NCBI RefSeq assembly: GCF_003755175.1
Contig: NZ_RKHX01000002.1
Span: 434,001-498,000, forward strand
Direction of reading: 5' to 3'
DNA length: 64,000 nt
DNA from: Cellulomonas sp. PhB150
GTDB lineage: Bacteria > Actinomycetota > Actinomycetes > Actinomycetales > Cellulomonadaceae
The notes below the pieces were generated by a model. It had not been told where the DNA came from and ran no database searches. It was given only the letters and a program-made list of their open reading frames with translations. Position 1 is the stretch's first letter. Every line of letters begins with the position of its first letter. The translations under genes were made by a program, and so were the position numbers. Of the stretch, positions 1-64,000 are shown piece by piece.

Positions 1-148
1 TCGTGACCAGGCGCTGGAGCGCACCGCCGCCCGGCGGCCGGACATGCTGCGCGTGCTGGACCCCGCGGTCCTCGACAGGGCGGACCTCGCGACGCTCGCG
101 GACCTCGGCTGGGCCGTCGAGGACGGGCGCCTCACGCAGGCTGATTAG
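1..148 (+). CDS. trmD: tRNA (guanine-N1)-methyltransferase TrmD, 3' end only
   Basis: The window opens inside a reading frame (second base onward) encoding about 48 residues and ending with TAG. The sequence, with [14 protein letters not shown] near its start, resembles the extreme C-terminal helical tail of actinobacterial TrmD, which methylates G37 of tRNAs that read CNN codons. The catalytic SPOUT knot lies upstream of the window, so identity rests on the tail plus position: rplS follows directly, as in the widely conserved rimM-trmD-rplS cluster. Recognition is from family memory of a short segment, so confidence is moderate. Confidence 0.7.
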
Positions 149-163
149 CAGCGCACGGGCCCG

Positions 164-359
164 CTGTGGCAGAATCGTGCGCTGGTGCGCGTACGGCTGC
201 GTCTCTGCCACAGGGGAGACGATCACGGCCACCCGGGACATGTTCTCCCGGACGCACCGGAACCAGACCACGGGGACGCCGTTCCTCGCCTGCTCGCGCG
301 GGCGGCCGGCTGCCCACGATGACGCTTCTGACCTGTGGCAGGGCGGGAGAGTGAACACC
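164..359 (+). promoter_or_regulatory. rplS 5' leader with complementary nonamers (candidate riboregulator)
   Basis: The 211 bases between trmD and rplS hold a -10-like CAGAAT at 170-175, which would start transcription near 182. CTGTGGCAG occurs at 164-172 and again at 333-341, and its exact reverse complement CTGCCACAG lies between them at 205-213. Bases 205-214 can pair with 332-341 over 10 bp, closing a roughly 140-nt RNA domain just before the Shine-Dalgarno GGGAGA (345-350). In read-through RNA from trmD, 205-213 could pair with 164-172 instead. L19 leader RNAs are known in Firmicutes; that this one regulates is inference. Confidence 0.45.
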
Positions 360-725
360 ATGCACACGCTCGACCAGGTCGACGCAGCGTCGCTGCGCTC
401 CGACATCCCGGACTTCCGTCCCGGCGACACGCTCAAGGTCAACGTCAAGGTCGTCGAGGGCAACCGCTCGCGGATCCAGGCGTTCCAGGGTGTCGTCATC
501 GCCCGTCAGGGCGAGGGCGTCCGCGAGACCTTCACGGTCCGCAAGGTCAGCTTCCAGGTCGGCGTCGAGCGCACGTTCCCCGTGCACTCCCCGAGCCTCG
601 AGTCCGTCGAGGTCGTGACGCGCGGTGACGTGCGCCGCGCGAAGCTGTACTACCTGCGCAAGCTCCGCGGCAAGAAGGCCAAGATCAAGGAGAAGCGCGA
701 CGCGGTCCCGGCCAAGAAGGCCTGA
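360..725 (+). CDS. rplS: 50S ribosomal protein L19
   Basis: Encodes a 121-residue bL19 protein of the large ribosomal subunit, located near the 30S-50S interface. The N-terminus [19 protein letters not shown], the [17 protein letters not shown] block and the basic tail [13 protein letters not shown] are typical of actinobacterial L19. I chose ATG at 360 because GGGAGA (345-350) stands 9 bases upstream; an in-frame GTG at 351 directly abuts that site and would be too close. It is preceded by a structured leader and followed by a strong hairpin, so it is probably a single-gene or trmD-coupled transcript. Confidence 0.97.
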
Positions 726-740
726 CCACGCAGCACTCCA

Positions 741-773
741 GACGGGCGGTCACCCTCGCGGTGGCCGCCCGTC
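741..773 (+). terminator. Hairpin terminator after rplS
   Basis: A 14-bp stem with one non-Watson-Crick (G/T-type) position pairs 741-754 (GACGGGCGGTCACC) with 760-773 around a 5-base loop, 15 bases after the rplS stop. There is no T run, as is usual in very high-G+C actinobacteria. It separates rplS from lepB and argues against lepB start codons upstream of 774. Confidence 0.75.
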
Positions 774-847
774 GGCGTACCCGGGCGCGGTCGTCTCGGA
801 GCGCGGCACTGTGCGCGCTGCACGGTTCGGCGTGCGAGAGTGTCCGG

Positions 848-1645
848 GTGATCGACCCCGCCGACGAAGCCGCCCCGCCGACCGCCACCGGAACGCCGAG
901 CACGGCGGCCGGCGACGACCACGTGGCACCCCGGCACGCAGCCGCTCCCGACCGGCGCGACAAGCGCCGGAGCACGGGTGCGTCGTTCCTGCGTGAGACG
1001 GTCATCATCCTGGTCAGCGCGCTCGTGCTCTCGCTCATCGTCAAGACCTTCCTGGTGCAGGCGTTCTTCATCCCCAGCGGGTCGATGAACGACACGCTCA
1101 TCGAGAACGACCGCATCCTCGTCAGCAAGCTGACGCCCGGCCCCTTCGACCTGCACCGCGGCGACGTCGTCGTGTTCAAGGACCCGAACCACTGGCTCGG
1201 CGACGAGGCCGAGGACACGCCGACCGGCCCGGTCGGCACCGTGGTCCGTGACGCGCTGACGTTCATCGGCCTCTACCCCGAGGACGCAGGCGAGCACCTC
1301 GTCAAGCGTCTGATCGGCCTGCCCGGGGACCACGTCGCGTCCGAGGGCGCGGGCAAGCCCGTCACGGTCAACGGCGTCGCGATCGACGAGCCCTACCTGG
1401 CGCCCGGTGCGCAGCCGAGCGAGTTCGCGTTCGACATCGTCGTGCCGCCCGACAGCATCTGGGTCATGGGCGACAACCGGCAGCACTCGGCCGACTCGCG
1501 CTGGCACCAGGGCGAGCCCGGCGGCGGCTCCGTGCCGATCGGCAACGTGGTGGGCGTGGCCTTCGTCATCGTCTGGCCCGCCGCCCACTGGGACATCCTG
1601 CGCAACCCGGGCGACACGTTCGCGGACGTGCCGCCCGCGTCGTGA
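848..1645 (+). CDS. lepB: Signal peptidase I
   Basis: Type I signal peptidase (265 aa), a membrane-anchored serine/lysine protease that removes signal peptides from Sec- and Tat-exported proteins on the outer face of the membrane. After an acidic, disordered N-terminus, one membrane segment spans about residues 51-70. The FFIPSGSM motif carries the nucleophile Ser79 and [12 protein letters not shown] carries the general base Lys153; [11 protein letters not shown] is the conserved box E. The start at GTG 848 is chosen for the GAGAG Shine-Dalgarno at 836-840 and because the frame upstream runs through the rplS terminator. Its stop overlaps the rnhB start (GTGA), implying coupling. Confidence 0.93.
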
Positions 1646-2388
1646 GCGTGACCAGCCCCGTCGCGGCGGTCGCCGTCCGGCCGGCCCGGGCGGCGCGGCC
1701 CGGGCCGCACCTGCGGCACGAGCGTGTCCTGCTGCGCACGGGGGCACGCCTGGTCGCGGGCATGGACGAGGTGGGCCGCGGCTCGCTCGCCGGCCCCGTG
1801 AGCGTGGGCGTGGTCGTCGTCGACGTCACGACGCGGTCGGCTCCGCGTGGCGTGGCCGACTCCAAGCTGCTCACGCCCCTGGCGCGCACCGCGCTGCTTC
1901 CGGCGCTGAGCCGATGGGGCACCGCGCGGGCCGTCGGGCACGCGAGCGCCGCCGAGATCGACGAGATCGGGATCATCGCTGCCCTGCGGCTCGCCGGGAC
2001 CCGCGCGCTGGCCACCGTCGCCGAGCGTGTCGGCCCGGTGGACGTGGTGCTGCTCGACGGCTCCCACGACTGGCTGACGCCTCCCGCGCAGGCGAGCCTG
2101 TTCGACGAGGCCGCCTCCGCGGACGGCCCGCGCGTCCACATGCGCGTCAAGGCCGACCGGACCTGCGCGAGCGTCGCCGCCGCAAGCGTGCTGGCCAAGT
2201 GCGAGCGCGACGCGATGATGGCGGCACTGGCACCCGAGCATCCCGCCTACCGGTGGGACGAGAACAAGGGCTACGCGTCGCCGGACCACCTTGCGGCTCT
2301 CGCGACGCTCGGGCCGAGCGTGCTGCACCGACGGTCGTGGCGGCTGCCCGGTGTGGGGGTCACCGACGAGTCCCCCGGTGGGGGATGA
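1642..2388 (+). CDS. rnhB: Ribonuclease HII
   Basis: RNase HII (248 aa), a cytoplasmic endonuclease that cuts RNA in RNA/DNA hybrids and removes single ribonucleotides misincorporated in [18 protein letters not shown] holds the catalytic Asp42-Glu43 pair of the DEDD metal site; further acidic residues lie in [10 protein letters not shown] and near KADRT/AKCERD. GTG at 1642 overlaps the lepB stop by four bases; GTG at 1648 is an alternative start. The lepB-rnhB-DUF2469-yraN-comM-dprA order is standard in actinobacteria and supports the call. Confidence 0.95.
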
Positions 2389-2395
2389 TGGGCGC

Positions 2396-2719
2396 GTGAG
2401 TGCCGAGGACCTGGAGAACTACGAGACCGACATGGAGCTCGCGCTCTACCGCGAGTACCGCGACGTCGTCGGCCTCTTCTCGTACGTGGTGGAGACCGAG
2501 CGCCGCTTCTACCTGGCGAACCAGGTGGACCTGCAGGTGCGGTCCGCCGCCGGTGAGGTCTACTTCGAGCTCACGCTCGCCGACGCCTGGGTGTGGGACG
2601 TGTACCGCTCGGCGCGGTTCGTGAAGTCGGTGCGCGTCGTGACGTTCAAGGACGTCAACGTCGAGGAGCTCGCGAAGGCCGAGCTCGACCTCGGCAGCGG
2701 CGCGGGCTTCCCGCGCTGA
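2396..2719 (+). CDS. DUF2469 domain-containing protein
   Basis: A 107-residue acidic protein of the DUF2469 family, nearly invariant across Actinobacteria and of unknown biochemical role. The MSAEDLENYETDMEL start, the YREYRDVVGLFSYVVETERR block and the VWDVYRSARFVKSVRVVTF block are the family's most conserved parts. GTG at 2396 lies 7 bases after the rnhB stop and follows a GGGGGATGATGGG purine stretch. There is no signal peptide or membrane segment, so it is probably cytoplasmic. Its constant place between rnhB and yraN is the only functional hint. Confidence 0.93.
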   Translation: MSAEDLENYETDMELALYREYRDVVGLFSYVVETERRFYLANQVDLQVRSAAGEVYFELTLADAWVWDVYRSARFVKSVRVVTFKDVNVEELAKAELDLGSGAGFPR

Positions 2720-2811
2720 TCGTCCCCTCGCGTCAGCGAGCCGACCACAGCCCCGCAGCTCGGCGCGGTCGTCCCCAGACCTGAGCACCGGCTCCTTCCC
2801 AGCCTGCCCGC

Positions 2812-3186
2812 ATGCGGCACGGTCAGGACATGCGAGCCAAGGATGCGGTCGGTCGGTACGGCGAGGACGTCGCCGCGCAGCACGTCCTGCAGGCGGGGTG
2901 GCAGGTCCTCGACCGCAACTGGCGGTGCCGCGACGGCGAGATCGACCTGGTCGGGCTCGACGGGGACGAGCTGGTCGTCGTCGAGGTCAAGACGCGGCGG
3001 TCGACGGCCTACGGGCATCCGGCGGAGGCGGTGACGCGGCTCAAGCTGGCTCGCGTGCGGCGGCTCGCGGCCGCCTGGCTCGCCGCGCACGACCAGCGGG
3101 TCGCGTCGGTGCGGGTCGACGTCATCGCGGTGCTGCTGCCGCCGCGCGGCGCGGCCGTCGTCGAGCACCTGGTCGGGGTGATCTGA
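2812..3186 (+). CDS. YraN family protein (UPF0102), endonuclease-fold
   Basis: A 124-residue member of the YraN/UPF0102 family, which has a restriction-endonuclease-like fold (Holliday-junction-resolvase type) but no firmly assigned role. The core reads GRYGEDVAAQHVLQAGWQVLDRNWRC, then DGEIDLV and VVVEVKTR, giving the acidic and lysine residues of a PD-(D/E)xK site (Asp of GEIDLV, Glu and Lys of VEVKTR). The start could be ATG 2812 or ATG 2830 (MRAKDAVGRYG), which matches family N-termini better; neither has an ideal Shine-Dalgarno. It directly abuts comM, suggesting one transcript. Confidence 0.9.
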   Translation: MRHGQDMRAKDAVGRYGEDVAAQHVLQAGWQVLDRNWRCRDGEIDLVGLDGDELVVVEVKTRRSTAYGHPAEAVTRLKLARVRRLAAAWLAAHDQRVASVRVDVIAVLLPPRGAAVVEHLVGVI

Positions 3187-4710
3187 GTGGTGCTGGGACG
3201 CACGCTCGCGGTCGCGCTCGTCGGGCTCACGGGCCACGTGGTCGAGGTGGAGGCACACCTGGCCCCGTCGCTGCCCGCGTTCACGCTCGTCGGGCTGCCC
3301 GACGCCTCGCTCGCCGAGGCTCGTGACCGCGTGCGCGCCGCCGTCACGTCCTCGGGGCTGTCGTGGCCGAACCGGCGGATCACGGTCAACCTGTCGCCGG
3401 CGACGCTCGCGAAGTCCGGCTCGTCCTTCGACTTGGCGATCGCTGTCGCGACGCTCGTCGGCGCCGAGGTGCTCGACGCTGCGGCCGCCGTCGGCGTCGT
3501 CCACATCGGCGAGCTGGGGCTGGACGGGCGTGTGCGGCCCGTGCGGGGCGTGCTCCCGGCGGTGGCGGCGGCCGTCGCCGCGGGGCACCCGCGGGTGGTC
3601 GTCCCGCACGCCAACGCGGCCGAGGCCGCCCTCGTGCCGGGTGCCCGCGTCGCCGGGGTCGGCTCGCTCGCCGAGGTGGCCGCCCGCTACGGCGCCGACG
3701 TGGACGTGCCCGAGCTCGCGGTGGCGACCCTGGAGGCGGTGCCTGCGCCGCCTCCGCGGGGCGTGCTCGACCTGGCTGACGTGGTGGGCCAGGGTGACGC
3801 GCGCGAGTGCCTCGAGGTGGCCGCCGCGGGCGGCCACCACCTGCTCATGGTCGGGCCGCCGGGGACGGGCAAGACGATGCTCGCCGCGCGGCTGCCCGGC
3901 CTGCTCCCCGACCTCGACGAGGCGGACGCGGTCGAGGTCACGGCGGTGCACTCGGTCGCCGGCACGTTCGACCCCGGCGGCGGCCTGCTCCGGCGGCCGC
4001 CGTTCGAGGACCCGCACCACACGGCCACGCCGGCGAGCGTGGTGGGCGGCGGCTCGGGCACGCCGCGACCGGGCGCGGCGTCGCGGGCGCACCGCGGGGT
4101 GCTGTTCCTGGACGAGGCACCGGAGTTCTCGACGGCCGTGCTGCAGACGCTGCGCCAGCCGCTCGAGCACGGCGAGCTCGTGCTGCACCGCGCGCAGGGC
4201 GCCGCGCGGTACCCGGCGCGCTTCCAGCTCGTGCTCGCGGCCAACCCGTGCCCGTGCGGCAAGGCGGTCGGCAAGGGCCTCGACTGCACGTGCCGCAGCG
4301 AGCAGCGGCGGCGGTACTTCGGCAAGCTGTCCGGCCCCCTGCTCGACCGGGTGGACCTGCAGGTCGAGCTCCAGCCGGCGCGGGCAGGGGGCGCCGAGGG
4401 GGAGTCGACGGCCGTCGTCGCCCGACGCGTGTCGGCGGCCCGGGCGGCGGCCCGCGACCGGCTCGCGGGCACGCCGTGGCGCACGGGTGCCGAGGCGCCG
4501 GGTGGGTGGCTGCGGGAGCGGCTCGGTGCGGACGCCTCCCTGCTCGGCGACCTGGACCGCGCGCTCGACCGCGGCACGCTCAGCATGCGCGGGGTCGATC
4601 GCGTGCTGAGGGTCGCCTGGACGCTGGCAGACCTCGAGGGCCGTCCGGCGCCCGGGCGTGCCGACGTCGGCCGCGCCCTGCTGCTGAGGACACGGGGGCA
4701 CGGGGCATGA
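3187..4710 (+). CDS. YifB/ComM-like Mg-chelatase-type AAA+ ATPase
   Basis: A 507-residue AAA+ ATPase of the YifB/ComM family. In naturally competent bacteria ComM is a hexameric helicase driving branch migration during integration of transformed DNA; the actinobacterial role is not established. An N-terminal LonB-like domain (to about residue 190) precedes the ATPase domain with Walker A GPPGTGKT at 223-230 and Walker B VLFLDE at 305-310. The motif NPCPCG followed by DCTC supplies four cysteines, perhaps a zinc site. GTG 3187 directly follows the yraN stop, and the end overlaps dprA (ATGA). Confidence 0.92.
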   Translation: MVLGRTLAVALVGLTGHVVEVEAHLAPSLPAFTLVGLPDASLAEARDRVRAAVTSSGLSWPNRRITVNLSPATLAKSGSSFDLAIAVATLVGAEVLDAAAAVGVVHIGELGLDGRVRPVRGVLPAVAAAVAAGHPRVVVPHANAAEAALVPGARVAGVGSLAEVAARYGADVDVPELAVATLEAVPAPPPRGVLDLADVVGQGDARECLEVAAAGGHHLLMVGPPGTGKTMLAARLPGLLPDLDEADAVEVTAVHSVAGTFDPGGGLLRRPPFEDPHHTATPASVVGGGSGTPRPGAASRAHRGVLFLDEAPEFSTAVLQTLRQPLEHGELVLHRAQGAARYPARFQLVLAANPCPCGKAVGKGLDCTCRSEQRRRYFGKLSGPLLDRVDLQVELQPARAGGAEGESTAVVARRVSAARAAARDRLAGTPWRTGAEAPGGWLRERLGADASLLGDLDRALDRGTLSMRGVDRVLRVAWTLADLEGRPAPGRADVGRALLLRTRGHGA

Positions 4711-6011
4711 CGGCCCATCGGGAGCCGGACCCGCCGCGGGACGCGCGTCGACTGAGAGGTGCAGTCCCCTCGCGCCGGCTGGATCAGGCGATGTCGGACG
4801 ACCGCGTGGCTCGCGCGGCCTGGAGCGCGCTCGCGGAACCGGGCGACCTCGTGGCCGGCGCCCTGGTGGCGACGCTCGGGGCCGTCGACGCACTCCGGCT
4901 GGTCGTCGCTGCGGCGGAGGTCGGGCTCGCCTTCGCGTGGGCCGACGTCGTGGGGGAGGGCGCGGTCGACCGTGAGCAGGCGGCCGGGGGGCCGGGTCCG
5001 GGTCCGGTCCTGGGTCTGGGCGGCGTCCGGTTGGCGCGCGCCGTCGAGCGGTGGTCGGTCCGCCTGGAGGACGTCGCGCCCGAGAGGGACCTGGGCGTGC
5101 TCGACGCGCAGGGTGGCTCGTTCGTGGTCCCCGACGACCCGGGATGGCCGACCGGGCTCGACGACCTCGGAGCCGGTGCGCCCTTCGGGCTCTGGGTGCG
5201 TGGCGAGCCCGACCTCGGTGTGCTCCTCGGGCGGTCGGTGGCGCTCGTGGGGTCGCGGGCGTCGACGACCTACGGGGAGCGGGTGGCGGTCGACCTCGCG
5301 GCGGGCGCGGTCGATGCACGTGCGTGCGTCGTCTCCGGCGGCGCGTACGGGATCGATGCCGCCGCCCACCGCGGCGCGCTGTCGCGCGGAGGCCGGACCG
5401 TGGTGCTGCTCGCGGGGGGCGTCGACCGGGCCTACCCCGCAGGGAACGCGCGGCTGTTCGAGGCGGCGGTCGGTCAGGGCGGCGCGCTCGTGGCCGAGGT
5501 GCCGCCGGGTAGCGTCCCGACCAAGGGCCGGTTCCTCCAGCGCAACCGTGTGATCGCGGCGGGCGCCCGGGCGACGGTCGTCGTCGAGGCGGCCTGGCGG
5601 TCGGGTGCGATGAGCACGGCCCACCACGCCGCACGGCTCCTGCGACCCGTCGGGGCGGTGCCCGGGCCCGTCACGTCGGTCGCCTCGGCGGGGTGCCACC
5701 GGCTGCTGCGGGAGGGGTCTGCCGTCTGCGTGACGGACGCCGCCGAGGTGATGGACCTCGCGGGGCTCGTCGGAGCGGACCTCGTGGCGGAGCCGGCCGA
5801 GCCGGTCGGGCCGTCGCGTCGGGCGGACGGGCTCGACCCCGGGGCGGTGCGCGTGCTCGACGCGCTCCCCGTCCGGGCGGGCGTCACCGTCGACCAGGTC
5901 GCGGCGCGGGCCGGGGTGACGGTGGGGGAGGCGCGGGCCGCACTCGGGTTGCTCGAGCTCGAGGCGCGGGCCGCACGGGACGGCGACCGGTGGAGGCTGG
6001 CTCCCGCATGA
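4707..6011 (+). CDS. dprA: DNA-processing protein DprA
   Basis: DprA (434 aa) binds incoming single-stranded DNA and loads RecA in transformation; most actinobacteria keep it without obvious competence machinery. The Rossmann-type domain contains VALVGSRASTTYG and SGGAYGIDAAAH, the family's DNA/nucleotide-binding motifs, followed by GRFLQRNRVIAA. A winged-helix-like domain ends the protein (about residues 370-434). ATG at 4707 overlaps the comM stop by four bases. The first 35 residues are variable and proline/arginine rich, so a start a little downstream (ATG in QAMSDDR) is possible. Confidence 0.93.
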   Translation: MTAHREPDPPRDARRLRGAVPSRRLDQAMSDDRVARAAWSALAEPGDLVAGALVATLGAVDALRLVVAAAEVGLAFAWADVVGEGAVDREQAAGGPGPGPVLGLGGVRLARAVERWSVRLEDVAPERDLGVLDAQGGSFVVPDDPGWPTGLDDLGAGAPFGLWVRGEPDLGVLLGRSVALVGSRASTTYGERVAVDLAAGAVDARACVVSGGAYGIDAAAHRGALSRGGRTVVLLAGGVDRAYPAGNARLFEAAVGQGGALVAEVPPGSVPTKGRFLQRNRVIAAGARATVVVEAAWRSGAMSTAHHAARLLRPVGAVPGPVTSVASAGCHRLLREGSAVCVTDAAEVMDLAGLVGADLVAEPAEPVGPSRRADGLDPGAVRVLDALPVRAGVTVDQVAARAGVTVGEARAALGLLELEARAARDGDRWRLAPA

Positions 6012-6408
6012 AGGGCCCGCCCGGACCGGGCCGCGACGGGCCGCGACCGGGTAGCGACAAGCCGCGACGGGCAGCGACGGGAAGGAATTGGGCCGGCGGA
6101 GCCGGGAACGGCTCGTGGCCCACATTCGTTGGAAAGCACGCCGACCGATGCATGTCCGGTTCGGTCCGTCACGCACCTTTCGCTCCACCGGCGTGTCGCC
6201 GCGGCCGAACGGGTGTACGCGCCACCCCGGGAGGGTGACGAGGGCATTTCGACCCGGAGACTGAAGTGGCGAGCGGGTGAAAAACCGGCCGTGTGGCCCT
6301 TCTCACGACCCCACAATCGGACATTCCGGTGGCATTCGACCAGCATTAGCCCAGGCAGGTGAATTCTGCCCTTGTCTTGGCTGTGTGTTTCAGGTCACCG
6401 TAGGGCCC
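6012..6408 (+). other. 397-bp intergenic region dprA-xerC, no gene seen
   Basis: No credible gene. The first 70 bases carry five GCGAC pentamers beginning at 6033, 6043, 6054, 6064 and 6074, so they are spaced 10-11 bases apart. From about 6085 the composition becomes less G+C rich (for example around 6280-6390), fitting a promoter region for xerC and the sigma gene downstream, but I could not settle on a single -10/-35 pair. No rho-independent hairpin comparable to others in this window was found. Confidence 0.5.
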
Positions 6409-7341
6409 ATGACCACGACCGAGCTCATCGAGAAGGCGCCCTGCCGGGCTGCGCTGCTCGATGCCTTCTCGTCGTACGTCTCCGCTCAGCGAGGCCTGTC
6501 GAGCCACACCGACCGGGCCTACCGCAGCGACATCGAGGCCCTGCTCGGCTTCTCCGTCCGCCACGGCGCCACGACTCTCGACGACATCGACCTGCGGATG
6601 CTGCGGGCCTGGCTCGCAGCACAGGCGGCTGCCAAGCGCAGCCGGGCGACGCTGGCCCGCCGCGGCGCCGCCGCCCGCACGTTCCTCGCGTGGGCTGCCC
6701 GGACCGACCGCATCGCGGTGGACCCGTCCCTGCGGCTCGCGACGGCCCGCGTCAGCGCGCCGTTGCCGACCGTCCTGCGCACGAGCGCCGTCACGGCCGT
6801 GATCGAGGCCGCACGTGAGCGCGCCGCAGACGGCGAGGCCGCCCACGTCCGCGACTGGGCGATGCTCGAGCTGCTCTACGCCACCGGCGTCCGCGTCGGC
6901 GAGCTCTGCTCCGCCGACCTGCGCGACGTCGACCTGGCCGAGCGGACGCTGCGGGTCCTGGGCAAGGGGTCCAAGGAGCGCGTCGTCCCGTTCGGGGTCC
7001 CGGCTCGTGCCGCCCTCGTCGCCTGGCTCGACGGTGCCCGCCCCGCTCTCGCGCGTCCCGACTCACCCGACGCGCTCTTCCTCGGCCTGCGCGGCGGTCG
7101 CATCGACCCGCGCCAGGTGCGGGAGGTCGTGCACAGCGCGACCGCGGCTGCCGACGTCGAGGACCTCGCACCCCACGGCCTGCGGCACACCGCCGCGACC
7201 CACCTCCTCGAGGGTGGCTCGGACCTGCGCAGCGTGCAGGAGATCCTCGGCCACGCCAGCCTCGCGACCACACAGCGCTACACCCACATCTCGGCCGAGC
7301 GACTCCGCTCGGCCTACGCACTCGCCCACCCCCGCGCCTGA
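6409..7341 (+). CDS. xerC: Tyrosine recombinase XerC
   Basis: Tyrosine recombinase (310 aa) that, with XerD, resolves chromosome dimers at dif next to the division septum. The N-terminal SAM-like core-binding domain covers about residues 15-100. The catalytic set is complete: Arg162 (TGVRVGEL), Lys186 (GKGSKER), His256 and Arg259 (HGLRHTAATHLL), His282 (LGHAS) and Tyr291 (TTQRYTHIS). ATG at 6409 gives the usual length; the upstream GTAGGG is a weak, close ribosome site. Location next to dprA and a FliA/WhiG sigma is the housekeeping position, so I do not read it as a phage integrase. Confidence 0.92.
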   Translation: MTTTELIEKAPCRAALLDAFSSYVSAQRGLSSHTDRAYRSDIEALLGFSVRHGATTLDDIDLRMLRAWLAAQAAAKRSRATLARRGAAARTFLAWAARTDRIAVDPSLRLATARVSAPLPTVLRTSAVTAVIEAARERAADGEAAHVRDWAMLELLYATGVRVGELCSADLRDVDLAERTLRVLGKGSKERVVPFGVPARAALVAWLDGARPALARPDSPDALFLGLRGGRIDPRQVREVVHSATAAADVEDLAPHGLRHTAATHLLEGGSDLRSVQEILGHASLATTQRYTHISAERLRSAYALAHPRA

Positions 7342-7359
7342 GCCACCCCGGAGCCCCCA

Positions 7360-8307
7360 ATGACGACGACCCAGGTTGACGCCGCCGCCGCATGGCTGGC
7401 CCACGTCGGTGCCGACGCCGCCCCCGCAGGCGTCGTCCCGCAGCCCCGCAACCAGCAGGCTGACGCCGCGGTCGACGCCGAGCTCGGCTCGCTCGTGGCC
7501 GCGCCCGAGGTCCCGACGCAGCGCTCGCCGCTGGTCGACGAGGCCGCGGCCGCGCTCGCCCTCCTGTGGGTCGACCTCAAGGACAAGGGCTGCGCGACCG
7601 CTCGCCAGAACCTGATCCTGCACTACGCCCCGCTCGTCTCGGCCGTCGCCGGCCGCGTCGGGATGCGCCTGCCCAGCACGGTCGAGCACGCCGACCTCGT
7701 GTCCTACGGAATGTTCGGTCTGATCGACGCGATCGAGAAGTACGAGACCGACCGCGCGGTGAAGTTCGAGTCTTACGCGAGCTCGCGGATCCGCGGCGCG
7801 ATCATCGACGAGCTGCGCGCCATGGACTGGGTGCCGCGCTCGGTGCGCACCAAGGCCCGCGCTGTCGACCGCGCCCACGCCGAGCTCGAGGCCAAGCTGC
7901 ACCGCGCCCCGACCGAGATCGAGATCGCCCGCCACATGCAGGTGCCGCTCGCGGACCTGCGCGCGGTGTACTCGCAGCTCTCCTCGGTCAACATCGCGGC
8001 GCTCGACGAGCTGCTCGGCGGCGGCGAGGAGCGCGTCGGCGGAGTCTCGCTCGTGGACACCCTCGGCGACGACCGCTCGCAGGACCCGGCCGGCAGCGTC
8101 GAGGCGGCCGAGACCTCCTTCCTCCTCTCCCGCGCGATCGAGCAGCTCGGTGAGCGCGAGCGCATCGTTGTCGTCATGTACTACTACGAGGGCCTCACGC
8201 TCGCCGAGATCGGCCGCGTCCTCGGCGTGACCGAGTCGCGCATCTCGCAGATGCACACGGCCGCGATGCTCCGCCTCCGTTCCCGGCTGACCGCCGCCGG
8301 GGTCTGA
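7360..8307 (+). CDS. FliA/WhiG-family RNA polymerase sigma factor
   Basis: A 315-residue sigma-70 family protein of the FliA/WhiG group, which directs transcription of flagellar genes in motile bacteria and early sporulation genes in Streptomyces. Region 2 reads LVSYGMFGLIDAIEKYE and FESYASSRIRGAIIDELRAMDWVPRS (DLVSYG and W-V-P-R-S are group hallmarks). Region 3 and the region 4 helix-turn-helix (GLTLAEIGRVLGVTESRISQMHTAA) follow. The first 70 or so residues are a variable Ala-rich extension. It starts 18 bases after xerC, likely co-transcribed. No flagellar genes are in the window, so motility control is inferred from family only. Confidence 0.9.
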   Translation: MTTTQVDAAAAWLAHVGADAAPAGVVPQPRNQQADAAVDAELGSLVAAPEVPTQRSPLVDEAAAALALLWVDLKDKGCATARQNLILHYAPLVSAVAGRVGMRLPSTVEHADLVSYGMFGLIDAIEKYETDRAVKFESYASSRIRGAIIDELRAMDWVPRSVRTKARAVDRAHAELEAKLHRAPTEIEIARHMQVPLADLRAVYSQLSSVNIAALDELLGGGEERVGGVSLVDTLGDDRSQDPAGSVEAAETSFLLSRAIEQLGERERIVVVMYYYEGLTLAEIGRVLGVTESRISQMHTAAMLRLRSRLTAAGV

Positions 8308-8314
8308 CCGGCCC

Positions 8315-9004
8315 TCACGGCCAGGTCGCGCGCCCAGCGACGGGTAGGCCGGGCGGGTCGGGCAGCAGGACGATCGGGCCCGAGCCGCCGACGAGCGCCA
8401 TCGGGTCGAGGTAGACCGGTGGGTCGGCTCGCCCCGCGCGGACGCCCCAGTGCACGCACGGCCGGTCGCAGTGGCCACCCGTGGCGGCGACCGAGCCGAC
8501 GAGGTCGCCAGCCGTCACCCGGTCACCGGCGGCGACGTCGGGCACGACAGGCTCCACGCTCGAGCGCAGCCCGCCCGCGAGGGCGACCGTCACCAGCGGC
8601 CGACCCGCCACGCGGCCCGCGAACGTCACGACCCCGTCGCCGGGCGCGAGCACGTCGCCCCCCACGACGGCCGCCAGGTCGACGCCACGGTGACCTGCCG
8701 CCCACGGGGCGGGCGGCCGCTCGAAGCGCCGCAGCACGTCGGCGCGACCTGGGACGGGCAGGACCAGCGCGCGCGTCGCCGTCGGCGTGGGCGGCTCGGG
8801 GCCTGGCCCGGCGGCAGCCGGCGCGGCGAGCGCGGCGATGAGCAGCACGAGCCCGGTGACGTGCGACGCGACACGCGCCCGGGGGCTGGCGGCGACCGGC
8901 CCGAACCGCGCCCGCACGGCGGGCCCGAACCGAGCCGGGAACCGGGCGGCGGCCGAGACGCCAGGTGCCGGTGGGGGAGGTCCGGAGCGGGTGGAGGTCG
9001 TCAT
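8315..9004 (-). CDS. M23 family metallopeptidase (LytM-like)
   Basis: A 229-residue secreted or membrane-anchored M23 (LytM-type) peptidase, a family that cuts peptidoglycan cross-bridges. A hydrophobic segment VTGLVLLIAALAAPAAAG (about residues 48-65) is a signal/anchor. The zinc motif GHRGVD gives His and Asp, and VHWGV the last His ligand. In the usual H-x-H motif the first, catalytic His appears replaced (C-V-H), a change I recall in actinobacterial relatives at this locus. The start at 9004 has no ribosome site, but CACATT stands 8 bases upstream, fitting a leaderless message. It converges with the sigma gene. Confidence 0.82.
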   Translation of the reverse strand: MTTSTRSGPPPPAPGVSAAARFPARFGPAVRARFGPVAASPRARVASHVTGLVLLIAALAAPAAAGPGPEPPTPTATRALVLPVPGRADVLRRFERPPAPWAAGHRGVDLAAVVGGDVLAPGDGVVTFAGRVAGRPLVTVALAGGLRSSVEPVVPDVAAGDRVTAGDLVGSVAATGGHCDRPCVHWGVRAGRADPPVYLDPMALVGGSGPIVLLPDPPGLPVAGRATWP

Positions 9005-9430
9005 GCAGCGAGAATGTGCTCGGCAGCGTCCGCTGCGCCGCGGCACCGGCCAGAACGGTGGACGCGGCCAGGCGGCCCGGGGGCTGTGGTCGGCTCGCCG
9101 CGGCAGGTGACCCCCCCCGCCGTTCGGTGGCGCGTCCCACAGGTGCCGGGGCCCGCGTGACGCGGCCGACCCCGCCGATCGGTTAGACTTCCGCATGCGA
9201 CCGGTCCGTGCCGGTCGACTTCGCGCGTCTTCCACCCGCACCCCTCCCGCTCCGGCGGGTCATGGGAGCGGGGTCGCCACCGCAACGGTCCGGGCCTCAG
9301 GGTCCGGCGCGGTCGGGGACAGGACGCCAGGGGCACCGGCAGACGTCGGCGCCACAACCGAGATGCGGGCTCCGTCGCAGGGGTCCGCCATGACGCGCGC
9401 ACCGGCAGGTGCGCGCCGGAAGGACGTGCC
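9005..9430 (+). promoter_or_regulatory. rpsB promoter and long leader region
   Basis: This 426-bp gap separates the divergent M23 gene from rpsB. TAGACT at 9184-9189 is a good -10, with only a weak TGACGC (9158-9163) as possible -35 at too long a spacing. Transcription would start near 9196, giving a leader of about 235 nt. Just before the ribosome site a perfect 9-bp stem, GCGCGCACC (9395-9403) with GGTGCGCGC (9408-9416) around a GGCA loop, precedes GGAAGGA (9418-9424) and ATG 9431. A leader this long with a hairpin at the ribosome site fits S2 autoregulation, but that is inferred. Confidence 0.45.
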
Positions 9431-9443
9431 ATGGCCGTCGTGA
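9195..9443 (+). CDS. Possible leaderless leader ORF overlapping the rpsB start
   Basis: An 82-codon open frame starts with ATG five bases after the TAGACT -10 at 9184-9189 and ends with a TGA 13 bases inside rpsB. If transcription starts where that -10 predicts, the ATG would lie at the very 5' end of the message, as leaderless genes require, and ribosomes would terminate beyond the rpsB start and could be coupled to it. The encoded sequence is low-complexity, Ala/Pro/Gly/Arg rich and matches no family I know. It may equally be a chance frame in a G+C-rich leader. Confidence 0.2.
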
Positions 9444-10435
9444 CCATGCGCCAGCTGCTCGAGAGCGGTGTCCACTTCGGGCACCAGACCCGCCGCTGGA
9501 ACCCCAAGATGAAGCGCTTCATCTTCACCGAGCGCAACGGCATCTACATCGTCGACCTGCAGCAGTCGCTGTCGTACATCGACAACGCCTACGAGTTCGT
9601 CAGCCAGACCGTCGCGCACGGCGGCACCATCCTGTTCGTCGGCACCAAGAAGCAGGCGCAGGAGCCCGTGGCCGAGCAGGCCGCACGCGTGGGCATGCCC
9701 TACGTGAACCAGCGCTGGCTCGGCGGCATGCTGACCAACTTCGGCACCGTCCACAAGCGCCTGCAGCGCCTCAAGGAGCTCGAGCAGATCGACTTCGACG
9801 ACGTCGCCAGCTCGCCGCTGACCAAGAAGGAGCTGCTCGTCCTGCGCCGCGAGAAGGACAAGCTCGCGAAGACGCTGGGCGGCATCCGCGACATGGCCAA
9901 GGTTCCCTCGGCCGTGTGGATCGTCGACACGAACAAGGAGCACCTCGCGGTCAACGAGGCGCGCAAGCTCGGCATCCCCGTCGTCGCGATCCTGGACACC
10001 AACTGCGACCCCGACGTCGTCGACTACCCGATCCCGGGCAACGACGACGCGATCCGCGCCGTCCAGCTGCTCACCCGCGTGATCGCGGACGCCGCGGCCG
10101 ACGGCCTGCTCAAGCGCCACTCGGGTCGCACCGCGGCCGCCGAGGGCACCGAGGCCGCCGAGCCCCTGGCCGAGTGGGAGCGCGAGCTCCTCGCCGGCGC
10201 CGAGGCCGACCTGGCCGCGACGGAGGCGGCCCCGGCTGCTGAGGCCGCGCCCGCCGAGGCCGCTGCCGAGGCCACCCCGGCCGAGGCTGAGGCCGCTCCG
10301 GCCGACGCTGCCCCCGCCGAGGCTGAGGCCGCTCCGGCCGAGGCCGAGACCGCCGAGGTCGCCGCCGAGGCGCCCGCCGCCGACGAGGCCCCCGCGGCCG
10401 AGGCTGCCGCCGAGGGCGACGCCGACTCCAAGTGA
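9431..10435 (+). CDS. rpsB: 30S ribosomal protein S2
   Basis: uS2 (334 aa), which binds the 30S body near the 3' end of 16S rRNA and is needed with S1-type contacts for mRNA binding. The core shows [45 protein letters not shown] and [14 protein letters not shown]. After EWERELL (around residue 250) comes an unusual tail of about 80 residues made almost only of Ala, Glu and Pro. In DNA, a 26-bp segment of the tail is repeated exactly at 10280-10305 and 10316-10341, a 36-base (12-codon) period. GGAAGGA at 9418-9424 sets the start at ATG 9431. Confidence 0.96.
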
Positions 10436-10441
10436 CCCGCT

Positions 10442-10478
10442 CGGGTGCCGGCGGACCTGACCAGGTCGCCGGCACCCG
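10442..10478 (+). terminator. Long hairpin between rpsB and tsf
   Basis: Seven bases after the rpsB stop, 10442-10452 pairs perfectly with 10468-10478 (11 bp), and inside it 10454-10459 pairs with 10462-10467 (6 bp), with a single bulged G at 10453. The result is a nearly continuous 17-bp stem. No T run follows. It may be a partial terminator or an RNA-processing element setting the S2:EF-Ts ratio, since rpsB and tsf are normally co-transcribed. Confidence 0.65.
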
Positions 10479-10541
10479 GCACGTCACCGACCCGCCAGGG
10501 TCCCGCATCAACTCACGCGACTCACGAAGGACGGACCACTG

Positions 10542-11387
10542 ATGGCGAACTACTCGCTCGCAGACATCAAGGCGCTGCGCGAGAAGACCGGCGCAGGCAT
10601 GCTCGACGTCAAGAAGGCGCTCGAGGAGGCGGAGGGCGACGCCGACAAGGCGCTCGAGATCATCCGCGTGAAGGGCCTCAAGGGCGTCGGCAAGCGCGAG
10701 GGTCGCTCGGCCTCGGACGGCCTCGTCGCCGCCCACGTCGGCCCGACCGCGGACGGCGAGGGCCAGTCCGGCGTGCTCGTCGAGATCAACTCCGAGACGG
10801 ACTTCGTCGCCAAGAGCGAGAACTTCATCTCCCTGGCCGAGCGCGTCCTGAACGCGGCCGTCGAGACGGGTGCCCGCGACGCGGACGCCCTGACCGGCGC
10901 CGACTACCAGGGCACCACGGTGCAGAACATCGTCGACGAGACGGCCGCCACCCTGGGTGAGCGCGTCGTCGTCCGCCGCCTGGCCCGCGTGGCCGGCGAG
11001 CACGTCGAGGTCTACCTGCACAAGGTCAACAAGGACCTGCCCCCGCAGGTCGGCGTCCTCGTGGCGACCGACGCGGCCGGCGCGGGCGTGGCGCGCGACA
11101 TCGCGACGCACATCGCCGCGTTCTCGCCGACGTTCCTGACGCGCGACGAGGTCTCGCCCGAGACGGTCGAGAACGAGCGCAAGATCGCCGAGGAGACCGC
11201 GCGCAACGAGGGCAAGCCCGAGGCCGCGCTCCCGAAGATCATCGAGGGTCGCCTCAACGGGTTCTTCAAGGAGAACGTCCTGCTCGACCAGGCGTTCGCC
11301 AAGGACCCGAAGAAGACGGTCGCCCAGGTCCTCTCCGAGGTCGGCGGCACCCTGCAGGGCTTCGTGCGCTACCGCGTGGGAGCCTGA
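10542..11387 (+). CDS. tsf: Elongation factor Ts
   Basis: EF-Ts (281 aa), the guanine-nucleotide exchange factor that regenerates EF-Tu-GTP. The N-terminal UBA-like domain begins [20 protein letters not shown] and the signature [17 protein letters not shown] lies at about residues 79-95, followed by two dimerisation subdomains and the C-terminal coiled-coil region; length is typical. GAAGGA at 10526-10531 sits 10 bases before ATG 10542. It follows rpsB across a long hairpin and is closed by a strong terminator at 11400-11435. Confidence 0.97.
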
Positions 11388-11399
11388 CCCCAGCACCAT

Positions 11400-11435
11400 C
11401 CGGTGGCCCCGCCCGTCCAGGGTCGGGGCCACCGG
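11400..11435 (+). terminator. Hairpin terminator after tsf
   Basis: CCGGTGGCCCCG (11400-11411) pairs perfectly with 11424-11435 around a 12-base loop, starting 12 bases after the tsf stop. No T run. It ends the rpsB-tsf unit; pyrH begins 77 bases later, so pyrH needs its own promoter or read-through. Confidence 0.8.
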
Positions 11436-11512
11436 CGCAGGACCGGCCAGCGGGCCGGGCGGAACCCCGCCAGCACGGCAGCGACGGTACGGACGACACC
11501 CAGGAGGAACGC

Positions 11513-12256
11513 GTGAGCCAGCAGCCCACCGACGTGACGACCGAGACCGCCCCGCGGCGCGTCCTGCTCAAGCTCTCCGGGGAGACCTTCGGCGGCGGTG
11601 ACGTGGGCCTCGCGGTCGACGTGGTCCGCCGGGTCGCCGAGGAGATCGCCGTGGCCGTGCGCGAGGGCGTGCAGGTCGCGATCGTCGTCGGCGGCGGGAA
11701 CTTCTTCCGCGGCGCGCAGCTCTCGCAGAGCGGGCTCGACCGGGCGCGTGCCGACTACATGGGCATGCTCGGCACGGTCATGAACTGCCTGGCGCTGCAG
11801 GACTTCCTCGAGCAGGCGGGCGTGAGCACGCGCGTGCAGACGGCCATCACGATGGGCCAGGTCGCCGAGCCGTACATCCCGCTGCGCGCGATCCGGCACC
11901 TCGAGAAGGGCCGCGTCGTGATCTTCGGCGCCGGAGCCGGCATGCCGTACTTCTCGACCGACACGGTCAGCGTGCAGCGGGCCCTCGAGACGCACTGCGA
12001 CGAGGTGCTCATGGGCAAGAACGGCGTCGACGGCGTCTACAGCGCGGACCCGCGCAAGGACCCCGACGCCGTGAAGCTCGACCACCTGACCTACACCGAC
12101 GCGATCGTCGGCGACCTGGCCGTCATGGACTCCACGGCGCTGTCGCTGTGCCGCGACAACGACGTGGTCATGCGCGTCTTCGGGCTCGAGGACGAGGGCA
12201 ACGTCACGCGGGCCCTCCAGGGTGAGAAGATCGGCACGCTGGTCACCGCGGGCTGA
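11513..12256 (+). CDS. pyrH: UMP kinase
   Basis: UMP kinase (247 aa) of the amino-acid-kinase fold, a hexameric cytoplasmic enzyme phosphorylating UMP to UDP in pyrimidine synthesis. [14 protein letters not shown] is the nucleotide-binding start, [11 protein letters not shown] the phosphate loop, and GMPYFSTDT with [16 protein letters not shown] the UMP/ATP site. GTG 11513 is preceded by a near-perfect AGGAGGAA at 11502-11509. The order rpsB-tsf-pyrH-frr-cdsA is conserved in actinobacteria. Confidence 0.97.
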
Positions 12257-12318
12257 CCACGCCCAGCACCGCACGCACGGCACGCACCACCACCGACACG
12301 AACGAGACGGAGCACCTG

Positions 12319-12876
12319 GTGATCGACGACACCCTCCTCGAGGCCGAGGAGAAGATGGACAAGGCCGTCGAGGTCGCCAAGGACGACTTCGCGACCATCC
12401 GCACCGGCCGGGCGAACGCGGCGATGTTCTCGAAGATCTTCGTCGACTACTACGGCAGCCCCACGCCGCTGCAGCAGCTCGCGTCGTTCAACGTGACCGA
12501 GGCGCGCACCATCCTCATCTCGCCCTTCGACAAGTCGGCCAGCGTCGCCATCGAGAAGGCCCTGCGGGAGTCGGACCTGGGCGTGAACCCGACGAACGAC
12601 GGCAACGTCATCCGGGTCGTCCTGCCGGCCCTGACGCAGGACCGCCGCAAGGACTTCGTCAAGCTGGCCAAGAACAAGGCCGAGGACGCGCGCATCTCGG
12701 TGCGCTCGGTGCGTCGTCGGGCCAAGGAGGAGCTGGACCGCATCGTCAAGGACGGCGAGGCCGGCGAGGACGAGGTCAGCAGGGCGGAGAAGGAGCTCGA
12801 GGTGCTCACCAAGAAGCACACCGAGCTCATCGACCACCTGCTGGCGTCCAAGGAGAGCGAGCTGCTCGAGGTCTGA
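12319..12876 (+). CDS. frr: Ribosome recycling factor
   Basis: RRF (185 aa), which with EF-G splits the post-termination ribosome. It begins [19 protein letters not shown] and contains the conserved [14 protein letters not shown] and [14 protein letters not shown] blocks; the C-terminal helices [20 protein letters not shown] complete the three-helix bundle. GTG 12319 gives exactly the family length. Its TGA overlaps the cdsA ATG by one base, implying translational coupling. Confidence 0.97.
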
Positions 12877-13712
12877 TGACGGAGCTCGCCGCCCCCCGCA
12901 CGTCCCGCTCGGGTCGCGACCTCCCGGTCGCGATCGCCGTCGGCCTCGGCATCCTCGTGGTCGTCGTCGCCTCCTTGTTCATCGTCAAGGAGGTCTTCGC
13001 GGGCTTCGCGGTCCTCGTGGTGTGCGCGGCCCTGTGGGAGCTGGCGCAGGCCTTCACGCGCCGCGGCATCCACCTGCCGCTGCTGCCTCTGCTCGTCGGC
13101 GCCGTCGGGATCCTCGTCTCCGCCTACACGGCCGGGCCCGAGGCCCTGTTCGTGGCGTTCATGCTCACGGTCGGCGGGGTCGTCATCTGGCGCGTGCTCG
13201 ACGGCAGCGGCGAGCAGGCGCTGCGCGACGCGACCGCGGGCACGTTCGCCGCGGCCTACCTGCCGTTCCTCGGCGGCTTCGTCATGCTCATGCTCGCGGA
13301 GCCCGACGGCCCCGCGCGCGTGCTCGTGTTCATCCTCCTGTGCGTCGCGAGCGACACGGGGGGGTACACCGTCGGCGTGCTCGTCGGCCGGCATCCTCTC
13401 GCGCCGTCCGTCAGCCCCAAGAAGTCCTGGGAGGGCCTGGTCGGCTCGGTCGTGCTCGCGTGCGTCGTGGGCGTCGTGAGCATGCAGATCGCGTTCGACG
13501 GCAACGCACTCGTCGGGGTCTTCCTCGGCCTGGCGACCGTCGTGACGGCCACGCTCGGCGACCTGTGCGAATCCCTGCTCAAGCGGGACCTCGAGCTCAA
13601 GGACATGGGCTCGCTCGTCCCCGGGCACGGCGGCATCCTCGACCGGCTCGACTCGCTCCTCCTGACGGCGCCCGCCGTCTACCTGATCCTCGCGGTCCTC
13701 CAGCCCGCGTGA
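12876..13712 (+). CDS. cdsA: Phosphatidate cytidylyltransferase (CDP-diglyceride synthase)
   Basis: Integral membrane enzyme (278 aa) making CDP-diacylglycerol from phosphatidate and CTP, the branch point to all membrane phospholipids. About eight hydrophobic segments are visible. The family signature sits near the C-terminus, from [13 protein letters not shown] through [13 protein letters not shown], with the metal-binding acidic residues. ATG 12876 shares its A with the frr stop. Next to rlmN, as in other actinobacteria. Confidence 0.95.
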
Positions 13713-13738
13713 CCCGAGTACTCCAGAAGGGGGTGCCC

Positions 13739-14866
13739 ATGACCGGGACACCCGTCCGCCTCGACCTGTCGTCACCGACCCGAGGCCCCCGCGGCAAGCC
13801 GCCGCAGCACTTCGTCGACCTCACGCCCGAGGAGCGCGTCGCCGCCGTCACGGGTCTGGGGGAGAAGCCGTTCCGCGCCAAGCAGCTCGCGACGCACTAC
13901 TTCACGCACCTGTCCTCGGACCCGTCGACCATGACGGACCTGTCGAAGGCGTCCCGCGACAAGCTCGCCGAGAGCCTGTTCCCGCCGCTGCTGACCAACG
14001 CGCGCACCCTGACCGCCGACGGCGGCACCACGGTCAAGACGCTGTGGCACCTGTTCGACGGCGCCAAGGTCGAGACCGTCCTCATGCGATACAAGAACCG
14101 CTCGACCCTGTGCATCTCGAGCCAGGTCGGCTGCGGGCTGGCGTGCGGGTTCTGCGCCACGGGCAAGATGGGCCTGACCCGGAACCTGTCGACCGCCGAG
14201 ATCGTCGAGCAGGTCCGTGAGGCCGCGCGCGCCCTGGGCGCCGGCGAGATCCCGGGCGGGCCGGCGCGGCTGACCAACGTCGTCTTCATGGGCATGGGCG
14301 AGCCCCTGGCCAACTACAAGGCGATCATGGGCACGGTGCGGACCCTGGTCGCGCCGACGCCCGACGGCTTCGGCATGTCGGCCCGCAACATCACGGTCTC
14401 GACCGTCGGCATGGTGCCGGCCATGCTCAAGCTGGCCGACGAGGGCATCCCGGTGACGCTGGCGCTGTCGCTGCACGCGCCCGACGACGAGCTGCGCAGC
14501 GAGCTCGTGCCGGTCAACACGCGCTGGGACGTGGACGAGGCGATCGACGCCGCGTACCACTACTTCGAGGTCACCGGCCGCCGCGTCTCCATCGAGTACG
14601 CCCTCATCCGGGACATCAACGACCACGCGTGGCGCGCCGACCTGCTGGGCGAGAAGCTCAACGCGCGGGGCAAGGGCTGGGTGCACTGCAACCCGATCCC
14701 GCTCAACCCGGTGCCCGGCTCGAAGTGGACGGCGAGCGATCCCGGGGTCGAGGACGAGTTCGTGGCACGCTTGCGGGCGCACGGGATCCCGACCACCATC
14801 CGGGACACGCGCGGTAGCGAGATCGACGGAGCCTGCGGCCAGCTCGCGGCGGAGGAGGACGAGTGA
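13739..14866 (+). CDS. rlmN: 23S rRNA/tRNA (adenine-C2)-methyltransferase RlmN
   Basis: Radical SAM methyltransferase (375 aa) that methylates C2 of A2503 in 23S rRNA and of A37 in some tRNAs, helping translational fidelity. The [4Fe-4S] motif is CGLACGFC (Cys132, Cys136, Cys139). [12 protein letters not shown] is the conserved GEPL loop, and the C-terminal GACGQL supplies the methyl-carrying cysteine. ATG 13739 follows AGAAGGGGG; a GTG at 13733 is a less likely start. The stop overlaps the next gene's GTG. Confidence 0.95.
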
Positions 14867-15417
14867 GCGACGGGATGTTCCGGACGGCGTCGGGGCTGCG
14901 CAGCGGCTACGACCCTGACGAGGTCGACGACTTCTTCGAGCACGCTCGGTCCGTCTACGAGCAGGGGCCGGCCGGCGCACTGGCCGCCAAGGACGTGCGG
15001 GGCGTGGCGTTCGACGTGGTCCGGGGCGGGTACGTCACGGCAGCCGTCGACGCGGCGCTCGACCGGCTCGAGGCCGCGTTCGTGGCCCGCTCGCGCGCGG
15101 AGTTCGTCGCCGAGAACGGCCAGCAGGCCTGGTTGGCCAAGCTGGGGGAGCAGGCGCGCACGCTCTACGGCCGGCTGGGCCGACCCGACGGGGACCGGTT
15201 CGCGCCGCCCGAGGGTCGCCACCAGGGCTACGAGCCCGCCGACGTCGACGCGCTGTGCCACCGCCTGGTCGCCTATTTCGACAAGGGTGCGCCGCTCGCG
15301 GCCGCCGAGGTCCGGGCCGCGACGTTCCGTGCGCGCAAGGGGCACAACGCCTACGGCGAGGCCGCGGTGGACGCGTTCTTCGCGCGCGCGGTCGAGGTGC
15401 TGCTCGGCGTCGAGTGA
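14863..15417 (+). CDS. DivIVA-domain protein
   Basis: A 184-residue soluble protein with two DivIVA-like repeats: [22 protein letters not shown] at the start, read as (F/Y)R...GYD..EVD.F, and a later [18 protein letters not shown] with [19 protein letters not shown]. It is shorter than polar DivIVA/Wag31 and lacks a long coiled-coil, so a cell-division scaffold role is unproven; similar proteins sit between rlmN and dxr in relatives. It overlaps rlmN by four bases and dxr by one, so the three are probably translated as a coupled set. Confidence 0.8.
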
Positions 15418-16604
15418 TGATGGTCGGCGTGAGCCAGCCCACCAGCCAGCGCAGCGTCACCCTCCTGGGGTCCACCGGATCGATCGGCACCCAGGCCGTC
15501 GACGTCATCACCCGCAACCGTGAGCGCTTCGACGTCGTCGGGCTCAGCGCGGGCGGCGGCGACGTCGCACTCCTGGCGCGGCAGGTCGTCGACCTCGACG
15601 TACCGGTCGTCGCGGTGGCCGACCCCAGCGCCGCGGCTCCGCTGCGCGAGCTGCTGACGGGCCGCGACGTCGAGGTGCTCGTCGGGCCGGAAGCCTCCAC
15701 CGAGCTGGCCGGCCGCGGCGCGGACGTCGTGCTCAACGGCGTCACGGGCTCGGTCGGGCTCGGGCCGACGCTCGCCGCGCTGGCCGCGGGCAGCACCCTC
15801 GCGCTGGCCAACAAGGAGTCGCTCGTCGTCGGCGGCGCGCTCGTGCAGGCCGCGCGGCTGCGCGCCGACCAGATCGTGCCGGTCGACTCCGAGCACTCCG
15901 CGATCGCCCAGGCGCTGCGCGGCGGGTCGCGACCCGAGGTGCGCAGGCTCGTCCTCACGGCGTCCGGCGGTCCCTTCCGCGGCCGGTCTCTCGACGACGT
16001 CAAGGCCGTGACGCCGCAGCAGGCGCTCGCGCACCCCACGTGGTCGATGGGCCCGGTGGTGACCATCAACTCCTCGACGCTGATGAACAAGGGGCTCGAG
16101 CTCATCGAGGCGCACCTGCTGTTCGACGTGCCGATCGACGACATCACGGTGGTCGTGCACCCGCAGTCCGTCGTGCACTCGATGGTCGAGTTCGTCGACG
16201 GCTCGACCATCGCCCAGGCCTCCCCGCCGGACATGCGGCTGCCGATCGCGCTGGGCCTGTCCTGGCCGGACCGGGTCGCCGACGTCGCGCCTCCCTGCGA
16301 CTGGACGACCGCGGCGACGTGGACGTTCGAGCCGCTCGACGAGGAGGTCTTCGGGGCCGTCCGTCTCGCCCGAGCGGCGGTGGCGGCGTCCGCGACCCAC
16401 CCGGCGGTCTACAACGCGGCCAACGAGGAGTGCGTCGCGGCGTTCCTCGACGGGCGCATCGGCTTCCTCGACATCGTCGGGACGGTCGAGCGCGTGCTCG
16501 ACGAGCACGCGGGCACGGCGGCCGCGGACCTCAGCCTGGAGGCGGTGCTCGCCGCCGAGACGTGGGCGCGGGCGCGCGCCCACGAGGTGCTCGCGCGGAA
16601 TTAG
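15417..16604 (+). CDS. dxr: 1-deoxy-D-xylulose-5-phosphate reductoisomerase
   Basis: DXR/IspC (395 aa), the NADPH-dependent enzyme forming 2-C-methyl-D-erythritol 4-phosphate in the MEP isoprenoid pathway; it is the fosmidomycin target. [16 protein letters not shown] is the Rossmann loop, [12 protein letters not shown] and [12 protein letters not shown] hold metal and substrate ligands, and TASGGPFRG and HPTWSMG the flexible loop and active site. Starts at ATG 15417, 15420 or GTG 15429 are all possible. ispG of the same pathway lies at 19802. The stop overlaps the stop of the convergent flavoprotein gene by four bases. Confidence 0.96.
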
Positions 16605-17884
16605 CCGATCGGGACCCGGTCGAGCACGGCCGCCGCGGTGCGGCTCCGCCGGCCGGCGCTCTCGGCAGCGTCCGCGCGCGCCGCCGCACGCATCGCGAGG
16701 CTGACCGCCGCGCCGCCGAGCGGGGGCCAGTCCGGGGAGCGGTGGCCGACCCACGGCAGGTGCACGAGCGACGACTCGACACCGCACGCCAGGTCGGCGA
16801 GCGTGCGTCCCGCGAGGTTGGCCGCCGTGACCCCGCTGGCCCCGAACCCGCCGGCACCGCCGAGTCCCGACGCTGGGTCCAGCTCGACCGACGGGAGTCC
16901 GTCGCGCGGCACGCCGAGCCGGCCGGACCAGCGGAGCGCACCCGCCGGGTCAGCGACGGGGAAGAGGGTGGCCAGTGCGCGGTCGAGCGCCGACGGGTGG
17001 CCGGCACCGGTCAGGAGGAGCCGGTCGTCGGCGGTCCGCCGGGCCTGCACGGGCAGGTGCGCCGCCTCGCGCACGACGACTCCGGGCTCGAGGCCGATCT
17101 CGCCCCACGCGCGCGCGTCGAGCCGGGTGGTGGCCAGGGCGTGCGCGGGAACGGCCGCGAGCGTCCGACCGGTCGCGACACCCGGCACGCCGGCCTCCAC
17201 GGTGGTGAGCACGACCGGCGCACGCACCGTGCCGCGGTCGGTGAGCACGGCGTGCGGCGAGACACGCTGCGCGGTCGTCCGCTCGGCGAGGCGCACGCCG
17301 CGCGCGAGCAGCACGTCGAGCAGGCCGCGGACCAGGCGGGCGGGGTCGAGGACCGCGCAGTCCGGGGTCCACGCGCCGGCCTTCACGCCGGGTACCCGCA
17401 CGTGCTCCTGCGCACCGGCGGCGTCGAGCAGCGACCACTCGTCGCCCCACGTCGGCGCGGTCGCGACGAGCTCGCCGAGCCGCTCGACCTGCGCGGTGCT
17501 GCGCGCCACGCGCAACGCGCCGCCGAAGCCGAACCCGCACTCGACCTGCTCCAGGGCGAGCGCCCCGCCGACCTCGACGACCGCGTCGCGCATCGCGGCC
17601 CGCAGGTCCAGCGCGGCGTCCCGGCCGAACGCGAGCGCGACGCGCTCGGCGCTGATCGCGAGGTCCGCCGAGCACGCGCCCAGGCCCTGCGTGCTCGCGC
17701 CCTCGCCCACGACGCCCGCGTCGAGGAGCAGGACGTCGAGCGCGGCATCGGCGTCGAGCAGGTAGTACGCGGTCCACAGCCCCGTCAGGCCGGCGCCGAC
17801 GACGACCACGTCGGCGGTAGTGTCGCCGTCGAGCGGCTCGGTCGGGCGGCGGTCGGCCAGGTGGGCGGACCAGAGCGACGTCAT
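16601..17884 (-). CDS. FAD-dependent oxidoreductase, DAO (glycine/D-amino acid oxidase) family
   Basis: A 427-residue flavoprotein of the DAO fold. The N-terminal dinucleotide motif is [19 protein letters not shown] (GxGxxG) followed by an acidic beta-2 end (LLLDAG). The [17 protein letters not shown] segment resembles the flavin-contacting loop of gamma-glutamylputrescine or other amine oxidases. Substrate cannot be read from sequence. The start at 17884 has no ribosome site but TACCGT sits six bases upstream (17896-17891), fitting a leaderless message. It converges with dxr (four-base overlap of stop codons) and diverges from rseP, so it looks inserted into the dxr-rseP neighbourhood. Confidence 0.8.
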
Positions 17885-17991
17885 GCTCGGACGGTAGCCG
17901 GTCGCCGCGCACGCGTGCGGGCGGCGCGACGTGCGCAGTCTCACCCTGCTGGCTGTCAGCGGATTCCCAGACGATGACGGCAAGATAGGTC

Positions 17992-18011
17992 GACGCGCGC
18001 GACTGCGCGTC
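17992..18011 (+). promoter_or_regulatory. Hairpin in the rseP 5' untranslated region
   Basis: GACGCGC (17992-17998) pairs perfectly with GCGCGTC (18005-18011) around six bases, 11 bases before the GGAGGG ribosome site (18022-18027) of rseP. A possible -10, CAAGAT (17981-17986), lies just upstream, so the hairpin would be at the very 5' end of the message, where it could stabilise the transcript. Function is inferred. Confidence 0.35.
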
Positions 18012-18030
18012 TCGAATCTGCGGAGGGTCG

Positions 18031-19341
18031 ATGGCCTACCTGGTCGGCGTGCTGATCGTCGTCGTGGTCCTGCTCCTGTCCATCGGGCTGCACGAGATCG
18101 GGCACATGGTCCCCGCCAAGCGCTTCGGCGTGCGCGTCAGCCAGTACATGGTGGGCTTCGGCCCCACGCTGTGGTCGCGCACCAAGGGGGAGACCGAGTA
18201 CGGGCTCAAGGCGATCCCGCTGGGTGGCTACGTGCGCCTCGTCGGCATGTACGCGCCCGACGAGGCGGTCGGCAACCCTCCGGCGAACACGTGGTTCCGG
18301 CGGCTGTCCCGCGACGCGCGGCTCGCGAGCGCCGAGGAGATCCAGCCCGGTGAGGACGCCCGGGCGTTCTACCACCTGTCCACGCCCAAGAAGCTGGTCG
18401 TGATGCTCGGCGGGCCCGTGATGAACCTGGTCATCGCGTTCGTGCTGCTCGGGATCGTCGCCGTGGGCTTCGGCACGCCGACGACGACCCCGACGCTGTC
18501 GACCGTCTCCCAGTGCGTCATCCCGTCGGACGCCGACCCGGACCGCACCTGCCAGCCGACCGACCCGGCCGCACCCGGTGCCGCGGCCGGCCTGCTGCCG
18601 GGCGACACGGTCGTCAGCTACGACGGCGTCCTGATCGAGTCCTGGGACCAGCTCACCACCGCGATCCGTGCCACGGGCGACGAGGCGACCCCGATCGTCG
18701 TCGACCGCGACGGCGAGCAGGTCTCGCTGACCGTGACGCCCGTGGTCGCCCAGCGCGGCGTGTACGACGAGAACGGCCAGCCCGTGCTCGACGCGTCGGG
18801 CGTCCAGGAGACCCAGGCGGTCGGCTTCCTCGGCATCTCGCCGAGCGAGGTCATGGAGCGCCAGTCGCCGCTCGCCGTTCCCGGCATCGTCGCGGACACC
18901 ACCTGGAAGACTATCTCGGTGGTCGGCACGCTGCCGAGCCGCGTCGTCGACCTCGCGCAGACCACGTTCGGCGACAAGGAGCGCGACGTCAACAGCATCG
19001 TCGGCGTCGTCGGCATCGGCCGGTTCGCCGGTGAGATCGCCTCGGCGAACGACGTGAGCGAGGGGATCAAGGCGTCCTCGCTCCTGTCGATCCTCGCGGT
19101 GCTCAACATCTCGCTGTTCGTCTTCAACCTCATCCCGCTGCCGCCCCTAGACGGCGGGCACGTCGCCGCCGCGCTGTGGGAGGGCGGCCGCCGCCAGGTC
19201 GCCCGGCTGCGCGGCCGGCCGCGGCCCGGCCCGTTCGACTCGGCCAAGCTCGTGCCGCTGGCGTACGCGGTGTTCGTCGTGCTCGGTGCCGTGGGGCTGC
19301 TGCTCGTCTACGCCGACGTGTTCAACCCGATCGCCATCTGA
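18031..19341 (+). CDS. rseP: Site-2 metalloprotease RseP/Rip1 (M50)
   Basis: Intramembrane zinc protease (436 aa) of the M50 family; homologues cut anti-sigma factors within the membrane (RseP in E. coli, Rip1 in Mycobacterium). The first membrane helix contains HEIGH (His21-Glu22, His25). A PDZ domain occupies about residues 170-270 (AAGLLPGDTVVSYDGVLIESWDQL), and the third zinc ligand lies in the C-terminal membrane segment NLIPLPPLDGGH. Four membrane segments are visible. GGAGGG at 18022-18027 precedes ATG 18031. In relatives it sits between dxr and ispG, as here apart from the inserted flavoprotein and DUF1801 genes. Confidence 0.94.
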   Translation: MAYLVGVLIVVVVLLLSIGLHEIGHMVPAKRFGVRVSQYMVGFGPTLWSRTKGETEYGLKAIPLGGYVRLVGMYAPDEAVGNPPANTWFRRLSRDARLASAEEIQPGEDARAFYHLSTPKKLVVMLGGPVMNLVIAFVLLGIVAVGFGTPTTTPTLSTVSQCVIPSDADPDRTCQPTDPAAPGAAAGLLPGDTVVSYDGVLIESWDQLTTAIRATGDEATPIVVDRDGEQVSLTVTPVVAQRGVYDENGQPVLDASGVQETQAVGFLGISPSEVMERQSPLAVPGIVADTTWKTISVVGTLPSRVVDLAQTTFGDKERDVNSIVGVVGIGRFAGEIASANDVSEGIKASSLLSILAVLNISLFVFNLIPLPPLDGGHVAAALWEGGRRQVARLRGRPRPGPFDSAKLVPLAYAVFVVLGAVGLLLVYADVFNPIAI

Positions 19342-19363
19342 GGTCGTCGCTAGCCTGGTCGGC

Positions 19364-19711
19364 ATGTCGGAGCTGAGCGAGTACCTCGAGAGCCTGCCCG
19401 CCGGACGTCGCGCCGCCATCGAGCGGGTCTACGCGCGTGCGCGCGCACTCGTGCCCGACGCCGAGGACGGCGTCGGGTACGGCATGCCCGCCCTGCGCTA
19501 CCGGGGCAAGCCCCTGCTGTCGGTGATGTCCGCGAAGGGGCACATCGGTCTGTACCCGTTCAGCCCGCCCGCGCTCGACACCGTGCGCGACGAGCTCGCG
19601 GACTTCTCGCTCGCCAAGGGCACGCTGCGGTTCTCCGAGGACCAGCCGGTGCCCGACGACGTGCTCGACCGGCTGCTCCTGGCCCGGCGCGACGAGATCG
19701 ACGGCGCCTGA
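19364..19711 (+). CDS. DUF1801 (YdhG-like) protein
   Basis: A 115-residue soluble protein resembling the DUF1801/YdhG family, sometimes annotated as iron chaperones. Family-like features are the ALVPDAEDGVGYGMPALRYRGKPLL stretch (Y-x-M-P motif) and GLYPFSPPALDTVRDEL, then LAKGTLRFSEDQPVP. The ATG has no ribosome site, but TAGCCT at 19351-19356 stands seven bases upstream, the spacing of a leaderless transcript. It lies 22 bases after rseP. Real function in this organism is unknown. Confidence 0.8.
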   Translation: MSELSEYLESLPAGRRAAIERVYARARALVPDAEDGVGYGMPALRYRGKPLLSVMSAKGHIGLYPFSPPALDTVRDELADFSLAKGTLRFSEDQPVPDDVLDRLLLARRDEIDGA

Positions 19712-19801
19712 GCGCCACGCGCGGGTGAGGTTGCGTGGTGAAGTCGTGCAGGCGCACGCTCCCGCGCAGGTACGGGGCCCGGACGGTGCGATGATGAGCG
19801 G

Positions 19802-20962
<1,161 letters not shown>

Positions 20963-21019
20963 CGGCCGCGCGGTCGCGTCGCAGCGCGCGCGGGGTGTGA
21001 CCTGGTGCACAATCACCCC

Positions 21020-21910
21020 ATGGCACCACGTCGCGCGACGGCGCTCGACGAGCGGACCGGGGGGCGCGTCCTCGACGACGGCGACCTCGCGGCCGCTCTG
21101 GCCGTCTGCGCGCAGGACCCGGTCGGCTCCGTGCTGGCCACGGCACGGCTCGAGCAGGCGCTCGAGATCGGCATCCGGCGCGCCGGCGGTGAGCTGTGGG
21201 GCTACGAGAAGGACGGCCGGCTCGAGGGTATCTGCTGGGCCGGCGCGAACATGGTGCCCGTGGTTCCCGAGGCTCCCGGAGTCGACCCCGACCGCGCGAT
21301 CGAGTCGTTCGCGTCGATGGCCCGCCGCCAGGGCCGACGCTGCTCGTCGCTCGTCGGACCTGCCTACGCGGTGCTCGGCCTGTGGGGTCGGCTGCGTCCG
21401 GCCTGGCCCGGCGCGCGCGAGGTGCGCGACGACCAGCCGTCGATGGTGATGGACGGCCCGCCGGTCGTCGCGCCCGACCCCCGGGTGCGGCCCTCGCGGT
21501 TGGACGAGCTGCCGCAGGTGCTCCCGGCGTGCGTCCGTATGTTCACCGAGGAGGTGGGCTACTCGCCGGCGAGCGGCCCGGGCGGCCCGTACGAGACGCG
21601 CGTGCGCGGGCTGGTGACGCAGGGGCGCTCGTACGTGCGCATGTCCGACGACGAGGGCTCGGTGGTGTTCAAGGCGGAGCTCGGCGCCGTCGCCGGGGGA
21701 GTCGCCCAGGTGCAAGGGGTGTGGGTCACGCCCGAGCACCGCGGCAAGGGCCTGTCCGAGCGGGGGATGGCCGCCGTCGTCGAGCTCGCTCTGGCCGAGG
21801 TCGCGCCGGTCGTGTCGCTCTACGTGAACGCGTACAACGTGCGCGCGCTCGCGGCCTACCGCCGGGTGGGCTTCCGCCAGGTCGGCTCGTACGCGACCGT
21901 GCTCTTCTAG
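21020..21910 (+). CDS. GNAT family N-acetyltransferase (DUF4081 + GNAT)
   Basis: A 296-residue protein with an N-terminal DUF4081-like half and a C-terminal GNAT acetyltransferase domain. The acetyl-CoA loop is VQGVWVTPEHRGKGLSERGM (R/Q-x-x-G-x-G/A type), followed by VSLYVNAYNVRALAAYRRVGF, the usual beta-5/alpha-4 region. The substrate is unknown. It is the standard gene after ispG in actinobacteria. ATG 21020 is preferred over GTG 21005 because CACAAT (21008-21013) stands six bases upstream, fitting a leaderless start. It converges with the Fpg-like gene, three bases apart. Confidence 0.85.
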   Translation: MAPRRATALDERTGGRVLDDGDLAAALAVCAQDPVGSVLATARLEQALEIGIRRAGGELWGYEKDGRLEGICWAGANMVPVVPEAPGVDPDRAIESFASMARRQGRRCSSLVGPAYAVLGLWGRLRPAWPGAREVRDDQPSMVMDGPPVVAPDPRVRPSRLDELPQVLPACVRMFTEEVGYSPASGPGGPYETRVRGLVTQGRSYVRMSDDEGSVVFKAELGAVAGGVAQVQGVWVTPEHRGKGLSERGMAAVVELALAEVAPVVSLYVNAYNVRALAAYRRVGFRQVGSYATVLF

Positions 21911-21913
21911 GCG

Positions 21914-22804
21914 CTACCGCAGCAGGCGCGACATGCGCCGGTCGGCGAGCGGCTTGCCGCCGGTCTGGCACGTCGGGCAGTACTGCAACGACGAGTCGGC
22001 GAACGACACCTCGTGCACGGTGTCGCCGCACGGCGTGCCGTCCCAGCCCGGGCAGGGCTCGCCCGTGCGGCCGTGCACGCGCATGCTGCGGCGCTTCCCG
22101 TCCTTGAGGTCCGCGGCAGGGCGCCCCGCCGCGACCGCGACCGCGCCCGTGAGCACCTCCCGGATCGCCGCGTAGAGGGTGCTCGTCCTGGCCTCGTCGA
22201 ACGACCGGGTCATCGCGAACGGGGACATGCGGGCCTCGAGCAGGATCTCGTCCGAGTACGCGTTGCCGATGCCGGCGATGGTCCCCTGGTCGCGCAGCAG
22301 GCCCTTGACCTGCTGGTTCTTGGCCGCGAGGAGCTCGGCCAGGCGCTGCGGCGTGAACTCGTCGGACAGCGGCTCGACCCCGAGCGTCGCGATCTGCGGG
22401 ACGTCGTCGGGCTCGCGGACCACGTGCACGGCGAGCCGCTTGCGGGTGCCGGCCTCGGTCAGGTCGAAGCCCGAGTCGTCGTCGAGCCGCACGCGCAGCG
22501 CGATCGGTGACTTGCCGGGGCGGACGGGCGTGGTCGTCAGCTTCTCCGACCAGCGCACCCAGCCCGCGCGCGAGAGGTGCCAGACCAGGTGCAGCGGCTC
22601 GCCGGTGCTGGTGGCGACCATGAGGTCGAGCCACTTGCCGTGCCGCGACACGTCGACCACGGTGGCGCCGACGAGCGCGTCCGGCGGCGGGTCGAACGTC
22701 TTGAGCGCGCTGATCGCGCCGATGCTCACGGCGGTGACGGCATGCTCGGACGCGCGCTCGCGCAGGAACTGGGCGAGCCCTTCGACCTCGGGGAGCTCGG
22801 GCAC
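21914..22804 (-). CDS. Fpg/Nei family DNA glycosylase
   Basis: A 296-residue formamidopyrimidine-DNA glycosylase/endonuclease VIII family protein, which removes oxidised bases and nicks the abasic strand. GTG at 22804 gives the mature N-terminus PELPEVEGL, with catalytic Pro (position 2) and Glu. The helix-two-turn-helix contains [18 protein letters not shown]. The C-terminal zinc finger has Cys in GEPCPG, GTPCGD and YCPTCQ, with RRMSRLLR at the end. The spacing of the first pair is unusual. I cannot tell MutM from Nei substrates. CACGAT lies six bases upstream, again a leaderless arrangement. Divergent from proS. Confidence 0.85.
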
Positions 22805-22889
22805 AGGCCCATCGTGGCGCACGGCACCCACGCGCGCACGCAGGTCATTGCGTTCGAGGGCGCCCGCCCGCACAACTAGGCTGGCGTCC

Positions 22890-24659
22890 ATGCTCCTTCG
22901 CCTGTCCACGCTGTTCGTCCGCACGCTGCGCGAGGACCCCGCCGACGCCGAGGTCGCCAGCCACCGGCTGCTCGTGCGCGCGGGGTACATCCGTCGCGCC
23001 GCGCCCGGCATCTACACCTGGCTGCCGCTGGGCCTGAAGGTGCTCGCGAAGGTCGAGGCCGTCGTGCGCGAGGAGATGGAGGCCGCGGGGGCCCAGGAGG
23101 TGCACTTCCCGGCGCTGCTGCCCAAGGAGCCCTACGAGGCGACGGGCCGCTGGACCGAGTACGGGCCCAACATCTTCCGGCTCAAGGACCGCAAGGGCGG
23201 CGACTACCTGCTCGCGCCCACGCACGAGGAGCTGTTCACGCTGCTGGTCAAGGACCTGTACTCGTCGTACAAGGACCTGCCCCTGACGCTGTTCCAGATC
23301 CAGACGAAGTACCGCGACGAGGCGCGCCCCCGCGCCGGCCTCATCCGCGGCCGCGAGTTCGTCATGAAGGACGCGTACTCGTTCGACGTCGACGACGCCG
23401 GCCTGGACGCGAGCTACCAGGCGCAGCGCGACGCGTACCGCCGCATCTTCGACCGGCTCGGCCTCGAGTACGTCATCGTCGCGGCCACCTCGGGCGCGAT
23501 GGGCGGCTCGCGCTCCGAGGAGTTCCTCACCCCGACCGCCATCGGCGAGGACACGTTCGTGCGCTCGGCCGGGGGCTACGCGGCGAACGTCGAGGCCGTG
23601 ACCACGGTCGTGCCCGACGCGATCGCGTTCGACGACGCCCCGCAGGCGCACGTCGAAGACACCCCCGACACCCCGACGATCGACTCGCTCGTCGCGATCG
23701 CCAACGCGCAGCACCCCCGCCCCGACCGTGCCTGGACCGCCGCTGACACGCTGAAGAACGTGGTCGTCGCGCTCGTGCAGCCCTCGGGCGAGCGCGAGCT
23801 GCTCGTCATCGGTCTGCCCGGTGACCGCGAGGTCGACCTCAAGCGGCTCGAGGCCGGCGTCGCGCCCGCCGAGGTCGAGACCGCGGGCGACGCCGACTTC
23901 GCGCGGCACCCCGAGCTCGTGCGCGGCTACATCGGCCCGTCCGTGCTCGGCCCGAACGGCGCCGATGGCTCGGTCCGCTACCTGCTCGACCCCCGCGTCG
24001 TGCCCGGCTCCCGCTGGATCACGGGCGCGAACGAGCAGGGGCGCCACGTCTTCGACCTCGTCGCCGGCCGCGACTTCACGGCCGACGGCACGGTCGAGGC
24101 CGCCGAGGTGCGCGCCGGGGACCCCGCGCCCGACGGCTCGGGCCCGCTCGAGCTCGCGCGCGGCATCGAGATCGGCCACATCTTCGCGCTGGGCCGCAAG
24201 TACGCCTCCGCACTCGGCCTGACGGTCCTGGACCAGAACGGCAAGGCGCAGGTCGTCACGATGGGCTCGTACGGCATCGGCGTCACCCGCGTCCTCGCGG
24301 CCCTGGCCGAGGCGAACCACGACGAGCGCGGGCTCGCCTGGCCCGCCCACGTCGCGCCCGCCCAGGTGCACGTCGTCGCGACGGGCAAGGACGAGGCCGT
24401 CTTCGAGGCCGCCGAGTCCATCGCCCAGACGCTGCACTCGCGCGGCATCGAGGTCATCTACGACGACCGTCCCAAGGTCTCGCCCGGCGTGAAGTTCGCC
24501 GATGCCGAGCTCCTGGGCGTGCCGCTCGTCGTGGTCGTCGGCCGAGGGCTGGCCGAGGGCGTCGTCGAGGTCCGGCCTCGCGTCGGCGGGACCGCCGAGC
24601 AGGTGGCTGTCGCCGAGGCCGCGGACCGCGTCGCGGAGCTCGTCGACTCGCTGCGCTGA
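22890..24659 (+). CDS. proS: Proline--tRNA ligase
   Basis: Prolyl-tRNA synthetase (589 aa) of the bacterial (ProS type 1) form. Class II motif 1 is near [15 protein letters not shown], motif 2 is [23 protein letters not shown], and motif 3 is [14 protein letters not shown]. The inserted editing domain (INS), about residues 225-405, includes [24 protein letters not shown]; the anticodon-binding domain ends the protein. ATG 22890 has no ribosome site; TAGGCT (22877-22882) is exactly seven bases upstream, so a leaderless message is likely. Confidence 0.96.
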
Positions 24660-24677
24660 GCGCTCAGGCCTGAGCGC
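24660..24677. terminator. Perfect palindrome between convergent proS and DUF4439 gene
   Basis: GCGCTCAGG (24660-24668) is followed directly by its reverse complement CCTGAGCGC (24669-24677). The stop codons of both convergent genes flank or overlap it. A stem with a GGCC loop would form on either strand, so it may serve as a compact bidirectional terminator. No T run is present. Confidence 0.5.
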
Positions 24678-25731
24678 GCTCCGGCAGGCCGGGGAACGCG
24701 ACCGCCGCGCCGCCCCACGAGCGGGCAGCGGCGGTCGCGGTCCGCAGCCCGTCCATGAACGGCTGGCGCTCACCCGCGGGGGTGCGCGCGACGAGGGTCG
24801 CGTTCGCCTCGGCGATCGCCGACTCGAGCGAGACCGCAAGCCTGCGCGCGGTCTTCAGAGTCGTCAGGCCGTCCGGCAGCGCGTAGGCCGCGCGGCGGGG
24901 GTCGTCCTTGGTCTGGGCGGTACCCGCGGCGACGGCCCAGCGCTGGGCCTCGTCGCGGTGCGCTGCGGCGGCGTCCCGGGCCTTGGTGCGCACGTCGCCC
25001 GACTGCTGGGCGGCGATCACCTCGTAGGCGTACCCGGCCTGGTCGTGCGCGAGGACGAGAGCGTCGAGGTCGTCGGCGGACGTCGCCTCGGCGGCCTGCG
25101 TCTGCTCGGGCGACGGGGTCGGCTCGGGGGCCGGGCTGCCCGTCACGCTCGGCGCGGGGGTCGGCGCCACGACGACGTCGAGATCGGGCGTCTTCGCGCC
25201 CGTCGCGCGGGCGAGCCGGCGGGTGAGCTGGTCGCGGGCGGTCGCGATCGAGGCGACCAGTCGGGCGAGGCCGGCGTCGTCGACCTCGTCCGCGTCGGCC
25301 AACGCGGTCCGGGTCGCGTCGGCCAGGTCGTCCAGGACCGCGGCGGGGTCGCTCGCGGGCGGCTCGGTCGTGGCGGTGGGGGAGGGCGACAGGCCCGAGT
25401 CGTAGGCGGGACCGAGCTGCGCCGCGTGCTGGTCGGAGAAGTCGGCCACGTCGGTCAGGACCGCGGCGACGCCCTTGGGCGGCTTCGTCGCGAGCGCGGA
25501 CCGCGCGGCCCCCGCCAGCTCGGCGGCGTCGTCGAGCGTGCGGGCGCGCACCTGCTCGACCGCGCCGGGGGAGGGCTCGACCTGCGCGGGGGTCTCGAGC
25601 CGGATCGAGCAGGCACCGAGCAGTCCCAGGGCGACCAGGACCGCCGTGATCCTCACCACGTGGGCCGCGGCGCGCCGGGGCTGCCGCAGGCGGTCGTCGT
25701 GCGGGAACGGGCGCGTCGGGGTGGTCCTCAT
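24664..25731 (-). CDS. DUF4439 ferritin-like lipoprotein
   Basis: A 355-residue predicted lipoprotein. LVALGLLGACS (about residues 31-41) is a lipobox, so the mature protein should be anchored by a diacylated Cys on the outer face of the membrane. A Pro/Thr/Ser-rich linker (SPAPEPTPSPEQT) precedes a C-terminal helical domain with AHDQAGYAYEVIAAQQ and AAAHRDEAQRW, resembling the ferritin-like DUF4439 family. Iron binding is unproven. The start at 25731 lacks a ribosome site but CAGGAT lies eight bases upstream. It diverges from rimP, a common neighbour in actinobacteria. Confidence 0.78.
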   Translation of the reverse strand: MRTTPTRPFPHDDRLRQPRRAAAHVVRITAVLVALGLLGACSIRLETPAQVEPSPGAVEQVRARTLDDAAELAGAARSALATKPPKGVAAVLTDVADFSDQHAAQLGPAYDSGLSPSPTATTEPPASDPAAVLDDLADATRTALADADEVDDAGLARLVASIATARDQLTRRLARATGAKTPDLDVVVAPTPAPSVTGSPAPEPTPSPEQTQAAEATSADDLDALVLAHDQAGYAYEVIAAQQSGDVRTKARDAAAAHRDEAQRWAVAAGTAQTKDDPRRAAYALPDGLTTLKTARRLAVSLESAIAEANATLVARTPAGERQPFMDGLRTATAAARSWGGAAVAFPGLPERAQA

Positions 25732-25788
25732 CGCGGCAGATCCTGCCACGCGAGGCGGTGCCCGGACGTCGGGCGCGCGCGGACTCGT

Positions 25789-25849
25789 TAGGCTGGGCCG
25801 ACAACATCACAGGGTCGAGCGACCCGCGGGACCAGAACGGAGGCCGGTC
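25789..25849 (+). promoter_or_regulatory. rimP-nusA-ylxR-infB promoter and short leader
   Basis: TAGGCT at 25789-25794 is a strong actinobacterial -10. Unlike the leaderless genes nearby it lies 55 bases from the start codon, and ACGGAGG (25837-25843) serves as ribosome site for rimP. No clear -35 is visible. The predicted leader is about 50 nt. Confidence 0.5.
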
Positions 25850-26398
25850 ATGGCCGCAGCCGCTGGCGCAGAGCAGGTCCGCGAGATCCTCGAACCCGCC
25901 GTCGCCGCCCAGGGACTCGTGCTCGACGACGTCGAGATCCACCGGGCCGGATCACGGTCGACCGTCGTCGTCTCGCTGGACCTGGCCGAGGACGACGAGG
26001 GCGAGCTCGACCTGGACCGCGTCTCCGACGCGACCCGTGCCGTCTCCGACGCGCTCGACGCCGCCGACCTCATCGCCGGCCACTACACGCTCGAGGTCGG
26101 CAGCCGGGGCGTGGACCGCCCGCTCACCGAGCGCCGGCACTTCGTGCGCGCCGTGGGCCGCACCGTGACGCTGCAGCTGGCCGACGCGACCACCGTCGCG
26201 GGCCGGCTCACCGAGGTCGTCGACACGGAGATCGTCGTCGTGCCGGTGAAGCCCGGGCTCAAGGGACGGCGCCCCACGGTGGGCGAGCCGGTGCGGGTCG
26301 CGCTGACCGACGTGCGCGACGCCCGCGTCGAGGTGGACCTGACGGGGCTAGGCCCCGTGGACGACGAGGCCGGCGCCGACGCCGGACAGGAGAGCTGA
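25850..26398 (+). CDS. rimP: Ribosome maturation factor RimP
   Basis: RimP (182 aa), an assembly factor for the 30S subunit that promotes joining of S5 and S12. Two small beta domains are recognisable: [20 protein letters not shown] with [17 protein letters not shown] and [20 protein letters not shown] in the first, and the SH3-like C-terminal [21 protein letters not shown] 25850 is set by the GGAGG site. It is the first gene of the conserved rimP-nusA-ylxR-infB operon; nusA starts one base after its stop. Confidence 0.95.
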
Positions 26399-26399
26399 C

Positions 26400-27413
26400 A
26401 TGGACATCGACATGCAGGCGCTGCGGCTGCTCGAGCGCGAACGGGAGATCAGCCTCGACGTGCTGGTCTCCGCGATCGAGCAGGCGCTGCTGTCCGCCTA
26501 CCACCGGACCCCGTACGCCCACCAGCGCGCGCGGGTCGAGGTCGACCGCAAGTCCGGGCACGTGACGGTGTGGGCCCGCGAGCCCATGGCGGTCGACGAG
26601 GACGGCCTGACGACCGGCGTCGAGGAGCCCGAGTTCGACGACACCCCCGACGGCTTCGGCCGCATCGCGACGGCCACCGCGCGCCAGGTCATCGTCCAGC
26701 GGCTGCGCGACGCCGAGGACGACCAGGTGCTCGGCAACTTCCGCGGCAAGGAGGGCGAGGTCCTCGGCGGCGTCATCCAGCAGGGCCGCGACCCGCGCAC
26801 CGTGCTCGTCGACATCGGCGGCGTCGAGGCCGTGCTGCCCGCGCACGAGCAGGTGCCCGGCGAGGAGTACGTGCATGGCGAGCGCATCCGCGGGTTCGTG
26901 CTCGAGGTCGCCCGCGGCCAGCGTGGACCGCAGGTCACGTTGTCCCGCTCGCACCCGGGCCTGGTGCGCAAGCTCTTCGCGCTCGAGGTACCCGAGATCG
27001 CCGACGGCACCGTCGAGATCATGTCGATGGCTCGCGAGGCCGGCCACCGCACCAAGATGGCCGTCCGCTCGACCGTCGCCGGCGTCAACGCCAAGGGCGC
27101 CTGCATCGGCCCCATGGGCGGCCGCGTGCGCGCCGTGATGGCCGAGCTGCACGGCGAGAAGATCGACATCGTCGACCACTCGGACGACCCGGCGGAGATG
27201 ATCGCTCACGCGCTCTCGCCCGCGCGGGTGGTCTCGGTGACGGTCGTCGACCCCGAGGCCCGGGCGGCGCGCGTCGTCGTGCCCGACTACCAGCTGTCGC
27301 TCGCGATCGGCAAGGAGGGCCAGAACGCCCGCCTCGCCGCCAAGCTCACCGGCTGGCGCATCGACATCCGGTCCGACGCGGAAGTGCCGGAGGCTCAGGG
27401 TCACGCCGAGTGA
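26400..27413 (+). CDS. nusA: Transcription termination/antitermination factor NusA
   Basis: NusA (337 aa), an RNA polymerase-bound factor modulating pausing, termination and antitermination. The N-terminal polymerase-binding domain begins [16 protein letters not shown], followed by an S1 domain ([22 protein letters not shown]) and two KH domains ([23 protein letters not shown] and [19 protein letters not shown]). The acidic C-terminal repeats of E. coli NusA are absent, as in other actinobacteria. ATG 26400 follows AGGAGAG. Its TGA overlaps the presumed ylxR start. Confidence 0.96.
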
Positions 27414-27748
27414 GTGCACGCGGTAGACTGACTGGCGCTGGGCATCAGGCCCGGCTCCCCTCGCGTGAACCACGACCGCACAGCGGTCCCGTTCGCACGT
27501 GCGTCGGGTGCCGTGCTCCTGGTTCCCGAACGGCCCTGCTGAGGGTGGTCGTCGTCCGTGACCTGCTGGTCGTGGACGTCCGACGCTCGATGCCGGGCAG
27601 GGGTGCGTGGCTGCACCCCGACCCTGGATGTCTCGAGCTCGCGACGCGTCGACGCGCGTTCGGGCGGGCCCTGCGTCACGCAGGCCCGTTCGACACGGCC
27701 GTCGTCGCCGAGTTCCTCGAGAGCCAGCTGCAGCACGACGCCGGGTGA
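27410..27748 (+). CDS. YlxR family protein (DUF448)
   Basis: A 112-residue basic protein of the YlxR/DUF448 family, implicated as an RNA-binding protein and in some species as a nucleoid or RNase P-related regulator. The conserved core starts [21 protein letters not shown] and continues with [31 protein letters not shown] 27410 overlaps the nusA stop (GTGA) and adds about 28 unconserved residues before the core, so the true start may be further downstream. A TAGACT at 27424-27429 inside this region could be a secondary promoter. Sits between nusA and infB as usual. Confidence 0.85.
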
Positions 27749-27788
27749 GGCCCGGCGTCGACCGTCGAATGGGAAGCGGGTCTGGAAG

Positions 27789-27839
27789 CCGATGGCTACC
27801 CGATGAGAACGCACCGATGAGTACCCAGCGATGAGTACC
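27789..27839 (+). repeat. Four 12-bp direct repeats upstream of infB
   Basis: Variants of CCGATGAGTACC occur at 27789-27800 (CCGATGGCTACC), 27800-27811 (CCGATGAGAACG), 27814-27825 (exact) and 27828-27839 (first base G), the last three 14 bases apart. They fill most of the 143-bp gap between ylxR and infB. Each carries ATG in a different frame relation to the next, so they are not a coding repeat. A protein- or RNA-level regulatory role is possible but unknown. Confidence 0.6.
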
Positions 27840-27891
27840 TCGCACTAACGACGGTCCGACCCTGTCCGGGCGGACCGAGACAGGGAGAGAT

Positions 27892-30702
27892 GTGGCTAAG
27901 GTCCGCGTCTACGAGCTCGCCAAAGAGCTCGGGGTTGACAGCAAGAAGATCATGACGACGCTCACCGAGATGGGCGAGTTCGTCCGCTCGGCGTCCTCGA
28001 CGATCGAGCCGCCCGTCGTGCGCAAGCTGCGCGACACGTTCCCCGCCGGCAGTGGCGCCCCCGCGCCCGCCCCGGCACCCAAGGCTGCGGCACGCCCCGC
28101 GCCTGCCCCGAGCGCACCGGCCCCCGCGGCCCCGGCAGCCCCTGCGGCCGCCGCTCCCGCGCCGGCCCCGGCTCCCGCTCCGGCGGCGGCGCCTGCCGCC
28201 CCCGCCCCTGCCCCCGCTGCACGTCCGGCCGCTCCGGCGCCGGCCGCTGCCGCACAGGCGCCGGCGACCACGGCACGGCCCGGGGCTCCTCGCCCCGCCG
28301 CCGCGCGGCCCGGCAACAACCCGTTCGCGCCGTCGCAGGGCATGCCCCGTCAGGGCGAGCGCCCCGGCGCCGGCCGCACCGGTGGCGGCCCCCGTCCGGG
28401 CAACAACCCGTTCGCGCCGTCGCAGGGCATGCCCCGCCCGGGCGAGCGTCGCAACGCGCCCGAGACCGCAGCCCCGGCCGCGTCCGCGGGCGAGCGTCCC
28501 GGCGGTCCTCGTCCCGGTGGTCCCCGTCCCGGTGGCCCGCGCCCAAGCCCCGGCATGATGCCGGGCCGGACGACCAGCGGTGTCGGTCGTCCCGGTGAGC
28601 GTCCCGCGCCCGGTGGCCGTGGCGGTGGCGCCGGTGGCGCCCGCGGCGGCTACGCCGGTCGTCCCGGCGGCGGCGGTGCGCCCGGTGGCGCTCCCGGTGG
28701 TGGCGGCGGTTTCGCCGGTCGCCCCGGTGGCGGTGGCGGTCGTCCCGGCGGTGCCGGTCGTGGCTCGACCCAGGGTGCGTTCGGTCGCGCCGGTGGTCGT
28801 CCCGTGCGCGGACGGAAGTCGAAGCGCGCGAAGCGCCAGGAGTTCGAGCAGATGCAGGCGCCGTCGCTCGGTGGCGTGCAGGTGCCCCGCGGCAACGGCT
28901 CGACCACGGTCCGCCTGCGTCAGGGCTCGTCGCTGAACGACTTCGCCGACAAGATCGACGCCAACCCGGCCTCGCTCGTCACGGTGCTGTTCCACCTCGG
29001 TGAGATGGCCACGGCGACGCAGTCGCTCGACGAGGACACGTTCGGCACGCTCGCGACCGAGCTCGGCTACGTCATCGAGATGGTCTCGGCCGAGGAGGAG
29101 GACCGCGAGCTGCTCGGGGCCTTCGACATCGACCTGGACGCCGAGCTCGAGGCCGAGGGCGACGACGAGCTGCAGGCTCGCCCGCCGGTCGTCACCGTCA
29201 TGGGTCACGTCGACCACGGAAAGACCAAGCTCCTCGACGCCATCCGTTCCACGGACGTCGTCGCTGGCGAGGCCGGCGGCATCACCCAGCACATCGGTGC
29301 CTACCAGGTCACCAAGGTGCACGAGGGCAACGAGCGCGCCATCACCTTCATCGACACCCCGGGTCACGAGGCGTTCACCGCCATGCGTGCGCGTGGTGCT
29401 CAGGTCACCGACATCGCGATCCTCGTGGTCGCGGCCGACGACGGCGTGATGCCGCAGACCATCGAGGCGCTCAACCACGCCCAGGCGGCCGGCGTCCCGA
29501 TCGTGGTCGCGGTCAACAAGGTGGACAAGGAGGGGTCCAACCCCGACAAGATCCGCCAGCAGCTGACCGAGTACAACCTGGTGGCCGAGGAGTACGGCGG
29601 CGACACGATGTTCGTCAACGTCTCCGCGAAGCAGAACATGGGCATCGACCAGCTGCTCGAGGCCGTGCTCCTGACGGCCGACGCCGCGCTCGACCTCCGG
29701 GCCAACCCGGACAAGGGTGCGCGTGGTGTCGCCATCGAGGCGAACCTCGACAAGGGCCGCGGCGCCGTCGCGACCGTCCTGGTCCAGTCCGGCACGCTGC
29801 GCGTCGGCGACGCGATCGTGGCGGGCACGGCCTACGGCCGCGTCCGTGCCATGTTCGACGAGCACGGCGAGACGCTCACCGAGGCTGGCCCGTCCCGCCC
29901 GGTGCAGGTGCTCGGTCTCGCGTCGGTGCCCAGCGCCGGCGACACGCTGCTGGTCGCTCCCGAGGAGCGCACCGCGCGGCAGATCGCCGAGAAGCGCGAG
30001 GCCGCCGAGCGTGCCGCCCTCCTGGCCAAGCGCCGCAAGCGCGTCAGCCTCGAGGACTTCACGCAGGCGCTCGCACTGGGCAAGGTCGAGACCCTCAACC
30101 TGGTCCTCAAGGGCGACGTGTCGGGTGCCGTCGAGGCGCTCGAGGACGCGCTGCTCAAGATCGACGTGGGCGAAGAGGTCGACCTGCGCGTCATCCACCG
30201 CGGTGTGGGTGCCATCACGCAGAACGACGTCAACCTGGCGACCGTCGACTCGGCGATCATCATCGGCTTCAACGTCAAGTACGCCGAGCGGGTCGAGGCC
30301 CTGGCTGACCGCGAGGGCGTCGACGTGCGCTTCTACTCGGTCATCTACCAGGCGATCGACGACGTCGAGGCGGCCCTCAAGGGCATGCTCAAGCCGGAGT
30401 ACGAGGAGGTCCAGCTGGGCACCGCGGAGATCCGCGAGATCTTCCGCTCCTCGAAGTTCGGCAACATCGCCGGCTCGATCGTCCGTTCGGGCGAGATCCG
30501 TCGCAACACCAAGGCGCGCGTCCTGCGCGGCGGCAAGGTCGTCGGGGACAACCTCACGATCGAGTCGCTCAAGCGGTTCAAGGACGACGCGACCGAGGTC
30601 CGCGAGGGCTACGAGTGCGGTATCGGGCTCGGGTCGTTCAACGACCTGCAGTCCGAGGACATCATCGAGACCTGGGAGATGCGCGAGAAGCCTCGCGCCT
30701 GA
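27892..30702 (+). CDS. infB: Translation initiation factor IF-2
   Basis: IF-2 (936 aa), the GTPase that positions initiator tRNA and joins ribosomal subunits. An IF2_N domain (residues 1-50, [18 protein letters not shown]) is followed by about 290 residues of Ala/Pro- then Gly/Arg/Pro-rich low complexity, including two copies of [13 protein letters not shown] second IF2_N domain precedes the GTPase: GHVDHGKT (438-445), DTPGH (488-492) and NKVD (542-545). Domains II-IV follow with canonical C-terminus. GTG 27892 follows AGGGAGAGA. A strong hairpin follows the stop. Confidence 0.97.
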
Positions 30703-30720
30703 TCCTCAGGTTTGATCGAC

Positions 30721-30758
30721 CGCGGGGCGGGCGAGGCATCGTCCTCGCCCGCCCCGCG
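30721..30758 (+). terminator. 16-bp perfect hairpin between infB and rbfA
   Basis: CGCGGGGCGGGCGAGG (30721-30736) pairs perfectly with 30743-30758 around a six-base loop, 18 bases after infB. A second smaller hairpin, GGCACCC (30770-30776) with GGGTGCC (30782-30788), follows before the rbfA ribosome site. This is the longest uninterrupted short-loop stem in the window and should terminate or strongly attenuate the rimP-infB transcript before rbfA. Confidence 0.8.
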
Positions 30759-30808
30759 CCGTTCGCTGCGGCACCCGTCGAGGGTGCCTGACCAGAAAGG
30801 TCCCGTTC

Positions 30809-31258
30809 ATGGCTGACAAGGGTCGTGCTCGCAAGCTCTCCGAGCGCATCCAGCAGGTGGTCGCGCAGATGCTCGACACCCGCATCAAGGACCCGCGCCT
30901 CGGGTTCGTCACGATCACCGACGTGCGGGTCACCGGTGACCTCCAGCACGCCGACATCTTCTACACCGTCCTGGGCGACGACGAGGCCCGTGCCGGCACG
31001 GCCGCGGCGCTCGAGTCGGCCAAGGGCGTGATCCGCTCCGAGGTCGGCAAGCAGACCGGCATCCGGCTGACGCCGACGCTCGCCTTCTTCCCCGACGCGA
31101 TCCCGGACACCGCCGCGCACCTCGACGCCGCCCTCATCGAGGCTGCGCGTCGTGACCGCGAGGTCGCCGCGCTGGCCGCCCAGGCGAGCTTCGCGGGCGA
31201 GGCGGACCCGTACCGCCGTCCCGAGGACGACGACGAGGACGAGGCCGAGCAGGCCTGA
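30809..31258 (+). CDS. rbfA: 30S ribosome-binding factor RbfA
   Basis: RbfA (149 aa), a KH-like protein that matures the 5' end of 16S rRNA and is needed at low temperature. It begins with [19 protein letters not shown] and holds the family motifs [30 protein letters not shown] and LRxxx-type [11 protein letters not shown]. The acidic tail [14 protein letters not shown] is an addition common in actinobacteria. AGAAAGG at 30792-30798 precedes ATG 30809. Normally followed by truB; here a transporter-regulator pair intervenes. Confidence 0.95.
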
Positions 31259-31280
31259 CCTCGCGCATCCCGCCGCATCG

Positions 31281-31343
31281 TTGAAGGGATCGTCGCAGCG
31301 CACGCGCCGTCCGGCGTGACGTCCGCTGCGACGATCCCTTCAA
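31281..31343. terminator. 63-bp inverted repeat with perfect 20-bp arms after rbfA
   Basis: Bases 31281-31300 (beginning TTGAAGGGATCGTC) are the exact reverse complement of 31324-31343, with a 23-base spacer that itself holds a small dyad (CACGCGCCG...CGGCGTG). On either strand the stem ends next to a short AA/TT tract, so it could terminate both rbfA and the convergent exporter gene. Arms this long are more than a terminator needs, so it may be a non-autonomous mobile-element remnant at the edge of the inserted exporter cassette. No target-site duplication is obvious. Confidence 0.7.
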
Positions 31344-31358
31344 CCATGTGCGGGGTCA

Positions 31359-32825
31359 TCAGCCCGGTGAGGTCGCCCGGCCCGTGCTGCGCGGCATCGC
31401 GAGGGTGATCACCGCGCCGAGGCCCACGACCGCAGCGCCGACGAGGGCCGCGGGGGCCAGGCCGTCCGCGTAGTCGTCGGGCGTGAGCGTGCCGCCCGAC
31501 GCGGTGAACACCGCGACCAGCACCGCGACCCCCACCGCCCCGCCGATCTCCCGCAGCGTCGCGTTGACCGAGCTCGCGGTGCCGTGGTCGTCGGGCAGCA
31601 TGTCCGCGAGCACCGCGGTGGCCGAGGGCGCGAAGGTCAGGCCCATGCCGATGCCGGCGAGCGCGAGGCCTGGCACCAGCTCCGAGTACGAGCTGACGCC
31701 CGCGGCCACCGCCAGCCCCTGCCAGGCGAGCCCGGCGGCCTGCAGCGCGAGGCCCGTGCTGAGCAGGGGCCGGACACCGAGCCGTGGAGCGAGCATGCCC
31801 GCGATGGGCGCGACGATCATCGGCGCCGCGGTCCACGGCAGGGTGCGGATGCCGGCCTGCAGCGGGCTGTAGCCGAGCGCGATCTGCAGGTACTGCGAGA
31901 GCACGAACACGGTCCCGAACACGCCGAGCGAGAACGCGAAGGCGCTCGCGTTGGCCACGGCGAACGAGCGCACGCGGAACAGCCGCAGCGGCACGAGCGG
32001 GTGGTCGGTGCGCGACTCGCGCACCAGGAACGCGGCGATCAGCACCGCGCCGAGCACCAGCCCGCCGACGACGCGGACCGAGCCCCACCCGTCGTCGTTG
32101 CCGCGGACGACGGACCACACGACCGCGAGCACGCCGGACGCGGCGAGGACCAGTCCGGTCAGGTCGATGCGCTGACGCCGGCCGAACGACTCGGGCAGCG
32201 CGTAGCGGACCAGCGGGATCGCGACGACCGCCACGGGCACGTTGATCCAGAAGATCGCCTCCCACGAGATCCCCTGCACGACGGCGCCGCCGATCACCGG
32301 TCCGAGCGCGACGCCGAGACCGGACACCCCGCCCCAGATGCCGATCGCCATCGCGCGCCGAGCGGGCGGGACGGCGGCGGCGAGCAGCGTGAGCGACAGC
32401 GGCATGATCGCTGCCGCGCCGGCGCCCTGGACCGCTCGTGCGGCGATCAGGGCCTCGGCGCTCGTCGCGAGCGCGGAGGCGATCGAGGCCGCGGCGAACA
32501 CGACGATGCCGCCGACGAAGAGGCGCCGGCGACCCCAGCGGTCGCCGAGCGTCGAGGCGGCGATCATCAGCGAGGCGAAGCTCAGCGTGTAGGCGTTGAC
32601 CATCCACTGCAGCTGCTCGAGCGAGGCGGACAGCTCGGTGCGCAGGACGGGCAGCGCGGTGGTCATGACGAGGTTGTCGAGCGTCGCCATGAACATCGGC
32701 AGCGACGCGGCGACGAGCGCGACGGCCGTGCCGACGGTGCGTGGTGCGCCGCCCCGGGACGCGCCGAGGCGGCCCTTCGGGCTGGCGGGCTCCGCGGCTC
32801 GCGGGGCGGTGGACGTGACGGTCAC
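31359..32825 (-). CDS. MFS transporter, DHA2 (EmrB/QacA) type
   Basis: A 488-residue integral membrane protein of the 14-helix DHA2 drug:H+ antiporter group. Motif A appears as LGDRWGRRR after the second helix, and motif C-like GGVSGLGVALGPVIGG in helix five; the opening ATLDNLVMTTALPVL corresponds to the family's motif D1 (usually LDxTIVNVALP). The cargo cannot be predicted; relatives export antibiotics, dyes or metabolites. GTG 32825 has GGGAGC seven bases upstream. A divergent TetR regulator and shared operator region indicate inducible expression. Confidence 0.88.
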   Translation of the reverse strand: MTVTSTAPRAAEPASPKGRLGASRGGAPRTVGTAVALVAASLPMFMATLDNLVMTTALPVLRTELSASLEQLQWMVNAYTLSFASLMIAASTLGDRWGRRRLFVGGIVVFAAASIASALATSAEALIAARAVQGAGAAAIMPLSLTLLAAAVPPARRAMAIGIWGGVSGLGVALGPVIGGAVVQGISWEAIFWINVPVAVVAIPLVRYALPESFGRRQRIDLTGLVLAASGVLAVVWSVVRGNDDGWGSVRVVGGLVLGAVLIAAFLVRESRTDHPLVPLRLFRVRSFAVANASAFAFSLGVFGTVFVLSQYLQIALGYSPLQAGIRTLPWTAAPMIVAPIAGMLAPRLGVRPLLSTGLALQAAGLAWQGLAVAAGVSSYSELVPGLALAGIGMGLTFAPSATAVLADMLPDDHGTASSVNATLREIGGAVGVAVLVAVFTASGGTLTPDDYADGLAPAALVGAAVVGLGAVITLAMPRSTGRATSPG

Positions 32826-32854
32826 GGAAGCTCCCGATGTTGGTTGGCATTGAT

Positions 32855-32903
32855 TGATAACTAACGAGAGCGACCGTAGGCATCGGCTGATAACCTTGTC
32901 AAC
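32855..32903. promoter_or_regulatory. Overlapping divergent promoters and TGATAAC sites, exporter/TetR
   Basis: On the minus strand TTGACA (32902-32897) and TACGGT (32878-32873), 18 bases apart, form a near-consensus promoter for the exporter. On the plus strand TAACCT (32891-32896) ends seven bases before the TetR ATG. The two promoters overlap. TGATAAC occurs twice in the same orientation, at 32855-32861 (in the exporter leader) and 32888-32894 (over both promoters). These AT-rich copies are the best operator candidates for the TetR protein, though no clean palindrome is evident. Confidence 0.55.
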
Positions 32904-33527
32904 ATGCCCGCCGACCCGAGTCAGTCCGGACGCGACGAGGACGTCGCGATCGCCCCGCCCACCCGCAGCACGTCGGGCACCCGCATGACCGGCGCCGCGC
33001 GCCGCGACCAGATCCTGGCCGCGGCCCGTCGCGTGTTCGCCGAGGGCGGCTACGCCGCGAGCACCGACGAGGTCGCGCGCGCCGCGGGCGTGTCCCAGCC
33101 CTACGTCGTGCGGCTGTTCGGCAGCAAGCGCGACCTGTTCGTCGCCGCGTACCAGCAGGCCACGGGTGAGATCCTCGCCTCGCTCTCGGCCGTCCCCGCG
33201 GGGCCCGACGCCGGCGCCGCGATGGGCGACGCGTACGTCCAGCTCCTGGCGGACCGCGACCTGCTCCGCCTGGTGATGCACGGCTTCACCGCCGGCACCG
33301 ACCCGGAGGTCGGGCGTGCCGCACGGCACTGCCTGGGGGAGGCGTTCCGGCTGTTCGTCGAGCGCACCGGCGAGGAGCCCGACGAGGGGCGCCGGTTCGT
33401 CGCCTTCGGGATGCTCATCAACGTGCTCATGGCGACCGACGCTCCCGCGCACGTCGGCGAGGACGCCGGCATGGACGCCTTGATGATCTGCGTGCAGGAG
33501 TCGGTCCAGGAGCGACGCACGGCATGA
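32904..33527 (+). CDS. TetR/AcrR family transcriptional regulator
   Basis: A 207-residue regulator. The N-terminal helix-turn-helix reads RRDQILAAARRVFAEGGYAAS then TDEVARAAGVSQPYVVRLFGSKRDLFVAAY (about residues 33-84); the rest is a helical ligand-binding and dimer domain. It almost certainly represses the divergent DHA2 exporter through the shared intergenic region. ATG 32904 appears leaderless (TAACCT seven bases upstream). Its end overlaps the truB start by four bases (ATGA), so truB would be carried on a drug-responsive transcript. Confidence 0.9.
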   Translation: MPADPSQSGRDEDVAIAPPTRSTSGTRMTGAARRDQILAAARRVFAEGGYAASTDEVARAAGVSQPYVVRLFGSKRDLFVAAYQQATGEILASLSAVPAGPDAGAAMGDAYVQLLADRDLLRLVMHGFTAGTDPEVGRAARHCLGEAFRLFVERTGEEPDEGRRFVAFGMLINVLMATDAPAHVGEDAGMDALMICVQESVQERRTA

Positions 33528-34456
33528 CCACCCAGCAGCAGCGCCCACGGCGTCCCACCGCGCCCGACGGGCTCGTGGTGGTCGACAAGCCGCAGGACTG
33601 GACGAGCCACGACGTCGTCGCGCGCATGCGCCGGCTCGCCGGCACCCGCAAGGTCGGCCACGCGGGAACGCTCGACCCGATGGCGACCGGCGTCCTCGTG
33701 ATCGGCATCGGCCGCGCGACCCGCCTGCTCACGTACGTCGTCGGGGCGGACAAGGAGTACCTCGCGACGATCCGCCTCGGCGTCACCACGAACACCGAGG
33801 ACGCCGAGGGGGAGGTGCTCGTGGTGAGCGACGCGTCCGCCGTGACGCGGGACGCCGTGGCCGCGGCCGCGCTGCCCCTGACGGGCACGATCGCCCAGGT
33901 CCCCTCGGCCGTCTCGGCGATCAAGGTCGACGGGCAGCGCGCGTACGCCCGGGTCAGGGCGGGGGAGTCGGTGGAGCTCGCGGCCCGCGAGGTCACGGTC
34001 TCGACGTTCGACGTCGGTGAGGTGCGCACGGCGTCGGTGGACGGGACGCCCGTCGTCGACGTGGACGTGAGGGTGGTCTGCTCGTCGGGCACCTACGTGC
34101 GCGCGCTCGCACGCGACCTCGGCGACGCGCTCGGCGTGGGCGGCCACCTCACCGCGCTGCGCCGCACGCGGGTCGGCGGCTACGGCATCGACGGCGCGAG
34201 CACGCTCGACGAGCTCGCCGAGGTGCCCGACGACGTCCCTCTGAGTGTCCTGTCCCTCGCCGATGCCGCGCGCGCCACGTTCCCCGTGCGCGAGCTGACC
34301 GAGCCCGAGGCGCGCGCGCTGTCCTACGGCCAGGCGATCCCCGCCGACGGCGTCGACGCGACGACGGCGGCCATCGGGCCGGACGGCACGCTCGTCGCGC
34401 TGGTCGAGCCGCACGGCCCGAAGGCCAAGCCGGCGCTGGTGTTCGCGCCCGCCTGA
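33524..34456 (+). CDS. truB: tRNA pseudouridine(55) synthase TruB
   Basis: TruB (310 aa) makes pseudouridine 55 in the T-loop of nearly all tRNAs. GLVVVDKPQDWTSHDVV opens the fold, HAGTLDPMATG contains the catalytic Asp51, and KEYLATIRLGVTTNTEDAEG and VSAIKVDGQRAYARVRAGE are conserved. The C-terminal domain carries an extended tail. It overlaps the tetR stop (ATGA), replacing its usual coupling to rbfA. The convergent DUF3224 stop begins one base after its own stop. Confidence 0.95.
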   Translation: MTTQQQRPRRPTAPDGLVVVDKPQDWTSHDVVARMRRLAGTRKVGHAGTLDPMATGVLVIGIGRATRLLTYVVGADKEYLATIRLGVTTNTEDAEGEVLVVSDASAVTRDAVAAAALPLTGTIAQVPSAVSAIKVDGQRAYARVRAGESVELAAREVTVSTFDVGEVRTASVDGTPVVDVDVRVVCSSGTYVRALARDLGDALGVGGHLTALRRTRVGGYGIDGASTLDELAEVPDDVPLSVLSLADAARATFPVRELTEPEARALSYGQAIPADGVDATTAAIGPDGTLVALVEPHGPKAKPALVFAPA

Positions 34457-34457
34457 C

Positions 34458-34865
34458 CTAGGCCAGCTCGCAGTCCAGGTGCAGGCGGTGCGTCCCGTCG
34501 GCGTCGACCCACAGCGCGCCCGACCCGGTGAGGCCGGCCAGGGCGCCCGTGCCGCTGCCCGGCACCAGGGCGAAGTGCTCGTCGAACCGGTCGTCGCCGT
34601 GGGTCGAGGCGGCGTGCACGAACGCGAAGGTGCCGCCGTGCCCGCCGACGGTGCCCTCGAACGACTCGATCGCGAGGTACGTGCCCTCGCCGCGGCCGGG
34701 GTCGAACGCCGAGGTGAACAGCGTCGACGAGCGGCCGACCACGTCTCCCGCGAACTGCTTGCCGAGGGTCGCCACGCCGATGCTCACCGCCGTGGTGACG
34801 GGGTCGGGCGGCATCACGTCGGCCGGGGTGAAGTGCGTGACGGTGAAGGTCGATTCCAGGTGCAT
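34458..34865 (-). CDS. DUF3224 domain-containing protein
   Basis: A 135-residue small soluble protein of the DUF3224 type, predicted as an all-beta barrel of unknown function. Recognisable features are the early FTVTHFTPADV, GKQFAGDVVGRSSTLFTSAFDPGRGEGTYLAIESFEGTVGGHGGTF split over several strands, and FVHAAS. It lies head-to-head with the YCII gene at 34980 and tail-to-tail with truB. Such proteins often accompany ECF sigma and YCII genes, but no function should be assumed. Confidence 0.75.
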   Translation of the reverse strand: MHLESTFTVTHFTPADVMPPDPVTTAVSIGVATLGKQFAGDVVGRSSTLFTSAFDPGRGEGTYLAIESFEGTVGGHGGTFAFVHAASTHGDDRFDEHFALVPGSGTGALAGLTGSGALWVDADGTHRLHLDCELA

Positions 34866-34904
34866 CCCTGGAACCTAGGTGCGAGCACTGACATCACGGC
34901 ATGC

Positions 34905-34931
34905 TGTCGGATCTGGCCCGGACCGTTCGTC
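34905..34931 (+). promoter_or_regulatory. ECF-type promoter upstream of the YCII-sigma pair
   Basis: TGTCGG (34905-34910) and CGTC (34928-34931) are 17 bases apart, a -35/-10 layout typical of ECF sigma factors, and about 50 bases upstream of the YCII start. I recall TGTCGA-like -35 elements for the ECF42 group, so this may be the autoregulated target promoter. It is a motif match by eye only. Confidence 0.4.
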
Positions 34932-34979
34932 GCAGGGGTGAGAGGCGGCGCCTGGCCGCCCGAACGACAGGAGACGACC

Positions 34980-35306
34980 ATGACGCAGTACCTGGTGTCC
35001 GTGCTCGACGACCGGACCGGCTCCGGCACCGAGGACGAGATGGCCGCGATCGACGTGTACAACGACGGGCTCCGGGCGGACGGCCACTGGGTGTTCGCCG
35101 GCGGCCTCGGCGGGCCGGAGACGGCGACCGTGATCGACGCCCGGCACGGGGAGCCGGTGCTCACCGACGGCCCGTACGTCGAGACCAAGGAGCACACGGC
35201 CGGCTTCTGGATCATCGAGGCGGCCGACCTCGACGTCGCGCTCCGCCTCGCCGCCGAGGGCTCGCAGGCGTGCAACCGCAGGGTCGAGGTGCGGCCGTTC
35301 CTGTGA
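34980..35306 (+). CDS. YciI (YCII/DGPF) family protein
   Basis: A 108-residue dimeric alpha/beta-barrel family protein. The motif LTDGPYVETKEHTAGFWIIEA is the DGPF-type signature, and MTQYLVSVLDD opens the fold. Catalytic function is unproven in most members. AGGAGACG before ATG 34980 is a good ribosome site. Its stop overlaps the downstream sigma-factor GTG (GTGA), and DGPF proteins are the standard partners and targets of ECF42 sigma factors. Confidence 0.88.
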   Translation: MTQYLVSVLDDRTGSGTEDEMAAIDVYNDGLRADGHWVFAGGLGGPETATVIDARHGEPVLTDGPYVETKEHTAGFWIIEAADLDVALRLAAEGSQACNRRVEVRPFL

Positions 35307-36523
35307 CGTCCGACGTCGGTGACGCGATCACCCGGGTCCACCGCGAGGAGTGGTCCCGGGTGGTGGCGACGCTGGCCCGGCGCTTCCGCGACCTGGACCT
35401 CGCCGAGGAGATGACCGCCGAGGCGTTCGCGACCGCCGTCGCCCGCTGGCCCGTGGACGGCGTCCCGCCGAACCCCGGCGGCTGGCTCACCACGACCGGC
35501 TACCGCAAGGGCGTCGACCGGCTGCGGCGCGAGGGTCGGCGCGACGCGAAGCACCTGGAGGCGCTCATGCTGTCCGGCCCGGCCGACGCGCGCGGCGCGA
35601 TCGACGACGACCGCCTGCGCCTCCTGTTCACCTGCTGCCACCCCGCGCTCGCGATCGAGGCCCGGGTGGCGCTGACGCTGCGCATGGTCGGCGGGCTCAC
35701 GGTGCCCGAGATCGCGCGCGCGTTCCTCGTGCAGGAGTCCGCCATGGGTCGGCGGATCACGCGTGCGAAGACCAAGATCGCCGCGGCCCGGATCCCGTAC
35801 CGCGTCCCGTCGCGGGAGGACCTGCCCGCGCGCGTGGCGGGGGTGCTCGCGGTGCTCTACCTGGTCTTCAACGAGGGCTACCTGGCCTCCGACCCGCAGC
35901 AGCAGCCGGTCCGCGCCGACCTCACCGCCGAGGCGATCCGGCTGACGCGGCTCGTGCGCGAGCTGCTGCCGGACGACGGCGAGGTTGCCGGCCTGCTGGC
36001 CCTCATGGTGCTGACCGACGCCCGCCGGACCGCGCGCGTCTCGGCGAGCGGCGAGCTCGTGAGCCTCGACGAGCAGGACCGCGGTGCCTGGGACCTTGCC
36101 CTGGTCGCCGAGGGGCACGCGCTGGTGCGGGAGCGCCTGGCGAGCGGCGAGGCGCCGGGTCGGTACCAGGTGCTCGCGGCGATCAATGCCGTCCACACCG
36201 ACGCCCGCGAGGCGCGGGACACCGACTGGTGGCAGGTGGTGGCCCTCTACGACCAGCTGCTCCGGATCGACGGCTCGCCGATCGTCCGCCTCAACCGGGC
36301 GGTCGCGGTCGCCGAGGTCGACGGCCCCGAGGTGGCGCTCGCGCAGGTCGACGCGCTGCCGCTGGACGGCTACCACGCCTTCCACGCCACGCGCGCGGAC
36401 CTGCTGCGCAGGCTCGGGCGCAGCGCGGAGGCGCGCGCCGCGTACGACCGTGCGATCGAGCTGGCCGGCAACTCCGCGGAGCGGGCCTACCTCACGCGGC
36501 GCCGCGACCAGCTGGCGCGCTGA
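35303..36523 (+). CDS. ECF sigma factor, ECF42-like with TPR-like C-terminal extension
   Basis: A 406-residue ECF sigma factor. Region 2 includes DLDLAEEMTAEAFATAVARWP and PGGWLTTTGYRKGVDRLRRE; region 4 is VGGLTVPEIARAFLVQESAMGRRITRAKTKI. About 230 further residues form a helical extension with TPR-like ALVRERLASGEAPGRYQVLAAINAVH and AEARAAYDRAIELAGNSAERAYL. This architecture and the coupled DGPF gene identify the ECF42 group, in which the extension, not an anti-sigma factor, is thought to control activity. No anti-sigma gene is present. Confidence 0.9.
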   Translation: MTSDVGDAITRVHREEWSRVVATLARRFRDLDLAEEMTAEAFATAVARWPVDGVPPNPGGWLTTTGYRKGVDRLRREGRRDAKHLEALMLSGPADARGAIDDDRLRLLFTCCHPALAIEARVALTLRMVGGLTVPEIARAFLVQESAMGRRITRAKTKIAAARIPYRVPSREDLPARVAGVLAVLYLVFNEGYLASDPQQQPVRADLTAEAIRLTRLVRELLPDDGEVAGLLALMVLTDARRTARVSASGELVSLDEQDRGAWDLALVAEGHALVRERLASGEAPGRYQVLAAINAVHTDAREARDTDWWQVVALYDQLLRIDGSPIVRLNRAVAVAEVDGPEVALAQVDALPLDGYHAFHATRADLLRRLGRSAEARAAYDRAIELAGNSAERAYLTRRRDQLAR

Positions 36524-36524
36524 G

Positions 36525-37310
36525 TCACGCCCCGGCGAACGCCACGACCGCCGCGGCGACGGCACCGGGATCGGGCTCGTGGTCGCGGCCCGGGACGACC
36601 TCGAGCCGGGCGTCGGGCAGCGCGCCGGCGATCGCCGCCGCGGACTCGACGAGCACCGGCCAGGTGTCCCTGGCCCGCACGACGAGCGCGGGGACGGCCA
36701 CCGACGAGAACGCCGCGGGGTCCGGGAACCGGTCGGTCACCGCCCAGTCGTACAGCAGGCTCGGCGCGATGGCCTCGAGCGCACGGAACCACGGCTGGTC
36801 GCGCTGGCCGGAGGCCAGGTGCGGCGGCAGGCCGACGACGCGCGACTGGTAGAGCTCGACGGCGCCGGCGTGGTCGCCACCCCGGACCAGGGCCTCCAGC
36901 TGCGGGCCGACGGACGCGTCGCGCGGGGGAGCGCTCGGGACGACGACGGGTGCCTCGAGGACGACGAGGCGCCGGACCGGGACGCCCGCAGCGGCTGCCG
37001 CCAGCGCGAGGACGCCTCCCGAGGAGTAGCCGAGCAGGGTCACGTCGTCGCCCAGGTCCGCGACGAGCGCGCGCACGTCGTCGACCTCGCGCTCCACGGC
37101 ACCGGCGATCCCGGATCCCTCGTCGGTGCTGTCGCCGCGCGCCCTGCGGTCGACCGCGATCCCGCGGTGGCCGAGCGCGGACAGAGCGGCCGCGAGGGGC
37201 AGGAGCCGTCCGCGGTCGTTCATCGCCCCCGGGAGCAGGACCACCGGCGGGCCGGAGCCGAGCTCCTCGACCGCGAGCAGGGTCCCGTCCGACGACTCGA
37301 TGTGCCGCAT
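36525..37310 (-). CDS. Alpha/beta hydrolase
   Basis: A 261-residue alpha/beta-hydrolase-fold protein. The nucleophile elbow is LLGYSSGGVLAL (G-x-S-x-G with Ser), the oxyanion region follows VVLLPGAMNDRG, and the likely acid and His are in ARDTWPVL and VPGRDHEPDP. Substrate unknown. No ribosome site is seen, but TACGGT (37323-37318) is seven bases upstream of the ATG, fitting a leaderless start. It ends one base after the convergent sigma gene. Confidence 0.85.
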   Translation of the reverse strand: MRHIESSDGTLLAVEELGSGPPVVLLPGAMNDRGRLLPLAAALSALGHRGIAVDRRARGDSTDEGSGIAGAVEREVDDVRALVADLGDDVTLLGYSSGGVLALAAAAAGVPVRRLVVLEAPVVVPSAPPRDASVGPQLEALVRGGDHAGAVELYQSRVVGLPPHLASGQRDQPWFRALEAIAPSLLYDWAVTDRFPDPAAFSSVAVPALVVRARDTWPVLVESAAAIAGALPDARLEVVPGRDHEPDPGAVAAAVVAFAGA

Positions 37311-37335
37311 GGACCCCACCGTAGGGGGCGCGGCG

Positions 37336-37638
37336 TCAGGCGTCGACGTCCGCCAGGGGCCACCCGGCCGCGGCGAGCACCGCGCTGACGCGCGCGACGT
37401 CGCCGGGCAGCGCCTGCTGCTCCAGGAGGCCCTCGATCTCGGCCGCCACGGCCTCGGACGTCGCGCCGCCGCCTGGGTGCGCCAGCACGATGCGGTCGGC
37501 GACCTCGATGACCTCGTCGTGCGTGAGCGTGCGCTTGAGCAGCGCGAGCACCGCCACGTAGTCGTGCTCGGGAACCCCGCTGGGGTAGCCGGCACGCAGC
37601 CAGTCGGCGACCCGTCGGACGACCCCGTCGCGCGCCAT
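37336..37638 (-). CDS. DUF3349 domain-containing protein
   Basis: A 100-residue helical protein resembling the actinobacterial DUF3349 family (for example M. tuberculosis Rv0543c). Matching features are VADWLRAGYPSGVPEHDYVAVLALLKRTLTHDEV and the PGDVARVSAVLAAAGWPL end. No catalytic residues are known. Its ATG overlaps the stop of the upstream 73-aa membrane gene by one base, and both follow the PiT transporter, so the three form one minus-strand operon. Confidence 0.8.
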   Translation of the reverse strand: MARDGVVRRVADWLRAGYPSGVPEHDYVAVLALLKRTLTHDEVIEVADRIVLAHPGGGATSEAVAAEIEGLLEQQALPGDVARVSAVLAAAGWPLADVDA

Positions 37639-37859
37639 CACTCGCTCCCGACGACGAGCTTCGCGACACCCACCACGACAGCCGCGGCGCACACCGCGAA
37701 GCAGAGGTAGGCCGCCGAGCGCCGCAGCGCGGTCGTCGTGCCGTCCACCGGGGCGAGCGCGCGCACCCCGAGCGCGAACACCGCCGGCACCCCGGCGCCG
37801 AACACGAGGCTGAGGACGATGACCTTCGTCAGCGCCTCGCCGTCGACCAGCTGGTCCAT
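37638..37859 (-). CDS. Small two-helix membrane protein in the pit operon
   Basis: A 73-residue protein with two hydrophobic helices (VIVLSLVFGAGVPAVFALGVRAL and AAYLCFAVCAAAVVVGVAKLVV) and short polar ends. I recognise no characterised family; small proteins of this shape follow pit genes in related actinobacteria. It starts 11 bases after the transporter stop with GAGGAGGACCG as ribosome site, and is coupled to DUF3349. It may be an accessory subunit of the phosphate transporter, which is inference from context. Confidence 0.75.
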   Translation of the reverse strand: MDQLVDGEALTKVIVLSLVFGAGVPAVFALGVRALAPVDGTTTALRRSAAYLCFAVCAAAVVVGVAKLVVGSE

Positions 37860-37870
37860 CTCGGTCCTCC

Positions 37871-39067
37871 TCAGGCGGCCGGGACGGTGGCCGGGCGGTC
37901 CGGCGTCGTCCAGTCGTCGTTGACGTTGGTGTGGTCCACCGCGCTCCTGCGCGAGGCGAGCCAGAGGCCCGCGCTCGCGGCGACGAGGATCGCCAGGACG
38001 AGCAGGGTGCCGGCGGCGCCGTCCAGGACGCGCTGGATGCCCTCCGCGCCCGCGCCGACGAGGGCCGACGCGGGCAGCGTGATGAGCCACGCGACGACCA
38101 TCCGGCGGGCCACGCCCCACCGGACCGGTGTCCGCCTCCCGACGCCCGACCCCATGATCGAGCCGCTCGCGACGTGCGTGGTGGACAGCGGGTAGCCGAA
38201 GTGGCTCGAGACGAGGATGACCGCGGCCGAGGAGGTCTCGGCGGCCAGTCCCTGCGGCGGCTCGATGTCGACCAGGCCCTTGCCGAGCGTCCGGATGACG
38301 CGCCAGCCGCCCAGGTACGTGCCGAGCCCGATGGCGCAGGCGCAGGCGATGATCACCCACACCGGGACCTGCGCGTCGGCCGGCAGCTCGCCGCCGGCGA
38401 TCAGGGCCAGCAGGATGATGCCCATCGTCTTCTGCGCGTCGTTCGTGCCGTGCGCGAGGGAGACGAGCGACGCGGACCCGATCTGGCCCCACCGGAACTC
38501 CGACTCGCGCGCCCCGGACCCCACGCTGCGCGTGATCCGGTAGACGAGCCACGTGCCGGTCAGGGCGATGAACCCCGCGGCGACGGGAGCGATGACCGCC
38601 GGGATGACGACCTTCGACAGGAGGCCGGACCAGATGACGCCGTCGAGGCCCGCGGCGACGACGACCGACCCGACGAGCCCGCCGATGATGGCGTGCGACG
38701 AGGACGACGGCAGGCCGAAGTACCACGTCACCAGGTTCCAGATGATCCCGCCGCACAGACCGGCGAACACCACGGACAGGGTCACCGCGTCCTGCTCGAC
38801 GATGCCCTTGGCGATGGTCGCGGCGACGGCGAGCGACAGGAACGCGCCGACGACGTTCAGCACCGCGGACAGCAGCACGGCGACCTTGGGTCGCAGGGCC
38901 TTGGTCGCGATCGACGTGGCCATGGCGTTGGCGGTGTCGTGGAAGCCGTTGGTGAAGTCGAACGCGAGGGCCGTCACGACCACGAGCACCAGGAGTGCGA
39001 TTCCGTCCACGTCACCGACGATGCGGGCCGTGCCGAGGGGCGGCAAGAGGGGGCGCCTGTTGTTCAT
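37871..39067 (-). CDS. pit: Low-affinity inorganic phosphate transporter (PiT family)
   Basis: A 398-residue membrane protein of the PiT family, cation-coupled permeases for inorganic (metal-) phosphate. The duplicated signature is GFHDTANAMATSIAT near the N-terminus and AHGTNDAQKTMGII in the second half; about ten membrane helices are visible. A hydrophilic C-terminal tail follows. ATG 39067 is taken as start; GTG at about 39010 (VDGIALLV) would match shorter relatives. It is transcribed divergently from the cellulase gene and leads a three-gene operon. Confidence 0.92.
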   Translation of the reverse strand: MNNRRPLLPPLGTARIVGDVDGIALLVLVVVTALAFDFTNGFHDTANAMATSIATKALRPKVAVLLSAVLNVVGAFLSLAVAATIAKGIVEQDAVTLSVVFAGLCGGIIWNLVTWYFGLPSSSSHAIIGGLVGSVVVAAGLDGVIWSGLLSKVVIPAVIAPVAAGFIALTGTWLVYRITRSVGSGARESEFRWGQIGSASLVSLAHGTNDAQKTMGIILLALIAGGELPADAQVPVWVIIACACAIGLGTYLGGWRVIRTLGKGLVDIEPPQGLAAETSSAAVILVSSHFGYPLSTTHVASGSIMGSGVGRRTPVRWGVARRMVVAWLITLPASALVGAGAEGIQRVLDGAAGTLLVLAILVAASAGLWLASRRSAVDHTNVNDDWTTPDRPATVPAA

Positions 39068-39176
39068 GCACGGTTCGCCCGAAAGTCACAGTTTGGGTCG
39101 GATCGTTCCCATCGCCCGATCTCGCTGCTACCTTGCCGTCACAACTGTATCGCTCAAGACGTACCGGCCCGGTGCG

Positions 39177-39190
39177 TGAGAGCGCTTCCA
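39177..39190 (+). promoter_or_regulatory. CelR/CebR-type operator upstream of the cellulase
   Basis: TGAGAGCGCTTCCA matches the actinobacterial CelR/CebR consensus TGGGAGCGCTCCCA at 12 of 14 positions and keeps the central GAGCGCT dyad typical of LacI-family sites. It lies 20 bases before the cellulase GTG, where a bound repressor would block transcription until cellobiose is present. The regulator gene is not in this window. Confidence 0.7.
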
Positions 39191-39210
39191 CACAAGCCCC
39201 AGGAGACAGC

Positions 39211-42200
39211 GTGGTTTCCTTCCTTCCCGGTCGCCGTCGCGCGACCTGGGCCGGCGCAGCAACCGCCGGCCTCGCCACCCTCGCCCTCGTCGTCGCCCCG
39301 ATGGCAGCGGCCAACCCGATCGGTGAGGTCCACGACTTCGCCGACGGTCCGCAGGGCTGGTTCAGCTACGGCGGCACGTCGTCGTCGTCCGTCGACGACG
39401 GCGAGCTCTGCGTGGTCGTCCCCGCGGGGACGACGAACCCCTGGGACGTCGCCGCGCAGCACGACGACGTGACGCTGGCGGCCGACTCCCCGGTGACCGT
39501 CTCGTTCCGCGCGCACGCCACGGCCGACGTGTCGGTCAACCTGCGCGCCGGCATCGGCTACCCCGACGACGTGTCGTCGTCGGTCGCGCTGACCTCGGCG
39601 CCCACCGACTACTCCTTCACCTGGACCCCGGGCTTCAGCGGCACGGGCAACACGTCCTTCCAGCTCGGCGGGCAGGCGAGCGACTACACGTTCTGCCTCG
39701 ACGACTTCTCGATCTCGGGCGACGACGAGCTGCTCGGGACGACGACCTTCGCGGGCGACACGCTCCCCGCGGGCTGGTCGCTCCCGGCCGACTGGGCCGT
39801 GACGTCGGCCGCCGGTGACCCGGCGTTCTGCGTCGCGGTCCCCGCCTCGGCGGGTCAGTACGACGGCCTGGTCTACAACGGCGTGCCCGTCGAGGACGGC
39901 GGCAACTACGCGCTGTCGTTCACGGCCAGCGCCAGCAACGGCGCCACCGTGCGCGCGCTCGTCGGGGAGAACGGCGGCGCTTACCGCACCGCGTACGTCG
40001 CCAACCCTGCGCTCACCGCGGAGCTGGCCTCCTACGACTACCCGTTCACCTCGTCGCTGGCGTTCCCGGCCGACGAGGGCGCCGTGGGCCAGGTCGCGCT
40101 CCAGCTGGGGGCGCGCGGCGACTACACGTTCTGCGTGAGCGAGGTGTCGCTCCGCAAGACCGCGACCCCGCCGCCCGCCTACGAGCCCGACACGCGCAGC
40201 CGCGTGCGGGTCAACCAGGTCGGCTACCTGCCGCAGGGGCCCAAGCGGGCCACCGTGGTGACCGACGCGGCGGCGCCGGTCGCGTGGGAGCTGCACGCCG
40301 CGGGCGGGGCGCTCGTCGCGAGCGGCAAGGCGGCCCTGGCCGGCACCGACCCGACGTCGGGCCTGAAGGTCCAGACCGTCGACTTCAGCACGGTCACCGC
40401 GAAGGGGGCGGGCTTCACGCTCGTGGCCGACGGGGAGACGAGCGACCCGTTCGCGATCAAGACCGACATCTACGCCCAGCTGCGGTACGACGCGCTGAAC
40501 TACTTCTACCCGGCACGCTCGGGCATCGCGATCGACGCGCCCGGCACGGTCTACGACCGGCCCGCCGGGCACGTGAGCGGACCGGACGGCGCCGTCAACA
40601 AGGGCGACCTGGACGTCGCGTGCCTGACCGCGGCCGACGACGGCGCGAGCTGGTCGTACGGCACCTGGACCTGCCCCGCGGGGTACGCCCGGGACGTGGT
40701 GGGCGGCTGGTACGACGCCGGCGACCACGGCAAGTACGTGGTCAACGGCGGGATCGCCGTGCAGCAGCTGCTCAGCACGTACGAGCGGACGCTGTACGCG
40801 ACCGACGCGGCCAAGGGCGCCCTCAAGGACGGCACGCTGGAGGGCCCGGCCGACGAGAGCGGCAACGGGGTCCCGGACGTCCTGGACGAGGCACGCTGGG
40901 AGCTCGAGTTCTTCCTGGCGATGCAGGTCCCGGCCGGATCGGGCATGACGGTGTCGAGCACGGACAGCCGCTCGCTCGACGGCATGGTGCACCACAAGAT
41001 CCACGACGTCGGCTGGACCGGCCTGGGCCTGCTGCCCTCGGACGACCCGCAGCAGCGTCGTCTGCACCGTCCGTCCACCGCCGCCACCCTCAACGTCGCG
41101 GCGACCGCGGCGCAGGGTGCCCGGCTGTTCGAGAAGTACGACAAGGCGTTCGCCGCGAAGCTCCTGGCGGCGAGCAGGACGGCCTACACCGCGGCCCTGC
41201 GGGTGCCCGACCTGTACGCGCCCGCCAGCGCCGGTGCCAACGGTGGCGGTCCGTACGACGACACCGAGGTCTCGGACGAGTTCTACTGGGCCGCGGCCGA
41301 GCTGTACCTGACGACGAAGTCGTCGACCTACAAGAAGGACGTCGAGAAGAGCGCCCACCGCACGGACGACATCTGGACCGAGGGCGGCTTCAACTGGGGC
41401 AGCACCGCCGCCCTGGGTCGGCTCGATCTCGCGACGGTGCCCAGCGACCTCCGCACCCAGGCGCGCACCAGCGTCGTCGCGGGGGCCAAGAAGTACCTGA
41501 CGTGGCAGAAGGCCCAGGCCTTCGGCACGGCGTACCCGGGCAGCAACGGCACGTACGACTGGGGCTCGAACTCCATGGTCGTGAACAACCAGGTGGTGCT
41601 CGCCACGGCGTTCGACATCACGCGCGACAAGAAGTTCAGCCGCGCCGTGCTCGAGTCCATGGACTACCTGCTGGGCCGCAACGCGCTCAACAACTCCTAC
41701 GTCACGGGCTACGGGACGCAGTTCTCCAGCCACCAGCACAGCCGCTGGATGGTCCCGCCGCCGAACGGCTCGCTCGCGGGCGGACCCAACTCGCTGCGGA
41801 GCACGTGGGACCCGGTGATGAACACGCTGTTTCCGGAGTCCAACCCCTGCACGCCGCAGCGGTGCTACGTCGACGACATCGAGGCGTGGTCCGTCAACGA
41901 GATCACCGTCAACTGGAACTCGGCGCTGTCCTGGATCGCGTCGTTCGTCGCCGACCAGGGTGCGGCGCCGCAGCCGGTGGCGCCGAAGATCACCAAGCAG
42001 CCGACGTCCGTGTCCGGTGCCCTGAAGGCGAAGGTCACCCTCTCCGCCGCCGCCTCCGGCGTGCCGGCGCCGACCGTCAGGTGGCAGCGCCGGGCGCCGG
42101 GCGCCACCGCGTGGAAGGACGTGCGCGGGGCGACGAGCACGACGCTCAAGGTGGTCATGACGCGCGCCGAGCACCGGGCGGGCTACCGGGCGGTGTTCAC

Positions 42201-42522
42201 CAGCTCGGCCGGTTCGGCGACGACCGCGACCGCGACCGTCACGCTCCGCAAGGCGCGCCCGGTCATCACGTCGCAGCCCAAGGACGTCACGGTGCGCTCC
42301 GGCGCGCGCGCGACCTTCCGGGTGGCGTACGACGCCTACCCGGCGGCGCACGTGCAGTGGTGGGCCAAGAAGGGCAAGACGTGGGTCAAGGTCCCCGGCG
42401 CGCGCGCCCAGACCCTGACGGTCAAGGTGACGGGCACGTCGTCGAAGCACTACCGCGTCGTGGTGAAGAGCTCGCAGGGGCAGGTCACCTCGCGCACGGC
42501 GCACGTCACGATCCGCCGCTGA
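39211..42522 (+). CDS. cenC: Secreted GH9 endoglucanase, CenC-like
   Basis: A 1103-residue secreted cellulase hydrolysing beta-1,4-glucan. Signal peptide 1-34 (cut after APMAAA) precedes two CBM4-type modules (about 35-172 and 173-325), an Ig-like domain (about 328-418) and the GH9 catalytic domain. GGWYDAGDHGKYV holds Asp502 and Asp505 (base side), SSHQHSRW His843, and WSVNEITVNWN the general acid Glu897. Two Ig-like modules (926-1012, 1013-1103) end it. C. fimi CenC has the same order and nearly the same length. The first CBM is more diverged than the second. AGGAGA precedes GTG 39211; a strong terminator follows. Confidence 0.93.
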   Translation: MVSFLPGRRRATWAGAATAGLATLALVVAPMAAANPIGEVHDFADGPQGWFSYGGTSSSSVDDGELCVVVPAGTTNPWDVAAQHDDVTLAADSPVTVSFRAHATADVSVNLRAGIGYPDDVSSSVALTSAPTDYSFTWTPGFSGTGNTSFQLGGQASDYTFCLDDFSISGDDELLGTTTFAGDTLPAGWSLPADWAVTSAAGDPAFCVAVPASAGQYDGLVYNGVPVEDGGNYALSFTASASNGATVRALVGENGGAYRTAYVANPALTAELASYDYPFTSSLAFPADEGAVGQVALQLGARGDYTFCVSEVSLRKTATPPPAYEPDTRSRVRVNQVGYLPQGPKRATVVTDAAAPVAWELHAAGGALVASGKAALAGTDPTSGLKVQTVDFSTVTAKGAGFTLVADGETSDPFAIKTDIYAQLRYDALNYFYPARSGIAIDAPGTVYDRPAGHVSGPDGAVNKGDLDVACLTAADDGASWSYGTWTCPAGYARDVVGGWYDAGDHGKYVVNGGIAVQQLLSTYERTLYATDAAKGALKDGTLEGPADESGNGVPDVLDEARWELEFFLAMQVPAGSGMTVSSTDSRSLDGMVHHKIHDVGWTGLGLLPSDDPQQRRLHRPSTAATLNVAATAAQGARLFEKYDKAFAAKLLAASRTAYTAALRVPDLYAPASAGANGGGPYDDTEVSDEFYWAAAELYLTTKSSTYKKDVEKSAHRTDDIWTEGGFNWGSTAALGRLDLATVPSDLRTQARTSVVAGAKKYLTWQKAQAFGTAYPGSNGTYDWGSNSMVVNNQVVLATAFDITRDKKFSRAVLESMDYLLGRNALNNSYVTGYGTQFSSHQHSRWMVPPPNGSLAGGPNSLRSTWDPVMNTLFPESNPCTPQRCYVDDIEAWSVNEITVNWNSALSWIASFVADQGAAPQPVAPKITKQPTSVSGALKAKVTLSAAASGVPAPTVRWQRRAPGATAWKDVRGATSTTLKVVMTRAEHRAGYRAVFTSSAGSATTATATVTLRKARPVITSQPKDVTVRSGARATFRVAYDAYPAAHVQWWAKKGKTWVKVPGARAQTLTVKVTGTSSKHYRVVVKSSQGQVTSRTAHVTIRR

Positions 42523-42535
42523 CGGCGGGCTGACG

Positions 42536-42573
42536 GACGACGCCCCGGACAGGTCTCCTGCCGGGGCGTCGTC
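42536..42573 (+). terminator. Hairpin terminator after the cellulase gene
   Basis: GACGACGCCCCGG (42536-42548) pairs perfectly with 42561-42573, and inside the loop CAGG (42550-42553) pairs with CCTG (42557-42560) around TCT. It begins 13 bases after the stop and insulates ribF from cellulase transcription. Confidence 0.8.
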
Positions 42574-42684
42574 GTGCCGGGCGACGACGCACGGCCGAAG
42601 AGGTGGCAGGCTTGCTCGCTGGGCCACCGCCGTCGCGGTGGGTCACCGATCGGATCGTCCGGTCAGCAGCGGACAGGAGCAGGC

Positions 42685-43689
42685 GTGCACCTCTGGCGTG
42701 ATCTCGCCGACGTCCCCGACGGATTCGGCCCCTCCGTCGTGACGATCGGCAACTTCGACGGCGTGCACCGCGGGCACGCGGGCGTGCTGCAGCGCATGTG
42801 CGCCGACGCGCGCGGCGCGGGCGCGAGCGCGGTGGCCGTCACGTTCTCGCCCCATCCGCTCCAGGTGCACCACCCCGACACCGCGCCGCCGCTGCTCACG
42901 GGCGACACCGACCGGCTGGAGCTGCTCGGGGCGACGGGGCTCGACGCGGTCCTCCTGCTGCCGTACTCGCTCGAGTTCGCGCGGCAGTCGCCCGAGGAGT
43001 TCGTCCGGCGCTACCTGGTGGAGGGTCTGGGTGCCCGGGTCGTCGTGGTCGGCCGCGACGTGCGGTTCGGCTGGAAGAACTCCGGCGACCTCTCGACGAT
43101 GGTCGAGCTGGGCCGCTCCTACGGGTTCTCGGTCGAGGTCATCGAGGACGTGACCCCGACGCCGGGCGCCGACCCGGGCAGCGCCGAGGACCACGTCGCT
43201 GACCCGCTGCGCCGCCGCTGGTCCTCGACCTGGGTGCGCGAGCTGCTCGAGGCGGGTGACGTGGTGCAGGCCGCGCGCGTGCTCGGCCGCCCGCACCGGC
43301 TGCGCGGCGAGGTGGTGCACGGCGACGCCCGCGGCCGCGAGCTGGGCTTCCCGACCGCCAACCTCAGCCAGGACGCCGAGGGCATGGTCCCGGCGGACGG
43401 CGTGTACGCGGGCTGGCTACGGCGTCCCGACGGAACGGTGCTGCCGTCGGCGGTCTCGATCGGCACCAACCCGACGTTCGACGGCGTGCAGCGCCGGGTC
43501 GAGGCGTACGTGCTGGACCGGACCGACCTCGACCTGTACGGCGAGCAGGTGGTCCTCGAGCTCGTCGAACGTCTGCGTCCGACGCTGAAGTTCGACGGCA
43601 TCGAGCCGCTGATCACGCAGATGCACGCCGACGTCGAGCGGGTGCGCGAGGTGCTGGCACCCGTCACGGCGCCGACCACCGAGGCCTGA
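42685..43689 (+). CDS. ribF: Bifunctional riboflavin kinase/FAD synthetase
   Basis: RibF (334 aa) phosphorylates riboflavin to FMN and adenylates FMN to FAD. The N-terminal nucleotidyltransferase domain shows VVTIGNFDGVHRGHAGVL (GxFDxxHxGH) and the SSTWVRELL motif; the C-terminal flavokinase domain has LGFPTANLS (P-T-A-N) and the Glu-containing DRTDLDLYGEQVVLEL. GTG 42685 with CAGGAGC just upstream fits family length. In relatives ribF lies between truB and rpsO; here large accessory blocks separate all three. It supplies FAD for the flavoproteins in this window. Confidence 0.95.
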   Translation: MHLWRDLADVPDGFGPSVVTIGNFDGVHRGHAGVLQRMCADARGAGASAVAVTFSPHPLQVHHPDTAPPLLTGDTDRLELLGATGLDAVLLLPYSLEFARQSPEEFVRRYLVEGLGARVVVVGRDVRFGWKNSGDLSTMVELGRSYGFSVEVIEDVTPTPGADPGSAEDHVADPLRRRWSSTWVRELLEAGDVVQAARVLGRPHRLRGEVVHGDARGRELGFPTANLSQDAEGMVPADGVYAGWLRRPDGTVLPSAVSIGTNPTFDGVQRRVEAYVLDRTDLDLYGEQVVLELVERLRPTLKFDGIEPLITQMHADVERVREVLAPVTAPTTEA

Positions 43690-43696
43690 CGGCCGG

Positions 43697-44548
43697 TCAG
43701 TCCTCCGACCGGTCCCGCGCCGACTCGACGGGCAGCAGGACGGCGCCGACGAGGAAGCACACGGCACCGAGGAACGTCCCCGTGTTCACCAGGGCCACGT
43801 TCGCGACGGCCCCCGACGGGTCCACGTACCGGGCGGCGACCGCCGCGACGCCGAAGGCGACGGACCCCAGAAGGTTCACCCCCGCGACGTGCCACCCCAC
43901 GGACCGGTCCGGGCGGGGCAGGACTCCGCGGTTCACCTCGGCGAACGCGAGCCAGCTGGCGACGAGGAAGCACACCGACCCGCCGACGTCCGGCGCCCAG
44001 ACCAGGCGGCGCGCCTCCTGGCTCGACAGGTCGGAGGCGGTGGCCGCGAACGTGCTGACGTTGAACAGCAGCGTCCCGACGAGCTGGACGAGGACGGCCC
44101 AGAAGTCGATCCGGCGCGGTCGCCAGCCGACCAGCGAGCGCAGCCGCCCGGGCCGCACCGAGCCGGACACGACCCCTCCCGGCGCGCGCAGCGTCTCGTG
44201 CAGCTGCAGGTACGCGGCGGTCGTGAACAGCAGCGAGCCGGCGAAGAACGTGGCCGCGACGCCCGACGGTGCGATCGTGTCGAAGAACGCCGGGACCGAC
44301 CCGAGCGCGAAGCACACCGAGCCGCCGGCGAACAGGCCACCGATCCAGAAGCTCGAGGCGCTGGCCCGGCCTCCCGCCGGGCGCGCCTCGGCGGGCCGCA
44401 GGCCCAGGCCCTTGCGGTGACGCCGCGAGCTCCACTCGACCCGCGTCCCGTCGGGCCGCGCGAGCACCGCGTGCGTGACGAATCCCGCCGGGCCGTGCGT
44501 GCTCAGCACCTGCCAGTCGGCGGGGACGTGCGGGACGCCCGCGGTCAC
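43697..44548 (-). CDS. Multi-pass membrane protein of unknown function, coupled to gadB
   Basis: A 283-residue membrane protein with about eight hydrophobic segments after a 60-residue soluble N-terminus. A G(G/A)xCF element recurs: GGSVCFALGSVPAFF, GGSVCFLVASWLAF and LGAVCFLVGAVLLP, suggesting internal duplication. It weakly recalls YrhK-like membrane domains, which I cannot confirm. Its GTG overlaps the gadB stop (GTGA on the minus strand), so the two are translated together. In acid-resistance loci gad genes usually pair with the antiporter GadC; this protein does not look like an APC-family antiporter. Confidence 0.75.
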   Translation of the reverse strand: MTAGVPHVPADWQVLSTHGPAGFVTHAVLARPDGTRVEWSSRRHRKGLGLRPAEARPAGGRASASSFWIGGLFAGGSVCFALGSVPAFFDTIAPSGVAATFFAGSLLFTTAAYLQLHETLRAPGGVVSGSVRPGRLRSLVGWRPRRIDFWAVLVQLVGTLLFNVSTFAATASDLSSQEARRLVWAPDVGGSVCFLVASWLAFAEVNRGVLPRPDRSVGWHVAGVNLLGSVAFGVAAVAARYVDPSGAVANVALVNTGTFLGAVCFLVGAVLLPVESARDRSED

Positions 44549-45957
44549 TGCGCCAGGCCGGTGCGCGCCTTGCTCTTGGCTGCGGCGTGCGCGGGGGAGG
44601 TCCAGACGTCGGGCTTGCTCCGGGCGCGCTCCACGGGCTGCTCGGCGACGAGCGCGTCCCAGGCGGCGAACAGGTCGCGGAGCAGCATCTCGATCATGAG
44701 GCGGCTGAGGTCGAGGCGGACGACGACGCGCATGAGGTGCACCGCGTCGGCGTCGGGCGGCAGGCTGTAGGCGGGCACGATCCAGCCGTCCTCCCGCAGC
44801 CTCGCCGACAGGTGGTAGACGTCGAAGCCGGGGTCGCCCTTGATCGAGAACGTGACGACCGGTTCGGCCAGCCCCGGGTTGAGGATCGTGAACTTGCCGC
44901 TGGCCTCGAGGGTCTCGTTGAGGAACCGGGCGTTGGCCAGCATCGTCTCGACGATCGCGGTGTAGCCGCTGCGGCCGAGGCGCATGAAGTTGTACATCTG
45001 GGCCTGGACCATGGCCGAGCCGCGCGAGAAGTTGAACGTGTAGGTCGGCTGTGCGCCGCCGAGGTAGTTCACGCTGAACACGAGGTCCTCGGGGAGCTTC
45101 GAGGCGTCGCGGAAGACGAGCCAGCCGACGCCGGGGTAGACGAGCCCGTACTTGTGCCCCGAGACGTTGATCGACGCGACCTGCTCGAGGCGGAAGTCCC
45201 AGCGCAGGTCGGGCTCGCTGAAGGGGGCGATGAACGCGCCGCTGGCCCCGTCGACGTGCAGGGGGACGTCCCAGCCCTTGTCCGCCTTGATCCGTACCAG
45301 CAGGTCGTTGATCTCCTCGATCGGGTCCGCCTCGCCGACGTGGGTCGTCCCCAGGACCGCGCCGACCGCGATCGTGTTCTCGTCGACGCGCTCCTCGACG
45401 TCCGCCGCGCTCAGCACGAAGCGGTCGGGCTTCATCGGGATCTTGCGCATCTCGACGTCGAAGTAGTTCGCGAACTTGTCCCAGACCACGTGGGTCTCCG
45501 CGCCGAAGACCACGTTCGGCCGGTCGGACGGCAGGCCCGCCGCCCGGCGCCGGTCCCGCCACGCGCGCTTGTGGGCGAGGAGCCCGAGCATGATCGCCTC
45601 GGACGAGCCGATCGTCGCGACGCCGACGACCTGCGCGGGGTCCGGCGCGTTGAAGAGGTCGCCCAGCATGTGCACGCAGGCCTCCTCGACGAGCGACGCG
45701 GCCGGGTACTCCTCGTGGTCGATGTGGTTCTTCCGGATCGTGTCGTGGATGAGCTGCTCCGCCTGCGGCTCCATCCACGTCGTGACGAAGGAGGCGAGGT
45801 TGAGCGTCTCCCGCCCGTCGAGCATCAGGCCCGTGTGCAGCAGCTCGTACGCCTCGTCGGGGTCGAGGCCGTGCGCGGGGAAGGTGCCACGGTCGACGTG
45901 GTCGCGGAAGCTGGCCCGGCCGTGGATGGGGCCGTAGGGGTCGGACGTCTCGCTCAC
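44545..45957 (-). CDS. gadB: Glutamate decarboxylase
   Basis: PLP-dependent glutamate decarboxylase (470 aa) converting glutamate to GABA and CO2 with uptake of a cytoplasmic proton, a common acid-stress system. The cofactor lysine is Lys269 in NVSGHKYGLVYPG; HVDGASGAF supplies the PLP-nitrogen Asp, and TIGSSEAIMLG the phosphate-binding loop. The N-terminus GRASFRDHVDRGTFP aligns with the GadA/GadB start. GTG 45957 is the start. It leads a minus-strand pair with a membrane protein and diverges from the acyl-ACP-reductase-like gene. Confidence 0.92.
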   Translation of the reverse strand: MSETSDPYGPIHGRASFRDHVDRGTFPAHGLDPDEAYELLHTGLMLDGRETLNLASFVTTWMEPQAEQLIHDTIRKNHIDHEEYPAASLVEEACVHMLGDLFNAPDPAQVVGVATIGSSEAIMLGLLAHKRAWRDRRRAAGLPSDRPNVVFGAETHVVWDKFANYFDVEMRKIPMKPDRFVLSAADVEERVDENTIAVGAVLGTTHVGEADPIEEINDLLVRIKADKGWDVPLHVDGASGAFIAPFSEPDLRWDFRLEQVASINVSGHKYGLVYPGVGWLVFRDASKLPEDLVFSVNYLGGAQPTYTFNFSRGSAMVQAQMYNFMRLGRSGYTAIVETMLANARFLNETLEASGKFTILNPGLAEPVVTFSIKGDPGFDVYHLSARLREDGWIVPAYSLPPDADAVHLMRVVVRLDLSRLMIEMLLRDLFAAWDALVAEQPVERARSKPDVWTSPAHAAAKSKARTGLAQ

Positions 45958-46162
45958 GGGTCGCTCCTCGGTTCGTCCTGCCGGAGCTGTGGCTGGCTGC
46001 CGTCCCCGACGCTCACCTGCACGCCGACCGTAGCGCGGTACGTCCCGGTGTGTCCCGGTCCTGGAGGTGCGGGATCGGCGGGGTGAAGTGGGCCCCGGTC
46101 CGTATCACCCGGCCGCTCCCGGCCCTCCTGAGCGGCACAGTCCCCGCCGCCAGGAGCCTCCC

Positions 46163-47236
46163 GTGTCCCAGTTCGCGTTCCTCGTCCACCCTCGCGCCGA
46201 CGTGTCGCAGGACCTCGCACGCGTGTGGTCGCCGTTCGGCGCGGTGCCCTCGGGCGCGCTGGAGTGGGGGCTGCGCCACCTGCCGGTCCCGCCCCTGACC
46301 CTGGGCACCGTGTCGCGGCCCGACGAGGGCGGCGTGGCCGGCTGGCTCGTCGTGGTCCCCGTCGGGGCGCGGCAGATGCTGCACGCGGACCGGCGGTGGG
46401 TGCTCGGCAAGGTGGAGCGCGCCGTCGACCTCGCCGTCGACCTCGGGGCGGACGTCGTCGGCCTCGGGGCCCTGACGGCTCCGGTCACCGGTGGCGGCCG
46501 GCTGCTGCGGCCGCGGGAGGGCGTGACGGTCACCAACGGCAACGCGTTCACCGCGCAGCTGACCGCGCAGGCGGTGCGGCGGCTCGTCGCGGGGATGGAC
46601 CGGCCGCACGTGGCGGTGCTGGGGGCGACCGGAAGCGTGGGCTCGTGCGTCGTGCAGCTGCTGGCCGACGACCTCGACCTCGGTGCGCTCACCCTGGTCG
46701 CGCGTCGCCGCCACCGGCTCGCCGAGCTGGCGCAGGTCATGCGCTCGACGCGGCCCGGGCTGCCGGTCCACGAGGCGACCGAGGTCGACGCCGTCCGGGA
46801 CGCCGACCTGGTCGTCGTCCTCACCTCGTCGACCGAGGCCCTGCTGCGGTCGGAGCACCTCAAGCCCGGCGCCGTGGTCCTCGACGACACCCAGCCACGC
46901 AACACCGACCCCGCGCTCGCGGTCGAGCGACCGGACGTGCTCGTCGTCGACGGCGGGCTGGCGGACGTGCGCGGGCTCGACGTCCGTGCGGACATCGGGC
47001 TGCCGCACGGCTACGCCTACGCGTGCCTGTGCGAGACGATGCTCATGGCGTTCGACGGCTGCACGACGCCGGCCGTGGGCGACGCGACGCCCGCGCACGC
47101 GCGGCGCATGCAGGCCGCGGCCGACCGGTTCTCGCACCTCGGGTTCGGGCTCGCCGAGCCGCTCTCGTTCGGGCGGCCGCTCGCGGCCGGTCGAGGGTCC
47201 GCCCGCGACCTCGTCGGGCTGCGAGGACCGTCGTGA
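46163..47236 (+). CDS. Acyl-[ACP] reductase-like NAD(P)-binding protein
   Basis: A 357-residue protein whose plan follows cyanobacterial long-chain acyl-ACP reductase (AAR), which reduces acyl-ACP to fatty aldehyde. Matches recalled from AAR: AVDLGADVVGLGALTA (AAR: ALGGF), TNGNAFTAQLTAQAVRRLV (TTGNTHTAYVICRQV), VAVLGATGSVGSCVVQLL (VAVVGATGDIGSAVCRWL) and YACLCETMLMAFDGC (FACFAEAMLLEFEGW). The last holds Cys288, aligned with the AAR cysteine reported to carry the acyl thioester. No aldehyde-deformylating oxygenase gene is nearby. CAGGAGC precedes GTG 46163. The stop overlaps the flavoprotein GTG (GTGA). Function is inferred from motif memory. Confidence 0.68.
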   Translation: MSQFAFLVHPRADVSQDLARVWSPFGAVPSGALEWGLRHLPVPPLTLGTVSRPDEGGVAGWLVVVPVGARQMLHADRRWVLGKVERAVDLAVDLGADVVGLGALTAPVTGGGRLLRPREGVTVTNGNAFTAQLTAQAVRRLVAGMDRPHVAVLGATGSVGSCVVQLLADDLDLGALTLVARRRHRLAELAQVMRSTRPGLPVHEATEVDAVRDADLVVVLTSSTEALLRSEHLKPGAVVLDDTQPRNTDPALAVERPDVLVVDGGLADVRGLDVRADIGLPHGYAYACLCETMLMAFDGCTTPAVGDATPAHARRMQAAADRFSHLGFGLAEPLSFGRPLAAGRGSARDLVGLRGPS

Positions 47237-48489
47237 GCGTGCACGAGCCGACCCAGGTCGTCGTCCTCGGCGGCGGCTACACGGCGGTGTGGGCGGCTCG
47301 GGCGCTGGCCCGCGGGCTGCGGCGGCGGCTGCGCGACGGCTCCGTGCGGGTCACCGTCGTCTCGTCGAGCACGACGCACGCCTTCCACGGCTGGACGGGC
47401 GAGGTGCTGTCCGGCCACGTGCGCGGCGAGCGGGCGCGCACGGCCCTCGTCGACCTCGTGCCGGCCGCGTGGGTGCTGCACGGCTGCGCGACGGCGCTCG
47501 ACACCGTCACCCGCACCGTCGCGGTCACCACCGACGAGGGCGTGCGGCTGCTGCCGTACCACCACCTGCTCGTCGCCACGGGCTCGCGCGACGCGCGCGA
47601 GCGGGTGCCCGGGCTGGCGGAGCACGGGTGGTCGCTCAAGGACGACGGCGGGCTCGACGCGCTCGTCGGACGGCTCGACGGGGGAGCGGGCCCGGCGGTG
47701 GTCGTCGGTGGGGGACTGGCGGGGACCGAGGCCGCCGTCGCCATGGCCGCGCGGCTGCGGCGCGAGGACCCCGAGGCTCGCGTGGTCCTCGTGCACGGCG
47801 GCGACCGCGTGCTGCCGGAGCTGCGGCCGCGGTTCGAGCGCGTGGCGCGCTACGCGCTCGAGCAGGCCGGGCGGGCCGGGGTCGACGTCCGCTGCGGGGC
47901 CAGGGTGGTGCGGGTCGACGACGGCGTCGTGGTCCTGGATGACGGCTCGACGATCCCGGCCGGGACGGTCGTCTCCGCGGTGGGGCAGCGGGTCGTCACG
48001 CTGCCCGGCCTCGCGGCCGACCGCGCCGCCGACGGGCGGCTCGTGACCGACCGGCTGCTGCGGACGTCGATCGACGGGGTCTGGGCCGGCGGCGACGGCG
48101 CGGCCGTGCCGCAGCCGAACGGGTCCGGCCCGTGCCCGCCGAACGCGCTGTGGGCCCTCAAGGCCGGGACGCGCGTCGGGCGCAACATCGCGCGGACCGT
48201 GCGCGGGCGCCCCGCGCGTGCCTTCCGGTTCCCCGGGCTGGGTCAGGCCGCGAGCCTGGGCGTGGGCCGCGGGGCTGCCGAGCTGTACGGCGTGCAGCTC
48301 ACCGGGTGGGCCGCGTGGCTGACGCGGTGGGTGTTCTTCCACGCCTTCATGCCGTCGCGACGGGTAGCGCTCGCGGCGATGGGAGACTGGCTGGTGCTCG
48401 GCCTGCGCACGCTCGGCGGTCGACGTGCGGTGGCTCACGCCACGCGCGGCGCCGTCTCGAACACTGGTACCCTGGACGCTGCCGTCTGA
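47233..48489 (+). CDS. FAD-dependent pyridine-nucleotide oxidoreductase (NDH-2-like)
   Basis: A 418-residue two-dinucleotide-fold flavoprotein. VVVLGGGYTAVWAARAL is the FAD motif, VVVGGGLAGTEAAVAMAARL the NAD(P)H motif, and GVWAGGDGAAVP the second FAD contact. No redox CxxxxC pair is present, so it is not a disulfide reductase; the layout resembles type II NADH dehydrogenase or ferredoxin/rubredoxin reductases. Hydrophobic C-terminal helices (LTGWAAWLTRWVFFHAF) suit membrane association. It overlaps the acyl-ACP-reductase-like gene by four bases, implying a shared pathway. Electron acceptor unknown. Confidence 0.85.
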   Translation: MSVHEPTQVVVLGGGYTAVWAARALARGLRRRLRDGSVRVTVVSSSTTHAFHGWTGEVLSGHVRGERARTALVDLVPAAWVLHGCATALDTVTRTVAVTTDEGVRLLPYHHLLVATGSRDARERVPGLAEHGWSLKDDGGLDALVGRLDGGAGPAVVVGGGLAGTEAAVAMAARLRREDPEARVVLVHGGDRVLPELRPRFERVARYALEQAGRAGVDVRCGARVVRVDDGVVVLDDGSTIPAGTVVSAVGQRVVTLPGLAADRAADGRLVTDRLLRTSIDGVWAGGDGAAVPQPNGSGPCPPNALWALKAGTRVGRNIARTVRGRPARAFRFPGLGQAASLGVGRGAAELYGVQLTGWAAWLTRWVFFHAFMPSRRVALAAMGDWLVLGLRTLGGRRAVAHATRGAVSNTGTLDAAV

Positions 48490-48561
48490 ACGGCCGCGGA
48501 ACGAGAGAGCCCGGGTGGACAAGCCCCGGAGCACCGCGCAACGAGTCAAACCAGGAGAGCC

Positions 48562-48831
48562 GTGCCCCTCGACAACGCCATCAAGGCCACCATCATGACC
48601 GAGTACGCCACGCACGAGGGCGACACCGGTTCCCCCGAGGTCCAGATCGCGGTGCTCACGCAGCGCATCAAGGACCTGACCGAGCACCTCAAGGAGCACA
48701 AGCACGACCACCACAGCCGCCGCGGTCTGCTGCTGCTCGTCGGTCGTCGTCGTCGCCTGCTCGGTTACCTGCAGAAGGTCGACATCAACCGCTACCGGGC
48801 GCTGATCGAGCGCCTCGGCCTGCGCCGCTGA
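48562..48831 (+). CDS. rpsO: 30S ribosomal protein S15
   Basis: uS15 (89 aa), an early-binding protein of the 30S platform contacting helices 20-22 of 16S rRNA. It starts [31 protein letters not shown] and holds the rRNA-binding [28 protein letters not shown] 48562 follows AGGAGAG. A -10-like TACCCT lies at 48471-48476, inside the end of the flavoprotein gene, giving a leader of about 80 nt that could host S15 autoregulation. A perfect terminator follows. Confidence 0.97.
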
Positions 48832-48839
48832 ACCACCGG

Positions 48840-48873
48840 ACCAGCCCGGACCCGCCGTAGGGTCCGGGCTGGT
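48840..48873 (+). terminator. 14-bp perfect hairpin terminator after rpsO
   Basis: ACCAGCCCGGACCC (48840-48853) pairs perfectly with 48860-48873 around GCCGTA, eight bases after the rpsO stop. It separates rpsO from pnp, which begins 173 bases further on. Confidence 0.85.
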
Positions 48874-49046
48874 CTGATGTTCCCGCAGCACCAGCACCAC
48901 CAGCAGTACGCGGAGTACCAGCACGATCCACCGCGTCGGCCCGCTCGTCTGGTCCTCGGTAGTGGCTCCCGGAGCGTGACGTTCCGGGGACCACGGTCGA
49001 AGACCGTCGAGGCCGGCCGGCGCCTTCGAGAACAAGGAGGGCACCC

Positions 49047-51266
49047 GTGGAGGGTCCCGAGATCCAGTTCGCCGAGGCCGTCATCGACAACGGTCGCTTC
49101 GGCACCCGCACCATCCGCTTCGAGACGGGCCGCCTGGCCAAGCAGGCCGCCGGCTCCGCCGCCGCCTACCTGGACGGCGACACCATGCTGCTGTCGGCCA
49201 CCACGGCCGGCAAGCACCCGAAGGACCACTTCGACTTCTTCCCGCTGACGATCGACGTCGAGGAGCGGCAGTACGCCGCCGGCAAGATCCCCGGCTCGTT
49301 CTTCCGCCGCGAGGGCCGTCCCTCGACCGAGGCGATCCTCGCCTGCCGGCTCGTCGACCGCCCGCTGCGCCCCCTGTTCGTCAAGGGCCTGCGCAACGAG
49401 GTCCAGGTCGTCGTCACGGTCCTGGCCATCCACCCGGACGACTCGTACGACGTGCTCGCCATCAACGCCGCGTCGATCTCGACGCAGCTGTCCGGCCTGC
49501 CGTTCTCCGGCCCGGTCGCCGGCGTCCGCATCGCGCTGATCGACGGCCAGTGGGTCGCCTTCCCGCGCTACTCCGAGCGCGAGCGCGCCACGTTCGACAT
49601 GGTCGTCGCCGGCCGCGTGGTGGGCGACGACGTCGCCATCGCGATGATCGAGGCCGAGGCGCCCGAGAAGTCGTGGAACCTCATCCAGGAGGGTGCCACC
49701 GCGCCCACCGAGGAGGTCGTGGCCCAGGGCCTCGAGGCCGCCAAGCCGTTCATCAAGCAGCTCGTCGTCGCGCAGCAGGAGCTCGCGTCGAAGGCCGCCA
49801 AGGAGACCCAGGTCTTCCCGACGTTCCCGGACTACCAGGACGACACCTACGCCGCCGTCGAGTCTGCCTCGACGACGTCGCTGGGCGAGGCCCTGAGCAT
49901 CGCGGACAAGCAGACCCGCGAGAACCGCCTGGACGAGATCAAGGCCGAGGTCGTCGCCTCCCTCTCCGCGCAGTTCGAGGGTCGCGAGAAGGAGCTGTCC
50001 GCCGCGTACCGCTCGGTGCAGAAGAAGCTCATCCGCCAGCGCATCCTCACGGACGGCTTCCGCATCGACGGCCGCGGCCTGCGGGACATCCGCACGCTCT
50101 CGGCCGAGGTCGAGGTCCTGCCCCGCGTGCACGGCTCGGCGATCTTCGAGCGCGGCGAGACCCAGATCCTGGGTGTCACCACGCTGAACATGCTGCGCAT
50201 GGAGCAGCAGCTCGACACGCTCTCCCCGGAGACGCGCAAGCGCTACATGCACAACTACAACTTCCCGCCGTACTCGACCGGTGAGACGGGCCGCGTGGGC
50301 TCGCCCAAGCGCCGCGAGATCGGTCACGGCGCGCTGGCGGAGCGGGCGCTCATGCCCGTGCTGCCCAGCCGCGAGGAGTTCCCGTACGCCATCCGCCAGG
50401 TCTCCGAGGCGCTGAGCTCCAACGGCTCGACCTCGATGGGCTCGGTCTGCGCGTCCACCCTGTCGCTGCTCAACGCCGGTGTGCCGCTGCGCGCGCCCGT
50501 CGCGGGCATCGCCATGGGCCTCGTGTCCGACACGGTGAACGGTGAGACGCGCTACGCCGCCCTCACCGACATCCTCGGTGCCGAGGACGCGTTCGGCGAC
50601 ATGGACTTCAAGGTCGCCGGTACCCGTGAGTTCGTCACGGCCATCCAGCTCGACACCAAGCTCGAGGGCATCCCCGCCTCGGTGCTCGGCGGCGCGCTGA
50701 CGCAGGCCAAGGAGGCGCGCCTCGCGATCCTCGACGTCATCGCCGAGGCGATCGACGTCCCGGACGAGATGAGCCCCTTCGCTCCCCGCGTCATCACGGT
50801 GAAGGTCCCCGTCGACAAGATCGGCGAGGTCATCGGGCCGAAGGGCAAGATGATCAACCAGATCCAGGAGGAGACCGGCGCCGACATCTCGATCGAGGAC
50901 GACGGCACGGTCTACATCGGCGCCACCGACGGTCCGTCGGCGGAGGCCGCGCGGGCGGCGATCAACGCGATCGCCAACCCGCACATGCCCGAGATCGGGG
51001 AGCGCTTCGTCGGCACGGTCGTCAAGACCACGACGTTCGGTGCGTTCATCTCCCTGTCGCCGGGCAAGGACGGGCTCCTGCACATCTCGCAGATCCGTCG
51101 CCTCGTGGGTGGCAAGCGCGTCGAGAACGTCGAGGACGTCCTGTCCATCGGGCAGAAGGTCCAGGTCGAGATCGGCGAGATCGACCCCCGCGGGAAGCTG
51201 TCGCTGCACGCTGTGGTCGAGGACGAGGCGCCCGCCGAGGGTGCCGCCGAGTCGGTCGACGCCTGA
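49047..51266 (+). CDS. pnp: Polyribonucleotide nucleotidyltransferase (PNPase)
   Basis: PNPase (739 aa), a trimeric 3'-5' phosphorolytic exoribonuclease of RNA decay; in actinobacteria it also adds 3' tails. Two RNase PH-like domains are separated by an all-alpha region: [25 protein letters not shown] in the first, and [17 protein letters not shown] with [21 protein letters not shown] in the catalytic second. KH ([18 protein letters not shown]) and S1 ([26 protein letters not shown]) domains follow. GTG 49047 is preceded by AAGGAGGG. A small CGGTC-GAA-GACCG hairpin lies in its leader. RNase J, another decay enzyme, closes the window. Confidence 0.97.
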
Positions 51267-51268
51267 CG

Positions 51269-52609
51269 ATGCCGCTGGATCTTCCGCTGGTCGGCCCCGG
51301 CACGTCCGGGGCCGACCGGTCCGCCGAGCAGGACGGCGGCGCCCTCGTGCGCCGTTCCGTCCTGCCCGGCGGGGTCCGGGTCCTGACCGAGCACATGCCC
51401 GGTCTGCGCTCGGCCACGGTGGGTGCGTGGGTCGGCGTCGGCTCGCGCGACGAGGAGTCGGGCCACCACGGCTCGACGCACTTCCTCGAGCACCTGCTGT
51501 TCAAGGGCACGGCTCGTCGGACGGCGATGGACATCGCCGAGGCGTTCGACGAGGTCGGTGGCGAGGCCAACGCCGCCACCGGCAAGGAGCACACGTGCTA
51601 CTACGCACGCGTGCTCGACACGGACCTGCCGATGGCGGTCGACGTCATCACGGACATGGTCACCTCTGCGCGCCTGGAGACCGACGAGCTCGAGACCGAG
51701 CGCGGCGTGATCCTCGAAGAGCTCGCGATGAACGACGACGACCCGAGCGACGTCGCGCACGAGCAGTTCGCCGCCCTGGCGCTCGGTGAGCACCCCCTGG
51801 GCCGGCCGATCGGCGGCACGCCCGAGTCCATCCGCGCGGTCCCGCGCGACGCGGTCTGGGAGCACTACCGCTGGCACTACCAGCCCGAGACCCTCGTCGT
51901 GAGCGCGGCCGGCGGTGTCGACCACGACGCGCTGTGCGCGCAGGTCGAGACCGCGCTGGCGGACGGCGGCTGGGACATGACCGGCGGCGCCCCGCGCGGC
52001 CGGCGCGCCCCCGCGCTCGGCGTCCCCGCCGGCACCGCGGGCATCCCGGCGGCCGGCGTCGAGAAGACGATCCGCCGCCACACCGAGCAGGCGAACGTCA
52101 TCGTCGGCGGCACCTCGCTGACCGCGACGGACCCCCGCCGCTTCACGCTGTCCGTGCTCAACGCGGTCCTGGGCGGCGGGATGTCCTCCCGCCTGTTCCA
52201 GGAGATCCGCGAGAAGCGCGGCCTGGCGTACTCCACCTACTCCTTCTCGTCGGGCCACTCCGACACCGGCGTCTTCGGCCTGTACGCGGGCTGCACGCCG
52301 GCGCGGGTCGACGAGGTCCTCGCGCTGATGATCGCGGAGCTCGAGCGCCTCGCGGACGCGCCCATCACGGCCGCCGAGCTCACCCGCTCGATCGGGCAGC
52401 TGTCCGGCGGGCTGGTGCTCGGCATGGAGGACTCCGGCTCGCGGATGAGCAGGCTCGGCAAGGCCGAGCTGGTGCACGGCGAGCTGCTGAGCATCGACGA
52501 GTCGCTCGAGCTCGTCCAGGCCGTGACCGCCGCGGACGTGCAGGCGCTGGCCGCCGAGCTCGCGTCGCGGCCGCGCTCGGTGATCCGCGTGGGGCCGTTC
52601 GGGGACTGA
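51269..52609 (+). CDS. M16 family zinc peptidase
   Basis: A 446-residue M16B (insulinase/processing-peptidase-like) protein. The inverted zinc motif is HFLEH (His71, Glu74, His75), with the third ligand Glu in the downstream ETERGVILEELAM helix. The C-terminal half carries the family's GGGMSSRLFQEIREKRGLAYS (Arg-Tyr type substrate contact). Biological substrates are unknown. It starts two bases after pnp, its fixed neighbour in actinobacteria and Firmicutes, so it is co-transcribed with pnp. Confidence 0.92.
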   Translation: MPLDLPLVGPGTSGADRSAEQDGGALVRRSVLPGGVRVLTEHMPGLRSATVGAWVGVGSRDEESGHHGSTHFLEHLLFKGTARRTAMDIAEAFDEVGGEANAATGKEHTCYYARVLDTDLPMAVDVITDMVTSARLETDELETERGVILEELAMNDDDPSDVAHEQFAALALGEHPLGRPIGGTPESIRAVPRDAVWEHYRWHYQPETLVVSAAGGVDHDALCAQVETALADGGWDMTGGAPRGRRAPALGVPAGTAGIPAAGVEKTIRRHTEQANVIVGGTSLTATDPRRFTLSVLNAVLGGGMSSRLFQEIREKRGLAYSTYSFSSGHSDTGVFGLYAGCTPARVDEVLALMIAELERLADAPITAAELTRSIGQLSGGLVLGMEDSGSRMSRLGKAELVHGELLSIDESLELVQAVTAADVQALAAELASRPRSVIRVGPFGD

Positions 52610-52629
52610 CACCCCGATAGGTTCGAGCC

Positions 52630-53877
52630 ATGCAGATCATCTCCGCCGAGGTGCTGGTCTCCAGCCCCGGCCGCAACTTCGTCACCCTGCGCCTGACCAC
52701 CGACGACGGGCTCGTCGGGCTGGGCGACGCGACGCTCAACGGCCGCGAGCTCGCCGTGGTCGCCTACCTCACCGAGCACGTCGTGCCGCTGCTCCTCGGT
52801 CGCGACGCGCACCGGATCGAGGACACCTGGCAGTACCTGTACCGGGGCGCCTACTGGCGGCGCGGGCCGGTGACCATGGCGGCGATCTCCGCGGTCGACA
52901 CGGCGCTGTGGGACCTCAAGGCGCGGGCCGCCGGGCTGCCGCTGTACCAGCTGCTGGGCGGCCGGAGCCGCGTCGGGTGCCTCACCTACGGTCACGCGAG
53001 CGGTGCGGACCTGCCGGAGCTGTTCGACTCCGTGCGCGACCACCTCGAGCAGGGCTTCCGGGCCATCCGCATCCAGACCGGCATCCCCGGGCTCGGCTCG
53101 GTGTACGGGGTCGCGTCGAGCGCCAACGCCGCCGCGGGCGCCGACGGCGTCACGAGCCGGTACGACCACGAGCCGGCGCGCCGGTCGGCGGCACCCGTGG
53201 AGGAGGCGTGGGACACCCGCGCGTACCTGCGCCACATGCCCGGGGTCTTCGAGGCCGTCCGCAACGAGTTCGGCCCGGAGCTGCCGCTGCTGCACGACGC
53301 CCATCACCGGCTCACGCCGATCCAGGCCGCCAAGCTCGGCAGGTCGCTGGAGCCGTTCGACCTGTTCTGGCTCGAGGACGTCACGCCGGCCGAGAACACC
53401 GCCGTGCTGCGGCGCGTGCGTGAGCACACCACCACGCCGCTGGCCATCGGCGAGGTGTTCAACACGATCTGGGACTACCGCGAGCTGTTCGAGGAGCAGC
53501 TGGTCGACTACGTCCGGTCGCCCGTCACGCACGCGGGTGGGATCACGCCGCTGCGCAGGATCTTCGACTACGCGTCCGTCTACCAGATCAAGTCCGGCGT
53601 GCACGGCCCCACCGACATCTCGCCGGTCGGCCTCGCGGCGTCGCTGCACCTCGGCATCGCGATCCCGAACTTCGGCATCCAGGAGTACATGCGGCACAGC
53701 GCGGCGACGGACGAGGTCTTCCGGTCCGGCGTGACGTTCGTCGACGGGATGCTCGTCCCGAGCGAGGAGCCCGGGCTGGGCGTCGAGTACGACGACGACG
53801 TCGCCTCGCGGTACGAGTACGCGGCGGCCTACCTGCCCGTCAACCGGCTGCTGGACGGCAGCGTCCACGACTGGTGA
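52630..53877 (+). CDS. D-mannonate dehydratase-like enolase-superfamily protein (ManD/RspA)
   Basis: A 415-residue enolase-superfamily protein closest to ManD/RspA, which dehydrates D-mannonate or D-gluconate to 2-keto-3-deoxygluconate. Metal ligands are Asp of LLHDAHHRL, Glu of [11 protein letters not shown] and Glu of [19 protein letters not shown] has the conserved His, and [10 protein letters not shown] likely holds the Tyr/Arg acid-base pair. Some family members have low or no activity. No ribosome site; TAGGTT (52618-52623) is six bases before ATG 52630, so probably leaderless. An AraC-like gene follows on the same strand. Confidence 0.85.
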
Positions 53878-53922
53878 CGCTCGCGGCCCCCATCGGGGCG
53901 CCGCCTGCGCGATCATGGGTGT

Positions 53923-55506
<1,584 letters not shown>

Positions 55507-55507
<1 letters not shown>

Positions 55508-55968
55508 TGGCGTCCTCGTCCCGCACCCGTCGCACGGCGGTGGCCGGTGCCGTGGTGCTCACGGCGCTGCTCGGCGTCTACGTCTGGCTCGTCGCCGCGC
55601 GCTCGGTGGCCCTGATCCAGACCGGCAAGGTCGTCGGCATCCTGCTCGGCGTCGCGTTCCTCATCCTGCCGCTGGTGGTGATCTGGCTCGTCGTGCGCGA
55701 GTGGATGCTCGCGATCGACGTGCAGCGCATGGCCGACGAGCTCGCGGCCGGCGACGAGCTGCCGGTCGACGACCTGCCGCGCTCGCCCGGCGGGCGGATC
55801 GACCGGTCCGTCGCGCGCGAGCGGTTCGACGCGGCGCGCGACGTCGCTGAGGACGCGCCCGAGGACTGGCGCTCCTGGTACCACCTGGCGTTCGCGTACG
55901 ACGCGGCGGGGGACCGGAAGCGCGCGCGCGAGTCGCTGCGGACCGCTCGGCGGCTGTACCGGGCCTGA
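55507..55968 (+). CDS. Membrane-anchored TPR-like small protein
   Basis: A 153-residue protein with two N-terminal membrane helices (VVLTALLGVYVWLV and VVGILLGVAFLILPLVVIWLVV) and a cytoplasmic tail ending in a TPR-like helix pair, DWRSWYHLAFAYDAAGDRKRARESLRTARRLY. I know no function; similar genes follow dapB in other actinobacteria. The ATG shares its A with the dapB stop, so it is translationally coupled. Confidence 0.8.
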
Positions 55969-55987
55969 CCGGGCTCGACGTACCGGC

Positions 55988-56542
55988 CTAGATGGCCGCC
56001 CACCACCGGTGCTCGGTGACGACCCGGTGGCTGCCGTCGGGCTGCGTGCCCGAGGCGAGCTCGCGGGTCGTCTCGTCGGGCCCCAGGCCGGCGCCGCGCA
56101 GGAACTGCGCTCGCGCGTCGTCGCCGTCGAGGACCCACGTGTGCACCTGGTCCGCACCCTGCTCCCGCAGGAGGTCGACCGCCGCAGCCAGCAGGCGCGA
56201 GCCGTGCCCACCGCGCTGGGCCTGCGGGAGGACCTCGAGGGCCAGGATCACGCCCCCCGGCGCCGCCTCGTCGGGGGCCGGGACCGGGGCGATGGCCGTG
56301 AAGCCGACCACGGTCGCGCCGTCGCACGCCACCAGGACGCGGTGGCCGGTCGGTGCGGCGCTGATCGCGCTCGCCCACTGGCCGACCACCGCCTCCTCGT
56401 CGAGCAGGTCGAGCACGTCCGCGCCCAGCACGTCCGCGTGCTCGTCGCGCCACGCGGCGAGCTGGACGCGGGCGATCGGGGTCTCGTCGCCGGGGACGGC
56501 GGGGCGGACGGAGACGTCGGCGTGGTCCGTGAACAGAGGCAT
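55988..56542 (-). CDS. GNAT family N-acetyltransferase
   Basis: A 184-residue acetyltransferase. The acetyl-CoA loop is LALEVLPQAQRGGHGSRLLAAAVDLL (Q-x-x-G-x-G/H) and the late beta strand region is VHTWVLDGDDARAQFLRGAGL. The opening VSVRPAVPGDETPIARVQLAAWRDEHAD is typical of RimI-like GNATs, but the substrate is unknown. Its ATG overlaps the stop of the upstream UPF0114 gene (ATGA), so both form one minus-strand unit. Confidence 0.85.
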   Translation of the reverse strand: MPLFTDHADVSVRPAVPGDETPIARVQLAAWRDEHADVLGADVLDLLDEEAVVGQWASAISAAPTGHRVLVACDGATVVGFTAIAPVPAPDEAAPGGVILALEVLPQAQRGGHGSRLLAAAVDLLREQGADQVHTWVLDGDDARAQFLRGAGLGPDETTRELASGTQPDGSHRVVTEHRWWAAI

Positions 56543-57126
56543 CAGGCGACGGTAGCCGGAACCGGCGCCGCGGCCACCTTCGGCGGGTGCTTCGTGGACA
56601 CCTTGTCGATCCAGGCGAGCGCGATCGCGGAGACGATGAACGCGAGGTGGATGACCGTCTGCCACAGCAGCGCCTCGCTGCCGTTCGGCTCCTGGACCGT
56701 GTGCTCGGCCTCGATGAAGCTGCGCAGCAGGTGGATCGAGGAGATGCCGATGATCGACATCGCGAGCTTCGTCTTGAGCACGTTGGCGTTGACGTGCGAG
56801 AGCCACTCGGGCTGGTCGGGGTGGTTGTCGAGGCGGATGCGGGACACGAACGTCTCGTAGCCGCCGACGATCACCATGATGAGCAGGTTGGCGATCATCA
56901 CGACGTCGACGAGGCCGAGCACGGCGATGATGATCTCGCCCTCGTCCATGCCGTGGCCGGTGAGCACACCGTGCGCGAGGTGCCACAGCTCCTTCATGAA
57001 CTGCCACACGTACACCCCCTGGGCGACGATCAGGCCGAGGTAGAGCGGCACCTGCAGCCAGCGGGACAGGAAGATCAGCGAGCCGATGGTGGAGCCGCGC
57101 GTCTGCGCAGGCGTGGGGGTGCTCAT
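56542..57126 (-). CDS. UPF0114/YqhA family membrane protein
   Basis: A 194-residue membrane protein of the UPF0114 (TIGR00645, E. coli YqhA-like) family, function unknown. Four hydrophobic segments are visible, with the conserved LIFLSRWLQVPLYLGLIVAQ opening, ANLLIMVIVGGYETFVSRI, and KTKLAMSIIGISSIHLLRSFI. A GAAGGACCC ribosome site precedes the ATG at 57126, unlike the leaderless genes around it. It is followed by a coupled GNAT gene. Confidence 0.9.
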   Translation of the reverse strand: MSTPTPAQTRGSTIGSLIFLSRWLQVPLYLGLIVAQGVYVWQFMKELWHLAHGVLTGHGMDEGEIIIAVLGLVDVVMIANLLIMVIVGGYETFVSRIRLDNHPDQPEWLSHVNANVLKTKLAMSIIGISSIHLLRSFIEAEHTVQEPNGSEALLWQTVIHLAFIVSAIALAWIDKVSTKHPPKVAAAPVPATVA

Positions 57127-57221
57127 GGGGTGGGTCCTTCGTGGCGGGGGTCGCGCGGGCGACCGCGTCGTCGTCGGGCACTCCCACAACGGGCGACGTC
57201 CCGCGATCGTGCCCTGCGCGC

Positions 57222-57542
57222 CTAGCTCATCCCGATCGCGCGCAGCAGTGCGGCCGTGCCGGCGGCGAGGACCACGACGACGATGAACGGCGCCCGCAGC
57301 ATGAGCGCGACCGCGGCGACGGCGAGCGCCGGGAGTCGCGCGTCGGCGACGAGGTGGCGGCCGATCGTGGCGGCCTGCACCGCGACGAGCGCGGACAGCA
57401 GCGCGACCGTGACGAGCGCCGCGGTGCGCGCGACGCGCGGCTTGGCGAGCCAGTGGTCCGGCACCAGGTGGCCGACGAGCTTGAGGCCGAAGACGACCGC
57501 GCTGCCGGCGATGACGGCGAGCCAGGTGGCGGTGGGGCTCAT
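57222..57542 (-). CDS. azlD: AzlD-family branched-chain amino acid export subunit
   Basis: A 106-residue protein with three to four membrane helices of the AzlD/YgaH type, the small partner of AzlC in branched-chain amino acid export (the BrnE role in Corynebacterium). ATWLAVIAGSAVVFGLKLVGHLVP and the ALVTVALLSALVAVQ helix are characteristic. Its ATG overlaps the azlC stop (ATGA), so the subunits are made together. Confidence 0.87.
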   Translation of the reverse strand: MSPTATWLAVIAGSAVVFGLKLVGHLVPDHWLAKPRVARTAALVTVALLSALVAVQAATIGRHLVADARLPALAVAAVALMLRAPFIVVVVLAAGTAALLRAIGMS

Positions 57543-58237
57543 GCGGGCTCCCTCGTCTCTTCCTGAGTCTCTTCCTGGGGGGCGACGAGGCCGACGACGA
57601 TGGCGACGACCGCGGCCAGCAGGACCGGCACCCCGGCGGGCGTGAACGGGGTCAGGGCGAGCGCGACAGCCACCGCGGCGCCCGCGACGAGCCGTGCGAG
57701 GCCGTCGGCCAGGCGGGGCCAGACGAGCGCGAGGAATGCCGCGGCGGCCGCGGCGTCGAGGCCGTACTTCCGCGGGTCGCCGAGCGCGTCGCCCAGCAGC
57801 GCGCCGAGGAGCGTGAACAGGTTCCACATGACGAAGACGCCGACGCCGGTCCACCAGAACCCGAGCCGCCCCGCGGCCGGGTCGGGTTGTGCGGTGGCGA
57901 CCGCGGTCGACTCGTCGATCGTGAGCTGGGCCGCGAGCGGCTTGCGCCAGCCGTGCGCGGCCAGCAGCGGAGTGACCTGTGGGCCGTACAGGCCGTTGCG
58001 GGCGCCGAGCAGCCCGGCGGTCGCGATGGCCGCGCCGGCGGCGCCACCTGCGCCGATGACGCCGATGAACGCGAACTGCGAGCCGCCCGAGAACATCAGC
58101 AGGCTGAGGGCCATCGTCTGCGTCGTGCTCAGGCCGGCGACGACCGAGAGCGCGCCGAACGAGATGCCGTACAGGCCCGTGGCGACCGCGACCGAGACGG
58201 ACTGGCGCAGCACCGCTCGGCGCGCGTCGGGGGTCAT
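57539..58237 (-). CDS. azlC: AzlC-family branched-chain amino acid exporter
   Basis: A 232-residue AzlC/BrnF-type membrane protein that with AzlD exports branched-chain amino acids or methionine. GLYGISFGALSVVAGLSTTQTMALSLLMFSGGSQFAFIGV and ARNGLYGPQVTPLL with LTIDESTAVA are the family's conserved parts. ATG 58237 is chosen because TAGGGT (58250-58245) lies seven bases upstream, a leaderless arrangement; GTG 58246 would fall inside that promoter. No Lrp-type regulator is adjacent. Confidence 0.9.
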   Translation of the reverse strand: MTPDARRAVLRQSVSVAVATGLYGISFGALSVVAGLSTTQTMALSLLMFSGGSQFAFIGVIGAGGAAGAAIATAGLLGARNGLYGPQVTPLLAAHGWRKPLAAQLTIDESTAVATAQPDPAAGRLGFWWTGVGVFVMWNLFTLLGALLGDALGDPRKYGLDAAAAAAFLALVWPRLADGLARLVAGAAVAVALALTPFTPAGVPVLLAAVVAIVVGLVAPQEETQEETREPA

Positions 58238-58345
58238 GCGCGACACCCTACGTTCGGCGACCTGGCCGTTGGGCGCGGTGTCACACCCCGATGCCCCCGT
58301 TGTCCACAGGAGCGGTTGTGTCGCGGGATCGTGTCAGTGGGTGGT

Positions 58346-58359
58346 CGTACGCTTGTTCG
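58346..58359. promoter_or_regulatory. SOS-box-like LexA site over the HNH gene promoter
   Basis: CGTACGCTTGTTCG matches the actinobacterial LexA box CGAAC-N4-GTTCG with one mismatch (left half CGTAC). It covers the -10 candidate TACGCT (58348-58353) of the HNH endonuclease gene, the place where LexA would repress. M. tuberculosis 13E12-repeat genes, which encode the same DUF222/HNH family, are known to carry SOS boxes, which supports the reading. Confidence 0.5.
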
Positions 58360-58416
58360 AAAGGCCATGAGGTGCGAGCTGGAAGAGGTGAGGTCGTGCA
58401 ACCAGCAGGAGGGTTC

Positions 58417-59808
58417 GTGACGTCGTCGCGGGGGGCGTCGGTCGACGAGAGGGAGCGTGCCGGCGGGGATCCGCTCGCACCGGAACCGGGGCGCTGCGTC
58501 CCGACCATGCCGATCGCCGCGACGGCGTCGACGCTGGTCGCGCTGCTCGAGTCGTTCGAGCTCGCCGACCTGTCGGCGGCGGATCTCGTCGAGGTCGTCG
58601 CCGGCTCGGCGCAGGCGTCGGCGATGCTCGCCGCGCTTCAGGCCCGCGCGACGCACGAGCTCGTCGAGCGCCGCCGGCCGGCGGGCGACTTCATGTTCGA
58701 CGAGCTCGCCTGCGCCATGGTGACCACGCGCGCGGCGGTCCAGGTCCTGGCGGGTCGTGCGTCGGGGCTGGCCGCGTTCCCGGTCGCCGCCGACGCGCTC
58801 GCCGCGGGGCGCATCGACGCGCGCAAGGTCGACATCATCATCGACGGCACGCTGACGTTGGCGCACACGGGACAGCGTGCTGCGCTCGTGGCCGAGGCCG
58901 TCGAACAGGCTCGGGGGCTCACCGGCCCCCAGCTCGCGAAGTGGCTCCGGCGACGCCTCGTCGAGATCGACCCCGAGACGGCGACCAAGCGTGCGAAGGC
59001 CGCGCGCGCCGAGCGCGGTGTCGAGCTCAGGTGCGGCGAGGACTCGATGGCCTGGATCACGGCGTACCTGCCGGCGGCGGACGCGCTTGCGGCGTACACG
59101 GTCATCGACGCGCTCGCGGGGGCGGGGAAGTGCGCGGGAGACTCCCGCACCGTCGACCAGCGGCGCGCCGACGCGTTCGCGGACCTGTTCACGAGCATCA
59201 TCGACACGGAGCAGACGCCGTCCGGCGTCCGGTTGCCCCGGCCGGGCGGCCAACGGGTGTCGGTCAACGTCACGATGGGTGCGACGACGCTCCTGGGCCT
59301 GGACGAGCTGCCCGCCGAGATCGCTGGCTTCGGGCCGGTGCCGGCCTCGATCGGGCGGGAGCTGGCGCAGGACGCGACGTGGCGTCGGATCTTCACCGAC
59401 CCGGTGACCGGGTCGTTCCTGGCCCGCGGGCGCCGCGCGTACCGGCCGGGTGCGGACCTGTCCGCCACGGTCGCGGCCCGGGACGTGACCTGCACGTTCC
59501 CCGGCTGCCGCCAGCCAGCGTGGCGTTCCGAGCTCGACCACATCGTCCCCTTCGACTCTCGGCGGCCCGCCGATGACCAGACCGTGGAAGAGAACCTGCA
59601 CGTGCTGTGCAAGCACCACCACGAGGCCAAGACGCGCAAGCTCTGGAACGTGTCGAGGGACAAGCGGACAGGCAACACGCTCTGGACCAGTCCGTTGGGC
59701 ATCACCTACTCCAGGTCACCGATCCCGGTCTACGTCGCGCCCGGCGCTCTCGATCACACGTCGAGCCGGACGCGGGTGGCGACGCAGGTCGGGCCCCCAC
59801 CCTTCTGA
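58417..59808 (+). CDS. DUF222/HNH endonuclease (13E12-repeat family)
   Basis: A protein of about 463 residues with an N-terminal DUF222 region (around [35 protein letters not shown]) and a C-terminal HNH nuclease domain: CTFPGCRQP, then [10 protein letters not shown] and [15 protein letters not shown], giving the two Cys pairs and the HNH triad. The family is abundant and often multi-copy in actinobacteria and is suspected of mobility. AGGAGGG (58407-58413) favours GTG 58417 though spacing is short; GTG 58396 and 58372 are in frame. An SOS-like box overlaps the promoter, and an octamer repeat array follows the gene. Confidence 0.85.
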
Positions 59809-59843
59809 CCAGGGCGAGAGGGTCGCTGTCCGGGCCGGGTGCA

Positions 59844-59891
59844 CCGTCGTGCCGTCGTGCCGTCGTGCCGTCGTGCCGTCGTGCCGTCGTG
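59844..59891 (+). repeat. Six perfect tandem copies of CCGTCGTG
   Basis: The octamer CCGTCGTG is repeated six times without mismatch over 48 bases, between the HNH gene (ends 59808) and thyA (starts 60033). A unit of eight is not a multiple of three and there is no gene across it, so it is a classic slippage-prone simple sequence repeat. Its copy number should vary between strains. It lies about 130 bases before the predicted thyA promoter. Confidence 0.9.
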
Positions 59892-60032
59892 ACTTGGCTC
59901 GGGAGGTCATCACGTCCTCACGTCGTTGCGCCATGGGCCGACGACGGGCTTCGTGCTGCCGTCGGACAGGCTTTGTCGACGTGCCGTGGCGCCCGCGCCC
60001 GGCGGCGCCGCTGCGCGCCTACGATGACCGGC

Positions 60033-60836
60033 ATGACGCTCGTCGAGACCCCGTACGAGGACCTGCTGCGACTCGTCCTGGAGACCGGGACCCCGAAGGC
60101 TGACCGGACGGGGACGGGGACGCGCAGCGTCTTCGGGCACCAGATGCGGTTCGACCTGTCGGCCGGGTTCCCGCTCGTCACGACCAAGCGCGTGCACCTG
60201 AAGTCGATCGCCTACGAGCTGCTCTGGTTCCTGCGGGGGGACTCGAACGTCGGCTGGCTGCGCGAGCACGGCGTCTCCATCTGGGACGAGTGGGCCGACG
60301 AGCGCGGCGAGCTCGGACCGGTCTACGGGGTGCAGTGGCGGTCGTGGCCGACGCCGGACGGCGGGCACATCGACCAGATCACCGAGCTGATGGAGAACCT
60401 GCGCCGGGACCCGGACTCGCGGCGGCACATCGTCTCGGCGTGGAACGTCGCGGACATCCCGTCGATGGCGCTCGCGCCGTGCCACGCCTTCTTCCAGTTC
60501 TACGTCGCCGACGGCAGGCTCTCGTGCCAGCTGTACCAGCGCTCCGCCGACCTGTTCCTGGGCGTGCCGTTCAACATCGCCTCGTACGCGCTGCTGACCC
60601 ACATGGTCGCGCAGCAGCTCGACCTCGAGGTCGGCGACTTCGTGTGGACCGGCGGTGACTGCCACATCTACGACAACCACGTGGACCAGGTCCGCGAGCA
60701 GCTGAGCCGCGAGGCGTACGCGGCGCCGACGCTGCGACTGCGCCGTGCACCGTCGATCTTCGAGTACGCGTTCGAGGACATCGAGGTGCTCGACTACCAG
60801 CACCACCCCGCCATCAAGGCACCGGTGGCGGTGTGA
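60033..60836 (+). CDS. thyA: Thymidylate synthase (ThyA)
   Basis: ThyA (267 aa) converts dUMP to dTMP with methylene-tetrahydrofolate, yielding dihydrofolate. The nucleophile is Cys150 in [51 protein letters not shown] and [13 protein letters not shown] are conserved. ATG 60033 is preferred over ATG 60024 because TACGAT (60020-60025) ends seven bases upstream, a leaderless pattern. The stop overlaps the folA GTG, coupling production of dihydrofolate to its recycling. ThyX is not present here. Confidence 0.96.
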
Positions 60837-61330
60837 GCGTCTCGTTGATCTGGGCGCGCTCGGCCGACGGGGTCATCGGCTCCGGCGGTGGCATCCCGTG
60901 GCACCTGCCCGAGGACCAGGCGCGGTTCCGCGCGTTGACCTTCGGTCACCCCGTCGTGATGGGCCGCTCGACGTGGGAGTCGCTGCCCGAGCGGTTCCGG
61001 CCGCTTCCGGGGCGCCGCAACGTGGTGCTCTCTCGGACGGTCGGCCTCGAGGTGGCCGGTGCCGAGGTCGTCGCGTCGTTGGCCGACGCCCTGGCGTTGC
61101 TCGGTGACGACGAGGTGTGGGTCATGGGCGGCGGCGAGGTGTACGCGCAGGCGTTGCCGCTCGCGACGCGCGTCGAGGTGACGGTCGTCGGCGTCGCCGT
61201 CGAGGGCGACACCTGGGCGCCGGACCTGCCTGGGGACGAGTGGCGCGAGACCGCGAGCGACCCGGTGGACGGCTGGCACATGTCGAGCCAGGACGTGCCC
61301 TATCGCTTCGAGTCGTACGTGCGTCGGTGA
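60833..61330 (+). CDS. folA: Dihydrofolate reductase
   Basis: DHFR (165 aa) reduces the dihydrofolate made by ThyA back to tetrahydrofolate with NADPH; target of trimethoprim. [25 protein letters not shown] carries the Trp and acidic residue (Asp/Glu after LP) of the active site, [12 protein letters not shown] the cofactor loop, and [15 protein letters not shown] the GG hinge. GTG 60833 overlaps the thyA stop (GTGA), so the pair is co-expressed. Confidence 0.96.
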
Positions 61331-61390
61331 CCCGCGCGGACCTGGTGAACAGGGCCGCGCCGTGAGCAGGTCGGGCGGTACGGTTAGCCC

Positions 61391-62308
61391 ATGCCGCCCG
61401 TGACGTCGACCCAGCGCCCGTTCGGGGCGGTCCTGTCCGCCATGGTCACCCCGATGACCGACGACGGAGCCATCGACCTCGAGGCCGCCGTGCTGCTGGC
61501 ACGGCACCTCGTCGACCACGGCCACGACGGCCTCGTGCTCAACGGCACCACCGGCGAGGCACCCACCACGCACGCACCCGAGAAGGCCGAGCTCGTGGCG
61601 GCCGTCGTCGAGGCTGTCGGCGACCGCGCGTTCGTCCTGGCCGGCGCGGGCTCGAACGACACGGCGCACGCTGTGCGGATGGCCGAGCAGGCCGCGGAGG
61701 CCGGCGCTCATGGGCTCCTCGTCGTGAGCCCGTACTACTCGCGCCCCTCGCAGCCGGGCGTGGTCGCGCACATCAGCACCGTGGCGGACGCCACCGACCT
61801 GCCCGTGATGATCTACGACGTCCCCGGCCGCGCCGGTGTGCGGATGGCACCGGGCACGATCGACGAGCTCGCCGCGCACGAGCGCGTCGTGGCGATGAAG
61901 GACGCCTCCGGTGACGTCGCCGGTGCAGCCGGCGCGATCGCCCGCTCCGGGCTCGCCTGGTACTCGGGCGACGACGCTGTCACGCTGCCGCTCCTCGCGC
62001 ACGGCGCCGTGGGCGTCGTCGGGGTCGCGACGCACGTCGTCGGCACGCAGTTCGCCGCGATGATCGCTGCCTGGGACGCGGGCGACCACACCGAGGCGCT
62101 GCGGCTGTACCGCGGCGCCCTGCCCGCCGTGCAGGCCATCAACGGCGCAGGTTTCCAGGCGGTCTTCGCGAAGGCCGCCCTGCAGGTCGTGGGCCTGCTC
62201 TCGAGCCGCGCCGTGCGGCTCCCGTACGTTCCGGCGTCCGAGCAGGACGTCGACGACATCCGCGCAGGACTGCGCGCCGCAGGGCTGCTCGACGCAGCCC
62301 TCGCCTGA
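61391..62308 (+). CDS. dapA: 4-hydroxy-tetrahydrodipicolinate synthase
   Basis: DapA (305 aa), the Schiff-base aldolase condensing pyruvate with aspartate semialdehyde, committing step to lysine/DAP. The pyruvate lysine is Lys170 in VAMKDASGD; GTTGEAPTTHAPEK holds the Thr proton-relay region and VVSPYYSRPSQ the conserved Tyr. ATG 61391 has TACGGT (61379-61384) six bases upstream and no ribosome site, so is likely leaderless. RNase J follows 14 bases after the stop, the usual dapA-rnj pairing of actinobacteria. Confidence 0.96.
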   Translation: MPPVTSTQRPFGAVLSAMVTPMTDDGAIDLEAAVLLARHLVDHGHDGLVLNGTTGEAPTTHAPEKAELVAAVVEAVGDRAFVLAGAGSNDTAHAVRMAEQAAEAGAHGLLVVSPYYSRPSQPGVVAHISTVADATDLPVMIYDVPGRAGVRMAPGTIDELAAHERVVAMKDASGDVAGAAGAIARSGLAWYSGDDAVTLPLLAHGAVGVVGVATHVVGTQFAAMIAAWDAGDHTEALRLYRGALPAVQAINGAGFQAVFAKAALQVVGLLSSRAVRLPYVPASEQDVDDIRAGLRAAGLLDAALA

Positions 62309-62322
62309 CACCCAGGAGATCC

Positions 62323-64000
62323 ATGAGTCACCCGCACCCCGAGCTCACCCCGCCGCCGCCGCTCGCGCCCGGTGCCCTGCGCATCGTCGCCCTCGGCGGC
62401 CTCGGTGAGGTCGGACGCAACATGGCCGTGCTCGAGTACGACGGGCGCCTGCTCGTCATCGACTGCGGCGTGCTGTTCCCCGAGGACCACCAGCCCGGCG
62501 TCGACCTGATCCTGCCGGACTTCGAGTACATCAAGGACCGCCTCGCGGACATCGAGGCGATCGTGCTGACGCACGGCCACGAGGACCACATCGGTGCCGT
62601 GCCGTACCTGCTGCGCCTGCGTCGCGACATCCCGATCGTCGGCTCGCAGCTCACGCTCGCGTTCGTGGAGGCGAAGCTCAAGGAGCACCGCATCCAGCCG
62701 CTGAGCATGGTCGTCAAGGAGGGTCAGGTCGAGCAGCTCGGCGCCTTCGAGTGCGAGTTCGTCGCGGTCAACCACTCCATCCCCGACGCGCTCGCGGTCG
62801 CGGTGCGCACCGGCGCGGGCACCGTCCTGCACACCGGCGACTTCAAGATGGACCAGCTGCCGCTCGACGGCCGCATCACCGACCTGCGCGCGTTCGCGCG
62901 CCTCGGCGAGGAGGGCGTCGACCTGTTCATGGTCGACTCCACCAACGCCGAGGTGCCCGGCTTCGTCGCCCAGGAGCGGGGGATCGGGCCCGTGCTCGAC
63001 CAGGTGTTCGGCGACTCGACGAAGCGCATCATCGTCGCCTCGTTCTCGTCGCACGTGCACCGCGTGCAGCAGGTGCTCGACGCCGCTCACGCGCACGGCC
63101 GCCGCGTGGCGCTCGTCGGGCGCTCGATGGTCCGCAACATGGCCATCGCCGCGGACCTCGGCTACCTCAAGGTGCCGGAGAACGTCCTGATCGACATCAA
63201 GCGGATCGACGACCTGCCCGACGACGAGATCGTGCTCATGTGCACGGGCTCGCAGGGTGAGCCGATGGCCGCGCTGTCGCGGATGGCGAACAACGACCAC
63301 CGCGTCTCGGTCGGGTTCGGCGACACCGTGATCCTCGCGTCGTCCCTCATCCCGGGCAACGAGAACGCCGTGTTCCGGATCATCAACGGCCTGACGCGCC
63401 TCGGCGCGCGCGTCGTGCACTCCGGCAATGCCAAGGTGCACGTCTCGGGCCACGCCTCCGCCGGCGAGCTCCTGTACTGCTACAACATCCTCAAGCCGCG
63501 CAACGTCATGCCCGTGCACGGCGAGGTCCGCCACCTCGTGGCCAACGCCGCGCTCGCGGTGCAGACCGGTGTCCCGGCCGACCGCGTGGTCCTCGCCGAG
63601 GACGGCGTGGTCGTCGACCTGGTCGACGGGCGCGCGTCGGTCGTCGGTGCCGTGCCCTGCGGGTACGTGTACGTCGACGGGTCGAGCGTCGGCGAGATCA
63701 CCGAGGTCGAGCTCAAGGACCGTCGGATCCTGGGCGACGAGGGATTCATCTCGATCTTCGCCGTGGTCAGCTCGGCCGACGGCAAGGTCCTGGCCGGCCC
63801 GCAGATCACCGCGCGTGGCTTCGCCGAGCAGGACGCCGTGTTCGACGACATCCTCCCGGAGCTCACCACGGCACTCGAGGACGCGACCCGCGGCGGTGCG
63901 ACCGACGTCCACCAGCTGCAGCAGATCATGCGCCGCGTCGTTGGCCGCTGGGTGAGCAACCGCCTGCGCCGCCGACCGATGATCATCCCCGTGGTCGTCG
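62323..64000 (+). CDS. rnj: Ribonuclease J, cut by the window end
   Basis: RNase J, a metallo-beta-lactamase/beta-CASP nuclease with endonuclease and 5'-3' exonuclease activity in RNA maturation and decay. 559 codons are visible and the frame is open at base 64000; by family length only a few residues are missing. The zinc motif is THGHEDHIGA (His84, His86, Asp88, His89); further ligands are in AVNHSIPDA, HTGDFKMD and the beta-CASP MVDSTNAEVPG, VRNM and MPVHGEVRHL motifs. AGGAG precedes ATG 62323. Probably co-transcribed with dapA. Confidence 0.96.
   Translation, partial: MSHPHPELTPPPPLAPGALRIVALGGLGEVGRNMAVLEYDGRLLVIDCGVLFPEDHQPGVDLILPDFEYIKDRLADIEAIVLTHGHEDHIGAVPYLLRLRRDIPIVGSQLTLAFVEAKLKEHRIQPLSMVVKEGQVEQLGAFECEFVAVNHSIPDALAVAVRTGAGTVLHTGDFKMDQLPLDGRITDLRAFARLGEEGVDLFMVDSTNAEVPGFVAQERGIGPVLDQVFGDSTKRIIVASFSSHVHRVQQVLDAAHAHGRRVALVGRSMVRNMAIAADLGYLKVPENVLIDIKRIDDLPDDEIVLMCTGSQGEPMAALSRMANNDHRVSVGFGDTVILASSLIPGNENAVFRIINGLTRLGARVVHSGNAKVHVSGHASAGELLYCYNILKPRNVMPVHGEVRHLVANAALAVQTGVPADRVVLAEDGVVVDLVDGRASVVGAVPCGYVYVDGSSVGEITEVELKDRRILGDEGFISIFAVVSSADGKVLAGPQITARGFAEQDAVFDDILPELTTALEDATRGGATDVHQLQQIMRRVVGRWVSNRLRRRPMIIPVVV

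What the first reader, a model, noticed from the sequence alone, without database searches (positions are those of the whole stretch)
164..359. rplS leader with mutually exclusive 9-10-bp helices ending at the ribosome site
CTGTGGCAG at 164-172 and 333-341 both complement CTGCCACAG at 205-213. Base 214 extends the distal pairing to 10 bp (205-214 with 332-341), whose 3' strand ends three bases before GGGAGA. Because the first copy overlaps the likely -10, only RNA from the upstream trmD promoter would contain all three and could switch. This would let L19 or transcript origin control rplS translation. Leaders that bind L19 are described in Firmicutes; an equivalent here would be new to me.
Basis: partly seen in the sequence, partly recalled or inferred. 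Interest (0 to 1): 0.5.

Follow-up and report, generated by a model that had tools for sequence, protein, structure and literature searches.

The report
Kissing-loop leader RNA before rplS
Just before the gene for ribosomal protein L19, many actinobacteria carry an RNA in which the loops of two hairpins pair with each other beside the ribosome-binding site; it is probably a control element that tunes L19 synthesis, and no such family was found in Rfam.

Summary
The distal pairing (205-214 with 332-341) is real and widely conserved, but comparison changes its shape. The anti strand is the loop of hairpin P1 (200-221), the RBS-proximal strand is the loop of hairpin P3 (323-345), and the two loops kiss through 8 pairs (207-214 with 332-339). 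In 94 clean homologues all 8 pairs are standard in 82, and the two pairs that vary often change together (0 of 1000 shuffles as good). P1 and P3 also covary; the outer two pairs of the proposed 10-bp helix do not. The promoter copy (164-172) shows no such covariation and looks like an extended -10, so the switch between mutually exclusive helices is not supported. A covariance model finds the leader once per genome in 89 of 197 genomes of the class; all 75 matches that could be checked lie at the rplS start. A phylum-wide sample of 198 added one doubtful match outside the class. No Rfam 15 family matches the leader. I read it as a new ribosomal-protein leader whose kissing complex beside the Shine-Dalgarno site controls rplS translation, most likely as L19 feedback. 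L19 binding and repression are inferred, not shown.

The parts
2..148 (+). 3' end of trmD (stop TAG 146-148), the gene upstream of the leader
   Evidence: read directly; Pfam PF01746 tRNA_m1G_MT E 2.2e-63 on L001:713-1645
165..175 (+).
   Evidence: a similar word lies typically 34-41 nt (in some 50 or more) upstream of the anti strand in most homologues; no covariation with the anti strand; pattern TGTGGCAGAMTNG occurs once in the whole genome, its control pattern also once. Promoter activity is inferred.
182..189 (+). P0, 5' arm (CUGGUGCG), near the inferred transcript start
   Evidence: MFE fold; best helix between the two flanks of P1 scores 18.04 on average over 94 rows against 16.7 +/- 0.29 with partners swapped between rows
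200..206 (+). P1 hairpin, 5' arm (pairs with 215-221)
   Evidence: pairs 3-7 each with 0 of 1000 shuffles as good; also A1 counts
207..214 (+). K, loop of P1: GCCACAGG, kissing strand 1
   Evidence: 82 of 94 rows have all 8 pairs with the P3 loop, 12 have one mismatch; pair 4 86/94 and pair 6 91/94, 0 of 1000 shuffles as good
215..221 (+). P1 hairpin, 3' arm
233..251 (+). extra hairpin between P1 and the P0 3' arm (arms 233-238 and 246-251); this middle part is variable among relatives
   Evidence: MFE fold only; middle length varies strongly among relatives
253..260 (+). P0, 3' arm (CGCACCGG)
323..329 (+). P3 hairpin, 5' arm (323-325 and 327-329, U326 bulged)
   Evidence: P3 pairs 1-3 and 5 with 0 of 1000 shuffles as good, pairs 4, 6 and 7 with 5, 28 and 2 (counted without the bulge); A1 counts
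330..339 (+). P3 loop GACCUGUGGC: GA (90 of 94 rows) plus the 8-nt kissing strand 332-339
340..345 (+). P3 hairpin, 3' arm; its last base is the first base of the SD motif
   Evidence: across 94 rows the loop ends 15-25 nt (median 20.5) before the start codon
345..350 (+). Shine-Dalgarno-like GGGAGA
   Evidence: read directly; a loosely defined SD-like word after the P3 loop in 90 of 94 rows, no control run
360..725 (+). rplS, ribosomal protein L19 (121 aa, P0001)
   Evidence: Pfam PF01245 Ribosomal_L19 E 5.6e-50

Best explanation
This is a structured 5' leader of the rplS mRNA, conserved in many lineages of the window's class (Actinomycetes, inferred from its named relatives). A promoter just after trmD (extended -10 at 167-175) starts a transcript near 182. 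The RNA folds into P0/P1 and, directly before the Shine-Dalgarno site, P3; the 8-nt loop of P1 pairs with the loop of P3 (kissing complex K). Shown here by comparison: P1, P3, K and, more weakly, P0. Inferred: the kissing complex sits within reach of an initiating 30S subunit, so stabilising it blocks ribosome loading and melting it permits translation. Excess free L19 most likely binds the compact kissing fold, or a part of it, and represses its own mRNA (autogenous feedback), which also uncouples L19 from the upstream genes of the operon.
For: Covariation in three helices on alignment A1, 41 rows: 87.6% of cells paired against 41-52% when slid; covariation score 0.375 against 0.156 +/- 0.012. 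In 94 clean rows from 100 chosen loci there are 23 different anti/sense combinations, among them GCCGCAGG/CCTGCGGC, GCCTCAGG/CCTGAGGC, GTCACAGG/CCTGTGAC, GCCACTGG/CCAGTGGC, GCCCCAGG/CCTGGGGC and GCCGCAGA/TCTGCGGC; outside that set GCCGCATA/TATGCGGC and GCTTCAGG/CCTGAAGC. A letter-blind search for the fold scores 165 of 253 real leaders above the 99th percentile of 480 simulated ones. One CM match per genome in 89 of 197 class genomes. 74 of the 74 matches whose rplS row was listed lie at the rplS start; a 75th, G228, is adjacent by comparison. No terminator-like site in 1-2000, which argues for control of translation. 13 of 33 fetched leaders without the fold have a trmD-rplS gap of only 51-112 nt. 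[quoted passage not shown] Precedents: the E. coli L20 long-range pseudoknot (PMC10931766, passage) and the mycobacterial rpsO pseudoknot, drawn as possible kissing loops in M. tuberculosis and needed for S15 feedback in M. smegmatis (PMC8470358, passages).
Against: No binding, probing or expression data exist here. The kissing strands vary as long as they pair, and no convincing mimic of an rRNA site was found; the word shared with 23S rRNA is not clearly above chance. The nested energy model cannot score the kiss. For the short transcript it puts P1 at 0.64 and the open distal helix at 0.34, and in the window the SD pairs with 325-329 at about 0.64, an alternative whose conservation was not tested. 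The leader's energy is not exceptional (z -1.36, 16 of 200 shuffles as low). P3 pairs 4, 6 and 7 are only weakly supported (5, 28 and 2 of 1000 shuffles as good). The 94 rows were aligned with a model that contains P1 and P3, which leans towards those helices (not towards K as pairs). L270 and L265 keep all 8 K pairs but fall below the letter-blind cut. 33 of 40 fetched CM-negative leaders lack the fold, so control by this RNA is not universal in the class. The tree of L19 is too weakly resolved for a formal test of independent double changes.
Confidence: 0.6

Rival explanations
1. The kissing fold is a protein-independent translation or stability element. It sets a fixed rate of rplS translation, or protects the mRNA from or exposes it to RNase J or RNase III, with no L19 feedback.
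For: All structural evidence is neutral on a ligand. In Streptomyces venezuelae the L19 transcript is listed among direct RNase J targets (fold change -9.3; PMC12096830, passage).
Against: One match per genome in 89 genomes, at rplS in all 75 that could be checked (and for one). Such gene specificity at the RBS is the usual mark of ribosomal-protein leaders; a generic stabiliser would be expected at other genes too.
Confidence: 0.25
2. One reading: three nonamers form two mutually exclusive helices, so that read-through RNA from trmD (which holds the promoter copy) is translated differently from RNA made by the internal promoter.
For: The promoter copy is complementary to the anti strand in the window and in many relatives; in one row (L091) all three strands have changed in step.
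Against: No covariation of the promoter copy with the anti strand over 91 rows, while the distal strand covaries with it. In L078 anti and distal strand changed together and the promoter copy did not. In the nested model the read-through transcript keeps the distal helix (0.93) over the proximal one (0.014).
Confidence: 0.04
3. The leader responds to something other than L19: another ribosomal protein or assembly factor, an antisense or small RNA that targets one loop, or temperature.
For: Loop-loop complexes are natural targets of antisense RNAs (recalled, from no call). No rRNA-like L19 site was recognised.
Against: No second match was seen in any of the 89 genomes. K letters change in concert within each leader, so a trans-acting RNA would need to change at the same time.
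Confidence: 0.1
4. Chance complementarity in GC-rich DNA.
For: 10-bp inverted pairs occur in 51 of 652 window tiles.
Against: Concerted changes in K, P1 and P3 across the class and the letter-blind search.
Confidence: 0.01

Closest known systems
E. coli bL20 control of rpmI-rplT: long-range pseudoknot plus a second hairpin (PMC10931766, passages; further details recalled)
   Same: A long-range pseudoknot in the mRNA of a ribosomal-protein gene; an internal promoter lies in the preceding gene; the ribosomal protein is thought to compete with the ribosome.
   Different: Another protein and gene; here both strands are hairpin loops (kissing), and protein binding is untested. Sequence or fold similarity was not compared by any search.
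L19 leader of Firmicutes, also found in Flavobacteria (Rfam L19_leader; PMC7247131, passage; the Rfam name is recalled)
   Same: Leader of the same gene, rplS.
   Different: No Rfam match inside the leader: the three matches at E up to 10 in window 1-5000 lie elsewhere and below their cut-offs, and nine homologous loci gave only one sub-threshold AS-traI match outside the leader. Different lineage.
Mycobacterial rpsO leader controlled by uS15 (PMC8470358, passages; PMC10931766, passages)
   Same: Actinobacterial ribosomal-protein leader with a pseudoknot upstream of the initiation site, drawn as possible kissing loops in M. tuberculosis; a precedent for feedback without the SD inside the pseudoknot.
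   Different: Another gene and protein; its pseudoknot was tested by mutation, ours only by comparison. Similarity of sequence or detailed fold was not examined.

Membership tests
[quoted passage not shown]
   74 of 74 CM matches with a listed rplS row lie at its start; 15 of 89 had no listed row, one of them (G228) adjacent. That the region is transcribed as a 5' UTR is inferred.
Ribosomal-protein leader (generic kind) | compensatory base changes that support the structure | tested here: met
   K pairs 4 and 6, P1 pairs 3-7 and P3 pairs 1-3 and 5 each with 0 of 1000 shuffles as good; K pairs 2 and 8 with 4 and 13, P3 pairs 4, 6, 7 with 5, 28, 2; K pairs 1, 3, 5, 7 show no informative variation
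Ribosomal-protein leader (generic kind) | direct binding by the encoded ribosomal protein | not testable with these tools
   no binding data; needs purified L19
Ribosomal-protein leader (generic kind) | repression of the mRNA by surplus of that protein | not testable with these tools
   needs reporter fusions
Firmicutes/Flavobacteria L19 leader (Rfam L19_leader) | match to the family's covariance model | tested here: not met
   cmscan of window 1-5000 at E<=10 and of nine homologous loci at E<=1: no L19 leader among the matches
Firmicutes/Flavobacteria L19 leader (Rfam L19_leader) | position upstream of rplS | tested here: met
L20-type long-range pseudoknot | pairing of an upstream loop with a segment at the RBS | tested here: met
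   K 207-214 with 332-339, five bases before GGGAGA; loop end 15-25 nt before the start codon in 94 rows
L20-type long-range pseudoknot | L20 as the ligand, rpmI-rplT as the genes | tested here: not met
   the gene is rplS
   pairs 6 and 8: 75/91 and 74/91, equal to shuffle means 75.4 and 74.5
Extended -10 promoter | TG one base before a hexamer with A at position 2 | tested here: met
   T in 86, G in 91 and A in 89 of 91 rows (derived from the letter counts; 3 of 94 rows had no acceptable site). The site was picked as the best match to TGTGGCAGAAT, so these counts lean towards it; the last T of the hexamer was not counted.

The most novel reading that the evidence does not exclude
A class-wide, so far undescribed L19 autoregulatory RNA in Actinomycetes whose sensor is a loop-loop kissing complex: L19 recognises or stabilises the 8-bp kiss between the P1 loop and the RBS-side P3 loop and thereby shuts the rplS ribosome site. 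This would supply the missing feedback for the rplS end of the rpsP-rimM-trmD-rplS operon.
Probability: 0.5. Interest if true: 0.75.

Novelty: new variant of a known kind. Interest (0 to 1): 0.63.

Why it matters
Ribosomal-protein leaders are textbook feedback devices, but a 2024 review calls the trmD operon a rare ribosomal-protein operon on whose regulation there is no information (PMC10931766, passage). A leader found in at least 89 of 197 sampled species of the class, a class that holds the main antibiotic producers (recalled), gives that gap a concrete, testable RNA. Its kissing-loop architecture matches no Rfam family and would add a new way in which a ribosomal-protein mRNA can close its ribosome site.

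Tried and rejected
Three-helix switch with the promoter copy: rejected for lack of covariation and by the nested model. Ten-bp open helix: reduced to an 8-bp kiss, because the outer letters pair inside P1 and P3 and not, in a correlated way, with each other. Known Rfam family: none in the leader. Transcription attenuation: no terminator-like site within 1-2000. Mimic of 23S rRNA: 48 of 94 P3 regions (related rows) share a word of 10 or more letters with the genome's own 23S rRNA, mostly TGACCTGTGG, but such words also arose in 44 of 800 comparisons with shuffled or reversed 23S; I do not use it. A formal count of independent double changes on an L19 tree: only 3 supported independent pairs, so no test was possible (the unsupported best tree needs 22 and 19 changes of pair state at K pairs 4 and 6).

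Rows dropped before counting: 7 of 101 rows of alignment A2. Four were second or misplaced matches (L023 minus strand, L274, L172, L012), two were the pieces into which the model split L029 (its K is perfect), and one was L047, with a 9-nt sense strand. L047, and also L066 (which was not among the 100 loci), read by eye, keep all 8 K pairs if one C is bulged. L264, L270 and L229 were given to but gave no match; L265 was not given to it. None of these is in the 94. For one search I chose 100 of 157 diverse leaders and left out most that one search had shown to lack the fold. Of 40 leaders fetched from CM-negative class genomes, 33 lack the fold; one of the 33, L233, has a weak match (E 4.8e-4).

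Full report
OBSERVATION. The leader lies between trmD (stop 146-148) and rplS (ATG 360); Pfam identifies RimM, TrmD and L19 in this order and a signal peptidase downstream. On its own the repeat is only mildly unusual: 29 of 1000 shuffles of 164-359 hold a 10-bp inverted pair and 5 of 1000 hold the triple; 51 of 652 window tiles hold such a pair. The decision therefore rests on relatives.

CONSERVATION. A DNA search with 150-365 gave a match in 25 of 39 relatives; not every one is the leader (that of G038 is on another contig than its rplS). L19 was then used to collect rplS upstream regions: 147 of 150 family genomes and 148 of 149 order genomes have the gene, and 80 named loci came from the genome collection. 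The first analysis covered 145 distinct leaders. Most show the same layout: an extended -10 (TGTGGCAGAAT or close), typically 34-41 nt later a hairpin whose loop is GCCACAGG or a variant, a middle part of very variable length, then ..GACCTGTGGC.. as the loop of a second hairpin, then the SD and the start codon. Two of the 145 (L103, L122) lack it. Named genera with the leader include Cellulomonas, Actinotalea, Isoptericola, Xylanimonas, Sanguibacter, Georgenia, Herbiconiux, Microbacterium, Agromyces, Microcella and Subtercola.

STRUCTURE. On MAFFT alignment A1 (41 diverse leaders) the structure P1 + K + P3 has 87.6% of 820 cells paired, against 41.0-51.8% when partners are slid by 1-3 columns. 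13 of 20 pairs have changes on both sides; the covariation score is 0.375 against 0.156 +/- 0.012 in shuffles, 0 of 500 as high. The kissing helix alone has 98.2% of cells paired. A covariance model R1 with P1 and P3 as pairs (K not modelled as pairs) was run over 100 chosen loci. It gave 101 rows, of which 94 passed simple checks; this alignment leans towards P1 and P3 by construction. In these rows K is fully standard (G-U allowed) in 82 of 94 and has one mismatch in 12. K pair 4 is paired in 86 and pair 6 in 91 of 94, with shuffle maxima of 79 and 82 in 1000 shuffles; pairs 2 and 8 each show one double change. P1 pairs 3-7 and P3 pairs 1-3 and 5 each beat all 1000 shuffles; P3 pairs 4, 6 and 7 do not (5, 28 and 2 shuffles as good). 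Those letters instead pair inside P1 (C205-G216, U206-G215) and P3 (U329-A340, C328-G341). The long-range contact is thus a kiss of two loops of 8 and 10 nt. The P3 loop begins with GA in 90 of 94.

MORE VARIANTS. Leaders from other families keep K with different letters: GCCGCAGA/TCTGCGGC (L247), GCCACTGG/CCAGTGGC (L261), GCTTCAGG/CCTGAAGC (L270), GCCCCAGG/CCTGGGGC (L273), GCCGCATA/TATGCGGC (L264, L265). Mismatches also occur: U-U or U-C at pair 4 in six of the 94 rows, and likewise in Agromyces, which is not among the 94. A search that ignores letters and asks only for P1, K and P3 in the right place scores 165 of 253 distinct leaders above the 99th percentile of 480 leaders simulated from 120 of them. 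The leaders are related, so this is not 165 independent cases; L265 and L270 fall below the cut, as do several leaders that the CM finds. A further helix P0 around P1 is supported: mean best-helix score 18.04 against 16.7 +/- 0.29 (largest of 60: 17.41) when partners are swapped between rows.

THE PROMOTER COPY. Its pairing with the anti strand does not covary (pairs 6 and 8: 75/91 and 74/91 against shuffle means of 75.4 and 74.5). It keeps TGTGGCA where anti and distal strand change together (L018 and L019, where a G-U pair would remain; L078, where it would not). One row (L091) changes all three strands. In the nested energy model of a read-through RNA the distal helix has probability 0.93 and the proximal one 0.014. 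The copy reads as an extended -10 element; that it is an active promoter is inferred.

DISTRIBUTION. R1 finds exactly one match in each of 89 of 197 genomes of the class (strict filters, so a lower bound). 74 of 74 with a listed rplS row lie at the rplS start; 15 rows were not listed, one of which (G228) is adjacent. Of 40 leaders fetched from CM-negative genomes, 6 have matches at E 2e-6 or better in a search of 50 loci and a seventh, L229, shows a K with one G-U pair though no model match. The other 33 show no such fold; in 13 of these the trmD-rplS gap is only 51-112 nt, probably too short for it. In a phylum-wide sample of 198, 11 match, 10 of them inside the class; the eleventh is weak (E 0.0045). 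How many of the 198 lie outside the class is not listed.

HOW IT MOST LIKELY WORKS. The P3 loop ends 15-25 nt (median 20.5) before the start codon, and a loosely defined SD-like word follows in 90 of 94 rows. The structure therefore lies where an initiating 30S must sit. No terminator-like site was found. The fold was seen only at rplS. The best explanation is translational control by stabilising or melting the kissing complex, with L19 as the most likely ligand. The structure is shown by comparison; the ligand, the direction of control and the promoter are inferred.

KNOWN OR NEW. No Rfam 15 family matches the leader. The one passage of PMC7247131 that names L19 speaks of Firmicutes and Flavobacteria. 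The one mention of rplS in PMC10931766 is the statement that there is no information on regulation of the trmD operon (passages). PMC2864571, PMC8040213 and PMC6429828 (term searches of the main text) contain no word beginning with L19 or rplS. Literature searches: in an open-access library only; subscription papers and all supplements were not seen, so an earlier description cannot be excluded. S. venezuelae L19 mRNA is listed as a direct RNase J target (PMC12096830, passage), which leaves room for a turnover mechanism.

VERDICT. Observation confirmed; interpretation partly supported: the distal helix is real but is a kissing-loop interaction, and the promoter-copy switch is not supported. 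I file it as a new variant of a known kind (ribosomal-protein leader), with its ligand unproved.

Noticed in passing
window 325-329 and 345-349: In the predicted short transcript the SD GGGAG pairs with CUUCU just upstream (probability about 0.64), an SD-hiding hairpin that competes with P3. Whether relatives keep it was not tested.
   Followed up: partly
L264 and L265 (family code f4): The kissing strands have become GCCGCATA/TATGCGGC, three of the eight pairs changed on both sides, in genomes of about 1.8 and 2.7 Mb.
   Followed up: partly
L047 and L066 (Cellulomonas-group leaders): Two close relatives have an extra C in the RBS-side kissing strand; all eight pairs can still form with one bulged base (read by eye).
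   Followed up: partly
own 23S rRNA, L280 near position 1741: The P3 loop word TGACCTGTGG also occurs in the genome's 23S rRNA; shared words this long are not clearly above chance.
   Followed up: yes
L200-L203, L205, L207, L208, L211-L213, L219, L237, L238: These 13 class genomes without the leader have a short trmD-rplS gap of 51-112 nt, as if leader and internal promoter were gained or lost together.
   Followed up: partly
L091: A leader in which the promoter copy, the anti strand and the distal strand have all changed in step; probably a coincidence with a TGTGACA -10, which L116 and L128 also have without matching changes.
   Followed up: no
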